Assembly: GCF_037076555.1 (NCBI RefSeq)
Contig: NZ_AP029023.1
Location: 62,001 to 126,000 of the forward strand
Length of the DNA stretch: 64,000 bases
DNA from: Methylophilus sp. DW102
Lineage (GTDB): Bacteria; Pseudomonadota; Gammaproteobacteria; Burkholderiales; Methylophilaceae
Direction of reading: 5' to 3'
The notes under the pieces: model-generated
Database searches by the model: none
Told to the model about the DNA's origin: nothing
The model's input: the letters and a program-made list of their open reading frames with translations, nothing else
Part shown: positions 1-64,000 of the stretch, piece by piece
Layout of the letters: each line of letters opens with the position of its first letter
How positions within the stretch are numbered: the stretch's first letter is position 1
Made by a program: the position numbers and the translations under genes

Positions 1-378
1 AAGGTAACCGTAATCCAGACCGGTACCAAGGTGAATTTTCCGAATGAAGATACGGTGAGGCACCATGTCTACTCATTTTCACCTGCCAAAAAATTCGAGC
101 TGAAGTTGTATTCCGGCGTGCCAACGGACCCCGTGTTGTTTGATCAGGCGGGATTGGTGACATTAGGATGCAACATTCATGATTCTATGGTAGGGTATAT
201 TTATGTCGTCGATACCCCGTTTTTTGTCAAAACGGACGACCAAGGCAAGGCCATGATCAAGCTCAGTGATGGTCAATACAGTTATCAAGCCTGGCTACCA
301 GGACAAAATAAACCTGGCACAGAACAAAAGGTAAATATTGAAGGGGCCGCAACCGAGCTGAAAATTGCGCTTCCCTAA
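1..378 (+). CDS. Cupredoxin-like protein (methylamine utilization protein type), 5' end missing
   Basis: The reading frame is open from the first base of the window, so the N-terminus lies outside and only the last 125 residues are seen. The visible part looks like a plastocyanin-type cupredoxin: a His-His pair after N-E-D-T-V-R (about residues 21-22 of the visible part), then G-C-N-I-H-D followed by M-V-G-Y, which together can supply the His, Cys, His and Met ligands of a type 1 copper site. Such proteins are periplasmic and are often annotated as methylamine utilization protein, although a link to methylamine is not shown here. The next gene, a membrane EAL protein, starts 12 bp downstream and is probably cotranscribed. 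The exact role is unknown. Confidence 0.75.
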   Translation, partial: KVTVIQTGTKVNFPNEDTVRHHVYSFSPAKKFELKLYSGVPTDPVLFDQAGLVTLGCNIHDSMVGYIYVVDTPFFVKTDDQGKAMIKLSDGQYSYQAWLPGQNKPGTEQKVNIEGAATELKIALP

Positions 379-390
379 CATTCTCACTGC

Positions 391-2850
391 ATGATCCAGT
401 TCAAACACATTCGTTCGCGAATTGCTTTTACATTCTTAACCGTGGTCATTGCCATTCAGTTGGCAGGTCTGGTTCCGCTTAAATACGCCCTGGTAAAACA
501 TGCCAACCGCCTGGCCGAAGAGCAGATGGAGGTCGGCGAACGGGTATTTGTCAATTTGCTGCAACACAACACGCAAAGTCTCAAACAGGCGACGCAAGTG
601 TTGGCCGCGGATTATGCCTTTAGGGAAGCCGTTGCCACCAACGATGCGGAAACGATTGCCTCCGCACTGGAAAGCTACCAGGGCCGCATCCATGCTCAGG
701 TCGCCTATTTCGTCAGTCAAGATGAAGCGATGGTCATCGGCACCCAGGAAAGCGAGTCTGCCATTTCTGGCAGTGCGGCCCATCAGGAGTTTGTACAGGC
801 CATTATCGAGAATCAAACCGGCACACTCAAGTTTGAACTGGTGGATGGCAAACCTTATCAGTTGATAGCCGTGCCGGTTAAAGCACCCGAAGTGATCGGC
901 TGGGTAGTGATGGGGTTTGCCGTGGATAACCGCCTGGCCGCGCAAATCAAGCAACTGACGCACCTGGATGTCACCTTTGTACAAAAAACCCATCAGCACG
1001 ATTGGGCGCTGGTTACGGGGACTGCCAACCACGAACTTTCAAACCTGCTGGTCAAAACCGTTTCCGATGTGTATGCACAGAAGCTGTCTTTACACAAGGT
1101 CGACCTGGATGGCATTACCTACCATCTTAAAATACGTTCCTTGCATGAAACCAAGGATGAAGCTTTGCTGGTGGTGCTGCAGGGCTCGGTAGAACCTTAC
1201 CTGCAGGATTTGAACACGCTGTTTAAAGTGATGATTTTCCTGACCTTGCTTGGTGTGGTCATTTTCGCTGCCTTGATCTGGTATGTTTCGCGCAAAACTA
1301 CCGAACCGATTGCGACGCTGGTTAAAAATGCCGATGACATTGCCATGGGCAATTATGACAAGCCAATTCAGGTGACCAGTACGGATGAGATCGGCTTACT
1401 GGCAACCGCCCTCAACAGCATGCGGGAAGCGGTGTTGCAACGCAGCTTGCGCATCCAGCGGCTGGCGTTTAATGATGAGCTGACTGGTCTTTCGAACCGG
1501 CTGGCATTTACCCAGGGCGTGCATCAGGCCATGCTGGCCCATGCCCAGAGCAATGCCAAGCTGAGTATTCTGGTCATTAATATTCACCGCTTCAAGCCTA
1601 TCAACCAAACGCTAGGTCGGGATTTTGGCGATGATTTGCTGCGTCACGTCGGTCAGGTGCTCAAACAGCATGTATTGAGTGAGCAAGACATGGTGGCGCG
1701 CCTCGATGCTGATGAATTTGCTGTGTTGTTACAGCATGCCGATCAGGCGCAAGCCACCCGGTTTGCAGATGCCATCCAACAGGTATTTGAGCAACCGGTG
1801 CAGGTGCAGGGCCAAGCGATTGATGTACAGGCGGGCATGGGGATTGCGCTGTATCCCGAACATGGCATGGACGAAGAATCTTTACTCAACCACGCTGAGA
1901 CGGCACTGCAAGAATCCAGACTCAAAAAGACGCCCTGGATTGTCTACAATACCTCGCTGGAAATTGACCAGTCCGAGACATTGACCCTGATCTCTGACCT
2001 TAAGGAAGCCATCCAGCAAAACCAGTTATTGCTCTACATCCAGCCCAAGGTCGATGTCTCGACCCGCCGTGCGCTGGGCGGTGAAGCCCTGATTCGCTGG
2101 GTGCATCCGCAAAAAGGCATGATTTTCCCTGACCAGTTTATTCCGTTTGCCGAACAGACCGGTATTATCAGTGACCTCACGCAATGGATGTTGCGCCGCG
2201 CCTGTGAAGCGTTGGCGGATTTCAAAAAACAAGGCTTGCATATCAGCCTGGCGGTGAATCTTTCAACCCGCGACCTCAACAACATGGAGTTGCCGCAACA
2301 GATTGCCGATTTGTTGGCAGCGCATGGCTTGACCACCAAATCACTCAAGCTTGAAATCACCGAAGGCAGCTTGATGCAGGATCCAGAGCGGGCGGAAATT
2401 GTCGTACGAAAACTGGCGGCTATGGGGTTGCATCTGGCCATTGATGACTTTGGTACTGGCTACTCCTCGCTGGCTTATTTGCGTCAACTGCCGGTGCAAG
2501 AGCTTAAAATTGACCGCTCATTTGTCATGTTTATGGATAAAAACGCCGGCGATGCCAGCATCGTGAAATCGACCATCGATCTGGCGCACAACCTGGGCTT
2601 GATCGTGGTGGCCGAAGGCATAGAAAACGAACTGGTGCTCAACCAGTTGGCCAAGCTCGGTTGCAATGAGGGGCAAGGCTACTTTATTGGCAAGCCCATG
2701 CCAGAAAAAGACTTTTCGATCTGGCTCGAGCGCTGGCAAGGTCAAAACGACATAGACATTGATATCGGCGATGATTTTAACTATGCCGTCAATCCGCTCG
2801 ATATCGAGCCGGCGCCTCAAGACCCCTACACGCTAGATAACCTCAATTAA
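391..2850 (+). CDS. Membrane c-di-GMP phosphodiesterase (sensor-HAMP-GGDEF-EAL)
   Basis: An 819-residue protein with an N-terminal membrane segment (about residues 11-30), a periplasmic sensory region of about 240 residues, a second membrane segment (about 278-298), HAMP (about 300-350), GGDEF (about 370-530) and EAL (about 545-795). The GGDEF signature is degraded to R-L-D-A-D-E-F (about 436-442), so cyclase activity is unlikely. The EAL domain keeps E565-A-L, N-L-S, E-I-T-E, D-D-F-G-T-G-Y-S-S (about 686) and A-E-G-I-E, so it should hydrolyse c-di-GMP. The cupredoxin gene immediately upstream suggests a shared periplasmic signal, perhaps redox or metal related, but that is inference. No good Shine-Dalgarno precedes the ATG, consistent with translational coupling. 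Confidence 0.9.
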   Translation: MIQFKHIRSRIAFTFLTVVIAIQLAGLVPLKYALVKHANRLAEEQMEVGERVFVNLLQHNTQSLKQATQVLAADYAFREAVATNDAETIASALESYQGRIHAQVAYFVSQDEAMVIGTQESESAISGSAAHQEFVQAIIENQTGTLKFELVDGKPYQLIAVPVKAPEVIGWVVMGFAVDNRLAAQIKQLTHLDVTFVQKTHQHDWALVTGTANHELSNLLVKTVSDVYAQKLSLHKVDLDGITYHLKIRSLHETKDEALLVVLQGSVEPYLQDLNTLFKVMIFLTLLGVVIFAALIWYVSRKTTEPIATLVKNADDIAMGNYDKPIQVTSTDEIGLLATALNSMREAVLQRSLRIQRLAFNDELTGLSNRLAFTQGVHQAMLAHAQSNAKLSILVINIHRFKPINQTLGRDFGDDLLRHVGQVLKQHVLSEQDMVARLDADEFAVLLQHADQAQATRFADAIQQVFEQPVQVQGQAIDVQAGMGIALYPEHGMDEESLLNHAETALQESRLKKTPWIVYNTSLEIDQSETLTLISDLKEAIQQNQLLLYIQPKVDVSTRRALGGEALIRWVHPQKGMIFPDQFIPFAEQTGIISDLTQWMLRRACEALADFKKQGLHISLAVNLSTRDLNNMELPQQIADLLAAHGLTTKSLKLEITEGSLMQDPERAEIVVRKLAAMGLHLAIDDFGTGYSSLAYLRQLPVQELKIDRSFVMFMDKNAGDASIVKSTIDLAHNLGLIVVAEGIENELVLNQLAKLGCNEGQGYFIGKPMPEKDFSIWLERWQGQNDIDIDIGDDFNYAVNPLDIEPAPQDPYTLDNLN

Positions 2851-2914
2851 TTCAATGCTGTGCACCAGCCCTTGATTTCAAGGCAACTGGCCTATCTATA
2901 AGAATTATTTATCG

Positions 2915-2934
2915 ATTGAATTAAATAATTCAAT
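2915..2934. promoter_or_regulatory. Perfect inverted repeat, AT-only stem
   Basis: ATTGAATT-AAAT-AATTCAAT is an 8-bp-arm inverted repeat followed by a T-rich stretch. It could be a weak terminator for the EAL gene, or a MarR/OhrR-type operator, since OhrR operators are AT-rich palindromes of this general look. The sequence alone does not decide between these. Confidence 0.45.
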
Positions 2935-2960
2935 TTTATTTAAAAATAAAAGCGTTTTAT

Positions 2961-2977
2961 CATGTATTTCATACATG
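2961..2977. promoter_or_regulatory. Inverted repeat upstream of micro-ORF
   Basis: CATGTAT-TTC-ATACATG has perfect 7-bp arms and ends just before the AAAGGAG ribosome-binding site of the 23-codon ORF. It could be an operator, or an mRNA hairpin that controls access to the ribosome-binding site. Confidence 0.45.
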
Positions 2978-2990
2978 AAAGGAGCGCAAG

Positions 2991-3062
2991 ATGAGCCAAA
3001 TCAGAATGCACAAGAAAGCCAACTTCATCATTCACTACATGATGCAGTGGCTGAACAAATAA
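2991..3062 (+). CDS. Putative 23-aa basic micropeptide upstream of ohrR
   Basis: A 24-codon ORF (stop included) preceded by AAAGGAG at ideal spacing, which is a stronger ribosome-binding site than most annotated genes here have. The peptide starts M-S-Q-I-R-M-H-K-K and ends with Q-W-L-N-K. It is basic, with two His and an amphipathic middle (N-F-I-I-H-Y-M-M). There is no signal peptide. It lies 51 bp upstream of ohrR on the same strand between two inverted repeats, so it may be a leader peptide or a small stress protein. I do not recognise it. Translation is inferred only from the ribosome-binding site and the ORF. Confidence 0.4.
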   Translation: MSQIRMHKKANFIIHYMMQWLNK

Positions 3063-3093
3063 GATTAAAAAGTTGTTGAAAATATAATAGCAC

Positions 3094-3108
3094 GCGATTT
3101 ATAATCGC
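3094..3108. promoter_or_regulatory. Inverted repeat abutting the ohrR start
   Basis: GCGATT-TAT-AATCGC has perfect 6-bp arms and ends 5 bp before the ohrR ATG. MarR/OhrR regulators usually bind palindromes overlapping their own promoter, so this is a candidate autoregulatory operator. Confidence 0.45.
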
Positions 3109-3113
3109 AGTAT

Positions 3114-3566
3114 ATGAATAATTCTGCATCAACCCAAACGCCATTGCTTAATGAGCAGTTATGTTTTTCTGTGTATTCGCTGTCGCTGGCGATTAACAAA
3201 GTATATCGCCCACTGCTCAAAACGCTGGAATTAACCTATCCGCAGTATTTGGTCATGATGGTGTTATGGGAGAGCGATCAGCGTACCGTCAGTGATATTG
3301 GTGAGCAATTGTTTCTGGATTCGGCAACGCTGACCCCTTTGTTGAAAAGGCTGGAAGCTGCTGAATTTTTGCAGCGTGTGCGCTCGACCGAAGATGAAAG
3401 GCAAGTGATTATCTGCCTGACGCAGACCGGCCGTCAGCTGAGGCTCAAGGCCGCCGGGATTATGGATGACATGTTGTGTGCCATGGGCTGTTCATTGCAA
3501 GAGGTCGGTGAGTTACGCGAGCGCTTAAACGCGCTGCGCAACCATTTGATTCAGCATCAAGCGTAG
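3114..3566 (+). CDS. ohrR: OhrR-type MarR-family peroxide-sensing repressor
   Basis: A 150-residue winged-helix protein. The N-terminal pattern L-C-F-S-V-Y-S with Cys17, followed by the [12 protein letters not shown] segment, is the OhrR signature. The Cys near residue 15-22 is the organic-hydroperoxide sensor in this family. The recognition region [13 protein letters not shown] is also typical. OhrR normally represses the thiol peroxidase gene ohr. No ohr is visible here, and the next gene downstream is a periplasmic catalase-like peroxidase, which makes that gene the likely target. Palindromes lie before both genes. The family assignment is strong and the target is inference. Confidence 0.88.
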
Positions 3567-3570
3567 TAAA

Positions 3571-3589
3571 CATAAACAAATGGTTTATG
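3571..3589. promoter_or_regulatory. Candidate operator before the catalase-like gene
   Basis: CATAAAC-AAATG-GTTTATG has perfect 7-bp arms and begins 5 bp after the ohrR stop, 62 bp before the catalase-like start. It is a plausible binding site for OhrR or another regulator. It does not match the palindrome in front of ohrR, so a single common operator is not evident. Confidence 0.5.
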
Positions 3590-3651
3590 GTGTTTTAAGT
3601 AGTGTGCGATTTAATTTTAAACAATATGAATTTTCATAGAAAGGATTCAAC

Positions 3652-4644
3652 ATGAAGATACAAGCGTTAGTTGCCGTGTTATTTTCCACAGCATTGACTG
3701 TCTCCAGCCCGTCGGTATTTGCAGAGGAAAAACCGGTGACCGAACAATTGGTGGACACCTTGACCACTTTATCCGGCGGCCCCCATGCCGGCTACCGCGC
3801 CAACCATGCCAAAGGCGTGATGGTGGAGGGGACATTTACCCCTTCTGCACAGGCGGCTTCGGTCAGTAAAGCAACACACTTCCAAAAGGCAACGCCGGTG
3901 TTGGTCCGCTACTCGAATGCCACCGGCGTGCCAAATATTCCGGATGCCAATGGCAATGCGTTTCCTAAAGGCATTGCGATCCGCTTTCAATTACCGGATG
4001 GCACCGCAACGGATATCGTCAGTATCTCGGTGAATGCTTTTCCAACGGCGACGCCAGAAGACTTTCTGGGCTTGCTCAATGCCGTGCGTGACTCTCAGGG
4101 CAGTACGGCCAAGCCTAGCCCAGTCGAGCAGTTTTTAGGCAGCCATCCAGCTGCACTCAAATTTGTGACCACACCCAAACCGGCGCCTGTGAGTTTTGCG
4201 ACGCAACCTTTTTATGGCGTGAACGCGTTTGAGTTTACCAATGCTGCAGGTAAAACCGTCTTTGGCCGGTACCAGATTGTGCCCGTGGCCGGCGCCAAAT
4301 TTTTGAGCCAGGAAGCGGCTGACAAAGCTGCACCTGACTACCTGATGACCGATATTGTCGAGCGTGTAAAAACAGGCGCGGTGCAATATAAATTATTGCT
4401 GCAACTGGCTGACGCCGGGGATGAAGTCAACAACGCGACCGTCGTTTGGCCGGACAGCCGCAAGGTGATTGAGTTAGGAACACTGACCTTGAATAAGGCT
4501 GTGGCAGACAGTAAAGCGGCTGAAAAGCCCATCATGTTCAATCCGCTACAGCTGACAGACGGCATTGCGCCTAGCAAAGATCCTATTTTGCTGGCCAGAC
4601 CAGCGGCCTATGCCGTCAGTTATGGCAGAAGATTGGCGCATTAA
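3652..4644 (+). CDS. Periplasmic catalase-related heme peroxidase (SrpA-like)
   Basis: A 330-residue member of the short, catalase-related peroxidase family, which lacks the large C-terminal part of true catalases. Residues 1-24 form a signal peptide (cleavage after S-V-F-A). His52 in Y-R-A-N-H-A-K-G matches the distal heme His, an Asn-containing R-Y-S-N-A-T-G segment follows, and R316-P-A-A-Y320 near the C-terminus fits the Arg and Tyr of the proximal heme side. It should reduce peroxides in the periplasm. The ribosome-binding site is AAAGGA. It lies 85 bp downstream of ohrR on the same strand and is probably under peroxide control. The substrate is not known. Confidence 0.85.
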   Translation: MKIQALVAVLFSTALTVSSPSVFAEEKPVTEQLVDTLTTLSGGPHAGYRANHAKGVMVEGTFTPSAQAASVSKATHFQKATPVLVRYSNATGVPNIPDANGNAFPKGIAIRFQLPDGTATDIVSISVNAFPTATPEDFLGLLNAVRDSQGSTAKPSPVEQFLGSHPAALKFVTTPKPAPVSFATQPFYGVNAFEFTNAAGKTVFGRYQIVPVAGAKFLSQEAADKAAPDYLMTDIVERVKTGAVQYKLLLQLADAGDEVNNATVVWPDSRKVIELGTLTLNKAVADSKAAEKPIMFNPLQLTDGIAPSKDPILLARPAAYAVSYGRRLAH

Positions 4645-4677
4645 GCTTATTCAGCAAAGCATGGCGAGCTGAATGTG

Positions 4678-4720
4678 AAACGGCGTTGTTTGCGTGAGCA
4701 AACCGCGCCGTTTGCTTTTA
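4678..4720. terminator. Composite hairpin between convergent genes
   Basis: An outer stem AAACGGCG/CGCCGTTT (4678-4685 with 4706-4713) encloses an inner stem GTTTGC/GCAAAC with a GTGA loop, followed by GCTTTT on the plus strand. Its position between the converging catalase-like and msrB genes fits a shared terminator. Confidence 0.7.
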
Positions 4721-4731
4721 ACGCCGGCCAA

Positions 4732-5187
4732 TTACTGGGCGACAAATGCAATCGCTTTGCCATTAATGCAATAGCGCAGTCCACTCTCTGTTTTGCCATC
4801 GGGGAAGACGTGGCCCAAATGCGCATCACACACATTGCACTTCACTTCTACGCGTTGCATGCCATGGCTATCGTCGGCGTAATAAGCAATCGCATTCTTT
4901 GCAAGGGGCTGGTCAAAGGAAGGCCAACCCGAGGCAGAGTCAAACTTTTGGCTAGAATCAAACAGCGTTTGCGCGCAACAGGCGCAGGCATAGCGCCCTG
5001 GCGTAAACGCCACACACATTTCTGACGAAAACGGCCGCTCGGTGGCACTTAAACGTGTAATGGCAAACACATCGTCATCCAAAATCTCTCGCCAGGCACG
5101 CACGGATTTTTGCAATTTGCGTTCTGGGGGCAGATTCCCTTCGCGCGAGAGTTTAAGTATATCTTTCCATTTAAGCATGATATCCAT
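4732..5187 (-). CDS. msrB: Peptide-methionine (R)-S-oxide reductase
   Basis: A 151-residue MsrB. It reduces methionine-R-sulfoxide in proteins using thioredoxin. Zinc-binding C-x-x-C pairs are visible in Y-A-C-A-C-C-A-Q-T-L-F and C-N-V-C-D-A-H-L-G-H-V-F. The conserved G-W-P-S-F follows, and the catalytic Cys lies in the C-terminal R-Y-C-I-N. The resolving Cys that some family members have before G-W-P-S-F is replaced by Ser (S-A-S-G-W). No signal peptide is seen, so it is cytoplasmic. An alternative start (M-L-K-W-K-D) lies three codons in, at 5178. The setting beside peroxide-defence genes suits its role. Confidence 0.92.
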   Translation of the reverse strand: MDIMLKWKDILKLSREGNLPPERKLQKSVRAWREILDDDVFAITRLSATERPFSSEMCVAFTPGRYACACCAQTLFDSSQKFDSASGWPSFDQPLAKNAIAYYADDSHGMQRVEVKCNVCDAHLGHVFPDGKTESGLRYCINGKAIAFVAQ

Positions 5188-5333
5188 CCATCAATTTCCA
5201 ACCCGGTGACTTGTTACTGTTGAAGGTTTTAATCTTGTATAGCGCTGGGAAAACGGCGTTAAATCATGCATTTCCATGTCTTATCGCCACATTTGCGACC
5301 TGCGCTGACAGATAAACTACAAACTATCGAGTA

Positions 5334-5358
5334 TATCACTGGTGTGATAGTTCACCAG
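5334..5358. promoter_or_regulatory. Overlapping inverted repeats before the bestrophin-like gene
   Basis: TATCAC-TGGT-GTGATA (5334-5349) overlaps CTGGTG-N8-CACCAG (5339-5358). They end just before the GGGAGA ribosome-binding site of the downstream gene, so the region may be an operator or an mRNA structure. Confidence 0.4.
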
Positions 5359-5372
5359 ATGGGAGACATGCC

Positions 5373-6293
5373 TTGATTGTTAGACCAAGACCGCACTTGT
5401 TTGAACTGTTTTTTATCATCAAAGGTTCTATCGTGCTCAAGATCATGCCGCTGCTGACATTTGTAGCAACACTGTCAGCCGTCGTGGTCTCGATTTATAC
5501 CTTGAAGCCCGACTGGTTACCCAAGTTTGATGGCGGGCCGTTCGCCTTGCTTGGCATCACGCTGTCTATTTTTCTTGCCTTTAGAAATAACGCCTGTTAT
5601 GAGCGCTGGTGGGAGGCGAGGAAGGTGTGGGGTGAGTTTATGCTCACCGCGAGAAACCTGGCACGCTTGAGCCAGATACTGGATACCCAGGGTGAACTCA
5701 GTGCCGCCCGCAAGCAATTGCTGGAATGCAATATTGCTTACGCGCACGCGTTGCTAAAGCAGCTGCGTCCAGGGGATCAACTGCCACGGATCAAGCAACT
5801 GTTAGCCGCGCCCGTGGCAGAAGCATACTTGCAGAGCAAAAATCCGCCAGAAGTCATTTTACGTGCCATGGAGCGCATCCTGATACAGGCATTGGCGGAG
5901 GGCCGCATCCAGCCTATACAGTTTAATTTGCTCGAAGAATTGATTCAGAAGCTGGCGGCGACGCAAGCCGCCTGTGAACGGATCCAGAACACGCCGATTC
6001 CGTTTGGCTACACCTTATTGTTGCACCGCACCGCCTATACTTTTTGTTTTTTGATGCCCTTTTGTTTTGCCAATACCCTGGGCTGGGCCACGCCGTTTGT
6101 GACTGCATTGGCAGCTTATACCCTGTTTGGACTCGATGCCCTCGGTAATGAACTCGAAGAGCCTTTTGCCCCGATTGCCAATGCGCTGCCGATCAACGCG
6201 CTGACTGAAGTCATAGACATTGAGCTCATGGAAGCCTTGGGGCAAAGTGATTTGCCCGCGTTGCCGACCGCCAAAGAATTTGTACTGATGTAA
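5373..6293 (+). CDS. Bestrophin-family (UPF0187) membrane protein
   Basis: A 306-residue membrane protein of the bacterial bestrophin family, probable anion or cation channels of the inner membrane. The N-terminal M-I-V-R-P-R-P-H, the F-R-N-N-A-C-Y-E-R-W-W-E-A-R segment after the second membrane helix, the I-P-F-G-Y motif, and the C-terminal L-D-A-L-G-N-E-L-E-E-P-F are typical. The start is TTG at 5373. An ATG 5 bp upstream is followed at once by a stop, and the TTG start gives the normal family N-terminus with GGGAGA at good spacing. It converges with dadA. The ion transported is not known. Confidence 0.85.
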   Translation: MIVRPRPHLFELFFIIKGSIVLKIMPLLTFVATLSAVVVSIYTLKPDWLPKFDGGPFALLGITLSIFLAFRNNACYERWWEARKVWGEFMLTARNLARLSQILDTQGELSAARKQLLECNIAYAHALLKQLRPGDQLPRIKQLLAAPVAEAYLQSKNPPEVILRAMERILIQALAEGRIQPIQFNLLEELIQKLAATQAACERIQNTPIPFGYTLLLHRTAYTFCFLMPFCFANTLGWATPFVTALAAYTLFGLDALGNELEEPFAPIANALPINALTEVIDIELMEALGQSDLPALPTAKEFVLM

Positions 6294-6310
6294 GTGCACA
6301 GACGATTTCT

Positions 6311-6334
6311 CTACTGAGTGATTTTACTCAATAG
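6311..6334. terminator. Hairpin between convergent genes
   Basis: CTACTGAGT and ACTCAATAG form 9-bp arms with one mismatch and a 6-nt loop between the bestrophin-like gene and dadA. There is no clear U-tract, so terminator function is only likely. Confidence 0.4.
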
Positions 6335-6358
6335 CAGCGATGGCTTGGGTGACCGCGG

Positions 6359-7630
6359 CTAGAGATAGCGGGAAAGTTGCAGGTCTTGCGTCTCGATGGC
6401 CGGTGTCTCCTGCGCCATCAAATCGGCCAGCACTTGCCCGGAGCCGCAAGCCATGGTCCAACCCAGCGTGCCGTGCCCAGTATTGAGCCACACATGGGGG
6501 TAAGCCGCGCTTGCCTGGCCGATCAGCGGCGTGCCATCCGGGGTCATGGGGCGTAGCCCCGTCCAGAATTGCGCTTGTGCGACATCCCCGGCATACGGGA
6601 ACAAGCCGTTGAATACAAATTCCAGCGTGGCCCGGCGGCTTGGGTTGAGGCTTAAATCAAACCCATGCAATTCCGCCATCCCGCCCACCCGGATGCGCTG
6701 ATCAAAGCGCGTAATGGCCACCTTGTAAGTCTCATCCATCACGGTGGACACGGGGGCGGCTGCAGCGTTGATCAGGGGCACGGTCAAAGAATAGCCTTTT
6801 ACGGGATAGACCGGCAGATTGAGTCCCAACGCCTGCGAAAGTTGGCGCGAGTAGCTGCCAAGGGCGACCACATAATGGTCTGACTGCAACACTTCCACGC
6901 CACTTGCCGTTTGCACCTCTACGCCAAGCAACTGGCTTTGCTGTGTCAGTAAGCGGTGTATTTGTGTTTCTTGTCTGAACTTCACCCCAAGCGCTTGCGC
7001 CTTGGCTGCCAGTTGCGTGGTAAATAGCTGGCAATCCCCGGTTTCATCCCCAGGCAGATACAACCCACCCAGCAACGCATCTTGTACGTGAATCAGGGCA
7101 GGTTCAATGCGTACACAGCCTGCCGCATCCAAATGCTCAAACGGCACGTCCATGCGTTCAAGTACGGCAATATCCTTGGCTTCGGCGGCGAGTTGTTTTT
7201 TGGTGCGGAATACTTGTAAGGTCCCTTGACTGCGTTGCTCATAATGCAAGCCCGTCTCTGCGCGCAAACGACGCAGACAATCGCGGCTATACTCGGCCAG
7301 ACGCACCATGCGCGATTTATTCAATTCATAACGTTCGAGCGAGCAATTGCTTAAAAACTGTGCAATCCAATGACATTGCCAACGCGTGAAATCCGGCTTG
7401 AGGGAGAGTGGCGCATGGCGCTGAAACAGCCATTTAAGCGCCTTGAGGGGCACATCTGGGCTGGCCCAAGGGGCGGAATAACCTGGTGAAATTTGCCCTG
7501 CATTGGCAAAACTGGTCTCCAGGGCGACCGCTGGTTGACGGTCTATGACCGTGACTTCAAAGCCTTTTAACGCCAGATAATAAGCGCTTGTCACGCCTAT
7601 CACCCCGGAACCAAGCACTAATACCCGCAT
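6359..7630 (-). CDS. dadA: D-amino acid dehydrogenase (small subunit type)
   Basis: A 423-residue FAD enzyme that oxidatively deaminates D-amino acids (mainly D-alanine) at the membrane and passes electrons to the respiratory chain. The N-terminal G-S-G-V-I-G (residues 7-12) with the following V-T-V-I-D-R is the FAD-binding Rossmann motif. [16 protein letters not shown] is characteristic of DadA, and [11 protein letters not shown] closes the C-terminal FAD site. AGGAG lies upstream of the ATG. No alanine racemase (dadX) is adjacent. It may recycle D-alanine released by the wall enzymes encoded further upstream. Length and motifs agree with the family. Confidence 0.9.
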
Positions 7631-7749
7631 GATGATACTCCTGCAACGATAGCGAGGCAGTCATGATGGACTTACCCGCACTGGATGATGTTAACAAAAT
7701 CGGCTGTCAGCAGGGGGAATATGATCGCGTTAAGGATGAGACGGGCAAG

Positions 7750-8685
7750 TCAGGCCATCTGCTTTTCCAGTGCCTCTAGCATCACTCTGGCCGGATCACA
7801 GTCTGTTTGTGCCGCAATCTCTACCATGCCAGTTGGGCTGGTGACATTCACTTCGGTCAGGTAGTCGCCAATCACGTCCAGCCCGACTAAAAACAGGCCG
7901 TGTTGTTTCAGCACACTGCCGACGGTCTCGGCAATTTCTTTGTCACGGGCAGTCAGGGGCTGGGCCACGCCTTTGCCGCCGGCGGCCAGGTTGCCACGGG
8001 TTTCGCCGGTTTTGGGGATGCGGGCGAGGGCGTAGGGCAGGGGTTCACCGTTGATGATCAGGATGCGCTTGTCACCTTTGACGATCTCTGGAATATAGCG
8101 CTGGACCATGATGGTTTGTGCTTCAAATCGGGTCAGCGTTTCCAGGATGGCGTAAATATTGGGGTCGTCCTGACGCAAGCGGAAAATGCCGCTACCACCC
8201 ATGCCATCCAGCGGTTTGACGATGATGTCCTGATGTTCGGCCAGAAAGGCCAGAATTTTGCTTTGCAGGCTGGTGACGATAAACGGCGGGGCAAATTGCG
8301 GAAAGCGCGCGACAGATAGTTTTTCGTTCCAGCCGCGAATGGATGACGGGTCGTTAATGATACGTGCCCCTTGCTGTTGCGCCAGCTCAAGCAAATAGGT
8401 GCTATACAGGTATTCGTTATCAAACGGCGGGTCTTTACGCATCAGCACGGCATCAAAACTTGCGGGGGCTTGTGTGGTTTTGTCACCGGTTTGCCAGTGC
8501 CCGTCTGCATTAAACGCAAATGTCTGCGCATCCACCTTGACCTCGGCTTGCTGCAAGTGCCAGTCGTGTTGTTCGCAGACCCATAGCACGTGTCCACGCG
8601 CTTGCGCCGCGCGCATGATGGCAAGGCTGGTGTCTTTATAACTTTTGAGTGCGGCCAGCGGATCAAGAATAAACAGCAGTTTCAT
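7750..8685 (-). CDS. gshB: Glutathione synthetase
   Basis: A 311-residue ATP-grasp enzyme that joins glycine to gamma-glutamylcysteine, the last step of glutathione synthesis in the cytosol. Typical GshB features are the N-terminal F-I-L-D-P-L-A, M-R-K-D-P-P-F-D-N-E-Y, the glycine loop K-P-L-D-G-M-G-G-S-G-I-F, the A-A-G-G-K-G block and the C-terminal L-T-E-V-N-V-T-S-P-T-G. It follows gshA by 12 bp and is clearly in the same operon. Confidence 0.95.
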   Translation of the reverse strand: MKLLFILDPLAALKSYKDTSLAIMRAAQARGHVLWVCEQHDWHLQQAEVKVDAQTFAFNADGHWQTGDKTTQAPASFDAVLMRKDPPFDNEYLYSTYLLELAQQQGARIINDPSSIRGWNEKLSVARFPQFAPPFIVTSLQSKILAFLAEHQDIIVKPLDGMGGSGIFRLRQDDPNIYAILETLTRFEAQTIMVQRYIPEIVKGDKRILIINGEPLPYALARIPKTGETRGNLAAGGKGVAQPLTARDKEIAETVGSVLKQHGLFLVGLDVIGDYLTEVNVTSPTGMVEIAAQTDCDPARVMLEALEKQMA

Positions 8686-8697
8686 GATGAACCTTTG

Positions 8698-10023
8698 CTA
8701 TGCGGTGAGCAGGTCGATTTCCGGCAGGTCCCGCGCTTGCAGCTCGAGGCCTGCCGCTAACAGGGCCAGTCTTGCGACCACGCCATAGGCATAGAAGCGG
8801 TTGGGGGGCGCGTCGGGGGCGCCGGCACAGTCGGGCAGGGTACAGGGTTTTTCAAACGCGAGCGGGGCAAAGTGCATGCCGGGCGCATTCAGGTTTTCAT
8901 CGACGCCACGGCCGGTGTGCACACGGTAAAAACCGCCAATCACAAAGTGATCCATCATATACACCACTGGCTCGGCTACCGCGTCATTGATGCTTTCAAA
9001 GGTATAAACGCCTTCCTGGATCATCACTTCAGACACTTGCATGCCTTCTTTGATCACCGACATTTTGTTACGCGCCTTGCGATTGAGGTCGCGTACCTCG
9101 TCGGCCGATTTCACGCTCATGATGCCCATGCCATAGGTACCGGCATCGGCTTTGACAATCGCAAACGGTGGCTGCGAGATGCCATATTCGTCGTATTTAG
9201 CCTGCGTTTTTTTCAGGATGGCTTCGACCTTATCGGCCAGCAGGTCTTCACCTACCCGGGCGTGAAAGTCCAGGCCGCTGGCGGTATCAAAGTAAGGATT
9301 TAACAACCAGGGGTCAATCTGCAGCAATTGCGAGAATTCATCGACGACAGTGTTATACGCGCTAAAGTGCTGTGACTTGCGTCGGCTGAACCAGCCTGCA
9401 TGTAACGGTGGAATCAGGGTTTGCTCCAGGCCTTGCAGCAGGTCGGGCACGCCACCGGACAAATCGTTATTGAGCAGAATGGCACAGCTGTCAAAGGCAG
9501 GGTATTCCACGCCTTCAAACGTTGCCGCCTTCAGTTGCAGGCGGTTGTTTACGCGCACCAGCGGTTCCAGTACCAGCGGCAAGCCATCATGGGTTTCTAG
9601 TTTGGTGATCTCGGTAATCTCTGGCGACAAGCTGCCGACACGGACTTCCATGCCGGCGGTTTTGAGAATGTGACAGAGCTCAACCACATTACGCAGGTAG
9701 TACGTGTTGCGGGTATGGTTTTCGGGGATCAGTAGTAAACGGCGCGCATCTGGGCAGATTTTCTCGACCGCCATTTGTGCGGCTTGCACAGCCAGGCTCA
9801 AAAATTCGGGATTCAGGTTATTAAAACCGCCTGGAAACAGGTTGGTATCCACCGGGGCAATCTTGAAGCCGGCATTGCGCAGGTCCACGCTGGCATAAAA
9901 CGGGGCGGGAATCTCCTGCCATTTGGTGCGGAACCAGTGCTCAATATCCGGCATGGCTTGCAAAACGCGTTTTTCCAGTGTGTAGAGAGGGCCGCTTAAA
10001 GCCGTGGTTAAGTGTGGAACCAT
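8698..10023 (-). CDS. gshA: Glutamate-cysteine ligase, proteobacterial GshA family
   Basis: A 441-residue protein of the glutamate-cysteine ligase family common in betaproteobacteria, unrelated in sequence to the E. coli enzyme. It makes gamma-glutamylcysteine for gshB. The segments D-T-N-L-F-P-G-G-F-N-N-L, V-K-A-D-A-G-T-Y-G-M-G-I-M and F-Y-R-V-H-T are family hallmarks. I chose the ATG at 10023 (M-V-P-H-L) because AGGAG sits at the right distance before it. A longer frame from 10053 has no such site. The gshA-gshB pair is compact. Confidence 0.92.
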   Translation of the reverse strand: MVPHLTTALSGPLYTLEKRVLQAMPDIEHWFRTKWQEIPAPFYASVDLRNAGFKIAPVDTNLFPGGFNNLNPEFLSLAVQAAQMAVEKICPDARRLLLIPENHTRNTYYLRNVVELCHILKTAGMEVRVGSLSPEITEITKLETHDGLPLVLEPLVRVNNRLQLKAATFEGVEYPAFDSCAILLNNDLSGGVPDLLQGLEQTLIPPLHAGWFSRRKSQHFSAYNTVVDEFSQLLQIDPWLLNPYFDTASGLDFHARVGEDLLADKVEAILKKTQAKYDEYGISQPPFAIVKADAGTYGMGIMSVKSADEVRDLNRKARNKMSVIKEGMQVSEVMIQEGVYTFESINDAVAEPVVYMMDHFVIGGFYRVHTGRGVDENLNAPGMHFAPLAFEKPCTLPDCAGAPDAPPNRFYAYGVVARLALLAAGLELQARDLPEIDLLTA

Positions 10024-10081
10024 GGTTGCTCCTGTGCTTGTTATTTTATTCACCGGTTATCCGGCACTGCTGATGCAATGA

Positions 10082-11062
10082 TTAGGCGATGACCGCATGC
10101 GCCTGCTGGTCGGCATGATAACTGCTGCGCACCATGGGCCCGCTGGCCGCATTGTCAAAGCCCATGGCATCGGCTTGTTGTTTAAACCATTCAAAACGCT
10201 CTGGCGTGACATATCTCAACACCGGCAAGTGATGGACGCTGGGTTGCAAGTATTGCCCCAGGGTAAGCATGCTGACACCATGTGCGCGCAAGTCACGCAT
10301 CACCTCTAAAATTTCTTCATCCGTTTCACCCAGGCCCAGCATCAAGCCAGATTTGGTCGGCACTGTTGGGTACAGTTCACCAAACTGTTTGAGCAAATCC
10401 AGCGAATGCTGGTAGTCAGAACCAGGGCGCGCCTGTTTATACAAACGCGGCACCGTTTCCAGGTTATGGTTCATGACGTCTGGCGGTGCTTCACGCAGAA
10501 TTTTGAGCGAGATATCGAGGCGGCCCCTAAAATCTGGCACCAGGATTTCAATTTTAATGGCGGGGGATTGGGCGCGTATGGCGCGGATGCAGTCGACAAA
10601 ATGCTGCGCGCCACCGTCAGGCAAATCATCGCGGTCTACTGAGGTGACGACTACATAGCGCAGTTTCATCTGTGCGATGGTGCGGGCGAGGTTTTCTGGC
10701 TCATTCGGATCAGGCGGCAAGGGTTTGCCATGTGCCACATCACAAAACGGGCAACGGCGGGTACAGATATCGCCCAGAATCATAAAAGTGGCTGTGCCGC
10801 CACTAAAGCATTCGCCAATATTAGGGCAGCTGGCTTCTTCACAGACGGTATGCAAATTGTTGTCGCGCAGGACTTGCTTGATTTCCTGGAACCGTGCCGA
10901 ATCCGGCACTTTCATGCGTATCCATTCGGGCTTGCGCAGCATGGGTTGCGGCACGATCTTGATCGGGATACGCGAGGTTTTTGCTGCGTCGATTTCTTTC
11001 ACGCCAGCTACTTTCTTGGCCGGGCGGGCGCTTGCATCTATTGGGGTCGAATTATCTGACAT
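10082..11062 (-). CDS. lipA: Lipoyl synthase
   Basis: A 326-residue radical SAM enzyme that inserts two sulfurs into octanoyl groups on lipoyl domains. Cys74, Cys79 and Cys85 (C-x4-C-x5-C) bind the auxiliary cluster that is sacrificed as sulfur donor, and Cys100, Cys104 and Cys107 (C-T-R-R-C-P-F-C) bind the radical SAM 4Fe-4S cluster. The C-terminal R-S-S-Y-H-A-D motif supplies the Ser ligand. The start overlaps the end of lipB by 11 bp, so the two steps of lipoate synthesis are translationally linked. Confidence 0.97.
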
Positions 11063-11666
11063 GCGTCAGTTTCTCTTTCAATCGGTGGGTTAAATCAGCG
11101 GCAATGTCAGGCATTTGCAGCGCAATATTTAATTCCCGGGTTTGCGTCATTTGCATGCCGGCATAACCACACGGGTCTATATCGGCAAACGGCTGTAAAT
11201 CCATGTCTATATTCAAACTCAGGCCATGGTAGCAGCACTGGTTTTTCAGGCGTAGCCCCAGCGAGGCAATTTTTTTGCCGTCTACATACACACCAGGGGC
11301 ATCCGCACGGGCAACAGCCACCACGCCTTGTGCGGCCAGCCATTCTATCAGGCTGTCTTCCAAGATGGAGACAAGTTGCCGGACATTCAAGTGGCCGCGT
11401 GCCAGATCGATCAGGCAATAAATAATGAGTTGGCCCGGGCCGTGGTAAGTGATTTTGCCACCGCGGTCTACATTCACCACTGGAATTGCATTCTGTGGCA
11501 GGCGCACGCCGCGGCGGTTGAGGCCTAGCGTATACACAGGCGGATGTTCGGTGACCCAGAGCTGGTCAGGCGTACTGGTCGTGCGTTGGGCAGTGTATGC
11601 CTGCATGGCAGCCAGCGTGGCTGCATAATCAGTCAGCCCCAACTGGCGGATTTCCAAGGCAGGCAT
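11052..11666 (-). CDS. lipB: Octanoyltransferase
   Basis: A 204-residue LipB that moves octanoyl groups from acyl carrier protein to lipoyl domains. The Lys of K-K-I-A-S-L-G-L-R and the Cys of D-P-C-G-Y-A-G-M are the catalytic pair of the family, and [12 protein letters not shown] is the conserved acyl-site motif. The ATG at 11666 gives a normal N-terminus ([11 protein letters not shown]). A TTG at 11690 overlapping the upstream gene is possible but less likely. No strong ribosome-binding site is visible, and translation may be coupled to ybeD, which ends 13 bp before. Confidence 0.93.
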
Positions 11667-11679
11667 GATAGAAAAAGGC

Positions 11680-11967
11680 TTATAGCACAACCTTGACCAT
11701 GGGGTGAGCGGTCAGGCTGCGGTAAATATCATCCAGTTGTGGCTTGGAGGTGACATACACCAGACAGGTCAGGCTCAGGTATTTGCCATTGCTGCTGCCA
11801 CGCATTTCAATCAGGTGCGTATCAAAGTCTGGCCAGTGCAACTGGATGGTGCGGGTAATTTCGCTGGCGAAATCATCATGCGTTTCACCCATGACCTTGA
11901 TCGGGAAATTGGTGGGAAACTCAATCAGGGTCTCTTCTATTTCCGGTAATTGCTCGAACTTGGTCAT
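11680..11967 (-). CDS. ybeD: YbeD family (DUF493/UPF0250) protein
   Basis: A 95-residue cytosolic protein with an ACT-like alpha-beta fold. The pattern [13 protein letters not shown], then [10 protein letters not shown] and the C-terminal [17 protein letters not shown], matches the family. It commonly lies between dacA and lipB in proteobacteria, as here. A role in lipoate metabolism or in regulation has been suggested from this context, but the biochemical function is not established. Confidence 0.9.
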
Positions 11968-12008
11968 ATGTTACCTACCTTTTAAACAGTCAGTGACGGT
12001 CAGCCTGT

Positions 12009-13157
12009 TTATTGCAAATACAAGCGGACCTGATCGATCATGCGTGAAAAGATATTGCTGGCCTCGACTGCCTGCATGGTGACCAGCGGCACGCTATGCA
12101 CCACCTTGCCATTGAGGCTGAAATCCACCGCACCAACCGTTTGATGTGCTTTTAACGGCGCTTCAAGCGGTTTGGGCACGCGTAGATTCGCTTTCATATT
12201 GGCATATTCACCCTGGGGCAGCGTCAGGTAAACCGGTTTTACCACTGTGAGGTCAACCTGGTTTTCTGTCCCTTTCCATACCTTTTGCCGCGTAATCGCT
12301 TTGTCCGCCGCATAAATCAGTCTGGATTCATAAAACTGGAAGCCAAAATTCAGTAATTTTTGACTCTCAGCGGCGCGTACATTGTCAGAGGTGGTGCCAA
12401 GTACCACAGAAATCAAGCGGAAGTCATTGCGTTTGGCCGAAGAAATCAGGCAGTAACCGGCGGATTCGGTATGGCCGGTTTTCATGCCATCAACCGTGGG
12501 GTCTATAAACAGCAAGCGGTTGCGGTTAGGCTGGGTGATGTTGTTATAGGTGTAAGACTTTTGCGAATACAAGCGCGCGTAGTCTTGCGGAAAGTCGCGA
12601 ATCAGCGCATTGGCCAAAATGGACAAGTCACGTGCGGTGGTGACATGGGCCGGGTCTGGCAAGCCTGTCGCATTCATAAAGTGGCTGTTTTTCATGCCCA
12701 GCGCGGCCGCTTTTTTGTTCATCAGCGTGGCGAACAATTCTTCACTGCCCGCAATGCCTTCGGCCAGGGTAATTGCCGCATCATTGCCTGACTGAATAAT
12801 CAGGCCATGAAGCAACTCATCCACAGTGACGGTCATCGTCGTGTCGATAAACATTTTTGAGCCTTCGACCTTCCAGGCTTTTTGACTCACGGGCAAGGTC
12901 TGTGTCAGTGACAAGCGCTTTTGCTTGACCGCTTCAAAGGTCAGGTAAGCGGTCATTACTTTGGTCAGTGACGCAGGTTCCACCGGCATGTCGGGGTTGT
13001 TCGCAGCCAGCAGATTGCCGGTATTGGCATCGCGCAGCACAAAGGCTTTGGCCGCCAGCGTGGGTACAGGTACATTGCCGGTAATGGCTTCAGCCGCCAC
13101 CGTCATTAAAGGAATGGAAAGTAGAAAAGCAATACAAGAACGCCACATGGTCATCAT
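12009..13157 (-). CDS. dacA: D-alanyl-D-alanine carboxypeptidase (PBP5/6 type)
   Basis: A 382-residue penicillin-binding protein that trims the terminal D-Ala from peptidoglycan stem peptides in the periplasm. Residues 1-24 are a signal peptide. S63-L-T-K66 carries the catalytic Ser, S-G-N is in I-I-Q-S-G-N-D-A, and K-T-G is in D-G-M-K-T-G-H-T. The C-terminal segment (N-I-F-S-R-M-I-D-Q-V-R-L-Y-L-Q) is an amphipathic membrane anchor. It follows rlpA by 34 bp and belongs with the wall-elongation genes upstream. Several nearby ATGs make the exact start uncertain by a few codons. Confidence 0.94.
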   Translation of the reverse strand: MMTMWRSCIAFLLSIPLMTVAAEAITGNVPVPTLAAKAFVLRDANTGNLLAANNPDMPVEPASLTKVMTAYLTFEAVKQKRLSLTQTLPVSQKAWKVEGSKMFIDTTMTVTVDELLHGLIIQSGNDAAITLAEGIAGSEELFATLMNKKAAALGMKNSHFMNATGLPDPAHVTTARDLSILANALIRDFPQDYARLYSQKSYTYNNITQPNRNRLLFIDPTVDGMKTGHTESAGYCLISSAKRNDFRLISVVLGTTSDNVRAAESQKLLNFGFQFYESRLIYAADKAITRQKVWKGTENQVDLTVVKPVYLTLPQGEYANMKANLRVPKPLEAPLKAHQTVGAVDFSLNGKVVHSVPLVTMQAVEASNIFSRMIDQVRLYLQ

Positions 13158-13186
13158 TTAACGAGAAAAAATACTTAACGAGAAAA
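13158..13186. repeat. Two 12-bp direct repeats between rlpA and dacA
   Basis: TTAACGAGAAAA occurs at 13158-13169 and again at 13175-13186, so the unit spacing is 17 bp. The pair fills the rlpA-dacA gap right up to the dacA start. It may be a slippage duplication. No function is evident. Confidence 0.6.
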
Positions 13187-13191
13187 CGGTG

Positions 13192-14196
13192 CTAGCGGGA
13201 AAAAACAAGCGCTGGCAACTGCAATTGGTCACGCATCTGATTGGCTGCTTGCGCGGCCATGGCGTGATCAGGATATGGGCCCAGAACAACCTGGAACATC
13301 TTGCCATTATACACTTTGTTCAGCAGGCTTTGTGTCTCGGGTACCGCATTGGAAATGCGCTGCTGAAGGCGGTCGGCATTTTCTTCAACGCCAAAGGCGC
13401 CGACCTGTACATACACACCGGTGTTGTCGAGTGAGGCCGCTGGTTTTGCCGCTGCTTTGGGCATGCTTGCCGGCGCAATGTCTCTGGCGACGCCTGCACT
13501 GCTCGGGGCCGCAGCTATCTCCGGCTGGTTGGGGTCAATTAAAGTGATCTCTACTTGGGCCGAGCCATGCTGGGTGATATCGAGTTGTTTGGCGGCGGCA
13601 TACGATAAATCGATGATGCGGTCGCGGCCAAAAGGGCCGCGGTCATTGACCCTGGCAATCAGGTTTTTGCCATTGCTCAGGTTGGTGACGCGCACATAAC
13701 TTGGAATTGGCAGCGTGCGGTGGGCGGCGCTGAGTTTATACATGTTATAAGGCTCACCACTGGCGGTACGGCGGCCATGAAATTTTTTACCATACCAGGA
13801 AGCGTGTCCGGTTTGCGTAAACGGCGTTGTAATTTCCGACATTGGCGACACCAGTTCCCCATTCACGATATAAGGCTTGGTGGTCCCTTTCACGATGGGC
13901 TCCAACTTGGGCGTCACCGAGGTTTCCAGTGGAATGTTAGGATCAATGCCTTCGGTGGCATTGCCAGTGCTCTCGGGTTTGGGGTCAATATTAATGACTT
14001 TGGGTGCACCTAGCGGCGCACTGCTGCCCGGCAATACCGCAGGCGGCGCAGGCGAGGCTGCGGGCGCGGCAGGGCGTGGCGTGGGCACGGGTTTTATTGG
14101 CGCAGGCGCCGTTGGACGTGACGGCATGCTGCTTTCGCAGGCAACCAGCCCGGCAGCCAGCAGCACGATAAAGAGTCTTTGTAGGGACAATGACAT
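13192..14196 (-). CDS. rlpA: RlpA-family septal ring lytic transglycosylase lipoprotein
   Basis: A 334-residue lipoprotein. The signal sequence ends in a lipobox L-V-A-C20, followed by a Pro/Ala-rich linker. The double-psi beta-barrel (about 129-220) contains G-H-A-S-W-Y-G-K-K-F-H-G-R-R-T-A-S-G-E and V-N-D-R-G-P-F, and the C-terminal SPOR domain (about 255-334) binds denuded glycan at the septum. RlpA cleaves peptide-free glycan strands in characterised species. It lies between rodA and dacA in the same transcriptional direction, as in many gammaproteobacteria and betaproteobacteria. Confidence 0.92.
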   Translation of the reverse strand: MSLSLQRLFIVLLAAGLVACESSMPSRPTAPAPIKPVPTPRPAAPAASPAPPAVLPGSSAPLGAPKVINIDPKPESTGNATEGIDPNIPLETSVTPKLEPIVKGTTKPYIVNGELVSPMSEITTPFTQTGHASWYGKKFHGRRTASGEPYNMYKLSAAHRTLPIPSYVRVTNLSNGKNLIARVNDRGPFGRDRIIDLSYAAAKQLDITQHGSAQVEITLIDPNQPEIAAAPSSAGVARDIAPASMPKAAAKPAASLDNTGVYVQVGAFGVEENADRLQQRISNAVPETQSLLNKVYNGKMFQVVLGPYPDHAMAAQAANQMRDQLQLPALVFSR

Positions 14197-14224
14197 CGAG
14201 GTCCTTCAGTGGTTTCTGGCCACG

Positions 14225-15322
14225 TTAATCGGTGGCTACCAGCCGTTTATGCGACTGCACGCTCATCAGCAAACCCAGGCTTAGCCCTAAGGTCAAGAGT
14301 GAGGTGCCGCCATAACTGACCAGCGGCAAGGGAATGCCGACCACAGGCAGAATGCCGCTCACCATGCCCATGTTGACGAAGCAATAGGTAAAAAAGGTGG
14401 CGGCAATGCTGCCAGCCAACAAGCGGGAAAAAGTACTCTTGGCTTGTGACGCGATGATGAAAGCGCGGCCAATAATAATGGCGAACAGCAGCAATAACAG
14501 GCTGCAGCCTACCAGACCAAACTCTTCTGCAAACACGGCAAAAATAAAGTCTGTGGTGCGTTCTGGCACAAAGTCTAACTGTGACTGGGTGCCGTTGAGC
14601 CAGCCTTTGCCGGTCATACCGCCAGAGCCAATGGCAATGGTGGCCTGAATAATGTGATAACCCGCGCCAAGCGGGTCCTGGCTAGGATCGATGAGAATTT
14701 CCACCCGCCGCCGCTGATAGTCATGCAGCATGGACCATAAAATGGGCAGCGCCGCGCCAAAGGCAATCGCGCTGCCAAAAATAAATTTCCAGCTCAGACC
14801 GGCCAGAAAAATCACATAAAAACCGGCGGCAAAGACCAGAGTGGCGGTCCCGAGGTCGGGCTGCTTGGCAATCAGCAAGACCGGCACCAGCAAAATGACC
14901 CCAGCGACGACATAGTCCGTGGTGCGTAACAAGGATTCACGTTTTGAAAAATACCACGACAGCATAATTGGCACGGCCAATTTCATGAGTTCCGAGGGCT
15001 GGATTTTGGTCACGCCCAGATTGAGCCAGCGCCTGGCGCCATGGCTAATATCGCCGACCAGCGCTACCGCAATCAACAATGCCAGCCCGAACAAATAGGC
15101 GGGCAGGGCAATGCGTTCAATGTGTTGCGGCTGTGTGTTTGCAACCAGAAACATCACGCCCATCATCACCAGGATATTAATCAGCTGTGCATTAACCTTG
15201 AGCAGGGACTGCCCCGAGGCGCTATAGAGCACCATGAGCGCAACCACCAGCACCATGAGGACGGTGGCCAGCAAGATGGAATCAATATGGCGGATAAAAT
15301 GGCCGATCCACTGTTTAATCAT
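14225..15322 (-). CDS. rodA: Rod-shape peptidoglycan glycosyltransferase RodA
   Basis: A 365-residue SEDS-family polytopic membrane protein that polymerises lipid II during cell elongation together with PBP2. G-A-R-R-W-L-N-L-G and the C-terminal V-G-I-P-L-P-L-V-S-Y-G-G-T-S are family hallmarks. The ATG at 15322 has a perfect AGGAGGA site upstream. The longer frame from 15337 would begin inside that site, so it is rejected. The start overlaps the last codons of mrdA by 8 bp, which indicates translational coupling of the two partners. Confidence 0.96.
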   Translation of the reverse strand: MIKQWIGHFIRHIDSILLATVLMVLVVALMVLYSASGQSLLKVNAQLINILVMMGVMFLVANTQPQHIERIALPAYLFGLALLIAVALVGDISHGARRWLNLGVTKIQPSELMKLAVPIMLSWYFSKRESLLRTTDYVVAGVILLVPVLLIAKQPDLGTATLVFAAGFYVIFLAGLSWKFIFGSAIAFGAALPILWSMLHDYQRRRVEILIDPSQDPLGAGYHIIQATIAIGSGGMTGKGWLNGTQSQLDFVPERTTDFIFAVFAEEFGLVGCSLLLLLFAIIIGRAFIIASQAKSTFSRLLAGSIAATFFTYCFVNMGMVSGILPVVGIPLPLVSYGGTSLLTLGLSLGLLMSVQSHKRLVATD

Positions 15323-17249
15323 GCTCTTCCTCCTCAACGACTGGGGGTGTGTTCTGTGCTTGTGTTTGGGCGGGCACCGCAGGGGCTGCCACTGCGGGTA
15401 TTTTGCCCAGCAGATAATAGTCCATCACCTTGCGTGCAATCGGCCCCGCCGCCGAGCCACCGTGGCCACCGTTTTCCACAATGACGGCCACGGCAATTTT
15501 GGGGTCTTCAGCCGGGGCGTAAGCAATAAACCAGGCGTGGTCGCGATGACGTTCTGCCGTGGCTTTTTCGTTATATTTTTCATTTTGCTTGATACCCACC
15601 ACTTGCGCCGTACCGGTTTTGGCAGCGATGTCATAGCCTGCATTGGCGCCCACTGACGCGGCTGTGCCTCCCGGGCGTGTCACATCCATCATGCCCAATT
15701 TCACAATCTCCAGATTCTCCGGGCTCAGGTTCAACTGGTCCGCCACTTTATGCGGCAACATCCTGACCTCGTTGGTTTTGGCATTCACAATCGCATTGAC
15801 CAGATGCGGCTGGATGGCCTTGCCACTATTGGCCAGCGTGGCCGTGGCGTAGGCCAATTGCATGGGCGTGACCAGCGTATACCCCTGACCAATGCCTACA
15901 ATGACAGTTTCACCCATATACCAGGGCTGTTTGAAGCGTCTTTGCTTCCAGCCCGGCGTCGGCAGCAAGCCTGCCAGCTCGCCCTGGATATCAATATTGG
16001 TTTTTTCACCAAAACCAAAATGTCTGACAAAGTCGGTCAGCCGGTCTATGCCAAGCTCGACAGCCAGCCCATAAAAAAACGTATCGCAAGACACGGTAAT
16101 CGCCTTGCGCATATCGACTGAACCATGGCCGGATGGTTTCCAGTCGCGGTAGCGGTGATGGCTGTTGGGCAGCATGTAGTAGCCTGGGTCGCTGATAGTA
16201 AACGGCGGTTGCCGCTTGCCTGATTCCAGCCCGGCCAGTGCGACAAAGGGCTTGAAGGTGGAGCCAGGCGGGTAAATCCCCTTCAAGGTGCGGTTGATCA
16301 GCGGTTTATCCAGCGAATTGTTCAACAGGTTCCAGTTATCAAAATCAATGCCATCCACAAACAGGTTGGCATCAAACGACGGCATGCTGGCCATGGCCAG
16401 GACTTCCCCTGTTTTGGGTTGGATCGCCACCAGCGCGCCGCGACGTCCGGCAAATTCCTGCTCGGCGATTTCTTGCATTTTGGCGTCCATGGACAGCACC
16501 ACGTTGTTGCCAGAGGTGGGCGAGGCGCTTGACAGCACGCGCACAGCCCGGCCATCTGCATCAATTTCTACCTGCTGAAAGCCGGTGACGCCATGCAGCT
16601 CGGTTTCATAGGCTTGCTCGACGCCCGCCTTGCCAATATGCTCAGTGCCTTTGTAGTTGGAGAGCTGGTTGTTTTCCTTGAGCTGCTTGAGATCATGTTC
16701 ATTGATCCGGCTGATATAGCCGATACCATGCGTGCCCAGGGTGCCATAGGGGTAATGGCGAAACAGGCGTGATTTGAGCTCAACGCCAGGAAACCGGAAG
16801 CGGTTCACGGCAAACTTGGCGGCTTCGTATTCATTAAGGTGGGTACGGATCGGAATGCTTTCAAACGTATGGCTTTGCGCCCGCAGTTTTTTAAAGCGCT
16901 TGAGATCCGTTGGCGAAATCTCGACCAGTTTGCCCAGCTCGGCAATTGTGTCCTGCAAGTCTTCGGTTTTGGAGGGCGTGATTTCCAGCGTATACACAAA
17001 AAAGTTATGCGCCAGAATAATGCCGTTGCGGTCAGAAATCAGGCCACGGTTCGGGGTGATGGGGACAATCGAAATCCGGTTGTTTTCTGCCAGTGTTTGA
17101 TAATAGTCATAGCGAAAGACTTGCAGAAAGTAAAAACGGCCCAGCAGCGCAGAAAACGCTGCCAAAACCAACAGTACCAGAAAAACCAGACGAACCCGGA
17201 ACTTGTGCTGTTCGTTTTGATGGTTTTTGAGTTCAGTGCTATACCCCAT
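15315..17249 (-). CDS. mrdA: Penicillin-binding protein 2
   Basis: A 644-residue class B transpeptidase that cross-links peptidoglycan for elongation with RodA. One N-terminal membrane helix (about 23-42) is followed by the dimerisation/pedestal domain and the transpeptidase domain with S330-T-F-K (P-P-G-S-T-F-K-P-F), S-C-D (T-V-S-C-D-T-F-F-Y) and K-T-G (A-A-K-T-G-T-A-Q-V). The C-terminal tail is Ala/Pro- and Glu-rich. It lies 4 bp after mreD and overlaps rodA. Confidence 0.96.
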   Translation of the reverse strand: MGYSTELKNHQNEQHKFRVRLVFLVLLVLAAFSALLGRFYFLQVFRYDYYQTLAENNRISIVPITPNRGLISDRNGIILAHNFFVYTLEITPSKTEDLQDTIAELGKLVEISPTDLKRFKKLRAQSHTFESIPIRTHLNEYEAAKFAVNRFRFPGVELKSRLFRHYPYGTLGTHGIGYISRINEHDLKQLKENNQLSNYKGTEHIGKAGVEQAYETELHGVTGFQQVEIDADGRAVRVLSSASPTSGNNVVLSMDAKMQEIAEQEFAGRRGALVAIQPKTGEVLAMASMPSFDANLFVDGIDFDNWNLLNNSLDKPLINRTLKGIYPPGSTFKPFVALAGLESGKRQPPFTISDPGYYMLPNSHHRYRDWKPSGHGSVDMRKAITVSCDTFFYGLAVELGIDRLTDFVRHFGFGEKTNIDIQGELAGLLPTPGWKQRRFKQPWYMGETVIVGIGQGYTLVTPMQLAYATATLANSGKAIQPHLVNAIVNAKTNEVRMLPHKVADQLNLSPENLEIVKLGMMDVTRPGGTAASVGANAGYDIAAKTGTAQVVGIKQNEKYNEKATAERHRDHAWFIAYAPAEDPKIAVAVIVENGGHGGSAAGPIARKVMDYYLLGKIPAVAAPAVPAQTQAQNTPPVVEEEEHD

Positions 17250-17253
17250 GTGC

Positions 17254-17730
17254 TTACAATTTCTTCGGGCGGGTCAGTTCGCCAAACCAGATAATCATGA
17301 ATTGCCACAGTATCAGGTCAGACACGATGGGGAAGGCGTAGGTCCAGTCGGGCAATTCGCCGCCGGCAAACAGCTTGAGCAGCAAAATCAGCCCGCGCTC
17401 TACGCCAAACAAAAACAACACATATAAATAGAGCTGCCAGCGATTGAACAGCACCAGCCTGCGTTGATAGATCAGGCCGAGAAAGGCGGTGATTGCAAAT
17501 GTCAGGGCATGTTGTCCGAGCAGGCTGCCCGTGGATAAGTCCACCAGCAAGCCAGCAAACCACACCCAGCCAATATTGCAGTGGTAGGGGGCTTGCAACA
17601 GCCAATACAGCATGATAACCAGCAGAAAATCCGGGCGCACAATAATGCCCGCATTTGACCAGGGGTAAAGTTGAAAAATCAACCCGACCAGCAAGGTGAA
17701 AAAGAACGTGCTGAACTTAACCGGTTTCAT
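17254..17730 (-). CDS. mreD: Rod shape-determining protein MreD
   Basis: A 158-residue, very hydrophobic inner-membrane protein with about five helices, part of the Rod complex. R-P-D-F-L-L-V-I-M-L-Y-W, followed by the Y-H-C-N-I-G-W-V-W-F-A-G-L-L-V-D segment, matches MreD. Its ATG overlaps the mreC stop (ATGA). Sequence conservation in this family is low, so position in the operon is part of the evidence. Confidence 0.92.
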   Translation of the reverse strand: MKPVKFSTFFFTLLVGLIFQLYPWSNAGIIVRPDFLLVIMLYWLLQAPYHCNIGWVWFAGLLVDLSTGSLLGQHALTFAITAFLGLIYQRRLVLFNRWQLYLYVLFLFGVERGLILLLKLFAGGELPDWTYAFPIVSDLILWQFMIIWFGELTRPKKL

Positions 17731-18836
17731 CGACGCTCCGGTGTGGTTGGTGGAGTGGGCGGCGCCACTGGGTCAGTAGGCACTGCGCTGTCTGGTTGTG
17801 CGGTCATTTCGGTGTCTGGCGGCTGTCCGGCATCCAGTACGGGCGGTGTGGTGACCGGGTTGGGGTCAACCAGTGCATTGTTCTTTTGCAAGACGTCCAC
17901 CACGGACTGATCCAGGTGCTGCGCGTTGTTGCGTTGCAACATGGGGCGGCTTTCGGACATCGGATTGGTGGCCGGGGAATCTGGCACTTTGAGGATCAGC
18001 ACATGTTTGTGGTTATTCACGCCGGCAATCGGGCGGCTGATAATCTTGGCAAACGGCGAATCCTGGCTTTGCTTGATCTGGGTGACGATGGCCACTGCCA
18101 AACCGGCGGGATAGACGCCGTCAATGCCCGAGGTTACCAGTTTGTCACCAACCTTGATGTCGACGCTGGTGGGCAGGTAGGGAATGTCCAGCGTGTTGCG
18201 TTTGCCCTCCCCAAAGGCAATGGCGCGTAATTGGTTGCGCTCGATCTGAATAGGAATCGACAGTTTTTTATCCGTGATCAGCGTGACTTCGCTGGTGAAC
18301 GGATACACCCGGGTGATCTGACCCACCACGCCCTGTTCATCAACCACCGCTTGCCCGGGGGTGATGTGGTGGTGACTGCCACGGTTCAGCGTGATGATGT
18401 TGCTAAATGGGTCGCGCCCCATATGCATGACTTCACCCAGCGTGGCTTCCGGGATAATCGGTGCATCCCCGGCCAGCAATGTGCGTAAATGCGCATTTTC
18501 GGCATCGACAGTGGCCAGGCGCTGCAAGGCTGCATGATCGATCAGCGCCTGCTGTTTGAGCTTGAAGTTATCCTGAATCAGCTGGTTATGCGAGGTAAAG
18601 TAGGTATTGATGTTGCGCCCCCATTCGTTAGGGGCGCTGGCGATCACTTCAAGCGGGTGCAGGGCGGTACTGAACCATTGCCTTACCTGGCTCAAATAAT
18701 CAAAGCGTGCATCGACCGCCATCATGACCAAAGACAGCGTACAAAAAAACATCAGGCGCGAGAAAGGCTTGGGCCCCTGTATAAAAAAGGCCGGCGACTC
18801 TTGCGGATCAAGCTGTTGGTGGATGCCTTTAAGCAT
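17727..18836 (-). CDS. mreC: Rod shape-determining protein MreC
   Basis: A 369-residue periplasmic scaffold protein with a single N-terminal membrane helix (about 29-47), a coiled coil (about 80-120) and a beta-domain region containing G-R-D-P-F-S-N and V-T-S-G-I-D-G-V-Y-P-A-G-L-A. It links MreB, PBP2 and RodA. The last 90 residues form a long Pro/Thr/Asp-rich tail of low complexity (V-T-T-P-P-V-L and similar), which is longer than in E. coli MreC. It lies 29 bp downstream of mreB. Confidence 0.94.
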   Translation of the reverse strand: MLKGIHQQLDPQESPAFFIQGPKPFSRLMFFCTLSLVMMAVDARFDYLSQVRQWFSTALHPLEVIASAPNEWGRNINTYFTSHNQLIQDNFKLKQQALIDHAALQRLATVDAENAHLRTLLAGDAPIIPEATLGEVMHMGRDPFSNIITLNRGSHHHITPGQAVVDEQGVVGQITRVYPFTSEVTLITDKKLSIPIQIERNQLRAIAFGEGKRNTLDIPYLPTSVDIKVGDKLVTSGIDGVYPAGLAVAIVTQIKQSQDSPFAKIISRPIAGVNNHKHVLILKVPDSPATNPMSESRPMLQRNNAQHLDQSVVDVLQKNNALVDPNPVTTPPVLDAGQPPDTEMTAQPDSAVPTDPVAPPTPPTTPERR

Positions 18837-18865
18837 AGTCAGGGTCGCGCCAACTGGGTGCGGAT

Positions 18866-19912
<1,047 letters not shown>

Positions 19913-19970
19913 TTATCCTGTGAAAATTCTGACTTTGGTGCTGCCCGCTGGGTGCGGCATAAAATCAAGG

Positions 19971-19977
19971 TATAATA
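19971..19977. promoter_or_regulatory. Overlapping -10 elements of divergent mreB/gatC promoters
   Basis: GGTATAATAGC reads TATAAT on the plus strand (19971-19976) and TATTAT on the minus strand (19972-19977). It lies 62 bp from each of the divergent genes mreB and gatC. The -35 elements are weak on both sides, so which strand is served is uncertain. Confidence 0.5.
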
Positions 19978-20037
19978 GCGCAAAACGCACATGAAATTAA
20001 GATGTGTTTTCAAAATCTTATAGACAATTAACCACAC

Positions 20038-20325
20038 ATGGCACTGAATCTAGATGATATCAAGCGTATCGCGCACCTGGCCCGCATCGAGGTCAGCGAC
20101 AGTGAAGCGCAAGAAACCCTAAGCAAACTTTCCGGTATTCTGGGGCTGATTGAGCAAATGCAGGCGGTGGACACCACCGGCATCACCCCCATGTCGCACT
20201 CGCAAGACGTGACACAGCGTCTGCGTGAAGACGTGGTGACTAAAACCAACCAGCGCGAACTGTTTCAATCCATTGCACCAGCCACGCAAGATGGCTTATA
20301 CCTGGTGCCCAAAGTCATTGAATAA
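20038..20325 (+). CDS. gatC: Aspartyl/glutamyl-tRNA amidotransferase subunit C
   Basis: A 95-residue subunit that stabilises the GatA-GatB complex. The N-terminal [17 protein letters not shown] and the C-terminal [20 protein letters not shown] are family-typical. GatCAB converts Glu-tRNA(Gln) and Asp-tRNA(Asn) to the amidated forms. It is the first gene of the gatCAB operon, 47 bp before gatA. Confidence 0.96.
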
Positions 20326-20372
20326 GCGCTTGCCAGCCCCTGCTTTGACGGTTCATTTTTACGGTTTCCATT

Positions 20373-21863
20373 ATGATAAACAGTAGTTTAAAACAGCTGG
20401 GCCAGCAGTTGGCCAGCAAACAAGTTTCCAGCGTGGAGTTGACGCAGGCCTATTTGCAACGGATGGCCACACTCAACCCCAGCATCAATGCCTATGTCAC
20501 CATAGACGAACAAAAAACCCTGGCGCAGGCGCAAGCGGCAGATGCACGTATCGCCGCCGGTACAGCCGGCCCGCTCACTGGCATCCCCATCGCGCAAAAA
20601 GATATTTTTTGTGCCCAGGGCTGGCGCACCACCTGTAGCTCCAAAATGCTGGAAAACTTCATTGCCCCCTATGACGCGCATGTGATCAGCCAGTTTGATG
20701 CGGCCGGTGCGGTCAATCTGGGCAAAACCAATATGGATGAGTTCGCCATGGGCTCCTCCAACGAAACCAGTTATTTTGGCGGCGTCAAAAACCCATGGGA
20801 CTTTGATCGTGTGCCTGGCGGTAGCTCTGGCGGTTCCGCGGCGGCTGTGGCCGCCCGCTTGTGTGCAGCGGCCACCGGGACAGATACGGGCGGCTCCATC
20901 CGTCAACCCGCTTCATTGTGCGGCTTTACCGGCCTTAAACCAACTTATGGCCTGGTCTCCCGTTACGGCATGATCGCTTTTGCTTCGTCGCTGGACCAGG
21001 CAGGCCCCATGGCCAAGTCGGCTGAAGACTGTGCGTTGATGCTGAATGTCATGGCCGGTTTTGACGAGCGTGACTCCACCAGCGTGCAGCGCGAGCAAGA
21101 AGATTACACGCGTGGCTTGAGCGCCATGCAAGGCACGCAGCCGCTCAAAGGCTTGCGGATTGGCCTGCCCAAAGAATATTTTGCCGAAGGTTTGAATGCT
21201 GACGTGGCTAAAGTGATTGAAACGGCGATTGCAGAATACAAAAAGCTGGGTGCAGAGATTGTCGAGATCAGCTTGCCAAACAACAATCTGTCGATTCCAG
21301 TCTATTACGTGCTTGCCCCAGCCGAGGCTTCTAGCAACCTGTCACGCTATGACGGCGTCCGTTATGGTCACCGTGCGGCGGAATACAATGACCTGCTCGA
21401 CATGTACATGAAGTCGCGCGCAGAAGGTTTTGGTGCCGAGGTCAAGCGCCGTATCCTGATTGGCACCTATGTGCTCAGTGCCGGTTATTACGATGCCTAC
21501 TACCTCAAGGCCCAGCAAATCCGCCGCCTGATTGCCCAGGACTTTGTGGAAGCTTTCAAGCAATGTGATGTGATCATGGGCCCGGCCGCGCCTTCAGCGG
21601 CTTTTAAAGCCGGTGAAAAAACCAGCGACCCGGTGGCCATGTATCTCGAAGACTTATACACCATTGCCGTGAACCTGGCGGGCTTGCCAGGCATGAGCAT
21701 TCCGGCCGGGTTTACCACCAGCAGTGAGGGCAAGGCTTTGCCGGTTGGTTTGCAGATTATTGGCAATTATTTTGATGAGGCGCGCATGCTCAATGTTGGC
21801 CATGCCTATCAACAAGTCACAGACTGGCATACACGCATGCCAGCTGGATTGGAGAACATCTAA
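20373..21863 (+). CDS. gatA: Aspartyl/glutamyl-tRNA amidotransferase subunit A
   Basis: A 496-residue amidase-signature enzyme that releases ammonia from glutamine for tRNA-dependent amidation. The Ser-cisSer-Lys triad is visible: Lys in P-I-A-Q-K-D-I-F-C, cis-Ser in [11 protein letters not shown], and the nucleophile region [10 protein letters not shown]. The length is normal. It is followed by gatB with a 1-bp gap. Confidence 0.97.
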
Positions 21864-21864
21864 C

Positions 21865-23310
21865 ATGCAGTGGGAAGTCGTGATCGGGTTGGAAACCCAC
21901 GTACAGTTACAAACTAATTCCAAACAGTTTAGCGGGGCCTCCACCACTTATGGGGCGGCGCCAAATACGCAAGCCTGTGAGGTGAGTATCGCGCTGCCAG
22001 GGGTGTTGCCTGTGCTCAACAAAAAAGCCGTGGAATGCGCGATTAAATTTGGCCTGGCGATTGATGCCGAAATGGCGCCACGCAGCGTATTCTCACGTAA
22101 GAATTATTTTTATCCCGATTTGCCCAAGGGCTACCAGATCAGCCAGTTTGAGCTGCCGGTAGTGGGTAAAGGTCAGCTGACCATTCAGGTCCCAGCGGGC
22201 AAAAATACCGAGGCCTATGAGAAGGTGATCAATATCACGCGTGCGCACCTTGAAGAAGATGCGGGTAAATCTGTGCACGGTGCCGTTGAGGGCATGTCCG
22301 GCATCGACCTGAACCGTGCGGGGACGCCCTTGCTCGAAATCGTGACTGAACCCGATATGCGCAGTGCTGCCGAAGCGGTCGCTTATGCCAAGAAGTTACA
22401 TGAACTGGTGCAGTGGATAGGCATTTGCGACGGCAATATGCAGGAAGGTTCTTTCCGTTGCGACGTCAACGTCTCGGTGCGCCCCAAGGGCACTGAAAAG
22501 TTCGGTACCCGCCGCGAGATCAAAAACCTGAACTCGTTCAAGTTCATGCAGCAAGCCATTGAGTATGAGACCCAGTGGCAAATCGAAACGCTGGAGGATG
22601 GCGGCACCATCCAGCAGGCAACTGTCCTGTTTAATCCGGACACCGGTGAAACGCGTGCCATGCGTACCAAGGAAGAAGCCAATGATTATCGCTATTTTCC
22701 TGACCCGGATTTGCTGCCGCTGGAAGTGACTGAGGCCGATAAAGCACGCGTGCGTGCCGAGATGCCAGCGTTGCCACAGGCCTTGCAGGCGCGGTTGGTG
22801 AGCGAGTACCAACTCTCTGCTTATGATGCCAGCACATTGACGGCTTCACGCAGCATGGCTGATTATTTTATGGCCACGGTACAAGCAGGTGCCGAGCCCA
22901 AACAGGCGGCTAACTGGGTGATGGGCGCGCTTTCTGCCAAGCTCAATGCGGAAGAAAAAACGATTGCTGACAGTCCCGTCTCTGCCCAGCAGTTGGCTGC
23001 CTTGCTCAAGCGTATTGCAGACAATACGATTTCCAACAACGCTGCCAAACAGGTGTTTGAAGGCGTGTGGGCAGGCGAGGGTGAAGTCGATGCCATTATC
23101 GAAGCCAAAGGACTCAAGCAAGTGTCTGATACAGGCGCGATTGAGGCCATCATCAAAGAGGTGCTGGCGGCGAACCAGGCCATGGTCGATGAGTACAAAT
23201 CTGGCAAGGAGAAAGCCTTTAATGCGCTGGTTGGCCAGTGTATGAAAGCCTCTAAAGGCAAGGCGAATCCGGCGCAGGTCAATGAGCTTCTCAAGAAGAT
23301 GTTGGGCTAG
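21865..23310 (+). CDS. gatB: Aspartyl/glutamyl-tRNA amidotransferase subunit B
   Basis: A 481-residue subunit that binds and phosphorylates the misacylated tRNA before amidation. The start at [15 protein letters not shown] fits the family. A longer in-frame extension into gatA is rejected because GGAGA precedes this [16 protein letters not shown] and [13 protein letters not shown] are diagnostic. The C-terminal YqeY-like tail domain is complete. A strong terminator follows 22 bp after the stop. Confidence 0.97.
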
Positions 23311-23332
23311 TCCCTTAATTGGCAGTTGGATA

Positions 23333-23369
23333 AAAAAACAAACCCCGCTTTTGGCGGGGTTTGTTTTTT
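23333..23369. terminator. Bidirectional intrinsic terminator after gatB
   Basis: AAACAAACCCCGC and GCGGGGTTTGTTT form a perfect 13-bp stem with a 5-nt loop, with an A-tract before and a T-tract after. It can end gatB on the plus strand and the 35-aa peptide gene on the minus strand. Confidence 0.92.
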
Positions 23370-23400
23370 GACACGACTCTCTAAGCTTTGTAGCTCAGGA

Positions 23401-23508
23401 TTACTTGCAATGCTCTTTGTCGTGATGGTCTTTGCAATGCTCATCTGCAAAAGAAACATTTGAGAATACGGCCATCATTACCAATACTAAAGCTGCGAAT
23501 TTTTTCAT
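23401..23508 (-). CDS. Secreted 35-aa His/Cys-rich peptide
   Basis: A 35-codon gene with AGGAG at ideal spacing before its ATG. Residues 1-21 form a clear signal peptide (M-K-K-F-A-A-L-V-L-V-M-M-A-V-F, cleavage after V-S-F-A). The predicted mature peptide has only 14 residues, D-E-H-C-K-D-H-H-D-K-E-H-C-K, a near-repeat of E-H-C-K around D-H-H-D. Four His and two Cys in 14 residues suggest binding of a soft or borderline metal such as Cu, Ni or Zn in the periplasm, but this is inference. Its stop faces the gatB terminator. I do not recognise the family. Confidence 0.6.
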   Translation of the reverse strand: MKKFAALVLVMMAVFSNVSFADEHCKDHHDKEHCK

Positions 23509-23651
23509 TCTGATCTCCTGTTAGCATTTCAAGTGTAAAGTCATTTGCTGCCTGCGCATGACGACCGTCACACGCATAACTGATTATCGGCTGGCAAGCA
23601 TCAAACTAAAACTGGATAAACTCGGATTAGCCCCCTCAGTTCATCTATTTA

Positions 23652-24059
23652 CTATTGGCACAGGGTATGGCAAATCAGCTGCCATGAAATGGTCATAAAG
23701 CCGATGGTGGTGAGCACGAAGCTGATGGCAGAATAAACTTTCCATTTGGTTTTGTTCCAGAAGTCGGGATCAAATGCGGCAATCACAAACACGGTCGGGT
23801 TGGTAAAGCCGCCAATGGCCACGCAAACACAGGCAAAATAATGCAACTCTATGCCTGCGGCCTTGGCTGCGCCATAAAATCCCAGTCCAAACAGGGCCAT
23901 AAGGGCGTAGTCGACATGGGCGCGTATCATGGTTTTATAGTCCACCAAAAACTCGCCATCTATACCCTTGATCGGAAACCAGCGGGCAAAAGTCATCAGC
24001 CATGCAGACAAAATCAACGCAGTGATACAAGCCACTGCACCTATTAATAACACGTTCAT
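23652..24059 (-). CDS. Small multi-pass membrane protein, unknown function
   Basis: A 135-residue protein with about four membrane helices (roughly 2-26, 50-70, 74-98, 110-131). AGGAGAG precedes the ATG. Noticeable residues are R-A-H-V-D-Y in helix 2 and G-G-F-T-N-P in helix 3. This arrangement faintly recalls the styrene-oxide-isomerase type of small membrane enzymes (R-A-H followed by a G-W-S-N-type motif), but I cannot support that beyond resemblance. The gene stands alone behind a near-consensus promoter with a TetR-type operator, so it is probably induced by a specific chemical signal. Confidence 0.7.
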   Translation of the reverse strand: MNVLLIGAVACITALILSAWLMTFARWFPIKGIDGEFLVDYKTMIRAHVDYALMALFGLGFYGAAKAAGIELHYFACVCVAIGGFTNPTVFVIAAFDPDFWNKTKWKVYSAISFVLTTIGFMTISWQLICHTLCQ

Positions 24060-24119
24060 ATTTTCTCTCCTGAGCCTATTAAAAAATTAACCCGTGATGT
24101 TTTTGTGTCGGGCAGGTGA

Positions 24120-24147
24120 ATTGTAGACAGGTCTGTCTACTTGTCAA
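24120..24147 (-). promoter_or_regulatory. Sigma70 promoter with embedded TetR/NemR-type operator
   Basis: On the minus strand, TTGACA (complement of 24142-24147) and TACAAT (complement of 24120-24125) are 16 bp apart. The palindrome GTAGACAG-GT-CTGTCTAC (24123-24140) lies in the spacer and overlaps the -10. This is the classic repressor-over-promoter layout. TAGAC-N6-GTCTA resembles operators of the NemR group of TetR regulators. It drives the 135-aa membrane protein. No cognate regulator is adjacent. Confidence 0.75.
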
Positions 24148-24212
24148 GCGCAGGCAGACGCAAAACTTTGTTTTACTTGCGTTATTAGGCGTTTTCCCGC
24201 ACAATTCGTCCG

Positions 24213-24312
24213 TTGCTAGGGGTCTGTAAATACTTCATTTTGTGAGGTTTTTGCAGTGAGAGTTACCCTTCGAACCTGATGCGGGTCATACCGCCGTAGG
24301 GAATGCAAGTCT
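24213..24312 (+). promoter_or_regulatory. TPP (THI-box) riboswitch of thiC
   Basis: The element begins with GCTAGGGGT, contains AGTGAGAGTTACCC, then TTCGAACCTGATGCGGGTCA and ends CCGCCGTAGGGAATGCAAGTC, which are the conserved THI-box blocks in order. It ends about 35 bp before the thiC ATG, so thiamin pyrophosphate probably controls translation or early termination. A possible promoter TTGCGT-N17-CACAAT lies just upstream (-10 at 24200-24205). Confidence 0.95.
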
Positions 24313-24338
24313 TCGCATCCTTACGTCTTTTCTTTTAA

Positions 24339-26228
<1,890 letters not shown>

Positions 26229-26250
26229 CTTTTTGGTGCCTTAAGCTTTT

Positions 26251-26277
26251 AAAAACCGGCCTCGTGCCGGTTTTTTT
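26251..26277 (+). terminator. Intrinsic terminator of thiC
   Basis: AAAAACCGGC-CTCGT-GCCGGTTTTT, with further T residues, begins 23 bp after the thiC stop. Confidence 0.9.
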
Positions 26278-26387
26278 ATGGCCAGCAATCTTGTCATTTA
26301 GTCCACAAAATGACTGTTTTTTGCGCCATGTCGCCATGGTCAAACGCGCTATAGTTTGCCATCACAATCGCGGTCAGGAGACTGCAC

Positions 26388-28043
26388 ATGCCAGACAATC
26401 TGCACACCAGTATCGTCAGGGATTTTCGGCAAACCTTGCTGTGGCCCGTGCAATTGATGACTGATCATCTTGTCCCCGGCGCCGTAGATGCGCCCTGGGA
26501 AACGCTCAAGGCCATCAAGGATTCGCCCTGGGTAGAAATTGAGGATGATTTTTTACACAGCGCCCCGCATTTAAGTGAAACGCGCTATCAAGAGTTCGTC
26601 ACCTTTATGCCTTTTGCCCAGCGTTTTTTATATGGCGAGGGCAAGCATGGCCATGCGGCTGGCGGCTATGGCGAATCGCCACTGCATATTTTTAGTCGTC
26701 AGGATATCCGTGCCGTCCGTATCACCTTGCCGGAGCATGCGACCCCGCTTACTTTGCGCGTTGCGCATATCGAGCTGTATTTCTTTTTTGATATTGATGT
26801 TGCCATGCTGGCGCTTGAAGTCACTGCCAGCGATCTCGCGCTCAATGACGCCATGGAAATCCTCTACCGTCTGGGCCGAACCTATCCCAATTACTGGGAT
26901 GATACCGGCGAGGGCGGGCATTGCGCAAAACGGGTGGAGTGGCTGGATCAGCACGATCAGGTCATTGCTGCCTCTGATTATGAAGACAAGGCCCGCTACC
27001 TGGCCTTTGTGAAAGAGAATCACGTCCCTTGTGTCTCATTGCACTGGTCAGCACTGATGTCACCGCTCGTACAACATTACTCCGGCCAGTCTGGCGAGTT
27101 GCGTTACCGTGAAATTGAATATCAGCGCATGCCCTTGATGGCTTATCTGGCGTTTGATGACGTGAGCACCCTGTCGCGCGGAGACTTGATCCGGCTGGGC
27201 CTGGTTTGCCAGCCTTGGCATTCAGATACCTTGCCGTTTAGTGAACAGTTTTTGCAAGACTTTGAGCAACAGCATTGCTATGACCGCTACTGGGATGAGG
27301 TCCGCCAAGACCCCTGGAGCACCACGCGCATAATGTGTACCGGCCAGAATTTTGTCGTGGTAGGCAGTCATCAGCACCGCGTGTTCAGCAATGACAAAAA
27401 CGGCATCAAGCGCCATTACCAAAACCAGTATTTTCTATTGTTCTTAATCGCCCATTTTCAAAAAGCGGCCTTGCTGATGCTGTCAGACCGCATGGTGCAA
27501 GCCATCAGCCGCCTGAATATGCAGAGTGAGGACTCGGTCAAATCTTTCCGCAACAATATCCGGCATGTCACGGCCGTGTTTCTGCGCTTTACACACCGCT
27601 ACTGGTTTGAAAATGTGTCTGATCAGGCCGTCGCCAAAGACCTGTTTGCCTTGATGCTCAAGCAACTGGATTCGGTCAGCCTGTTTGAGAAAACTCGCCG
27701 CCGCATTATGGATATGGCCGAATATCTGGAAGGCGAAGAAATCAAGCGGCAGGCGGATACGGTCGTCCGCCTTACCGTGGTCACTATTCTGGGCCTCATC
27801 GGCACCATGACCAGTGGCTTGCTGGGCATGAATTTAATCGACCTGACCCAAACCAGTCTGCTGGAGAAGCTGGCATATTTTGGTATCGTCTTTGTGCCTG
27901 TCAGCCTGCTTACTTTTTATACTGTGATTAAATCGCGTCGGCTGTCATTGTTTCTGGATGCGCTTTCTAATGAGAGCACAGGCATGCGCTATAAATTATC
28001 AAAACTGGCCCGTGTATGGAGCGGTCAATTAGAGGACCGTTAG
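26388..28043 (+). CDS. Large CorA-like (2-TM-GxN) membrane protein, function unknown
   Basis: A 551-residue protein with a long soluble N-terminal part (about 1-460) and two C-terminal membrane helices (about 464-483 and 496-515). The first helix ends in S-G-L-L-G-M-N-L-I, and G-M-N at the end of the first of two C-terminal helices is the signature of CorA-type divalent-cation channels. The N-terminal region is much longer than in ordinary CorA (which is about 320 residues in total) and is rich in acidic and aromatic residues. The helical stretch before the membrane (about 380-460) would form the stalk. Magnesium or another divalent cation may be the substrate, but the large domain is unexplained. 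Confidence 0.7.
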   Translation: MPDNLHTSIVRDFRQTLLWPVQLMTDHLVPGAVDAPWETLKAIKDSPWVEIEDDFLHSAPHLSETRYQEFVTFMPFAQRFLYGEGKHGHAAGGYGESPLHIFSRQDIRAVRITLPEHATPLTLRVAHIELYFFFDIDVAMLALEVTASDLALNDAMEILYRLGRTYPNYWDDTGEGGHCAKRVEWLDQHDQVIAASDYEDKARYLAFVKENHVPCVSLHWSALMSPLVQHYSGQSGELRYREIEYQRMPLMAYLAFDDVSTLSRGDLIRLGLVCQPWHSDTLPFSEQFLQDFEQQHCYDRYWDEVRQDPWSTTRIMCTGQNFVVVGSHQHRVFSNDKNGIKRHYQNQYFLLFLIAHFQKAALLMLSDRMVQAISRLNMQSEDSVKSFRNNIRHVTAVFLRFTHRYWFENVSDQAVAKDLFALMLKQLDSVSLFEKTRRRIMDMAEYLEGEEIKRQADTVVRLTVVTILGLIGTMTSGLLGMNLIDLTQTSLLEKLAYFGIVFVPVSLLTFYTVIKSRRLSLFLDALSNESTGMRYKLSKLARVWSGQLEDR

Positions 28044-28110
28044 TGATTCTGTTGCCGTGAGCCTGTTTGAGCCATACAGGTGTTAAAAAGTGAATCCTCA
28101 ACGCATTCTT

Positions 28111-28144
28111 CTATCCATCAATATATTGATGTCAATATGGATAG
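28111..28144. promoter_or_regulatory. Nested palindromes over the ribosome-binding site of the next gene
   Basis: CTATCCAT (28111-28118) pairs with ATGGATAG (28137-28144), and inside lies the perfect palindrome ATCAATATATTGAT (28117-28130). The right arm runs into the AGGAG of the gene at 28154. This could be an operator, or an mRNA hairpin hiding the ribosome-binding site. Confidence 0.5.
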
Positions 28145-28153
28145 GAGAACACG

Positions 28154-28669
28154 ATGAGACGCAGACTCTATTTTGTTTTACCCAATCTTCACAGTGCTCA
28201 GGCCGTGATGAATGAATTACTGCTTGATCGCATTGATGAAAATCACATCCATTTTCATGCCCGGCATGAACATTTGCTAGAGCAATTACCAAAAGCCGGT
28301 GCCGTAGAAAAATCCGATGTTCTTTATAGTGCGATGGCCGGGTTTGTCTTTGGCGCAATCGTTGGCTTGTTAAGCGGCTTACTCGCCTGCTTTTTCCCAT
28401 GGTGGTTTGGCGAAGTTGCTTTCACCGTGATTCCTTATTGCATGGTCATTGGAGCACTTGCCTGTGCTGCGTGGGCAGCGGCCATCGCGACTGCGGCGCC
28501 CGGGTATCGCTTGCGTGCCCACAGTCAACAGCTGGAGCAAGGCAATATCCTCATGGTTGTATCCGTCCCATTGCGCAGGTTACGCGAGATCAGGCAGCGC
28601 CTGATGCTACGCCATCCTGAAGCCTTGTATGGCGGTGTTTGGCCCGCCGAGCATCGCTTTTTTCCTTGA
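28154..28669 (+). CDS. Stress-type membrane protein (DUF1269-like)
   Basis: A 171-residue protein with an N-terminal soluble part beginning R-R-R-L-Y-F-V-L-P-N-L-H-S-A, two membrane helices (about 58-83 and 88-114), and a basic C-terminal tail. This layout resembles small proteins annotated as DUF1269 or general-stress membrane proteins. A His-rich patch (H-I-H-F-H-A-R-H-E-H, about 33-42) lies before the helices. AGGAG precedes the ATG and is partly covered by an inverted repeat. The function is unknown. Confidence 0.65.
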   Translation: MRRRLYFVLPNLHSAQAVMNELLLDRIDENHIHFHARHEHLLEQLPKAGAVEKSDVLYSAMAGFVFGAIVGLLSGLLACFFPWWFGEVAFTVIPYCMVIGALACAAWAAAIATAAPGYRLRAHSQQLEQGNILMVVSVPLRRLREIRQRLMLRHPEALYGGVWPAEHRFFP

Positions 28670-28773
28670 GCATACCTCTGGTTTGCTGGCATTCACCTGG
28701 CGAGCAATCTCAGCGCATTGTTTGGCTAGGCACTTACTTTCAATAGCCATCTAAATAATGATGTATGCCGTTA

Positions 28774-28783
28774 GGTATATACC
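28774..28783. promoter_or_regulatory. Short palindrome upstream of the K-R peptide genes
   Basis: GGTATATACC is a perfect 10-bp palindrome about 118 bp upstream of the first K-R-motif peptide gene. It may be an operator. The rest of the 28670-28901 gap is AT-rich and holds no convincing gene. Confidence 0.3.
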
Positions 28784-28901
28784 AAACTACGTATATCGAG
28801 AGATTATTTCTTGTCTGCTGGCTGGCAAAATGCAAACCATCGTGATTGAGCAAACATGTAAACGAGAAGACATGAATCACATTAACCGTATAAGGAGACA
28901 C

Positions 28902-29168
28902 ATGATGCGTAAATTTATTTCTGTGGGTTTTATGGTTTCAAGTTTGTTCGTGGCCTCAACGGCCGTGGCATTTGAAGGTGAGAAAAATATTCAACAAACC
29001 GCGCATACACAGCATTTTTTAAGCAAACGGCATTATGCCACACCTGCCGTGGTGGCTAGCGCAGCGGCTGATCAAGCCTGGGTAGGTGCGACTTTGGTTG
29101 TAAATCCTGCATCCGCACAAGCGCAGCAAGTGATGAAAATGCATCAATTGTCCAAACGTGCGTTTTAG
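28902..29168 (+). CDS. Secreted K-R-motif peptide precursor A
   Basis: An 88-residue protein with AAGGAG before the ATG and a signal peptide (residues 1-23, cleavage after A-V-A). The mature part carries two copies of a motif, H-F-L-S-K-R-H-Y (38-45) and H-Q-L-S-K-R-A-F (81-88, exactly at the C-terminus). Trp60 sits between them in D-Q-A-W-V-G-A-T. The next gene encodes a paralogue with the same architecture, so the motif is under selection. Paired basic residues within short repeats resemble processed peptide precursors, but no protease or exporter is adjacent. I do not recognise the family. Confidence 0.7.
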   Translation: MMRKFISVGFMVSSLFVASTAVAFEGEKNIQQTAHTQHFLSKRHYATPAVVASAAADQAWVGATLVVNPASAQAQQVMKMHQLSKRAF

Positions 29169-29206
29169 TCAGGTAGTTGTCAGGTAACTATGCCACCATA
29201 AACCTG

Positions 29207-29227
29207 ACCGTTACTCACCCTAACGGT
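29207..29227. promoter_or_regulatory. Hairpin between the two K-R peptide genes
   Basis: ACCGTTA-CTCACCC-TAACGGT has perfect 7-bp arms. It lies 38 bp upstream of the second peptide gene and may affect expression or mRNA stability. A second, looser repeat GTCAGGT/ACCTGAC (about 29179-29208) overlaps its left edge. Confidence 0.45.
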
Positions 29228-29265
29228 AAAAACTATTAAAGAATGAGCGATTTAAGGAGCGTAAA

Positions 29266-29553
29266 ATGAGTAAATTGTTATTAGCAGTACTGGTAACATT
29301 TGGCTTCATGGCGAATGTTCAAGCAGGCGATACCTCTGACGCTGAGAGTGGTGTACACAATCTGCATCAGAACCACTTCCTCGGCAAGCGGCCTTACAGT
29401 AAAGCCCCGCAGGCAAAACAGCAAAGCCCAGAAGATAAATGGGAAGGCACAGGCTTGATCACAGATAACCCGGATAAAGGCCTGGACAAGCACCAGCAAA
29501 TGCGCCTGAACTTTATTGGCAAGCGCCCTTACATGGGCTCACCGGCAGACTGA
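29266..29553 (+). CDS. Secreted K-R-motif peptide precursor B
   Basis: A 95-residue protein with a strong AAGGAG site and a signal peptide (residues 1-20, cleavage after V-Q-A). Two motif copies, H-F-L-G-K-R-P-Y (37-44) and N-F-I-G-K-R-P-Y (82-89), are 45 residues apart, against 43 in the paralogue. Trp59 is shared in position. The linker is hydrophilic and charged (K-A-P-Q-A-K-Q-Q-S-P-E-D-K), unlike the Ala/Val-rich linker of the paralogue, so the motif copies and the W-x-G-x-G/T block are what is conserved. The function is unknown, and periplasmic or extracellular location is predicted. Confidence 0.72.
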   Translation: MSKLLLAVLVTFGFMANVQAGDTSDAESGVHNLHQNHFLGKRPYSKAPQAKQQSPEDKWEGTGLITDNPDKGLDKHQQMRLNFIGKRPYMGSPAD

Positions 29554-29591
29554 ATTTAATTGAGTGCTGTTGAGCGCCGGCTGTGCCGGTG

Positions 29592-29635
29592 CAACAAAAA
29601 CCCTTCATGTGATCCATGGAGGGTTTTGTTTTTGA
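29592..29635. terminator. Intrinsic terminator, probably bidirectional
   Basis: AACAAAAACCCTTCATG and CATGGAGGGTTTTGTTTTT pair almost perfectly around TGATC, with T residues to the right and A residues to the left. It lies between the K-R peptide gene and the convergent yaeQ. Confidence 0.85.
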
Positions 29636-29672
29636 GCCTGTGCTCGACAGTTTCCAAGGCGGAAGAAGGATG

Positions 29673-30206
29673 CTAGGCCTTGAGGATGACGGGAGAGAGC
29701 TCAAAACTCCCGTTGTCATGACTCACTAATAATTGCTGATCTTGTATGGTGACGCTCATGCTCAGGCTGCGTGAGGCAGCGGCTGTGAGTGCCTGGGTTT
29801 CCGGCAGGTTAAGCACCGTGACATTATCCAGTTTAAGCATGGCTTTTTGGTGTTGCTCCCACCACATCTCTGCACTTCTGCCACCATAAAGCACTTGCAC
29901 CACTTGCTTGGCTTTTCCGCAGGCTTTGCGAATCTCACGCTCGTCAGGCAGGCCGACGCCTATCCAGCGTTCTATTGCCCCGGTAAGGTCTTTTTGCCAG
30001 AGATCCGGCTCATCGTCGTCACTCAGGCCTTTGCCAAATTGCAAGGCTTCATCCGCATAGAGCACAAACGCCAGCAGTCTGACCATCAGTCGCTCTTCTG
30101 TTTCCGAGGGGTGCTTGGCCAAGGTCAGCATATGCGTCTGATAGTAATGCCTGTCCATATCCGCAATATTGAGATTGATTTTATAAATGGTGGATTTGAG
30201 AGCCAT
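29673..30206 (-). CDS. yaeQ: YaeQ family protein
   Basis: A 177-residue protein. The N-terminal M-A-L-K-S-T-I-Y-K-I-N-L-N-I-A-D-M-D-R-H-Y-Y, the central W-I-G-V-G-L-P-D-E-R-E-I-R-K-A-C and the C-terminal V-T-I-Q-D-Q-Q-L-L-V-S are diagnostic of YaeQ. The fold is a PD-(D/E)XK nuclease-like domain. YaeQ was once linked to RfaH suppression, but its biochemical role is unsettled. It is a single gene, convergent with the peptide genes. Confidence 0.92.
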   Translation of the reverse strand: MALKSTIYKINLNIADMDRHYYQTHMLTLAKHPSETEERLMVRLLAFVLYADEALQFGKGLSDDDEPDLWQKDLTGAIERWIGVGLPDEREIRKACGKAKQVVQVLYGGRSAEMWWEQHQKAMLKLDNVTVLNLPETQALTAAASRSLSMSVTIQDQQLLVSHDNGSFELSPVILKA

Positions 30207-30297
30207 GGCGACTGCCTGCGATTAAAAAGTGCAGCGAGTATAACAAACTAAACTATCCTCTTAAGCGCTTTGTAGCCAGCCAGATACAACAAACTGC

Positions 30298-30347
30298 TTG
30301 CGCTTTTTTAGAATCTTCATAAAATTGAAAATAAAACGTTTTATTTT
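30298..30347 (+). promoter_or_regulatory. Promoter and 20-bp palindromic operator of the efflux operon
   Basis: TTGCGC (30298-30303) and TAAAAT (30320-30325) are spaced 16 bp. The perfect palindrome AAAATAAAAC-GTTTTATTTT (30328-30347) follows and would cover the start of transcription. This is an expected autorepression site for the TetR-family regulator encoded next. Confidence 0.7.
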
Positions 30348-30371
30348 TATTTTATGGATACGCAGGACGAC

Positions 30372-31031
30372 ATGCCTTCTACACGCACAGCCGCTGCCAA
30401 ACCTAAGGTGGGGCGGCCAAAAACCGGGACAACACAGGAGCGGCACGCCCAATTTCTGGCGCAGGCCCTCGAACTGTTTATGACCGAGGGTGTGGCACGG
30501 ACCAGTATTGCGCGGATTGCCGCAACCTGTGGCGTCTCGACGCGAACCATCTATGAGCGTTACAGCAACAAGGATGCGTTATTGATCGCGGCGCTCAAGC
30601 ACATGGTGGAGCAGGATGTGCGTGCCATGACCAATCTTGAGCAGTTAGCCGACCCCTCGCTGGCCACGGTGCTCACGCATATCGGGCGACTGATGTTGAA
30701 AAAAGTCCTTGAACCGCGCATGGTGTCCTTTTTTAGAATTGCGATTTCAGAAGTATCACATTTACCGGAGTTGGCGAGGGCAGTCAAAGAAGTGGGGCCG
30801 GAGCGCATCTATCAAATGTTGGCAAATATCTTTAAAACGTATGCGGATAAAGGCGAGTTGCCACAACTGAATTTTATGCGGGCGGCTGAGTCTTATTGCG
30901 AGCTACTGATCGCCGGCCCTCGCCATAAAGCATTATTCGGGGTGCAAGAAGCAGATTGGGATGCAGAAGCACACATTGCATTTGTGGTGCAGTTATTCTT
31001 GAGAGGATTACACGGGATGGAACAAAAATGA
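30372..31031 (+). CDS. TetR-family repressor of RND efflux operon
   Basis: A 219-residue TetR/AcrR-type regulator. The basic N-terminal K-P-K-V-G-R-P-K, the helix-turn-helix T-S-I-A-R-I-A-A-T-C-G-V-S-T-R-T-I-Y and the following Y-S-N-K-D-A-L-L are typical. The C-terminal ligand domain (about 80-215) resembles the AefR/AcrR-like group. I chose the ATG at 30372 (M-P-S-T-R-T) because AGGA lies before it. The ATG at 30354 has only T-rich sequence upstream. It overlaps the efflux outer-membrane gene by 4 bp (ATGA) and is therefore cotranscribed with its target. Confidence 0.88.
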   Translation: MPSTRTAAAKPKVGRPKTGTTQERHAQFLAQALELFMTEGVARTSIARIAATCGVSTRTIYERYSNKDALLIAALKHMVEQDVRAMTNLEQLADPSLATVLTHIGRLMLKKVLEPRMVSFFRIAISEVSHLPELARAVKEVGPERIYQMLANIFKTYADKGELPQLNFMRAAESYCELLIAGPRHKALFGVQEADWDAEAHIAFVVQLFLRGLHGMEQK

Positions 31032-32494
31032 AGCAGCCTGTCTTAAAGGTTGCGGTAAACCTGCGTCGCCTGCCGCTATGGTTGGCTGTCGTGTGTTTGC
31101 CGCTGGCGAGTTGCTCGGTGATGGATGAATATATCCGCCCAAAACCCAAGGTAGCTACAGAATGGCAAGCGCCGTTGCCGCATGGCGGCAATCTGGCGTC
31201 GCTGAACAATTGGTGGGGGCAATTCAACGATCCTGTGCTTGACCATCTGCTCACTGAGGCACAGAAAGAAAGTCCCTCGCTTGAAATTGCGCTGGCCAAT
31301 ATCCGTGTGTCGCGCGCCAATGTCTTGTCTGCCCGTGCGCAAGGGATCCCTGATTTAACCAGCACCGGCAGTGCCACCAAGAGTAAAGGCGGTGGTGGTG
31401 GCGCGTTTCCGGCCAGTACCATTGAAGTTGATTCGATTTCACTGGATGCCAGCTGGGAAGTGGATTTGTTTGGCAAGGTGAAAGCCGCCAAGCAGGCAGC
31501 CAAAGCGCAACTGGAGTCCAAGAAAATTGCCTGGCACGATGCACGCTTGAGCCTGGCCGCCGAGGTAGCAAATAATTATGTGAATTACCGTGCCTGCCAG
31601 GCATCGGTAGACGCCCTGCAACAGGCCTATGACTCTCGTAAAGAGACCGCGCGTTTGACAGGCATTTCTGCCAAGGCTGGTTTCTCCGCTCCGTCAGACC
31701 TGGCACTCGCAGAGGCAGCGACACGCGCCAGTGAGTCTACGCTGGATGGGCAGCAAGCCGAATGTGATGGACTGGTAAAAGCGCTGGTGGCGTTGACCAA
31801 TTTGCCTGAGCCTGAGTTGCGTCAATGGTTGGCGAAAGGCAAAAGCTTGCCAGAGCCTGCCATGTTTGACGTGCAGGCCTTGCCGGCCAGTTTACTGACC
31901 CGGCGCCCAGACCTGGCCATTGATGAGCGCAACTTGGCGGAAGCCAGTGCCAATATCGGCGTCTCCAAAGCCCAGATGTACCCTAGCCTGACCCTGACCG
32001 GATCGATCGGCTATCGCCGCACCAACTTTAATGGCACGGTGACACGCACCGACTCCTGGTCGTATGGCCCTTCTCTCAAGTTGCCGATTTTTGATGGAGG
32101 CACTTTGCGTGCGGATCTGGCAGAAGCGCGTGCCAATTACGATAGCTTGCTGGCAACCTATCAGCAGGATGTGCGTAATGCTGTCAAAGAAGTAGAGCAG
32201 GCTTTGGTGAATCTGGAAAGTGCTACCCGCCGCGCTACCTCCGAGCAGGCCAGTGCCCAGCAATATCAGCAATATTTCAAGGCCGCCGAGATCAACTGGA
32301 AATCAGGCGGGCTGGATTTATTGTCACTCGAAGATGCCCGCAGGCAAAAAATTAATGCCGAGCTGAACGTTATCACCCAGCAAAAAAACCGTGTGTTGCA
32401 GTGGATTGCGCTATACAAGGCATTTGGTGGTGACTGGCTGGAAACACAGGCGACGGTGAAACCCATCATCCTCAAGCCCATGGAAAAAAGGTAA
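31028..32494 (+). CDS. RND efflux outer-membrane lipoprotein (NodT family)
   Basis: A 488-residue TolC-like channel subunit. The N-terminus is a lipoprotein signal with lipobox L-A-S-C, followed by a NodT-type start (S-V-M-D-E-Y-I-R-P-K). R-R-P-D-L-A-I-D-E-R-N-L-A-E-A-S-A-N-I-G-V-S-K-A-Q-M-Y-P is the conserved second-half repeat of outer-membrane factors. The ATG overlaps the TetR stop, and I reject the longer frame from 30956 because it lies inside the regulator. It is the first structural gene of a tripartite pump. Confidence 0.92.
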   Translation: MKQPVLKVAVNLRRLPLWLAVVCLPLASCSVMDEYIRPKPKVATEWQAPLPHGGNLASLNNWWGQFNDPVLDHLLTEAQKESPSLEIALANIRVSRANVLSARAQGIPDLTSTGSATKSKGGGGGAFPASTIEVDSISLDASWEVDLFGKVKAAKQAAKAQLESKKIAWHDARLSLAAEVANNYVNYRACQASVDALQQAYDSRKETARLTGISAKAGFSAPSDLALAEAATRASESTLDGQQAECDGLVKALVALTNLPEPELRQWLAKGKSLPEPAMFDVQALPASLLTRRPDLAIDERNLAEASANIGVSKAQMYPSLTLTGSIGYRRTNFNGTVTRTDSWSYGPSLKLPIFDGGTLRADLAEARANYDSLLATYQQDVRNAVKEVEQALVNLESATRRATSEQASAQQYQQYFKAAEINWKSGGLDLLSLEDARRQKINAELNVITQQKNRVLQWIALYKAFGGDWLETQATVKPIILKPMEKR

Positions 32495-32500
32495 ATAAAA

Positions 32501-33694
32501 ATGGCGAGCAGACTGACAAAAAAAACCAAATTCTTAATCATTGCGGCCGTGCTGGTGGGTGTGAGTGCCTGGTTCTGGCAACATCCGCGGCATCAGGCCG
32601 AGCTGGCAGAAAAACGTGCTAACCGCGCGGCCGTCAATCAAACTGAAACAGAACATGCGCCGCAGTCAGCGGGCAAGGGCAAAGCCGCCTTGAGCGTGGA
32701 GGTCACCCGGCCCGTGAAGGTGCAATGGCAGACGACTCTGATGCTAAATGGCAGCGTCTATCCCTGGCAAGAGGCCCTGGTCAGTGCGGAAATAGCTGGA
32801 TTGCGCATACAGCAAGTGCTGGCCGATGTCGGCGCGCAAGTGAGCAAGGGACAGTTGCTGGTTGTCTTGGCCGATGAAACCGTCAAGGCGGATTTGCAAA
32901 AACAGCTCGCCACGGTTGAAAAAGACAAGGCCGCGCTGGCTGAAGCAAAGAGTAATGCAGACCGTGCGCGTGAAATCAAGGACAGTGGCGCGCTATCGGC
33001 GCAAAAAATCAATGAATACATGATTGCCGAGCAGACGGCACGGGCCAATCTCGCCTTGTCCGAGGCGGAGCTGGAGAACCAGAAAATCCGCTTGCGCCAG
33101 ACCAAAGTGGTGGCGCCTGACGATGGGGTCATTTCATCACGTTCTGCCAATTTGGGGAATGTGGTGTCGGCCGGGGCGGAGTTATTCAGACTGGTGCGGC
33201 AAAGTCGTATTGAGTGGCGCGGTGAGGTGAATGCGGATCAGCAAAATGCTTTGCATGCCGGACAAGCGGTCAACCTGAGTTTGCCGGGCGGCAAGAAGGT
33301 AGCCGGGACCGTGCGGTTGATTTCGCCGACCGTCGACAACAATACCCGTAATGCGCTGGTGTATGTGGATATTCCCAAAGGCAGTGCCAAACCTGGCATG
33401 TATGTGCAGGGGCAGGTGGATATCGGCCAGCAGCAAGGGTTGGCGGTCCCACTGAGTGCCGTCACCTACCGCGATGGCTTTGCCTATGTGTTTGAACTGG
33501 CGCCATCCGGGGCTGACGGTATCAGCCAGGTCGTACAGCGCAAGGTACAAACCGGCCGTACCCGCGAGCAGCTGATAGAGTTGCTTGGTGGCGTGGAGGC
33601 AGGGGCCTCGCTGGTGCTCAGTGGTGGCGCTTTTCTCAACGATGGGGATAGGGTCAAAATCGTGACGGTGACCAAATCTGAGGCTGCAAAATGA
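32501..33694 (+). CDS. RND efflux periplasmic adaptor (HlyD/AcrA type)
   Basis: A 397-residue membrane-fusion protein. One N-terminal membrane helix (about 8-25) anchors it. The biotinyl-lipoyl-like halves are visible as I-Q-Q-V-L-A-D-V-G-A-Q-V-S-K-G-Q-L-L and K-V-V-A-P-D-D-G-V-I-S-S-R-S, separated by a helical hairpin (about 120-190) of K/A/E-rich sequence. The beta-barrel and the membrane-proximal domain follow. It lies 6 bp after the channel gene and overlaps the RND gene by 4 bp. Confidence 0.93.
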   Translation: MASRLTKKTKFLIIAAVLVGVSAWFWQHPRHQAELAEKRANRAAVNQTETEHAPQSAGKGKAALSVEVTRPVKVQWQTTLMLNGSVYPWQEALVSAEIAGLRIQQVLADVGAQVSKGQLLVVLADETVKADLQKQLATVEKDKAALAEAKSNADRAREIKDSGALSAQKINEYMIAEQTARANLALSEAELENQKIRLRQTKVVAPDDGVISSRSANLGNVVSAGAELFRLVRQSRIEWRGEVNADQQNALHAGQAVNLSLPGGKKVAGTVRLISPTVDNNTRNALVYVDIPKGSAKPGMYVQGQVDIGQQQGLAVPLSAVTYRDGFAYVFELAPSGADGISQVVQRKVQTGRTREQLIELLGGVEAGASLVLSGGAFLNDGDRVKIVTVTKSEAAK

Positions 33695-36600
33695 ATTTTT
33701 CAGCCTGGTCTATCCGCAATCCGGTTCCCGCCATTCTGCTGTTCGTGGTGTTGAGCTTTCTTGGTCTCAAATCACTTAATCAATTAGGCAAACAGAACTT
33801 TCCGGATATTGAGCTGCCGGTGATTTCGGTCAGTGCGACGCTGGAGGGCGCGGCCCCGCCACAGCTGGAAACCGAAGTGGCCCGCAAGATTGAAGACAAG
33901 ATTGCGACCATTGGTGGGATCGAGCATATGACCACCAAAATCACCGATGGCAGTGTCAGCATCAGTGTGCAGTTCACTATAGATACCAACAGTGAAGAGG
34001 CACTGAATCTGGTACGCAATGCGGTTGATAGCGCCCGCTCGGAGTTGCCCGCTGCGGTACTGACGCCTACCGTGTCCAAAGTGACGACCTCGGGCAGCGC
34101 GATCCTCACTTTCGTCGCCTCGGCTGACAATATGGATGAAGGCGAGCTATCGTGGTTTGTCGACAACGAAGTGAGCAAGGCCATGCTGGCAGTGAATGGC
34201 GTGGGCAAGATTACGCGTACCGGTGGCGTAGACCGCGAAGTGCAGGTTAATCTTGATCCGACCTTGATGGCGGGTTTGGGTGTCAATGTCAGCGATGTGT
34301 CTGCACAGCTCAAACGCGTACAGCAGGATGCCTCGGGCGGGCGAGGTGATATTGGCGACAATATTCAGTCGGTACGCACCCTGGGCGCCTTGCATAGTGC
34401 GGATGAAGTTCGCAATCTGGATATTCCCATCGGCGATGGTCGCCACATCAAGTTGTCGCAAGTGGCGGAGGTGATTGATACCTATGCCGAGCGCACCACC
34501 TATGCGAGCTATGATGGCAAGCCAGTCATCCGGTTTGAAATTACGCGTAGCAAAGGCACCAGTGAGGTGACGGTGGCCAAAGATGTGCGTGCCGCGCTGG
34601 AAAAATTCAGGGTCTTGCATCCACAAGTGAAGATTGTGGAGGCTTTTAACATGGTCAAGCCGGTAGAAGATAACTATCACGGCTCCATGCAATTGCTGTA
34701 CGAGGGTGCTTTGCTCGCTATTCTGGTGGTGTGGTGGTTTTTGCGCGACTGGCGCGCCACCATTATTGCCGCCGTCGCTCTGCCTTTATCCATGATCCCG
34801 ACCTTTGCATTTATGCAATATTTCGGCTTCTCGCTCAATATTCTTACTTTGCTTGCCATGGCGCTGGTGGTGGGGATTCTGGTCGATGATGCCATTGTGG
34901 AAATCGAAAACATTGTCCGCCACCTGCGCATGGGCAAATCCCCTTATCAGGCCGCCATGGAGGCCGCTGATGAAATCGGCTTTGCGGTGATTGCCACCAC
35001 ATTTACGCTGGTGGCGATTTTTCTACCCACCGCATTTATGGGCGGTATTCCGGGTAAATTCTTCAAGCAGTTTGGCATTACGGCGGCCATTGCGATCATG
35101 GGCTCGCTGGTCGTCGCCCGCTTGTTGACGCCGATGATGTCAGCCTATTTGTTAAAACCGCACCCAGTCAAGGAAGAACAAATCTCTGGCTTTATGCGCG
35201 CTTACTTACGCAGTGTGGAGTGGTGTTTGCGCCACCGCAAAACCGTGGTGCTGGCATTTGTATTGTTCATTGTCGGCTCATTGAGTTTGATGCCACTGTT
35301 GCCCAAAGGCTTTGTGCCTTCCTCTGACAGTAGCCAGACCAAGGTCAATATTGAGTTGCAGCCGGGGACCGCGCTGGAACAGACGCGCGAAGTGGTTAGT
35401 CTGGCAGAGCAGATCGTCAAGCAGCACCCGGAAGTGAAGGCAGTGTTTAGCGCCGCGGGCACGGCCAGCACCGGTGGGGGTGGGCCCAATGCTTCTCAGA
35501 ATAGTACGGATGTGCGCAAGGGCAGCCTGGTGATTAGTTTGACGGATCGTAGTGAGCGTCATCAGAAGCAATCCGAAATTGAAGCCGAGTTACGTGAGCG
35601 ACTCAAGGCCTTGCCTGGCGCACGTGTCAACGTCGGCATTGGGGAATCCGGTGAAAAACTGCAGATCACACTGGCCAGCGATGATGGCATTGCGCTGGGC
35701 AATGCCAGCCAACAGCTGGAGCAACAATTGCGTACCTTGAGCGGTGTCGGCAACATCACTTCCAGTGCCAGCCTGCAACGGCCAGAGGTGCAGATCATCC
35801 CCGATATCGACAAGGCCGCCGAGCTGGGGGTGACGGTAGAGTCGATTGCACAGGTGATTCGCATTGCTACCTCTGGCGACTTCTCCAATACCATGCCCAA
35901 GCTCAATTTGCCTCAGCGCCAGGTGCCAATCCGGGTGCGATTGGGTTCCAGTGTACGCACCAGTTTGCAAGAAATTGCCCAACTGCGGGTACCCGCACGC
36001 AACGGCAGTGTCAGCCTGGAAACCGTGGCCACCGTTCGCATGGGCAGTGGGCCACAGCAAATTGACCGTATGGACCGCATGCGTAATGTGACCTTCGATA
36101 TCGAACTCAACAAGCGTCAGATTGGTGAGGTCATGCGTGAAGTACAACAGCTGCCCGCCATGCAATCGTTGCCGCCCAGCGTGAAGCAGCTGGAGTCGGG
36201 CGATGCCAAACGCATGAACGAATTGTTTGCCAGCTTTGGCGGCGCCATGGTCATCGGCGTGATGTGCATCTATGTGGTGCTGGTCTTGCTGTTTGGCGAC
36301 TTTCTGCAACCAGTGACCATTTTGGGGGCGCTGCCCTTGTCACTGGGTGGGGCCTTCTTTGCACTGCTGGTCACCCACAACAGCTTCTCCATGCCGAGTG
36401 TGATTGGGTTGTTGATGTTGATGGGTGTGGTGACCAAAAACTCGATCTTGCTGGTGGAGTACACCATCATGGCCAGAAAAGAGCGCCAGTTAAGCCGGTT
36501 TGATGCGATTATCGATGGGTGCCATAAACGTGCGCGGCCGATTGTCATGACCACCATTGCCATGGCTGCCGGTATGTTGCCGATTGCACTGGGCTGGAGT

Positions 36601-36762
36601 GCGGATCCTAGCTTCCGCGCGCCAATGGCGATTACGGTGATTGGTGGATTAATTACTTCGACCGTGCTGAGTCTGGTGGTGATCCCGGTGCTGTACACCT
36701 ACGTGGATGATTTGCTGGGATGGTTGAGGGGGCTGGCAAGATGGGCTAAACAGCATGTTTGA
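33691..36762 (+). CDS. RND-family inner-membrane efflux transporter (AcrB type)
   Basis: A 1023-residue proton-driven pump with 12 membrane helices and two large periplasmic loops. N-F-S-A-W-S-I-R-N-P-V-P-A at the N-terminus and the helix 4 pair D399-D400 (G-I-L-V-D-D-A-I-V-E-I-E) are conserved, and G-K-F-F-K-Q-F-G-I-T-A-A-I-A-I and the C-terminal R-A-R-P-I-V-M-T-T-I-A-M-A-A-G-M-L-P also match. The gene order regulator, channel, adaptor, pump is compact. The substrate cannot be read from the sequence. It differs from AcrB-like drug pumps in the lack of long porter insertions, so metals, solvents or drugs all remain possible. Confidence 0.93.
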   Translation: MNFSAWSIRNPVPAILLFVVLSFLGLKSLNQLGKQNFPDIELPVISVSATLEGAAPPQLETEVARKIEDKIATIGGIEHMTTKITDGSVSISVQFTIDTNSEEALNLVRNAVDSARSELPAAVLTPTVSKVTTSGSAILTFVASADNMDEGELSWFVDNEVSKAMLAVNGVGKITRTGGVDREVQVNLDPTLMAGLGVNVSDVSAQLKRVQQDASGGRGDIGDNIQSVRTLGALHSADEVRNLDIPIGDGRHIKLSQVAEVIDTYAERTTYASYDGKPVIRFEITRSKGTSEVTVAKDVRAALEKFRVLHPQVKIVEAFNMVKPVEDNYHGSMQLLYEGALLAILVVWWFLRDWRATIIAAVALPLSMIPTFAFMQYFGFSLNILTLLAMALVVGILVDDAIVEIENIVRHLRMGKSPYQAAMEAADEIGFAVIATTFTLVAIFLPTAFMGGIPGKFFKQFGITAAIAIMGSLVVARLLTPMMSAYLLKPHPVKEEQISGFMRAYLRSVEWCLRHRKTVVLAFVLFIVGSLSLMPLLPKGFVPSSDSSQTKVNIELQPGTALEQTREVVSLAEQIVKQHPEVKAVFSAAGTASTGGGGPNASQNSTDVRKGSLVISLTDRSERHQKQSEIEAELRERLKALPGARVNVGIGESGEKLQITLASDDGIALGNASQQLEQQLRTLSGVGNITSSASLQRPEVQIIPDIDKAAELGVTVESIAQVIRIATSGDFSNTMPKLNLPQRQVPIRVRLGSSVRTSLQEIAQLRVPARNGSVSLETVATVRMGSGPQQIDRMDRMRNVTFDIELNKRQIGEVMREVQQLPAMQSLPPSVKQLESGDAKRMNELFASFGGAMVIGVMCIYVVLVLLFGDFLQPVTILGALPLSLGGAFFALLVTHNSFSMPSVIGLLMLMGVVTKNSILLVEYTIMARKERQLSRFDAIIDGCHKRARPIVMTTIAMAAGMLPIALGWSADPSFRAPMAITVIGGLITSTVLSLVVIPVLYTYVDDLLGWLRGLARWAKQHV

Positions 36763-36805
36763 TCAGGCGTGTCCCTGCGAGCGGGCGGCTTTGCGCCCTC
36801 ACACA

Positions 36806-36859
36806 ATCACCGGCTCTGCAGGGCCGGTGATCAAACGATCAGTGAAGCGCGCTGATCGT
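36806..36859. terminator. Two tandem hairpins between convergent genes
   Basis: ATCACCGGC (36806-36814) pairs with GCCGGTGAT (36823-36831), and ACGATCAG (36835-36842) pairs with CTGATCGT (36852-36859). Neither has a U-tract. They lie between the efflux operon and the convergent reductase gene and may end or stabilise transcripts. Confidence 0.5.
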
Positions 36860-36887
36860 CGTGCCAGCTCGATTTACTATAGCCCGA

Positions 36888-37898
36888 TTAATTGGGCGCA
36901 AACGTAAACGCATCGCTATAAAACTCTTCTTCTGGCAGGCCCTGCTTCACAAACGTTGCTTTCGCAATCTCCACCATGCCTGGTGCGCCGCATGCATAGA
37001 CCTCAAACCCACTTAAATCGGCGTGATCTTCCAACACGGCTTGATGCACCAGGCCACGGCGGCCTTGCCAGCCATCGTCGTCGTGACCGTCGGAAATGAC
37101 GGGGATATACTGAATATTCGGCATGAACTGTGTCCAGCGCTGGCAGAGGTCATCCATATATAAGTCGCCGGTTCGTCTCGCGCCGCGGTAGAGGTAAACG
37201 GGGCGATGGATCTGATTGAAAATCATGTGTTCTATCATGCCTTTGACCGGTGCAAACCCCGTACCACCCGCCACCATGATGATGGGTTTTTGGTTTTGCT
37301 CTCGCAGGAAAAAACTGCCTAGAGGCGCTTCCATACGCAATATGGTTTTAAGCGGCATGTCATTGAACACTTGCTCGGTAAAATACCCGCCAGCAATTTT
37401 ACGGATATGCAATTCAATAAACCCTTTTTCATGTGGCGCATTGGCGATGGAGAAAGCCCGGCGGCGGCCATCCTTGAGTAAAAATTCGATGTATTGTCCA
37501 GCCATAAAGGTCAGTTGTTCAGTGGCAGGCAATTGCAGGTGCAAGACCATTACATCGTCGCCGAACTGCTGTTTGTGTTGAATGCGTACCGGCAAAATGC
37601 GCGGTTTGATGCCTTGCACCATATCGATCTGGCGGCATTCAATGACCAGGTCTTCAAGGGGTCTGGCACAGCAAAACAAAGCCATGCCAGCTGCAAGCTC
37701 GGCATCGGTCAAGGCGTTGCCTTGGTAATCATCATGCATGACTTTGCCGGTCAGTACCTTGCCTTTGCAGGCGCCGCAAGCGCCATTACGGCAGCCATAG
37801 GGTAAGTTGATACCCGCTTCAATGGCGGCTTCGAGCACGGTTTGGCTGGGGCGGACATCAAAGGTATGGCCACTGTTTTCAATCAGGACACGGTTCAT
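36888..37898 (-). CDS. 2Fe-2S ferredoxin/flavin-dependent NAD(P)H reductase
   Basis: A 336-residue single-chain reductase. A plant-type ferredoxin domain (1-90) carries C36, C41 and C44 (Y-G-C-R-N-G-A-C-G-A-C) plus a further Cys at about 76. An FAD-binding barrel (about 98-200) has R-R-A-F-S-I-A-N-A-P, and an NAD-binding domain (about 210-330) has V-A-G-G-T-G-F-A-P and V-Y-A-C-G-A-P-G-M-V. In betaproteobacteria this gene is usually annotated CDP-6-deoxy-delta-3,4-glucoseen reductase, a name from a sugar pathway that is not seen here. The physiological partner is unknown. It lies 20 bp after fxsA on the same strand. Confidence 0.85.
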   Translation of the reverse strand: MNRVLIENSGHTFDVRPSQTVLEAAIEAGINLPYGCRNGACGACKGKVLTGKVMHDDYQGNALTDAELAAGMALFCCARPLEDLVIECRQIDMVQGIKPRILPVRIQHKQQFGDDVMVLHLQLPATEQLTFMAGQYIEFLLKDGRRRAFSIANAPHEKGFIELHIRKIAGGYFTEQVFNDMPLKTILRMEAPLGSFFLREQNQKPIIMVAGGTGFAPVKGMIEHMIFNQIHRPVYLYRGARRTGDLYMDDLCQRWTQFMPNIQYIPVISDGHDDDGWQGRRGLVHQAVLEDHADLSGFEVYACGAPGMVEIAKATFVKQGLPEEEFYSDAFTFAPN

Positions 37899-37918
37899 AA
37901 GACGATATTTTCCAAGCG

Positions 37919-38374
37919 TTAATCTTTGCGGGGGAGATGCACGACATTATCTACCGGTTTGCTTTCAGGGACTTCGGTAAATTCCCCCTCAATCACCTCG
38001 TCATTCGCGCTGTGACGGTAGCGTGCATGGGGTTGTTGATGCTGCCCGCTGACGGTTGGGTTGTTGGTTGGAATCAGTAACAGAATCACGGCAATGACAT
38101 CGCTAATGACGCCCGGAATCAGGAGTAATACTCCGGCCAGCAAGTTTCTGGCAGTGGAAAAGATGGCGGCTACCGGGTTGCCACCGGCCGTCATTTGCTG
38201 AAACAAGCGTGACGCGATCAGGTCTTTTTCACCACGAATCAGCTTGAGGCCCAGGTAGCCGATGATGATCAGGTAGACCAAGACCCACCAGCCATAGCGC
38301 TGACTGAGTTCGATCAGGACCGCTATCTCCAGAAACGGAAAAGCCAGTAGAATAGCAAGGATGAGAAAACGCAT
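37919..38374 (-). CDS. fxsA: FxsA family membrane protein
   Basis: A 151-residue inner-membrane protein. F-P-F-L-E-I-A-V-L-I, the helix ending G-Y-L-G-L-K-L-I-R and the later A-G-V-L-L-L-I-P-G-V-I-S-D-V-I-A are FxsA hallmarks. E. coli FxsA prevents F exclusion of phage T7, and its normal role is unclear. The ATG at 38374 has AGGA at good spacing. The longer frame from 38470 runs into the divergent cutA and is rejected. Confidence 0.9.
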   Translation of the reverse strand: MRFLILAILLAFPFLEIAVLIELSQRYGWWVLVYLIIIGYLGLKLIRGEKDLIASRLFQQMTAGGNPVAAIFSTARNLLAGVLLLIPGVISDVIAVILLLIPTNNPTVSGQHQQPHARYRHSANDEVIEGEFTEVPESKPVDNVVHLPRKD

Positions 38375-38404
38375 GTCAGAATCCTGTCTGTGAGTCAGCG
38401 CGCG

Positions 38405-38740
38405 ATGACGCCAAAAGAGGAAATTATAATCGTGTTTACGCATGTGCCGAACAAGGCATGTGCCGAGCATATCGCGCAGACGTTGCTTACAGACAAGTTG
38501 GCGGCATGCGTCAATATTTCAAGTCCGGTCACCTCTATTTATCGCTGGCAAGGGCAGATTGAGCAAGCGGAAGAAATTGCCCTGAGCATTAAAACCACGC
38601 GGCAGGGGTATGCCGCCTGTGCGGCCAGGCTTAGAATGCTGCATCCTTATGAACTTCCAGAGATTGTAGGCATCCATGTGAGCGAGGGTTTGCCGGAATA
38701 TTTGGCATGGGTGGCGGCCGAGACAGGGATGCAGGAGTGA
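38405..38740 (+). CDS. cutA: CutA divalent-cation tolerance protein
   Basis: A protein of about 111 residues that forms a trimer with a ferredoxin-like fold. Family blocks are I-I-V-F-T-H-V-P, L-A-A-C-V-N-I, S-I-Y-R-W-Q-G-Q-I-E and H-P-Y-E-L-P-E-I. CutA is linked to copper tolerance in E. coli and may act in protein quality control, but its mechanism is unsettled. A GTG at 38390 would add five residues. It lies 4 bp before dsbD, as in E. coli, where cutA and dsbD are linked. Confidence 0.93.
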   Translation: MTPKEEIIIVFTHVPNKACAEHIAQTLLTDKLAACVNISSPVTSIYRWQGQIEQAEEIALSIKTTRQGYAACAARLRMLHPYELPEIVGIHVSEGLPEYLAWVAAETGMQE

Positions 38741-38744
38741 AGCG

Positions 38745-40556
38745 TTGATCAAAAATGGGTTTAAAGTAGCATGGGTGCTGGTCATGTTGTGCGTGATGGT
38801 GTTGCCTGTGCACGCGGCGTCACAATTCTCAAAACTATTCACTGAAGATAGCAGCGAAGATTTTTTGCCTGTCGATCAGGCATTCAAGGTCGATGCGGCA
38901 CTGACGGATGCCACGCATGCCCAGATCCGGTTTACTGTAGCACCAGGCCACTATTTATATAGAGGCCGCATACAACTCTTACCGGCCAGCGACACGACAC
39001 AGCTCAGCTTGCCAGCCGGTGAAACCAAGCATGATCCCAATTTTGGCGAACAGCAGGTGTTTCACCACGATACCGTGGCCGAGGTCACGTTTGCAGGGGC
39101 CGCCCCTCAGGTGTTGCAAGTACGCTATCAAGGCTGTAGTGAAAAAGGCCTGTGTTATCCCCCACAAACCAAATCACTTTCATTGGACGCGGTTGCCTCG
39201 GCGGATAATATTCGCAGTGCACAGCCCGTCAACGCGGAGAGTGCGGACGAGTTTTCTGGCAAGCTTTTGGCCTCTGGCCACTGGTGGCAGATTGTGGCAG
39301 GCTTTTTTGGTGCAGGCCTGTTGCTGGCATTCACCCCTTGCGTGTTCCCGATGATTCCTATTTTGTCTGGGATTATTGTGGGCAAAAATGCCCATGTGTC
39401 GCGTGGCAAGGCGTTTACCTTGTCATTGGCATACACGCTGGGCATGTGCCTCACTTATACCCTGGCTGGCGTCGCCGCCGGCCTCTCTGGGCAACTCTTG
39501 AGCAGCGCGCTGCAAACGCCTGCCGCCCTGATCATCGGTGCCCTGATTTTTGTGGTGCTCTCATTCTCCATGTTCGGCTTTTACGAGCTCAAACTGCCGT
39601 CAGCGGTTGAAAATTACTTTTTTAACTGGAGCAGTCGTTTCAAGGGTGGCCATCTGGCCAGCGATTTCTTGATGGGGGCCATATCTGCCTTGATCATCAG
39701 CCCTTGTGTCGCCGCGCCGCTGGCGGGTGCGCTGCTTTATATCAGCCAGACGCATGATGTGGTGCTGGGCGCGGTGGCATTGTTTTCATTGTCGCTGGGC
39801 ATGGGCGTACCGTTATTGCTGATTGGTGCTTCAGCGGGCACGGTCTTGCCCAAGGCGGGCGAATGGATGAATGCCGTTCGTCGTTTGTTTGGGGTGTTGA
39901 TGTTGGCTGTCTCGGTCTGGATCGTCAGCCCGTTGCTGCCTGTGTCAGCGCAACTGGTTTTATGGGCGGCCTTGTGTATTGTCCCGGCCATTTATCTGCG
40001 CGCAATAGACCCTTTGCCTGCGGATGCGGGGAGCACCGCGCGTCTTTGCAAGGGATTTGCGGTCATGTTGCTGCTTTATGGCGCCGCGCTGCTGGTGGGT
40101 GCCTGGTCGGGCGCACGCTCACCGCTACAACCTTTGCAAGGGGTCATGTCTGCTTCGGCGACGGATGTGCAAGCACTGCCATTCAAACGCGTGCAAAGTG
40201 TACAAGCGCTCGAAAATGCGCTTGCGGCCGCGCAGGGCAAACCCGTGATGCTGGATTTTTACGCAGACTGGTGTGTCTCGTGCAAAGAATATGAGCAGTT
40301 TGTCTTTAGCCAGCCAGAAGTGCGGGCTGCGCTCAAAGATGTGGTGCTGTTGCAGGCAGATGTGACCGAAAACCGGGCGGAAGATGCCGCATTGCTCAAG
40401 CGCTTTGAATTGTTCGGGCCGCCAGGGATCGTGTTTTTTGATGCGCAGGGACGGCCGTTGCAACCTGTGATCAAAGGCTATCAGGACGCCACACAATTTC
40501 TTGACCGCTTGCGCAAGTTACCTTTAAGCGCCATGGAGAAGTCTGCACATGCATAA
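38745..40556 (+). CDS. dsbD: Thiol:disulfide interchange protein DsbD
   Basis: A 603-residue protein that carries electrons from cytosolic thioredoxin to periplasmic reductases. A signal peptide (about 1-24) is followed by the N-terminal immunoglobulin-like domain with G-C-S-E-K-G-L-C-Y-P-P, then the eight-helix membrane domain with F-T-P-C-V-F-P-M-I-P and I-S-P-C-V-A-A-P-L, and the C-terminal thioredoxin domain with W-C510-V-S-C513. The start is TTG at 38745, with CAGGAG upstream. It overlaps the TlpA-like gene by 8 bp, so the two are translationally linked. Confidence 0.95.
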   Translation: MIKNGFKVAWVLVMLCVMVLPVHAASQFSKLFTEDSSEDFLPVDQAFKVDAALTDATHAQIRFTVAPGHYLYRGRIQLLPASDTTQLSLPAGETKHDPNFGEQQVFHHDTVAEVTFAGAAPQVLQVRYQGCSEKGLCYPPQTKSLSLDAVASADNIRSAQPVNAESADEFSGKLLASGHWWQIVAGFFGAGLLLAFTPCVFPMIPILSGIIVGKNAHVSRGKAFTLSLAYTLGMCLTYTLAGVAAGLSGQLLSSALQTPAALIIGALIFVVLSFSMFGFYELKLPSAVENYFFNWSSRFKGGHLASDFLMGAISALIISPCVAAPLAGALLYISQTHDVVLGAVALFSLSLGMGVPLLLIGASAGTVLPKAGEWMNAVRRLFGVLMLAVSVWIVSPLLPVSAQLVLWAALCIVPAIYLRAIDPLPADAGSTARLCKGFAVMLLLYGAALLVGAWSGARSPLQPLQGVMSASATDVQALPFKRVQSVQALENALAAAQGKPVMLDFYADWCVSCKEYEQFVFSQPEVRAALKDVVLLQADVTENRAEDAALLKRFELFGPPGIVFFDAQGRPLQPVIKGYQDATQFLDRLRKLPLSAMEKSAHA

Positions 40557-41085
40557 TATTGCGCGTTTGGTCATGACGATATTACTGATCGTTGTTCTCG
40601 GTAGCGGATTCCGTTGGCTTTACCTTCACCGTGATCAATGGATGACTTCTGCCCCTACTCAAACGGCGATGATGGTGCCTGACGCGGTATGGAGCGTCGG
40701 TTTGCAGGATGCTGGTGGCAGGACGTATGCGCTTTCAAGCTTTAAAGGCAAGCCTGTCATTATGAATTTTTGGGCGACATGGTGTGAGCCTTGCCGTGAA
40801 GAAATGCCAGAAATCTCAGCACTGGCGGCCGAACACCCCGAAATTGCAGTATTAGGCCTAGCCATTGACGAGGCAGCCGCTGTGCATGAGTTCGCGGAGA
40901 GTACGCCCGTCAGTTATCCTTTGTTAATTGCCGAGAATGAAGGCATGCCTTTGGCCGAGCAACTGGGCAACACCAAAGGCGTATTACCTTACACCGTGGT
41001 GATTTCTGCCAACGGCCAATTGACACACACCTTCTTCGGCAGAGTCAATCGCCAAATGCTGCAAAAAGCACTCAACTTGCCCTAA
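40549..41085 (+). CDS. Membrane-anchored TlpA/ResA-type thioredoxin
   Basis: A 178-residue protein with one N-terminal membrane anchor (about 5-24) and a periplasmic thioredoxin fold. The active site is W-C79-E-P-C82 (F-W-A-T-W-C-E-P-C-R-E-E-M-P), and the cis-Pro lies in G-V-L-P-Y-T-V-V-I. Such proteins reduce cytochrome c apoproteins or other periplasmic thiols, using electrons from DsbD. The overlap with dsbD strongly suggests that this is its partner. Confidence 0.88.
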   Translation: MHNIARLVMTILLIVVLGSGFRWLYLHRDQWMTSAPTQTAMMVPDAVWSVGLQDAGGRTYALSSFKGKPVIMNFWATWCEPCREEMPEISALAAEHPEIAVLGLAIDEAAAVHEFAESTPVSYPLLIAENEGMPLAEQLGNTKGVLPYTVVISANGQLTHTFFGRVNRQMLQKALNLP

Positions 41086-41275
41086 ATGCCTGCCCAGTTC
41101 TGTGCGCAAACAGGCCGCTTATGGCTTAGGTTTGTCGCCTGATCTGTACCAGTTGCTGCCGTTTTGGCGACTTTCCATTTGTTCCAAATTGCGAATTTTA
41201 CTGGACAAAATGCAATAACTTCGGCAAACTTCGACGCCATGAAGGTTGTATTTTTCTCTTTGAGAGGCATCTGAA

Positions 41276-41713
41276 ATGGGCGCCAAATCCATCCTGGTGA
41301 TACATGGACCCAACTTGAATATGCTGGGGACACGTGAGCCACAGCACTACGGTAGCCAAACGCTTGCAGATATCAACCAGCATCTGCTGGAATTGGCGCG
41401 GGCCGATCAGGTACGTCTTGAATCCTTTCAGAGCAACTCTGAGGCGGAGATCATAGAGAAAATTCATGCATTGTCTGTGAACCGGGTGGATTACGTCATT
41501 ATCAATCCTGCCGCCTTCACACATACTTCTATTGCCATCAGGGATGCCCTTTCGGCAGTGAACATTCCATTCATTGAAGTGCATCTCTCCAATGTGCATG
41601 CCCGCGAGTCATTCCGGCATCATTCTTATTTCAGCGATCTGGCGACTGCCGTCATCTGCGGTTTGGGCGCAGAGGGATACTACGCCGCCTATCGCTACAT
41701 CCAACAACGCTAA
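41276..41713 (+). CDS. aroQ: 3-Dehydroquinate dehydratase, type II
   Basis: A 145-residue dodecameric shikimate-pathway enzyme. [14 protein letters not shown] with the catalytic Tyr in [17 protein letters not shown], and [11 protein letters not shown] are diagnostic. The upstream 190 bp holds no convincing gene. It is followed by accB at 32 bp, a pairing (aroQ-accB-accC-prmA) widely conserved in proteobacteria. Confidence 0.97.
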
Positions 41714-41745
41714 TAACATTTAAAACATTTACATTCGAGGCTTAT

Positions 41746-42198
41746 ATGGATTTACGCAAACTCAAAAAACTGATTGATCTGGTCGAGGAATCGGGGATTT
41801 CCGAGCTGGAACTGACTGAGGGTGAAGAGAAGGTACGTATCAGTCGCGCCATGGCACCGGGTGCTGCACCAGTGACTCAATATGTCGCTGCGCCTGTTTC
41901 CGCGCCTGCAGCGGCACCCGCAGCAGCCGCTGCTCCCGCCGTTGCAGCGGCAGAAGTGCTAGAAGGCACGGTAGTTAAATCACCGATGGTCGGTACGTTC
42001 TATCGCGCGTCTTCTCCAGATGCAAAAGCGTTCGTCGATGTTGGTAGCACTGTCAATACAGGGGACACCCTGTGCATTATTGAAGCCATGAAGCTGCTCA
42101 ACGAAATTGAGAGTGAATATGCGGGCACGATTAAAAAGATTTTCGTTGAAAACGGTCAGCCTGTGGAATACGGCGAGCCTCTGTTCCTGATTGGTTAA
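41746..42198 (+). CDS. accB: Biotin carboxyl carrier protein of acetyl-CoA carboxylase
   Basis: A 150-residue protein. An N-terminal helical region (1-38) is joined by an Ala/Pro-rich linker (about 39-72) to the biotinyl domain. The biotinylated Lys is K116 in [10 protein letters not shown]. It carries the carboxyl group between AccC and AccAD in fatty acid synthesis. It precedes accC, with a short ORF in between. Confidence 0.96.
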
Positions 42199-42203
42199 TC
42201 GTG

Positions 42204-42311
42204 ATGGTTGAAAAAGTACTGATTGCCCGTGGCGGCGACCAGCAGCCCTCTGCGGGTTTCGCAGCAACGAAGTTTAATTGTCTAGCGGCTATTGAGACGC
42301 GGAGTAAATAA
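42204..42311 (+). CDS. 35-codon ORF between accB and accC that mimics the accC start
   Basis: An ORF of 35 codons begins 6 bp after the accB stop and ends with TAA overlapping the accC ATG (TAATG). It reads [12 protein letters not shown], closely similar to the accC N-terminus [12 protein letters not shown], and about 12 codons also match at the nucleotide level. After that the similarity stops. It has no ribosome-binding site of its own but could be reached by translational coupling from accB and hand ribosomes to accC. It may also be a relic of a partial duplication with no protein role. Confidence 0.4.
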
Positions 42312-43660
42312 TGTTCGAGAAAATCCTGATTGCCAACCGCGGCGAAATTGCCTTGCGCGTGCAACGTGCTTGTCGTGAGTTGGGGATTAAAACGGTAGCT
42401 GTGCACTCTGAGGCTGACCGTGATGCCAAATATGTCAAGCTGGCCGATGAGTCTGTCTGTATCGGTCCAGCACCTTCTGCAAAAAGCTACCTGAATATTC
42501 CTGCCGTGATCAGTGCGGCTGAAGTGACGGATGCGCAAGCGATTCACCCTGGGTATGGCTTTTTATCCGAGAATGCCGACTTTGCCGAGCGGGTTGAACA
42601 AAGCGGTTTTGTCTTTATCGGCCCCCGCGCAGAGACCATTCGCCTGATGGGTGACAAGGTGTCTGCCAAGGACTCCATGAAAGCGGCGGGTGTGCCATGT
42701 GTGCCTGGCTCAGATGGTGCGCTGAATGATGATTCGGCTGAAATCATTAAAACGGCCAAACGCGTAGGCTACCCGGTGATTATTAAAGCAGCGGGTGGTG
42801 GCGGTGGTCGTGGCATGCGCGTGGTGCATACCGAAGCCGCCTTGCTCAATGCGGTCAATATGACCAAAGCCGAGGCACAGGCTGCCTTTGGCAACCCGAT
42901 GGTTTACATGGAAAAATTCCTTGAAAACCCGCGCCATATCGAGATCCAGATTCTGGCTGACCAGCATGGCAACGCCGTGTTCTTGGGTGACCGCGATTGC
43001 TCCATGCAGCGCCGCCATCAAAAGATTATTGAAGAAGCACCCTCACCCTTGTTGCCAGAAAGGCTGCGCGACAAAATTGGTGAGCGTTGTGCCGAGGCCT
43101 GCCGCAAGATTGGTTACCGTGGCGCCGGCACCTTCGAGTTCCTGTATGAAAATGGCGAGTTCTACTTTATTGAGATGAACACCCGCTTGCAGGTGGAGCA
43201 TACCGTCACTGAAATGATCACGGGTATCGACCTGGTTCAGCAGCAGATCTTCATCGCTGCCGGTGAGAAGCTGCCGTTCCGTCAGCGCGATATTGTGCTC
43301 AATGGCCATGCCATCGAATGCCGGATTAACGCCGAGGATCCTTATACCTTTGTGCCTTCACCAGGCTTTATCAATCGCTTTCATATGCCTGGCGGCCCTG
43401 GCGTACGCATGGATACGCATGTGTATGGCGGCTATACCGTGCCACCGCATTATGACTCGATGATAGGCAAGCTGATTACACATGGTGCGACACGCGAACA
43501 GGCGATTGCCAGAATGCGCGTGGCCTTGTCCGAGATGTATGTCGAAGGCATTAAAACCAATACTGCGTTGCATTCTGATCTGATGGCCGACTTGGCTTTC
43601 CAGCAGGGCGGCACCAGCATTCACTATCTGGAGCAGAAGCTGGGTATCAGCTCGAAATAA
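42311..43660 (+). CDS. accC: Biotin carboxylase of acetyl-CoA carboxylase
   Basis: A 449-residue ATP-grasp enzyme that carboxylates biotin on Acc[10 protein letters not shown] at the N-terminus, the glycine loop [22 protein letters not shown] and [14 protein letters not shown] are diagnostic. GGAG lies 7 bp before the ATG, and the stop of a short upstream ORF overlaps the start. It is followed directly by prmA. Confidence 0.98.
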
Positions 43661-43662
43661 TT

Positions 43663-44565
43663 TTGCATTGGCTGTTACTAAAAATTCAATCAACCGAGCC
43701 GCAGGCCGAGGCACTCAGCGATGTGCTGATGGAGCAGGGTGCGTTGTCCGTCAGCATTGAAGATGCGCACGCTGACACCTTGGCCGAGCAGGCAATTTTT
43801 GGCGAGCCGGGGGATCCCCCGCCCGGCATCTGGCAGCAAAACATTGTCACAGCCATGCTGGATGCTGAAGCCGATGTCCAGGGTTTACTGGCCCGTGTGC
43901 AAGCCGAGCTGCAACTGGACGGTCTCAAATATCAGTTAGAGCAGATCGAGGAGCAGGATTGGGTGCGGGCCACGCAAGCCCAGTTTGACCCTATCCGCGT
44001 GACCGATAGATTGTGGATCGTGCCTTCCTGGCATGAGGCGCCGAATGCGGAGGCGATCAATATTGTGCTGGATCCGGGCCTGGCATTTGGCACTGGCAGT
44101 CATCCGACCACGCATTTGTGTTTGAGCTGGTTGGCGCAATTACCTGAAACACTGTTGCGCAGTGCCAATGTCCTTGATTACGGATGTGGCTCAGGCATTT
44201 TGGCGATTGCCGCCAAAAAACTGGGCGCCAACACCGCCACAGGCGTTGATATTGACCCGCAGGCAGTGATTGCCAGTCGTGATAACGCGCTCAATAACCA
44301 GGTCGAGGCCATTTTTTATGACTCTGCCGAATACCTGCATGAGCCGTTTGATCTGGTCGTGGCTAATATTCTGTCCAGCGCCTTGATGGTGCTGGCCCCA
44401 GTGATTGCCAAATCTTGCAAAACTGGCGGTAAAGTTGCATTATCCGGCATATTGGAGAGCCAGCAGCAGATGTTGCTGGCGCATTATGCCGAGTGGTTTG
44501 AAATGGATGCCCCCATCCAGCAAGATGGATGGGTCTTGCTGACGGGAACCAGAAAATGTCCTTGA
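43663..44565 (+). CDS. prmA: Ribosomal protein L11 methyltransferase
   Basis: A 300-residue SAM-dependent enzyme that trimethylates L11. The substrate-binding N-terminal domain starts H-W-L-L-L-K-I, followed by A-L-S-V-S-I-E-D-A, and the catalytic domain has V-L-D-Y-G-C-G-S-G-I-L-A-I-A-A and N-I-L-S. The start is TTG at 43663, 2 bp after accC, and gives the normal family N-terminus. No usable ATG lies nearby. It overlaps the next gene by 10 bp. Confidence 0.95.
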   Translation: MHWLLLKIQSTEPQAEALSDVLMEQGALSVSIEDAHADTLAEQAIFGEPGDPPPGIWQQNIVTAMLDAEADVQGLLARVQAELQLDGLKYQLEQIEEQDWVRATQAQFDPIRVTDRLWIVPSWHEAPNAEAINIVLDPGLAFGTGSHPTTHLCLSWLAQLPETLLRSANVLDYGCGSGILAIAAKKLGANTATGVDIDPQAVIASRDNALNNQVEAIFYDSAEYLHEPFDLVVANILSSALMVLAPVIAKSCKTGGKVALSGILESQQQMLLAHYAEWFEMDAPIQQDGWVLLTGTRKCP

Positions 44566-45401
44566 TTACGGCCTGCCCGGCCTGCCAAACACAATTTGAA
44601 GTCACTGACGAGCAATTGCAGGCCTATGCTGGCAAGGTGCGCTGCGGTGAATGTGACCATGTGTTTGATGCGCGCTCGCATTTGCTGTCGTCATCTGCTG
44701 CCACTGCTGCAAGCGAGGCGGTAGATCCCCAGCCTGCCAGCGATGCCGCGATTTACTTTCAAGTGAGTGCCGAGGCCGCACAGGCGCATCCTGTGCCTGA
44801 CGCGCCGTTTGAAGCAGTCATGCCGGAGCTGTCTATTCAGCCTGACGAGGCGATTGAGCCTGAAATCCCTGCTTTTCTGCGTGACGTTTCACTCGAGGAT
44901 GAGCGCCCGCAATCCCGGGTGACGCCCGCCACCCCTTGGGCATATAGCCTGCTTTCTGTCCTGCTGCTGGTGACTTTTTTTCTGCAAACACTGTATTTCT
45001 CTCGCACCACGCTTGCCGCCAGTTACCCGCACACCAAACCATGGCTGCAAGCGCTATGCAAGCCACTGCATTGTGAAGTGGGTTTGCCTAGGGATATTGC
45101 GCAATTGACGATAGATGATGCGGATATTCAAGAGCACAAGACACGCGCCGGCGTGCTGGTGTTTTCCAGTGTGCTCATGAATCACGGTGAGGTGCGACAG
45201 GCCTATCCGATGATAGAGCTGACTTTGACCAATACGGCAGATGAGCCGGTATTGCGCAAAACGCTCAAGCCGGAAGACTATCTGCCCAAGACGGTCGATG
45301 CCAGCAATGGCCTGGCGGCCTTGCAAGAGCAGTCTGCCAAAGTGTTGTTAGGCGTAGACGAAAAACTGGTAACGGGTTTTCGCGTCGCCATCGCCTACTA
45401 G
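44556..45401 (+). CDS. Zinc-ribbon membrane protein (MJ0042/DUF3426)
   Basis: A 281-residue protein. An N-terminal zinc ribbon, C-P-A-C-x-T-Q-F-E-V with a second C-G-E-C-D-H-V-F pair, is followed by an acidic, low-complexity linker (about 45-120), one membrane helix (about 128-147) and a DUF3426 domain on the far side of the membrane. The ATG at 44556 lies inside the end of prmA, with GGGAA before it. This gene commonly follows prmA in betaproteobacteria. The function is unknown. Confidence 0.88.
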   Translation: MSLITACPACQTQFEVTDEQLQAYAGKVRCGECDHVFDARSHLLSSSAATAASEAVDPQPASDAAIYFQVSAEAAQAHPVPDAPFEAVMPELSIQPDEAIEPEIPAFLRDVSLEDERPQSRVTPATPWAYSLLSVLLLVTFFLQTLYFSRTTLAASYPHTKPWLQALCKPLHCEVGLPRDIAQLTIDDADIQEHKTRAGVLVFSSVLMNHGEVRQAYPMIELTLTNTADEPVLRKTLKPEDYLPKTVDASNGLAALQEQSAKVLLGVDEKLVTGFRVAIAY

Positions 45402-45413
45402 TTTTTTGTGCAC

Positions 45414-46319
45414 CTAAACCGGGTCAATCTGTTGTTGAGCAGCGCCCACTTCAGCCATCACTTTTCCTAATATTTCAATCGCTTCTTTGCGCACAAAACT
45501 TTTGCGCCAGGCCAGCGCAATACGTCGGCTAGGGGCAGGGCGGGTAAATGGGATCACGCGAATCAGCGCGTTCTGATAGCGCGCCGCAGTTGCCATGGCT
45601 GGCAGCACAGTGATACCCAAATTCGAAGCCACCATATTTCTGATTGTTTCCAGCGAATTGCCCTGTAACACTTCGCCTTTACGGCTGAGCTCGGGGCAAG
45701 CCTGGGTTACCTGATTGCTGAAGCAATGCCCGGTGTTGAGCAATAACACTTTCTCCTGGCTCAATTCATCCGCCTCGACCGATGTGCGCTTGGCCCAGGC
45801 GTGACTCACGGGTACGACGACATTAAAGTCCTCGTCATACAGTGGCAAGGTTTCAATGCCCGGCACATCAAACGGTAAGGCGACTACAGCCGCATCGATG
45901 AGCCCGTTCTTCAGCTGCTGCTCCAGGGTCGCCGTGATGTTTTCCTCAACCTCCAGCGGCATCTGCGGCGCCACCTGGATGAGTGGCGGAATGATTTCGG
46001 GTAACAGATAAGGCCCGACCGAGTGAATCATGCCCAGCTTGAACAGGCCGTTGAGCGGATCGTTACCGTGTTTCGCCATCTCTTTAATCTTGGCTGCTTG
46101 CTCCAGCACGATATTGGCTTGTGCAATAATCTGCTCACCAATTTCGGTGGGGGTCACCTCGTTGCGGTTACGTTCAAACAGAGAGACACCCAGCTCTTCT
46201 TCCAGTTTTTTGATGCCCAGACTGAGCGCCGGCTGGGTCACAAAACATTTTTCTGCTGCGCGCCTGAAGTTTCTCTCTTGCGCCACCGCCAATACAAACT
46301 TTAATTCAATCAAGGTCAT
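45414..46319 (-). CDS. oxyR: Hydrogen peroxide-sensing LysR-type activator OxyR
   Basis: A 301-residue LysR regulator. The N-terminal helix-turn-helix (about 16-38) contains R-N-F-R-R-A-A-E-K-C-F-V-T-Q-P-A-L-S. The redox pair C199 and C208 (G-H-C-F-S-N-Q-V-T-Q-A-C) sits at exactly the E. coli residue numbers. Peroxide should form the disulfide and activate katG, which is divergent from it. Convergent with the zinc-ribbon gene, 12 bp away, with no obvious terminator. Confidence 0.95.
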   Translation of the reverse strand: MTLIELKFVLAVAQERNFRRAAEKCFVTQPALSLGIKKLEEELGVSLFERNRNEVTPTEIGEQIIAQANIVLEQAAKIKEMAKHGNDPLNGLFKLGMIHSVGPYLLPEIIPPLIQVAPQMPLEVEENITATLEQQLKNGLIDAAVVALPFDVPGIETLPLYDEDFNVVVPVSHAWAKRTSVEADELSQEKVLLLNTGHCFSNQVTQACPELSRKGEVLQGNSLETIRNMVASNLGITVLPAMATAARYQNALIRVIPFTRPAPSRRIALAWRKSFVRKEAIEILGKVMAEVGAAQQQIDPV

Positions 46320-46457
46320 TTGCTTGTCTCGCTGTTTTCACCATCACTATTCTATATACATTAATTTTATTAATCAATAATATCAAAACATACAATTATA
46401 CAAATTAAATGGAGCGCCCTAGAATGCGATGCATGGATGACAACATAAGGAGACAAG

Positions 46458-46529
46458 ATGTGGACCTGGCTTAATCAGGAATCAGCCGTGTGGCAGGAAG
46501 CTTTAGCCGCTTACGCTGCCAGTTTTTAA
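46458..46529 (+). CDS. Putative 23-aa Trp-rich micropeptide between oxyR and katG
   Basis: A 24-codon ORF (stop included) with AAGGAG at ideal spacing. The peptide begins M-W-T-W-L-N-Q-E-S-A-V-W and ends A-A-Y-A-A-S-F, with three Trp and a net acidic charge. It lies 111 bp upstream of katG on the same strand, in the region expected to carry OxyR-controlled promoters. It has no signal peptide. It may be a peroxide-induced micropeptide or a katG leader peptide. Expression is inferred only from the ribosome-binding site. Confidence 0.45.
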   Translation: MWTWLNQESAVWQEALAAYAASF

Positions 46530-46591
46530 CTCTGTAGTTTATTTTATATCAAATTATTATCGTAACAATCAAGGCGTAGTATATTTGAGTC

Positions 46592-46619
46592 TTGATGAAT
46601 TTTTTGCCGCACTCATCAA
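46592..46619 (+). promoter_or_regulatory. Hairpin in the katG leader
   Basis: TTGATGA (46592-46598) pairs with TCATCAA (46613-46619), just before the CAAGGAG ribosome-binding site of katG. It may modulate translation or be an operator half. No exact OxyR consensus could be confirmed by eye in the AT-rich oxyR-katG gap. Confidence 0.35.
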
Positions 46620-46637
46620 TTAACAACAAGGAGCTAA

Positions 46638-48821
<2,184 letters not shown>

Positions 48822-48852
48822 TTAAAAATTTCTGTGACTCTGTCGTCATGCC

Positions 48853-48882
48853 AAGCGCCTTGAGGGATCAAGGCGCTTTTTT
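48853..48882 (+). terminator. Intrinsic terminator of katG
   Basis: AAGCGCCTTGA-GGGA-TCAAGGCGCTT followed by T residues, 31 bp after the katG stop. Confidence 0.9.
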
Positions 48883-49014
48883 ATTGATGGCTTAGTATGT
48901 ATGCAGAGATGGGTCATGATGCGTATCACGGACATTTTCCAGGCGTAAGCAACGTGCGCCCATGCATTTTCAATCGTGAAATTTCTATGGCCACGGCAAG
49001 TCTGCAAAACTGTC

Positions 49015-49030
49015 TGTTAGAATAACTGCA
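49015..49030 (+). promoter_or_regulatory. Extended -10 promoter giving a leaderless uppP transcript
   Basis: TGTTAGAAT (TG-N-TAGAAT, 49015-49023) is an extended -10. The expected start of transcription, 7 bp later, is position 49030, the A of the uppP ATG, and no Shine-Dalgarno is present. The -35 is weak, as is common for extended -10 promoters. Confidence 0.5.
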
Positions 49031-49833
49031 TGGATATCTATTTGATGCTGAAGGCCGTGATCATGGGCCTGGTCGAAGGCGCGACCGAGTTTATTCCTGT
49101 GAGTAGTACAGGGCATCTGATCATTACCGGGGAGTGGCTGGACTTTCTCTCTAAAGATAAACGTGATGTGTTTGAGATCATCATTCAGCTGGGCGCGATT
49201 CTGGCGGTCTGTGTCGAATACCGGCAACGGCTCTGGCATACCGTGCAGCGCATTCAAACGGATACCAACGCCCAGCACTTTGTGCGCAACCTCATCATTG
49301 CTTTTTTACCTGCCGCGTTGATTGGCCTGGCATTTCATCACCAGATTAAAGAATATTTATTTTCCTCCTTCACCGTTGGCATCGCACTGGTCGTGGGGGG
49401 GGTATTAATTTTGCTGATTGAAAAATTTGTGCCAGCAGGCAATACGCGTGATATCGACCAGATTTCAGCCAAGCAAGCCTTGCAGATTGGCTTTGCGCAA
49501 TCGCTGGCATTGTTTCCGGGCATGTCACGTTCAGGCGCGACCATTCTGGGCGGCATGTTTTTTGGCCTGAGCCGTCAGACCGCGACTGAGTTTTCATTCT
49601 TTTTAGCCTTGCCCATCATGTTCGCAGCCACCGGGCTCGACCTCTATCAAGCCCGTGACTTACTGTCTGTGGACGATGCATTGATCTTTTTGATCGGTTT
49701 TGTGGTCTCATTTTTGTCAGCCTTGGTGGTGATTCGCGCCCTGATCCGATTTGTCGCCCAGCATTCGTTTGCCGTGTTTGCCTGGTACCGTATCGTGTTT
49801 GGCATTCTGGTGCTGGTTTTCTTTGCACATTAA
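49030..49833 (+). CDS. uppP: Undecaprenyl-diphosphatase
   Basis: A 267-residue polytopic membrane enzyme (BacA/UppP family) that recycles undecaprenyl diphosphate after peptidoglycan and O-antigen polymerisation. E-G-A-T-E-F-I-P-V-S-S-T-G-H and P-G-M-S-R-S-G-A-T-I are the two catalytic motifs. It functions with the wall genes elsewhere in the window. It probably starts without a leader. The AsmA-family gene follows at 19 bp. Confidence 0.96.
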   Translation: MDIYLMLKAVIMGLVEGATEFIPVSSTGHLIITGEWLDFLSKDKRDVFEIIIQLGAILAVCVEYRQRLWHTVQRIQTDTNAQHFVRNLIIAFLPAALIGLAFHHQIKEYLFSSFTVGIALVVGGVLILLIEKFVPAGNTRDIDQISAKQALQIGFAQSLALFPGMSRSGATILGGMFFGLSRQTATEFSFFLALPIMFAATGLDLYQARDLLSVDDALIFLIGFVVSFLSALVVIRALIRFVAQHSFAVFAWYRIVFGILVLVFFAH

Positions 49834-49852
49834 TTTGTTTTAAGGTGTATGC

Positions 49853-52543
49853 ATGAACCGTGCGCTGTTTAAAAAGATAGCTTATGTGCTTGCCGCCATC
49901 CTGGCGGTGTTGCTGTTGCTGGTGGTTTATCTGGCTGCGACGTTTAATCCTAACGATTACAAGTCCACCATCATTCAACTGGTCAAAGACAAGAAACAAC
50001 GTACGCTAGACATTAAAGGCGACATCAAGCTGAGTTTCTGGCCAAAAATCGGCGCCGATTTAGGTGAAATCAGCTTGTCCGAGCATCAGTCAGAACAACA
50101 GTTTGCCGCGATTAAAAGCGCAAAAGTGGCATTGGCCGTGCTGCCCTTGCTCAAAAAAGAAATTGTCGTCGATACGGTCTATCTGGATGGCGCGCAGGTC
50201 AATGTCATCCAGCATGCTGATGGCAGCTTCAACTTTGATGATCTGCTGAGCAAAGAGGAAGAAGAGTCACAGCAGATCAACTTTGATGTGCAAGGCATTA
50301 AAATCACCAATACTGAGGCCAGTTTTACGAATGAGAAAAGCGGTGCCAAGTATTCAGTTGACCAGCTAAACCTCACCACCGGCCAAGTGGCATTGAAAAA
50401 GCCGTTTGATATCGCGACCGATTTTCATCTGACGGCAAACCAGCCCGCCGTCGATGCCAAGGCGTTGATTAAAGCCAATGTCATGGCCGATCCAGAAGCC
50501 AAGCACTTTGTGATCAAGGGCTTGGATGCGCAGCTCAAAGGCGCCATGCTGGAAGGCCAGGCAGTGACGGTCACGGCGCAAGGGGGCATTGATGTGAATG
50601 CCGCTAACACTGCTCTGGATGTTTCTGATCTCAAGCTGGCGATGCAAGGTACTTTTAAAGGTGCCGAGCGTGCAGTCAGCCTGCAGGCGCCCGCACTCGC
50701 TGTCAATCCGCAACTCATCAGCAGTGACAAGGTCACCTTGTCACTCAAGCAAAAAGATGCCAACGGCGATCTCGATCTGGCCGTGGTCTTGGCCGAATTA
50801 AAAGGCAACCAGCAAACCGTCGAAAGCAAAGGCTTGACCGCGGATGTTAGCCTGAATGCCGGTGCACGCAAGGTAGAAGGGCATTTTGCTTCGCCTGTAA
50901 CCGTCAATCTGGCCGACTTGGTGTTTGAAGTGCCTGCGCTGGCAGGTAAATTTGATATTAAAGACCCCGCCTTGCCGAATGGAACCATGCAAGGGCAGTT
51001 CAAGTTGGCCCTCAGCGCAAACGTGAAGCAAGAGCAAGTTAACACCACGTTTGATTTGAGCTTGGCGGAAACCAAGCTTAATGGCGATGTGCGCGTGGCA
51101 GGGTTTGCGACGCCGCATATAGGTTTTAAAGTGCACGCCGACACCTTGAACCTGAATGCGTTGCTGGGCAAGGCCAAGCCTAAAAAAGAAACCGTTGCCA
51201 GCCCAAATGCCAATCGCGCGCAAGCAGACAAACCTGCCGATTTGAGCGCGTTAAAAACCTTATTCCTTGATGGCAGTATCAATATCGGCAAGATTTTATA
51301 CAGCCCCTATACCCTGACTGGCCTGAACGTGGGCATCAAGGCCGATGGCCAGAAGCTGGCTTTGCAGGGCCTGGATGTCAAACTGGATGACAGCCGTATC
51401 CAGGGCAATGTTGGCATTAGCCAGTTTAGTAAACCGCTGTATACCTTTGATCTCAACATCGACAAGCTGGATTTGAACCGTTATCTGCCTGCTGCAGAAG
51501 CCAAGGCGAGCGAAGCGACGGCCAAGCCTGCCGAGAAAACCGCGCAAGCGGAGCAGCCGCTGGATTTGTCTGCCTTGAAGGCGCTCAATGCGCAGGGCAA
51601 CATCCGCATTGGCTGGTTGAAATATGGCAAAACCGAAGCCAAAAACCTCAATATTGGACTGAAAGCGCAGGAGGGCTTGGCTAGCCTGAATCCACTCAAT
51701 GCCGATGTCTATCAAGGCACGGTGCGCGGTGCCGTCAAGCTGGATGCACGTGCCACGCCTGCAGTCACCATACAGCAAAGCCTGCAAAACATCGCTGTCG
51801 GCCCGTTGTTAGTCGATACCATCAACAATGACATGCTATCTGGTAACGGCAATTTGAATGTGAACGTGACCGCGCAAGGAAATACGGTGACTGCACTAAA
51901 AAAGTCACTGGGCGGCTCGGTTGATTTACGCATGGCCGATGGCGCCGTTAAAGGGTTTGATCTGGCCGGAACTATCCGCGAGGCGAAAAGCAAGCTCAAC
52001 TTGCTCAAGGGTCAATCCAGCGCAGACGCAGATAAAAGTAAAAAAACTGACTTTAGTGAGCTGACCGCCAGTTTTAATATCAAGAATGGCGTGGCTCACA
52101 ATGATGATCTGGCCATGAAGGCACCGGTTTTTCGGTTGACTAAAGGCGAAAGCAAAGGCGATATTGATATAGGCAAAGAACAGATCAACTATCTCGCCAA
52201 GCCTACTTTGGTGAATTCGCTCAAGGGGCAGGGCGGTAAAGAGGCTGAGCAATTAGGCAGTCTTGGCATTCCGGTGAAGGTCACCGGTAGTTTTAGTGCG
52301 CCAAAATTCGGTGTTGATATGGCGGCTTTAGGTCAGGCACTGGCCAAATCGGTGGCTATGGACGCCTTGACTGAGAAAATCGGCGGAGACAAGGCCGAAG
52401 CTCTTAAAGGGTTGCTGAATGGAAAAACGCCGGGGAATAGCGGTAGCGAGGCTGCCAATCCTGAAGGTGGTAATAGCACTGAGCCTGCCAAGCCCGTGGA
52501 CCAGCTCAAACAAAAAGCACTCAAAAAGCTGCTGAATTTTTAG
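49853..52543 (+). CDS. AsmA family protein
   Basis: An 896-residue protein with one N-terminal membrane helix (about 8-31) and a long periplasmic beta-rich region of repeated lipid-transfer-type segments. R-T-L-D-I-K-G-D-I-K-L-S-F-W-P-K-I-G-A-D-L-G-E-I is the AsmA start, and the C-terminal half carries the AsmA_2 pattern (S-L-G-G-S-V-D-L-R-M-A-D-G-A-V-K-G-F-D-L). These proteins are related to bridge-like lipid transporters and affect outer-membrane lipid balance. Two Lys/Ala/Glu-rich linkers (about 440-465 and 548-570) separate the modules. Confidence 0.9.
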   Translation: MNRALFKKIAYVLAAILAVLLLLVVYLAATFNPNDYKSTIIQLVKDKKQRTLDIKGDIKLSFWPKIGADLGEISLSEHQSEQQFAAIKSAKVALAVLPLLKKEIVVDTVYLDGAQVNVIQHADGSFNFDDLLSKEEEESQQINFDVQGIKITNTEASFTNEKSGAKYSVDQLNLTTGQVALKKPFDIATDFHLTANQPAVDAKALIKANVMADPEAKHFVIKGLDAQLKGAMLEGQAVTVTAQGGIDVNAANTALDVSDLKLAMQGTFKGAERAVSLQAPALAVNPQLISSDKVTLSLKQKDANGDLDLAVVLAELKGNQQTVESKGLTADVSLNAGARKVEGHFASPVTVNLADLVFEVPALAGKFDIKDPALPNGTMQGQFKLALSANVKQEQVNTTFDLSLAETKLNGDVRVAGFATPHIGFKVHADTLNLNALLGKAKPKKETVASPNANRAQADKPADLSALKTLFLDGSINIGKILYSPYTLTGLNVGIKADGQKLALQGLDVKLDDSRIQGNVGISQFSKPLYTFDLNIDKLDLNRYLPAAEAKASEATAKPAEKTAQAEQPLDLSALKALNAQGNIRIGWLKYGKTEAKNLNIGLKAQEGLASLNPLNADVYQGTVRGAVKLDARATPAVTIQQSLQNIAVGPLLVDTINNDMLSGNGNLNVNVTAQGNTVTALKKSLGGSVDLRMADGAVKGFDLAGTIREAKSKLNLLKGQSSADADKSKKTDFSELTASFNIKNGVAHNDDLAMKAPVFRLTKGESKGDIDIGKEQINYLAKPTLVNSLKGQGGKEAEQLGSLGIPVKVTGSFSAPKFGVDMAALGQALAKSVAMDALTEKIGGDKAEALKGLLNGKTPGNSGSEAANPEGGNSTEPAKPVDQLKQKALKKLLNF

Positions 52544-52566
52544 GGCCAGCAGACAAGCTTTTAAGT

Positions 52567-53610
52567 GTGAGTGATTTTGCAGAAAAACTGATCGCCTGGC
52601 AGCAGGCGCATGGCCGCCATGATTTGCCATGGCAGCAGACGCGTGACCCTTACGCTATTTGGGTGTCAGAAATCATGTTGCAGCAAACGCAGGTGTCGGC
52701 GGTCATTGCTTATTATGATCGGTTCATGCAGCGCTTTCCTACCATTGCCAGCCTAGCCGAAGCCGAACAAGATGAAGTCATGCGCTATTGGAGCGGGCTT
52801 GGCTACTATTCACGCGCGCGCAACCTGCATCATGCCGCCCAAACCATTATGCGTGAGCATTGTGGTATTTTTCCAACAGATTTCGAGACCATCCAAACTT
52901 TAAAAGGCATCGGGCGCTCTACCGCCGCAGCGATCAGCGTGTTTGCATTTAACCAGCGGCAAACGATTCTTGATGGTAATGTGAAACGTGTATTGGCAAG
53001 GCTGTATGCTATTGAGGGTTGGCCAGGGTTACCAGAAGTAGAGAAGAAATTGTGGCAAATCGCCGAAAGTGTGTTGCCTAGCCAAGGCTTGCCCGCCTAT
53101 GTGCAAGGGTTGATGGACTTTGGTGCGACCTTGTGTACGCGTAGCAAACCAAATTGTCATCGTTGCCCGATGCAGGCGAGTTGTCTGGCGTATCAGCAAC
53201 AAATGGTCTATGTGCTGCCTGCCCCCAAGCCTCGTAAAGCCTTGCCAGAAAAACAGACCACGGTATTGATGATTTTAGATGCCGGGGAGATTTTGCTGGA
53301 GCGACGGCCGAACCATGGTATATGGGGCGGTTTGTGGAGTTTGCCTGAGTTGTCCCCCAGTGCGCTTGCCGTCCCCCATGTAAAAACTACCTTCGACATG
53401 GATGTGGAGCCACTGGAAACATTGCCCGTGCTCTGGCATACCTTTACACATTTCAAGCTTGAAATAACGCCACAGCCACTGCTATTGCAGGGGAGGCGAC
53501 CGCCACCAGCGCCCAATCAGCAATGGCTCGCCTTGGCGGATGCTGTCGCCGCAGCGTTGCCAACCCCAATACGCACGCTGATCAAAGGGCTTCAACAATT
53601 ACGCTTTTAA
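52567..53610 (+). CDS. mutY: A/G-specific adenine glycosylase
   Basis: A 347-residue base-excision enzyme that removes adenine paired with 8-oxoguanine. L-Q-Q-T-Q-V-S precedes the helix-hairpin-helix L-K-G-I-G-R-S-T-A-A-A-I with the catalytic Asp in I-L-D-G-N-V-K-R-V. The cluster is C-x6-C-x2-C-x5-C (C-T-R-S-K-P-N-C-H-R-C-P-M-Q-A-S-C), followed by a NUDIX-like C-terminal domain. The start is GTG at 52567. It is the last gene of the uppP-asmA-mutY run. Confidence 0.96.
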   Translation: MSDFAEKLIAWQQAHGRHDLPWQQTRDPYAIWVSEIMLQQTQVSAVIAYYDRFMQRFPTIASLAEAEQDEVMRYWSGLGYYSRARNLHHAAQTIMREHCGIFPTDFETIQTLKGIGRSTAAAISVFAFNQRQTILDGNVKRVLARLYAIEGWPGLPEVEKKLWQIAESVLPSQGLPAYVQGLMDFGATLCTRSKPNCHRCPMQASCLAYQQQMVYVLPAPKPRKALPEKQTTVLMILDAGEILLERRPNHGIWGGLWSLPELSPSALAVPHVKTTFDMDVEPLETLPVLWHTFTHFKLEITPQPLLLQGRRPPPAPNQQWLALADAVAAALPTPIRTLIKGLQQLRF

Positions 53611-53627
53611 ATGCGTAGGCCTGCAGC

Positions 53628-54110
53628 TTAGAGATTGGCTAGACGGAAAACATGGCTGGCCAATTCCCGCTGATTGTTTTTGAGATGTTGTAACAAGGCG
53701 TGCCCTCTGTCAGGCTTAACCAACGCTTTTTGGTAAATCAGCGGCAATTCAAAAATAGCGATTTCACGCTCTACGATGTTCAATGTTTGATGCTTGGAGC
53801 TTTCAAGCACATCAAGCAGTTTTTCATACACGTCATCTTGCACACGCGTATAAGGAAACAAAATCCAGAAGTCTGTCCCTTCCCGGCCTACCAGGTCAGA
53901 TCTTCTAAAAGAGTTTTGCAGATCATGAGTTAATGACGAGAGTTGACGCAAGGCCTCAGGCGCGCCGTAGGCCTCACCCAAGCTATTGTCATCGCCATAA
54001 GCAATTTTAACCAGGGCAATATTGAAATCCTCAGAATGCCTGATCAGCACTTGGCATATCCAGTCCAAGGTCTCTACAAAGCGACTACATAACTGAATGT
54101 CCGAAATCAT
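53628..54110 (-). CDS. Stand-alone degenerate GGDEF-like protein
   Basis: A 160-residue protein whose central part resembles a GGDEF fold: a beta strand N-I-A-L-V-K-I-A-Y-G, a helix, then R-R-S-D-L-V-G-R-E-G-T-D-F-W-I-L-F-P, where R-E-G-T-D-F replaces R-x-G-G-D-E-F. The catalytic Glu is missing, so it cannot be a normal cyclase and may bind a partner or nucleotide. I chose the ATG at 54110 because GGGGAA lies just upstream. A longer frame from 54152 is less likely. Convergent with mutY, which ends 17 bp away. Confidence 0.6.
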   Translation of the reverse strand: MISDIQLCSRFVETLDWICQVLIRHSEDFNIALVKIAYGDDNSLGEAYGAPEALRQLSSLTHDLQNSFRRSDLVGREGTDFWILFPYTRVQDDVYEKLLDVLESSKHQTLNIVEREIAIFELPLIYQKALVKPDRGHALLQHLKNNQRELASHVFRLANL

Positions 54111-54486
54111 TCTCTTCCCCTGCGGATGCGCTTCACTTAAATAAAGGCGCACGTGTAAATTTAAATAAGCTGCAAATTGTTCCTATGCTAGCAGAAAGAT
54201 ATATTGATGTTGATGGGAAATCAGCTAAAAAACGGTAGCAATTCAAAAAAACACCCTAGTCCGGCAGGTGTTAGATTGTTGCAAATCTGCAACAACGTTA
54301 ACTAGGACTAAGCAATTTGACGTATTCACTTGCGCCACCTAGGCCGCTTTTGCAAAAATTGCTCTGACCTTGCAGGAAATGCTTTAAGTGATTCCGCAGG
54401 AGTTATTAGAAAGAGCATTCAATGGCTCTTTACTGGAAAGCAATATCCTTACACAAGTTGTGAAAACAACATTTTTGGAGATTCGT
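54111..54486 (+). promoter_or_regulatory. Long leader region of the porin gene
   Basis: This 376-bp gap holds no convincing gene. A candidate promoter TTGTTC-N17-TATATT (54177-54205) would give a leader of about 275 nt. Inside it are the perfect repeat TTGTTGCA-AATC-TGCAACAA (54276-54295) and a hairpin AAAGAGC-N8-GCTCTTT (54410-54431). Such structures may stabilise the mRNA or bind a regulator. GGAG lies before the porin ATG. Confidence 0.55.
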
Positions 54487-55743
54487 ATGAATACAAAATT
54501 GAACGTTGCAGTTGCAGCAGCTCTGTTCGCTGCCGCTACTGGCGCACAAGCTGGCATCACTATCCCAGCTGGTGACTGGACTCTGGACATCGGTGGCGTT
54601 GTTAACGCTTACTACACACACACTAGCTTCAGCGGTGACAACTCTGGTGCTGGTCCTTTGGGCTTGGGCAACGGTAATGCAGACAGCTCAGCTAACATCA
54701 CTACTGGTTTGTTGCCAAACTACCTGAGCGTTTCTGGTAAAACACGTCAGAACGATCTGGATGTTGGTTTCACAATCAGCATCAACCCAGGTGCATCTAC
54801 AACGAACTCTGGCCGTCAAACATCACAACAAGAAAACCGTCAAGCATTCTTGACATTTGGTGATGCTTCTTGGGGTTCTGTGAAGCTGGGTAAAGATCTG
54901 GGCATTTTCGCTTCAGACGCAATCTTGAACGACATGACATTGTTGGGCGTTGGTGCAGGCGCAGGTTCTTTGGCTGGCAACACAACTACTCTGGGCCGTA
55001 TCGGTACAGGTTACATGTATGCTGACTGGAAATCTCAAGTTGCTTACACATCACCAAACTGGAATGGTTTCCAATTCACAGCTGGTGTGACTCAGGCTTG
55101 GGATGCAGTTGGTAATGGTAGTGGTACTGCTGGTTCCCTGGCAGCTTCTACAAGCGCGTTTAGCTCTACTCGTGGTGGTTCACAACCAGCCTTCGAAGGT
55201 AAAGCTTCTTATGAGTGGACTGGTGATGTAGCTGGTAAAGTTTGGGCTTCTGCTATTAGCCAAAAAGTTGACAACCTGCAATCCTTTAATGGTGTAAGTG
55301 GTACAGCAGTTTCTTTAGGTAGTGAGCGTGCTTACGCTTGGGATTTGGGTACAACCATCAAAGTTGCTGACTTTGGTCTGACAGGTTACTACTACGATGG
55401 TAAAGGTATCGGTCAAACTCTGCAATTAAACAGCGGTTTTGATGCAGCTGGTAAGCGCCGTGATTCTAAAGGCGGTTATGTACAAGGTACATACACAGTT
55501 CCTGGTGCAGGTACTAAACTGGGCTTGAGCTGGGGTCAATCTAAATTGGACGGTAACAGCGTTGACACATTCGACGAAATCAAAGACGAAATGTGGACAG
55601 TTGGTGCTTACCATCCTTTGACCAAGCACTTGAACTTGGTTGCTGAATACTCAGACGTTAAGCGCAAAATCGACAACGTTTCTGCATCTTCTTTAGAAGC
55701 TAAAGCAAAAACCATTTCATTGGGTGCTATTCTGTTCTTCTAA
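54487..55743 (+). CDS. Outer-membrane porin
   Basis: A 418-residue protein with a signal peptide (1-22, cleavage after A-Q-A), a glycine- and aromatic-rich beta-strand pattern, and a C-terminal Phe (G-A-I-L-F-F) that marks outer-membrane barrels. It resembles long trimeric general porins of methylotrophic betaproteobacteria. The start at 54487 gives a canonical signal peptide, and the longer frame is rejected. Codon use is strongly biased to GTT, GCT, TCT, ACA and GGT, unlike neighbouring genes, which fits very high expression. A long structured leader precedes it, and a strong terminator follows. Confidence 0.9.
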   Translation: MNTKLNVAVAAALFAAATGAQAGITIPAGDWTLDIGGVVNAYYTHTSFSGDNSGAGPLGLGNGNADSSANITTGLLPNYLSVSGKTRQNDLDVGFTISINPGASTTNSGRQTSQQENRQAFLTFGDASWGSVKLGKDLGIFASDAILNDMTLLGVGAGAGSLAGNTTTLGRIGTGYMYADWKSQVAYTSPNWNGFQFTAGVTQAWDAVGNGSGTAGSLAASTSAFSSTRGGSQPAFEGKASYEWTGDVAGKVWASAISQKVDNLQSFNGVSGTAVSLGSERAYAWDLGTTIKVADFGLTGYYYDGKGIGQTLQLNSGFDAAGKRRDSKGGYVQGTYTVPGAGTKLGLSWGQSKLDGNSVDTFDEIKDEMWTVGAYHPLTKHLNLVAEYSDVKRKIDNVSASSLEAKAKTISLGAILFF

Positions 55744-55780
55744 TTTAATTGCAGTTTAACTGCGTAAATTAGTAGTCAGT

Positions 55781-55811
55781 AAAAACGGCAACTTCGGTTG
55801 CCGTTTTTTTA
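55781..55811 (+). terminator. Intrinsic terminator of the porin gene
   Basis: AAAAACGGCAAC-TTCG-GTTGCCGTTTTTTT, with a stable UUCG loop, begins 37 bp after the stop. Confidence 0.95.
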
Positions 55812-55850
55812 TATGCATCAACTTAAATTTTTAATTGCGGCTTAATTACT

Positions 55851-56525
55851 ATGAATTTGTATCCAGTGACAATTGTGGAAAATTTTTATGAAGATCCAGA
55901 CGCTGTTCGTACTTTTGCGTTAAATCAGAAATATCAATATCGCCATCAATTAGGTAACGTTCCTTACGTTTTTCCAGGATGTAGAACCAAGGATTTGTCT
56001 GTTATTAACAAGCCCCTCTTTGAGAAGCTTAGTACCAAAATCATTTCACTTTTTCATAACTCGGAATATGAGCATATGCGTTGGGCCATTTCGACCAACT
56101 TTCAGAGTGTCAGTGAAGAATACGGCCGTGGCGTAATTCATACAGATGGGAATGCTGTTTTTGCAGCGGTGTTATATTTAAGTCCTGATGCGCCTTTGGA
56201 TTCCGGGACTTCTTTATTTAGGCCCAATAAAAGCTTTGATCAGGCTTTATACGAAAAAGCACTTAAGGTGAATGATAAGCGCTTTGCAGATGGTACTGTA
56301 AAGATGGATACCGCTTATCACAGTATGTTTGATGAGATTGTGAGAATCAATAACGTTTATAACACCTTGATACTCTATGAAGGCAGACATTTTCATGCCG
56401 CAAATAACTTTTTTGGGAAGACACTAAAAGACTCACGGCTGGCGCAAGTCTTTTTTGTTAGTAGTATTGATGCGCAAAGACACAGCTCATTCCCACTTTG
56501 GCGTAGTCAGCAAGTGCACATTTAG
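55851..56525 (+). CDS. Putative 2OG-Fe(II) oxygenase-like protein (DUF6445-like)
   Basis: A 224-residue protein with the metal-binding pattern of 2-oxoglutarate/Fe(II) oxygenases: H-x-D in V-I-H-T-D-G-N-A (about 97-103), a distal His in R-H-F-H-A-A-N-N (about 177-183) and an Arg in S-R-L-A-Q-V-F-F-V. L-Y-L-S-P-D and G-T-S-L-F-R-P lie between, as in DUF6445-type proteins near natural-product genes. It has no signal peptide. It is clearly more AT-rich than its neighbours, suggesting acquisition by transfer. The substrate is unknown, and no companion biosynthetic genes are adjacent. Confidence 0.65.
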   Translation: MNLYPVTIVENFYEDPDAVRTFALNQKYQYRHQLGNVPYVFPGCRTKDLSVINKPLFEKLSTKIISLFHNSEYEHMRWAISTNFQSVSEEYGRGVIHTDGNAVFAAVLYLSPDAPLDSGTSLFRPNKSFDQALYEKALKVNDKRFADGTVKMDTAYHSMFDEIVRINNVYNTLILYEGRHFHAANNFFGKTLKDSRLAQVFFVSSIDAQRHSSFPLWRSQQVHI

Positions 56526-56530
56526 CAATT

Positions 56531-57922
56531 TTAATCATCAATGCCTAGCTCCTGAATTTTGCGTGTGAGCGTATTGCGCCCCATCCCTAGCTGATTGGCA
56601 GCTTCAATCCGGCGGCCATCGGTGTGGGCGAGGGCACGGGTGATCAGGATACGCTCAAACTCTTTGGTTTTGGCGTCAAGGATATTGGTTTCTCCGCGGT
56701 TGAGCGCGTCGGTGACTTCTTGTGCCAGCGCTTCTTGCCAGGAGCCTCCGCTACTGTGTTTGCCAGTATCTTCTTTAAGCTCTGGGGGTAAGTCATTGAC
56801 ATCCACGTTTTGACCTGGCGCCATCACGGTGAGCCAGTGGCAGACGTTTTCGAGCTGGCGAACGTTACCGCTCCAGTTGACCGACATCAGGTATTTAATA
56901 GCTGCCTGCGACAGTTGCTTGGGCTCAACCCCCAGTTGCTGAGCACTGTGGGCGAGAAAATGCTTGGTCAGCAAGGGGATATCTTCTCTACGTTCACGCA
57001 AGGGCGGCAAGCGCAGACGAATGACGTTCAGGCGGTGAAACAAGTCTTCACGGAACAGACCTTGTTTGACGCGCTCTTCGAGGTCCTGGTGAGTGGCGGC
57101 AATCACGCGTACATTGACTTTGATTGGTTGATGTCCGCCCACGCGATAAAATTGGCCGTCGGACAAGACGCGCAACAATCTGGTTTGCAAGTCAGCAGGC
57201 ATGTCACCAATTTCATCCAGAAACAAAGTGCCGTTATCTGCTTGTTCAAAGCGGCCACGTCTGGCTGCAGCGGCCCCAGTAAAAGCGCCGCGTTCATGAC
57301 CAAACAATTCAGATTCTAATAAGTCTTTGGGAATCGCTGCGGTATTAATGGCGATAAATGGCTTGTCAGCCCGTGGACTGTGTCTATGCAGGGCGCTCGC
57401 GACCAGTTCTTTACCGCTGCCGGATTCGCCGTTAATGAGCACGGTGGAGTGCGAGCGACTTAGGCGGCCAATGGCACGGAAAACCTCTTGCATGGCGGGG
57501 GCCTGGCCGATGATTTCTGGCGAGGGGCCAGTGTCTTCTACGGCCTCGACAGATTGACGCATGCTTTCTTCAACGGCACGTTTGATAATTTCGATGGCCT
57601 GGTCTACATCAAACGGTTTGGCCAAATACTCGAACGCGCCACCCTGAAAGGCGGCGACAGCACTTTCGAGGTCTGAGTAGGCGGTCATGATAATGACGGG
57701 AATCTCGGGAAAGCGCTGCTTTACCTCGGATAAAAAGTCCAGGCCCGAGCCATTCGGCATGCGGATGTCACTGACAATGACTTGGGGTTGTTCACGATTT
57801 AAAGCGTTGAGGGCTTCTGCTGGGGATGAAAATGTTTTGAAATCAAAGTCCGTGCGGGCGAGTGCTTTTTCAAACACCCAGCGGATGGATTTGTCGTCGT
57901 CTAGGATCCAGATTGGCTTCAT
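56531..57922 (-). CDS. ntrC: Nitrogen regulation response regulator NtrC
   Basis: A 463-residue sigma54 activator. The receiver domain (1-120) has the phosphorylated Asp in V-I-V-S-D-I-R-M-P. The AAA+ domain (about 140-375) has Walker A G-E-S-G-S-G-K-E, the sigma54-contact loop G-A-F-T-G-A, and Walker B G-T-L-F-L-D-E-I-G-D. A Fis-type helix-turn-helix ends the protein (R-I-E-A-A-N-Q-L-G-M-G-R-N-T-L-T-R-K). It binds the sites seen before glnA. It follows ntrB by 16 bp. Confidence 0.97.
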   Translation of the reverse strand: MKPIWILDDDKSIRWVFEKALARTDFDFKTFSSPAEALNALNREQPQVIVSDIRMPNGSGLDFLSEVKQRFPEIPVIIMTAYSDLESAVAAFQGGAFEYLAKPFDVDQAIEIIKRAVEESMRQSVEAVEDTGPSPEIIGQAPAMQEVFRAIGRLSRSHSTVLINGESGSGKELVASALHRHSPRADKPFIAINTAAIPKDLLESELFGHERGAFTGAAAARRGRFEQADNGTLFLDEIGDMPADLQTRLLRVLSDGQFYRVGGHQPIKVNVRVIAATHQDLEERVKQGLFREDLFHRLNVIRLRLPPLRERREDIPLLTKHFLAHSAQQLGVEPKQLSQAAIKYLMSVNWSGNVRQLENVCHWLTVMAPGQNVDVNDLPPELKEDTGKHSSGGSWQEALAQEVTDALNRGETNILDAKTKEFERILITRALAHTDGRRIEAANQLGMGRNTLTRKIQELGIDD

Positions 57923-57938
57923 AGCTGTTTCTCGTGAA

Positions 57939-59042
57939 TTATTGTACTGATGATTTTAATTGCGTACTTTCAATAGGTAGCAATATATGGAAGATGGTTT
58001 TACCCGGCTGTGAATCACAATCGATCATGCCATGGTGTTGGGTGATAAAGGTTTGCGCCAGCGCAAGGCCCAAGCCAGTGCCGCCTTCGCGACCAGATAC
58101 CAGCGGGTAGAAAATGCGTTCTTTGATGCCGGCAGGGATGCCTGGGCCGTTATCAATAATCTCTAAATGAATCCCGACACGGTAACGTTTTCTGGCTAGC
58201 GTAATTTGGCGCTCAGCACGCGTGCGGAAAGTAATACTCGCGCCTTCGGTCTGATGCTGTTGCATCGCTTGTGCCGCATTACGCGCAATATTGAGCACGG
58301 CTTGTATCAGTTTCTCGCGATCGCCAATGAGCTCCGGTAAGCTGGTATCGTAGTCGCGGATCACGCGGATATGGTTAGGCGATTCTGCCAGTAACAGACT
58401 GCGTACGCGTTCCAGCACTTCATGAATATTGGTGGGCTCATATTTTGGCACGCGGTGAGGTGCCAGCAGTCTGTCCATGAGGCTATGTAGTCTGTCAGCC
58501 TCTTTGATAATCACCTGGGTATATTCTTTTAGGCTGGGTTGCGGCAACTCAAACTCAAGCAATTGTGCCGCACCACGCAAGCCGCCTAGCGGGTTGCGAA
58601 TTTCATGCGCCAGATTCCTGAGTAATTCAGAGTTGGCTTGCTGCTGTATCAACATGCGCTCTTCACGCGCAATACGCAATTGCTGATCCATTTGCACAAA
58701 CTCCAGAATCAGCATGTCTTCCGGCGTTTGGTTGAACGCGGCTGAAATAGGGGTGGCTGTGCAGGTCACGGCCGTTGTATGGCCGCGTTGGGTAGTCAGT
58801 GCAAACTCATGCTCACGATATGGGCTCTGTGTTTCTATGGCGTTGGTCACGGCCATTTGCAAAATTTCGCAATTCACAAACACGTCATGGATATGCGCCC
58901 CTTGAATCTGGTTGGCACTAAATGCAAACAGAATCTCGGCGCTGGAGTTGGCGTAAGTAACTTCTAGTTGGTTATTAAGCAAAATGACTGCCGTGGCAAT
59001 ATGCTCTAAACCACTAAAGCCGTTGGGAGATTTCTGTACCAT
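57939..59042 (-). CDS. ntrB: Nitrogen regulation sensor kinase NtrB
   Basis: A 367-residue cytosolic histidine kinase. A PAS domain (about 10-115) is followed by the phosphoacceptor L-A-H-E-I-R-N-P-L-G-G-L-R-G-A-A and the ATPase boxes N-I-A-R-N-A-A-Q-A (N), D-N-G-P-G-I-P (G1) and G-G-T-G-L-G-L-A (G2). With PII input it controls phosphorylation of NtrC. It is transcribed with ntrC, separately from glnA. Confidence 0.96.
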   Translation of the reverse strand: MVQKSPNGFSGLEHIATAVILLNNQLEVTYANSSAEILFAFSANQIQGAHIHDVFVNCEILQMAVTNAIETQSPYREHEFALTTQRGHTTAVTCTATPISAAFNQTPEDMLILEFVQMDQQLRIAREERMLIQQQANSELLRNLAHEIRNPLGGLRGAAQLLEFELPQPSLKEYTQVIIKEADRLHSLMDRLLAPHRVPKYEPTNIHEVLERVRSLLLAESPNHIRVIRDYDTSLPELIGDREKLIQAVLNIARNAAQAMQQHQTEGASITFRTRAERQITLARKRYRVGIHLEIIDNGPGIPAGIKERIFYPLVSGREGGTGLGLALAQTFITQHHGMIDCDSQPGKTIFHILLPIESTQLKSSVQ

Positions 59043-59151
59043 GTCCTGAGCTTGTTAAAAAGAGTGAATCACGCCCTGTTTTAAAGCAAAACCCAAGCCA
59101 ATTCTTGTGCACAACGCAAAAATGATTGAGAAAACTCCCAAAATGGTGCAT

Positions 59152-59643
59152 TTAAAGATTGAGCTCTTTATTTAACAGCTCGATATTACGCTCATGCGCC
59201 TGAATTTCGGCCTCAATGACGCGCAGCTTTTCCTCATATTTGGCGACGTTTCTAAACGTTTTGCCATTCGCGCCTCTGTAGACTTCTGGCGTGTTCTGGG
59301 CTTCTTCATATAACAGGCGAGCATTCTCAAGTGCTTGTTTTTCTTGAGAAAGCTCGTTCATTAATAGCTCTCGCCGCTTTTGGTCGCGTTGATTTTGTGT
59401 CTGATTATCGACTTTGGGAAAATCGGCCGGAGAGGGTGTTTTGACATTGGCTTTTTTCTCTCTGGCAGGGGGTGGAGGCTCTGCGGTTCTGGGCCCACTA
59501 ATAATGAGCTCTGCCTTGTTTTTGCCTTCGGGTTTGATATTGGTATAGGTGGTGACGCCGTTACTGTCGGTATATTTGTAAATATCTGCCCAGCTTTGGT
59601 TGCACATGAGCGCGAAGGTGCAAATGTAAAAAAATCTTTTCAT
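59152..59643 (-). CDS. DUF4124 periplasmic protein
   Basis: A 163-residue secreted protein. A signal peptide (1-19, cleavage after S-W-A) precedes the DUF4124 block D-I-Y-K-Y-T-D-S-N-G-V-T-T-Y-T-N. A Pro-rich segment (about 54-62) and a Lys/Glu-rich coiled coil (about 80-160) follow. Proteins of this type are widespread in betaproteobacteria and gammaproteobacteria and have no known biochemical role. It lies between ntrB and glnA on the same strand. Confidence 0.85.
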   Translation of the reverse strand: MKRFFYICTFALMCNQSWADIYKYTDSNGVTTYTNIKPEGKNKAELIISGPRTAEPPPPAREKKANVKTPSPADFPKVDNQTQNQRDQKRRELLMNELSQEKQALENARLLYEEAQNTPEVYRGANGKTFRNVAKYEEKLRVIEAEIQAHERNIELLNKELNL

Positions 59644-59722
59644 GGCAATAGTTTAGAGTAGATCGTTGAGGGTATCAACGTCTGCTCGCCTAAAAACGTT
59701 GACGGAACAGCGCGTACATAAA

Positions 59723-59752
59723 AAAACAGGGCAGCCTGGGCTGCCCTGTTTT
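59723..59752 (-). terminator. Intrinsic terminator of glnA
   Basis: AAAACAGGGCAGCC and GGCTGCCCTGTTTT form a 14-bp stem with a 2-nt centre. On the minus strand it begins 17 bp after the glnA stop, with a T-rich tail. Confidence 0.88.
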
Positions 59753-59769
59753 AGTGCGTGCTCTTGTGA

Positions 59770-61179
59770 CTAGCAAGAGTAGTACAGACCAAATTCCACT
59801 GGGTGTGGTGTTTGGCGCAGTTTAGTGACTTCTTCCATTTTCAATGCAATGTATGCATCAATCCAGTCGTCTGAGAAAACGCCGCCGCGTGTTAAGAACT
59901 CGCGGTCTTTATCCAGATACTCCAATGCTTGTTCCAGAGATGAACATACCGTTGGGATCAATGCATCTTCTTCTGGTGGCAGATGGTACAAGTCTTTAGT
60001 CGCTGGTTCACCTGGGTGAATCTTGTTCTGAACGCCATCCAGACCAGCCATCAACAGGGCTGAGAAAGCCAAGTATGGGTTAGCAATCGGGTCTGGGAAG
60101 CGCGCTTCAACACGGCGTGCTTTGTCTGAATGCACAAATGGAATACGAATCGCAGCAGAACGGTTTTTAGCGGAGTAAGCCAATTTCACTGGTGCTTCGT
60201 AGTGCGGTACCAAGCGCTTGTAGGAGTTAGTACCTGGGTTGGTAATCGCATTCAGTGCGCGCGCATGCTTGATGATGCCGCCGATGTAGTACAGAGCGAA
60301 ATCGCTCAGGCCAGCATAACCATTGCCTGCAAACAGGTTTTTACCATCTTTCCAAACGGATTGGTGAACGTGCATACCAGAGCCGTTATCGCCAAACATT
60401 GGTTTTGGCATAAATGTGGCTGTTTTACCATAAGCATGGGCTGTGTTAGTCACTACGTATTTCAGGATTTGTGTCCAGTCAGCACGTTGTACCAAGGTCG
60501 CAAACTTAGTACCGATTTCACATTGACCGGCTGTTGCCACTTCGTGGTGGTGCACTTCAACAGGCACGCCCAGTTCTTCTAAGGTCATGACCATGGCAGA
60601 GCGGATGTCATGCAATGAATCGACAGGAGGCACTGGGAAGTAGCCGCCTTTAACGCCTGGACGGTGGCCAGTGTTGCCGCCCTCGAATTTTTCACCTGAG
60701 GACCAAGCGGCCTCTTCGGAGTTGATTTTCACAAAGCTACCACCCATGGTGGCATCCCATTGTACGCTGTCAAAAATGAAGAACTCTGGCTCTGGACCAA
60801 AATAAGCAGTGTCACCCAGGCCGCTGGATTTCAGGTAGGCTTCAGCGCGTTTTGCCAGGGAGCGTGGGTCACGGTCATAGCCTTTACCATCAGTAGGGTC
60901 TACTACGTCGCAGGTCAGAACCAAGGTTGGTTCGTCAAAAAATGGATCGATGAATGCGGTGCTTGCATCAGGCATCAATTGCATGTCAGAGGCTTGAATG
61001 CCTTTCCAGCCAGCAATGGAAGAACCATCAAAGGCGTGACCTTCGGTAAATTTATCTTCGTCGAAGGCAGACACTGGCACGGTCACGTGCTGCTCTTTAC
61101 CTCTGGTGTCGGTAAAACGGAAATCAACAAATTTGATGTCGTTTTCCGCAACCAGTTTCATTACGTTTGCAACGGACAT
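59770..61179 (-). CDS. glnA: Glutamine synthetase, type I
   Basis: A 469-residue enzyme, the same length as the E. coli protein, that makes glutamine from glutamate and ammonia. D-G-S-S-I-A-G-W-K, the catalytic N-G-S-G-M-H-V-H block, [12 protein letters not shown], and the adenylylation Tyr in [10 protein letters not shown] are conserved, so covalent control by GlnE is likely. I chose the ATG at 61179 because GAGGAG lies before it. A TTG at 61200 is rejected. Upstream are a sigma54 promoter, two NtrC sites and a hairpin terminator in the leader. Confidence 0.98.
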
Positions 61180-61228
61180 TACATTCTCCTCAGTGATCAA
61201 GATCTAAAATGATTCAACTTGCGCACGC

Positions 61229-61255
61229 AAAAAAGGGACATGTTGCGGATGTCCC
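61229..61255 (-). terminator. Intrinsic terminator inside the glnA leader
   Basis: On the minus strand GGGACAT-CCGCAAC-ATGTCCC is followed directly by TTTTTT, 50 bp before the glnA start and about 85 bp after the predicted sigma54 transcription start. There is no T-tract on the other strand, so it is oriented with glnA. It could act as an attenuator or release a short leader RNA. Confidence 0.7.
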
Positions 61256-61351
61256 GGAACGTGAGCAAATATAAAAACACAAACTAGCAAAACAAATAGA
61301 TATGTGGAATTTTTAGTTTACGAATTCCATTGAATCTTAGGATGTAATAGT

Positions 61352-61367
61352 AGCAGGAAGCATGCCA
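61352..61367 (-). promoter_or_regulatory. Sigma54 (-24/-12) promoter of glnA
   Basis: The minus strand reads TGGCATGCTTCCTGCT, matching TGGCAC-N5-TTGC with the GG and GC at the required 10-bp gap. Only two consensus bases differ. Transcription would start at about 61341, leaving a leader of about 160 nt. Confidence 0.8.
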
Positions 61368-61428
61368 CCCAAAAACAGGCATTTTGCATGGATATGAGAT
61401 ATCTGACATAAAAAAGCAAAATCAATGC

Positions 61429-61443
61429 GCACCAAAAAGGTGC
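61429..61443. promoter_or_regulatory. NtrC binding site 1 of glnA
   Basis: GCACC-AAAAA-GGTGC is a perfect GCAC-N7-GTGC dyad, the NtrC consensus. It is centred about 95 bp upstream of the predicted sigma54 start. Confidence 0.85.
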
Positions 61444-61458
61444 TCAGCAACAAATTGA

Positions 61459-61473
61459 GCACAAAAATGGTGC
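61459..61473. promoter_or_regulatory. NtrC binding site 2 of glnA
   Basis: GCAC-AAAAATG-GTGC, flanked by GA and TC so that the arms extend to GAGCAC/GTGCTC. It is 30 bp from site 1 (about three helical turns) and centred about 125 bp upstream of the predicted start. This is close to the arrangement of the two strong NtrC sites at E. coli glnA. Confidence 0.85.
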
Positions 61474-61545
61474 TCCATGCGCTTGCGTAACTTTCACAGG
61501 TATACTCGCGGTTTGACTAGCTTATTAAAAGAACGAAGGTGTCCT

Positions 61546-61995
61546 TTGGAAAGTGTTGAGAAAATCTTGCAACAAGCCGCTCAGCGTGCTCAGCAAAATG
61601 GTTTGCCGTATGCCGGCGCGATGACGCCCCAGGAGGCGTATGCGCTGATTAGCCAAGATCAAAATGCGGTGTTGGTGGATGTGCGCTCACGTGCCGAGTT
61701 GGAGTTGGTTGGGCGCGTGCCGATGGCGGCCCATCTGGAATGGGCGTTTTATCCAGGCATGATTGCCAATCCTGAGTTTGCCGATCAGCTACAGGCGCTG
61801 GTTGATCCTGCGCGCACCGTCGTATTTATGTGCCGCACGGGTGGCCGCAGCCATAATGCTGCCTTGCTGGCGCAAAAACTCGGATATCCCAACGCCTATA
61901 ACATGCTCGAAGGCTTTGAAGGCGAAGCGAATGAGGCCAAGCAAAGAACCCTGATCAATGGCTGGAAACATGCAGGCTTGCCCTGGTCCAACTAG
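61546..61995 (+). CDS. Rhodanese-like domain protein
   Basis: A 149-residue single rhodanese domain. The active Cys lies in V-V-F-M-C-R-T-G-G-R-S-H, a six-residue loop of the sulfurtransferase type, and V-D-V-R-S-R-A-E-L is the conserved first block. I prefer the TTG at 61546, which has GAAGG upstream. The ATG at 61477 would place a TATACT -10 element (61501-61506) inside the gene. It is divergent from glnA and shares the region with the NtrC sites. The sulfur acceptor is unknown. Confidence 0.85.
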   Translation: MESVEKILQQAAQRAQQNGLPYAGAMTPQEAYALISQDQNAVLVDVRSRAELELVGRVPMAAHLEWAFYPGMIANPEFADQLQALVDPARTVVFMCRTGGRSHNAALLAQKLGYPNAYNMLEGFEGEANEAKQRTLINGWKHAGLPWSN

Positions 61996-62006
61996 GTGAT
62001 CTTGCT

Positions 62007-62825
62007 ATGTCGGTTGAAAAATACGCAGTCATTGGCCACCCGATAGCACATAGCAAATCGCCGTTGATTCACCAGGCATTTGCGCTGCAATTTGGCAAGA
62101 CGATTGTTTACGAAAAGGTGTTGGCACCTCTGGATGGCTTTGCGTCCACGGTGCAGCAATTGCAGCAGCAAGGGTATGTGGGTGCAAATGTCACGGTGCC
62201 ATTCAAATTTGAAGCCTATGACTTAAGCCAGACTTTATCTGAACGCGCGCAGGCGGCTGGGGCAGTGAACACCCTCAGTTTTGGCCAAACGCAAATTCAG
62301 GGCGACAATACTGATGGCTGTGGGCTGGTCAATGACATTCTCAAACATCACCAGACGGCCCTGGCCGCAAAAAAAATCTTGTTGCTGGGCGCAGGCGGCG
62401 CTGCGCAAGGTGTGATGCTGCCGTTGATTGCACAAGGCCCGGCGCAATTGACCATTGCTAACCGCACACAGGACAAGGCGCAAGCCATGCTGGATAAGTT
62501 TGCGGACGCGGGGGGGCAATGTGGCGTCTCGCTGGCTGTGACCACGTTTGCAGCACTTACCGAGACCTATGATGTGGTCATTAATGCCACTTCTGCAGGA
62601 TTGACTGAAACGCCATTACAGTTTTCATCGCATGTCTTTGGCACGCATACCCTGGCTTACGACATGATGTACGGCCGGGAGACGCCGTTTATGCAGCAGG
62701 CGCGCACCGCAGGCGCACAGGTGGCAGATGGTTTGGGTATGCTCATCGAGCAGGCGGCGGAAGCGTTTTTTATCTGGCATGGATTGCGTCCTGACACGGC
62801 CCCAGTGATTCAGACATTCCGCTAA
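62007..62825 (+). CDS. aroE: Shikimate dehydrogenase (NADP+)
   Basis: A 272-residue shikimate-pathway enzyme. V-I-G-H-P-I-A-H-S-K-S-P-L-I-H binds shikimate, the catalytic Lys lies in N-V-T-V-P-F-K, and the catalytic Asp in N-T-D-G-C-G-L. The NADP loop is G-A-G-G-A-A-Q-G-V. It is 11 bp after the rhodanese gene and 14 bp before mtgA, an aroE-mtgA pairing seen in many proteobacteria. Confidence 0.96.
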   Translation: MSVEKYAVIGHPIAHSKSPLIHQAFALQFGKTIVYEKVLAPLDGFASTVQQLQQQGYVGANVTVPFKFEAYDLSQTLSERAQAAGAVNTLSFGQTQIQGDNTDGCGLVNDILKHHQTALAAKKILLLGAGGAAQGVMLPLIAQGPAQLTIANRTQDKAQAMLDKFADAGGQCGVSLAVTTFAALTETYDVVINATSAGLTETPLQFSSHVFGTHTLAYDMMYGRETPFMQQARTAGAQVADGLGMLIEQAAEAFFIWHGLRPDTAPVIQTFR

Positions 62826-62839
62826 TCTTCATTTCTGTC

Positions 62840-63526
62840 ATGAAACAAAGCATCAAGCTGTTTTTCGTCCTGTTTTTGCTCTGGGTACTGTTGTATCAGG
62901 TCTGGATACTCGGCCATATTTTGTGGTGGGTAGATCACAATCCGGACGCCACTGCCTTCATGCAGGCGCGGCTGGAAGTGATGCAAGAAAGCCATCCCGA
63001 AGCCACCATACAGCAGCAGTGGGTGCCTTACGCCAAGATCAGCAACCATTTAAAACGCGCAGTGATTGCAGCGGAAGACAGCAAGTTTGTTGACCATGAA
63101 GGCTTTGACTGGGCCGGGATCGAAACCGCCTTTGAGAAAAACCTAAAGAAGGGCAAAATCGTCGCTGGCGGCTCCACCATCAGTCAGCAACTGGCCAAGA
63201 ATTTGTTTTTATCCGGGCATCGCACGCCCTGGCGTAAAGCACAAGAAGCGGTGATTACCTTTATGCTGGAAAAGCTCATGACCAAGCGCCGGATTCTGGA
63301 AATCTACCTGAACGTGATTGAGTGGGGCGAGGGCGTGTTCGGTGCCCAAGCGGCGGCCAAGCATTACTTTCACGCTTCGGCCGCCAGTCTGGCACCCGCC
63401 CAAGCGGCGCACTTGGCGGCCATGATTCCTAACCCGCGTTTTTATGATCTGCACCGCAGTACCCGCTATTTAAATCGCCACACCGCTACCATTCAGGCGC
63501 GCATGCGATTGGTCAAAATACCCTGA
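62840..63526 (+). CDS. mtgA: Monofunctional peptidoglycan transglycosylase
   Basis: A 228-residue GT51 enzyme with one N-terminal membrane helix (about 5-27). E-D-S-K-F-V-D-H-E-G-F-D holds the catalytic Glu, and G-G-S-T-I-S-Q-Q-L-A-K-N-L-F-L-S and K-R-R-I-L-E-I-Y-L-N-V-I-E-W-G are the other signature blocks. It polymerises lipid II without a transpeptidase domain. Confidence 0.95.
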   Translation: MKQSIKLFFVLFLLWVLLYQVWILGHILWWVDHNPDATAFMQARLEVMQESHPEATIQQQWVPYAKISNHLKRAVIAAEDSKFVDHEGFDWAGIETAFEKNLKKGKIVAGGSTISQQLAKNLFLSGHRTPWRKAQEAVITFMLEKLMTKRRILEIYLNVIEWGEGVFGAQAAAKHYFHASAASLAPAQAAHLAAMIPNPRFYDLHRSTRYLNRHTATIQARMRLVKIP

Positions 63527-63696
63527 TTTTACGGGCTTGATTTAGGCATGAACGTGAAACACGCCTGCATACAATGTTTGCTATCAATGGATTTGATACA
63601 TCATTTCCATCGGCGGTGTATGCAGATGCATCGTCAGGCAGGTTGCATGTTGACCTTAGCCTTTGACAGCGAGATGTTTTACAAGGGTGTGAGGTA

Positions 63697-63724
63697 ACGG
63701 CCAGGTAACTGGCCGTATTTTTTT
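63697..63724 (+). terminator. Intrinsic terminator in the mtgA downstream gap
   Basis: ACGGCCAG-GTAA-CTGGCCGT followed by ATTTTTTTT. It lies 171 bp after the mtgA stop. The gap 63527-63770 otherwise holds only a 49-codon ORF without a good ribosome-binding site, so the terminator may end a long mtgA 3' region or a small RNA. Confidence 0.8.
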
Positions 63725-63770
63725 GAACGTATCCACGCTTGCCACACCAAACTTCAGTAGGTGGCCGGTA

Positions 63771-64000
63771 TTAACTGGACCCGATATCAAACATGGCGTC
63801 CAGATCCTGTTTGCGGTACGAGCGCAGTGACAGCATGGTTTCGGTTCTCACAATGCCGCTGATGGCAGCCAGTTGATGGGTCACCAGTGCCGAGAGTGCC
63901 TCGGGTCCGGTGACTTGTATGACGGCCACCAGGTCATATTGACCACTCACTGAATAGACTTCTGTCACTTGCGCTAATGATGCCAGGGTTTCCGCCACCG
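63771..64000 (-). CDS. Lrp/AsnC-type ligand-binding domain protein, 5' end missing
   Basis: About 76 C-terminal residues are visible, and the frame runs off the right edge. A-E-T-L-A-S-L-A-Q-V-T-E-V-Y-S-V-S-G-Q-Y-D-L-V-A-V-I-Q-V and the C-terminal T-M-L-S-L-R-S-Y-R-K-Q-D-L-D-A-M-F-D-I-G are the RAM domain of Lrp/AsnC proteins. The end pattern is typical of short stand-alone RAM proteins that lack a DNA-binding part, but the missing N-terminus prevents a decision. Confidence 0.85.
   Translation of the reverse strand, partial: VAETLASLAQVTEVYSVSGQYDLVAVIQVTGPEALSALVTHQLAAISGIVRTETMLSLRSYRKQDLDAMFDIGSS

Follow-up and report, generated by a model that had tools for sequence, protein, structure and literature searches.

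Why would a methylotrophic bacterium encode, side by side, two small secreted proteins that each carry two copies of the same octamer? The question is raised by a locus in the window, i.e. the whole stretch of 64,000 nucleotides of Methylophilus sp. DW102 that was analysed here. The products, termed KRPY peptides, are judged from their sequences to represent an undescribed family of short, exported and probably unfolded peptides; the reality of this exported-peptide family and its membership in a regulon are well supported, and the jobs considered for it are putative.

The gene pair in the window

Both open reading frames of the preliminary description, of 88 and 95 aa, are present on the plus strand, as are all features of the pair listed here, and a recount of the residues reproduced the octamer copies, their spacing and the tryptophans W60 and W59. 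KRPY peptide A (28902..29168; 88 aa if counted from 28902) consists of a signal peptide, a first motif copy HFLSKRHY (29013..29036, residues 38-45), a central conserved block WVGATL (29079..29096, residues 60-65) and a second motif copy HQLSKRAF (29142..29165, residues 81-88), which forms the C-terminus. KRPY peptide B (29266..29553, 95 aa) likewise has a signal peptide, followed by HFLGKRPY (29374..29397, residues 37-44), the central block WEGTGL (29440..29457, residues 59-64), NFIGKRPY (29509..29532, residues 82-89) and a tail of six residues. Since close relatives start with M-R-[KN] and a ribosome-binding site, AAGGAG, is located at 28892..28897, translation of peptide A probably starts at 28905 (87 aa). 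The histidine in SKRHY of peptide A is absent from genome G060 of the same species, which reads SKRPY. A hairpin search identified a terminator-like hairpin of 13 pairs, followed by GTTTTT, 3' of both genes (29597..29627), which is weak if taken alone, as one hairpin was found and shuffled sequences gave a mean of 1.0.

Two genes between thiC and the KRPY pair (26388-28043 and 28154-28669) code for proteins of 551 aa and 171 aa that look like membrane proteins on inspection and gave no match in a Pfam search. The 551-aa gene and the downstream YaeQ, TetR and efflux genes flank unlinked KRPY genes in several genomes of the same genus.

Distribution of the KRPY family

A profile search across the taxonomic family had been proposed in the preliminary description. 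When run with profile A1, it revealed homologues with conserved motif copies in 41 genomes, out of 187 examined from the window's family (7 of 24 genera), with at most seven matches per genome. Six KRPY genes are present in the genome of strain DW102, namely the pair in the window, another A-B pair close to cys genes (C1:1172339-1172973), and single genes at 1185893 and 1189546. A wider profile retrieved 278 protein clusters at E ≤0.01 among 5.8 billion proteins; among the 120 best of these, the clusters named by organism belong to Methylophilus, Methylotenera or unplaced Pseudomonadota bins. No convincing relatives were detected outside the taxonomic family in samples of the order, class and phylum (399, 369 and 398 genomes; the samples overlap and include some family members). 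Since at most the best 13 candidates per genome were scored, remote relatives in these samples may have been missed. Partial matches in genomes G335, G898 and G1275, with E values of 8e-4 to 7e-3, are located inside ORFs of 270, 547 and 404 aa and were not counted.

That no described bacterial family has this layout, as initially surmised, is borne out in the databases and literature searched. Neither Pfam (best score 18.1 of 40 bits, HC2) nor NCBIfam (best score 11.6 of 44 bits) gave a match above the cut-off, and the PDB contained none at E values up to 1. The peptides and the regulator described below are not mentioned in the available portions of the papers searched, which include PMC3728764, PMC8399692 and PMC13144422, subscription papers lying mostly outside this scope.

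Conserved blocks, export and predicted structure

An alignment of 208 distinct family sequences, in which denominators are the rows with a letter in the respective column, defines the layout as a signal peptide followed by [FL]-[SG]-[KQ]-R-P-Y, [WF]-[EV]-G-[AT] and R-[LM]-[NH]-x-[LI]-[GS]-[KR]-R-[PA]-[YF]. Two motif copies, spaced by 40-56 residues, occur in 192 of the 208 sequences, and in 97 of the 208 the second motif is the C-terminus. In the first motif, R is invariant (207/207), P and Y are found in 180/207 and 194/207 sequences, and K is kept in 172/205, with Q in 27 and R in 6. The second motif contains K (164/205) or R (31/205), followed by R (197/203), P (171/203) and Y or F (193/202). 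The tryptophan noted earlier midway between the copies extends to a central block, with [WF] in 203/206, G in 201/205 and A or T in 205/205 sequences. Throughout the alignment the linkers diverge at a far higher rate than the motif, in agreement with what had been proposed for the pair, and because of these near-invariant columns in 208 distinct sequences, recurrence of the motif in the window can be regarded as far beyond chance.

The K-R core had invited comparison with processed peptide precursors. Precursors cut at a dibasic site to release short peptides would fit the presence of KR in most motif copies, as well as the gene of a trypsin-like peptidase with TPR repeats (L048:4555-5559, cluster c11; Pfam assignment from one member), whose cluster is present at 16 loci of the regulator and which, in many loci, is convergent to the receiver gene. 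However, these are mainly Methylotenera-type loci, and the cluster is not seen near Methylophilus-type loci such as L008, L041, L043-L046, L071, L072, L074, L076 and L077. The lysine of the first motif is replaced by Q in 27/205 sequences, some members read SSRPY, and the 68-aa relatives encoded in the slot of the KRPY genes by genomes G108 and G110, which were missed by profile A1, have FLGSRPY as their sole motif. The residue after K-R, moreover, is mostly P, and trypsin-like enzymes cleave an R-P bond poorly. Judging from the alignment, R-P-Y is the core of the motif; with Q frequently in the place of K, and S-R-P-Y in one subfamily, there is no support for dibasic processing as a feature of the family, and we consider the precursor reading very unlikely.

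By a rough rule, 205 of 207 sequences look exported, with leaders resembling ordinary signal peptides; the first impression of paralogous secreted peptides with a repeated motif proved real, and export is probable given these leaders. Cysteine is present in 11 of 208 sequences, and the net charge is slightly positive, with a mean of +0.9 (207 sequences). An AlphaFold2 model of peptide B is of low confidence (mean pLDDT 60.4, pTM 0.18) and mostly coil, with helix only at 3-18 and 75-82; the model suggests that the mature peptides, of about 60-75 residues, are probably unfolded. Three short blocks that stay nearly unchanged amid free linkers suggest specific binding rather than bulk properties. 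It is possible that a KRPY peptide is a ligand for a receptor, as had also been raised; support for this lies outside the pair, in a regulator, a kinase and a promoter element.

The regulator locus

Regulator loci, 31 in number, were examined for their neighbours on the basis of mechanically called ORFs. In the arrangement that dominates among them, one to three KRPY genes are divergent from a gene coding for a GAF-LuxR protein, which is normally followed by genes for a CHASE3-HisKA-HATPase-REC kinase and a lone receiver (domains assigned by Pfam in strain DW102). According to Pfam, the GAF-LuxR protein has a GerE domain and no receiver domain. A kinase of >600 aa is encoded at 28 of the 31 loci, its presence being judged as a neighbour of the regulator only. 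Loci L049 and L061 are truncated by the end of a contig, and at L055 (genome G180) the CHASE3 kinase gene is missing between regulator and receiver (L055:5552-5590), with the peptides, the element described below and the regulator present.

A profile of the GAF part of the regulator matched 42 of the same 187 genomes. Peptide and regulator occur together in 40 genomes and are both absent from 144. The peptide alone was found in one genome, G076 (80% complete, 390 contigs), and the regulator alone in two, G108 and G110, both of which carry the one-motif KRPY relative. Fisher's test gave p = 3e-37 for this association, a significance inflated by the fact that the test ignores ancestry. Inside the genera g18 and g19, peptide and regulator are patchy in the same way; the two are kept or lost together, nearly all or none. 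In genome G104 (L058:9653-9853 and 9970-10377), the regulator and one KRPY gene both look broken.

The KRPY box, a common promoter element

Upstream of KRPY genes, both linked and unlinked, a shared stretch of about 88 bp is located. Profile R1 of this 88-bp-type promoter/operator element, termed the KRPY box and a putative site of the regulator, was built from 34 upstream regions including that of the window pair, and has the pattern TATGCC-N5-GTATATACC-N4-TACGTATAT...GAGATT...CAAAATGC; 19 of the 88 columns are invariant across the 34 loci. The window site is located at 28762..28846 on the plus strand (G000:C1:90762-90846; E value of 4.2e-19 in the whole genome). Eighty genomes were scanned, among them 37 of the 144 system-free ones. 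All 43 genomes that carry peptide or regulator contain strong sites (E ≤6.2e-11; 58 in total), and none of the 37 system-free genomes does, the best E value there being 0.005. The 58 sites include the 34 training sites, which came from 28 of the 43 system genomes; 15 supplied none, and the upstream regions of several of these 15 had been inspected beforehand.

Directly downstream of 55 of the 58 strong sites a KRPY gene is located; an automatic check gave 53/57, and G060:C1:442358 was assigned from peptide positions and G043:C13 from an ORF overlapping the element (L063). The sites G041:C25 and G075:C15 are followed by the gene of a SulP transporter instead of a peptide gene, and G079:C150 runs up to the edge of its contig. 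In G043 (L063:9556-9921), the element runs into the KRPY frame and the leader region is apparently lost, so this unlinked KRPY copy may be dead. Strain DW102 has three strong sites, upstream of the window pair, of the second pair and of the SulP operon, all of them before KRPY genes; the next best match has an E value of 0.0175. Two of these three element-driven units encode peptides only.

The element contains TACCTAT, which matches the NarL-type heptamer TACYYMT; at this position the copy in the window has TACGTAT. On the simplest reading of the sequences, the GAF-LuxR protein is the putative binder of the KRPY box. A structured RNA leader was considered and rejected, since Rfam gave no match at E values up to 1 and none of five predicted pairs was compensatory.

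The element is missing upstream of the KRPY gene G062:C4 and of seven out of seven K3-type KRPY genes (L008:2393-2650, L041:12465-12815, L044:10470-10799, L045:7244-7525, L072:15722-16051, L074:12767-13027 and L142:5074-5343). The K3-type genes are found near the lone receiver gene, several of them between the receiver and a cluster of PepSY, OmpR-type regulator and second kinase genes, and a different upstream pattern, TTCAA[GA]CTGAA-like, is common to most of them. Lack of the element together with this other pattern suggests that a second system may control some of the KRPY peptides.

A function as bacteriocin or antagonistic peptide would be in line with products that are small, exported and multi-copy, with divergent paralogues. 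Yet 55 of the 58 strong element sites drive KRPY genes, the signal peptides look ordinary (205/207), and no immunity partner or dedicated exporter was recognised in the neighbourhoods inspected; we therefore regard antagonism as hardly probable at all. The KRPY peptides could instead be a terminal output, i.e. unfolded peptides of the envelope that are made under carbon or pH stress and act structurally or protectively, with no signalling involved. Element-driven units that contain peptides only, several copies per genome (up to seven matches), the low-confidence, mostly coil model and the mean net charge of +0.9 are all consistent with this. It is possible, if unlikely, as the three near-unchanged short blocks suggest specific binding.

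Genes of inorganic-carbon uptake adjoining the regulator

A SulP gene is the next gene on the same strand at 26 of 30 evaluable regulator loci (L072, which is cut, was left out), and a beta-carbonic anhydrase gene comes after it at 25, L061 ending first; L049, L055, L056 and L060 lack this arrangement. In strain DW102, the two proteins were assigned by Pfam to PF00916 and PF00484, and their genes are adjacent on one strand, at a site other than the window unit. This SulP protein scored 129.7 of 880 bits with the NCBIfam model of BicA, far under the cut-off. Additional loci in which a KRPY gene adjoins SulP are L136, L137, L140, L146, L148, L149, L150 (from the same genome as L058) and L151, and in L139 and L141 SulP is located beside the regulator with no KRPY gene between them. 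In L050 and L059, the carbonic anhydrase gene is followed, on the same strand, by members of the DabA and DabB clusters, the assignment of DabA to PF10070 coming from L060 only, where the Dab genes are convergent. In G082 (L056:9647-11050) and G089 (L049:7552-8955), both small genomes, a PhoX-like gene replaces SulP and carbonic anhydrase after the KRPY genes; its Pfam match, for the L056 member only, is below the cut-off.

As far as the accessible parts of these papers go, SulP and carbonic anhydrase are a proposed bicarbonate-uptake pair (PMC6458275, PMC11423575), the beta-CA3/SulP pair of M. capsulatus being one instance (PMC11423575); can2-sulP transcripts of A. ferrooxidans drop with rising CO2 (PMC6458275), and Felce and Saier (2004) is the reference given for bicarbonate-uptake operons of SulP and beta-carbonic anhydrase. 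KRPY loci resemble such operons in having the PF00916 transporter and the PF00484 carbonic anhydrase side by side, but here exported peptides precede them, a GAF-LuxR/CHASE3 module adjoins, and KRPY peptides are also encoded in transporter-free units. A role in sulfur starvation, prompted by the cys genes near the second KRPY pair, was dropped because it is SulP and carbonic anhydrase that recur next to the genes of the dominant locus, and because other unlinked pairs are located elsewhere.

SulP is nearly as tightly linked to the system as the regulator: in 78 of the 144 system-free genomes, all KRPY-free, a close orthologue (65-74% identity) was found in three, and any SulP match at an E value of 1e-60 in 15, 12 of which were only 34-40% identical. 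The three genomes with the orthologue, G070, G113 and G045, are all incomplete (at most 88%), and no KRPY or regulator gene was found in the 3.1-4.5 kb around their SulP genes, two of these stretches being cut by contig ends. Genome G082 (one contig, 99% complete) carries KRPY peptide, regulator and kinase and has no SulP match at an E value of 1e-10 with a query that matched other genomes. Among 30 genomes (4 of 34 were dropped as they had no usable SulP sequence), the distances between peptides track those between kinases and between regulators (r of 0.81-0.87) better than those between SulP proteins (0.64), and with outliers removed the gap narrows, to 0.79 for SulP versus 0.85-0.91 for the other parts (GAF 0.86, HTH 0.85). 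Co-evolution specific to the CHASE3 domain was rejected, as the partial r given the kinase core was 0.17 over the full 30 genomes; in the Methylophilus-type and no-outlier subsets it reached 0.74 (12 genomes) and 0.60 (24 genomes), and in a third subset (18 genomes) 0.16.

The peptides could be accessories of inorganic-carbon uptake that bind SulP or another part of the envelope and tune its activity. Such a role would account for the position of SulP and carbonic anhydrase at 26 and 25 of the loci, for the Dab genes next in L050 and L059, and for peptides next to what is, in the available text of PMC6458275, a proposed bicarbonate-uptake pair. In contrast, G082 combines peptide, regulator and kinase without a SulP match, the operon partner in G082 and G089 is PhoX-like instead, two of the three element-driven units of strain DW102 are peptide-only, and the SulP distances are those tracked least well by the peptides. 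An accessory role is unlikely, though possible.

A proposed peptide circuit

The shared element, the co-occurrence with the regulator and the neighbouring SulP and carbonic anhydrase genes mark the window pair as a probable unit, unlinked to the regulator, of a peptide regulon with ties to inorganic-carbon uptake. It is very likely, as far as sequence comparison can tell, that the GAF-LuxR protein binds the element, that its regulon includes the window pair as an unlinked member, and that the cue is inorganic-carbon supply or a linked one, e.g. pH. These methylotrophs would, as the data suggest, keep a dedicated inorganic-carbon regulon whose most constant product is exported peptides, not the transporter.

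The best explanation overall combines this regulon membership with feedback of the peptides on the CHASE3 kinase, and its chance of being right is put at somewhat below even. Under this proposal, the GAF-LuxR protein would bind the KRPY box upstream of the peptide units, and the regulon would respond to the supply of inorganic carbon or to an associated cue, e.g. pH. The mature peptides of about 60-75 residues, exported by their signal peptides, would be linear-motif ligands in the periplasm or outside the cell. Through their R-P-Y, W-E-G-A and R-L-N-x-L-G-K-R-P-Y blocks they would exert feedback on the CHASE3 sensor kinase of the same module, and the circuit would then match its output, bicarbonate uptake included, to how much peptide is exported. 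The kinase feedback, taken by itself, is more tentative again. It is favoured because the peptides are the chief genes of the element, occur without SulP, and track the distances of kinase and regulator; G180 with no kinase in place, the CHASE3 signal that is not robust, the narrowing of the SulP gap and the receiver-less regulator count against it. A peptide-signalling version, in which the CHASE3 domain of the hybrid kinase would detect released, unfolded KRPY peptides and these would thereby control a GAF-LuxR switch with the peptides themselves and inorganic-carbon uptake as its chief targets, appears doubtful, slightly more so than the accessory and terminal-output readings; acquisition of CO2 or bicarbonate would then be collective, and unlinked units such as the window pair would serve as amplifiers or variant signals.

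Gram-positive bacteria have peptide autoinducer circuits of the agr and Com type, which are similar to the proposed feedback circuit in that an exported peptide gene is the apparent main target of a co-occurring kinase-regulator system, known here from its sequence, that the sensor kinase is encoded alongside the regulator (at 28 of 31 loci, and not beside the window pair), and that peptide and regulator are present or absent together (both in 40, neither in 144, of 187 genomes). Unlike them, the KRPY system resides in a Gram-negative host, its peptides have two motifs and are candidate ligands, and its regulator is devoid of a receiver domain; KRPY leaders look ordinary, and no exporter was recognised among the conserved neighbours. 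CpxP, a folded protein, is a periplasmic accessory regulator of a sensor kinase. By analogy, a KRPY peptide, likewise small and exported, could be strongly controlled by the system and in turn influence its sensor, but no relation to PDB or Pfam entries was found for it, and its model is mostly coil and of low confidence.

Since the peptide family is tied nearly all-or-none to the regulator and a DNA element, its function can be addressed with few mutants, and a hidden signalling or uptake circuit in some methanol-eating bacteria becomes testable. If the peptides are signals, a peptide circuit would be added to a group known mainly for small-molecule signalling.

Related regulator-kinase triads outside the family

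Weak relatives of the regulator were found outside the taxonomic family in genomes G191, G193 and G241 of an order-level sample of 300 genomes, the order being Burkholderiales in GTDB. Profile R1 does not match these loci at E values up to 5, and no ORF of at least 100 aa in the 19 kb around them matched SulP or carbonic anhydrase of strain DW102, in which respect they differ from KRPY loci. As in the KRPY system, a related kinase and a receiver adjoin the regulator, and a small secreted-looking protein is encoded divergently (L143:10176-10712; L144:8791-9324, minus strand; L145:10342-10947). This protein, of 177-201 aa, is unlike KRPY peptides; one of the three is NTF2-like by Pfam (CaMKII_AD/DUF4440, PF08332), the other two by resemblance. 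The intergenic regions of all three genomes contain the stretch TATGCC[AG][AT]TCG, a pattern chosen post hoc, which is like the left end of the KRPY box.
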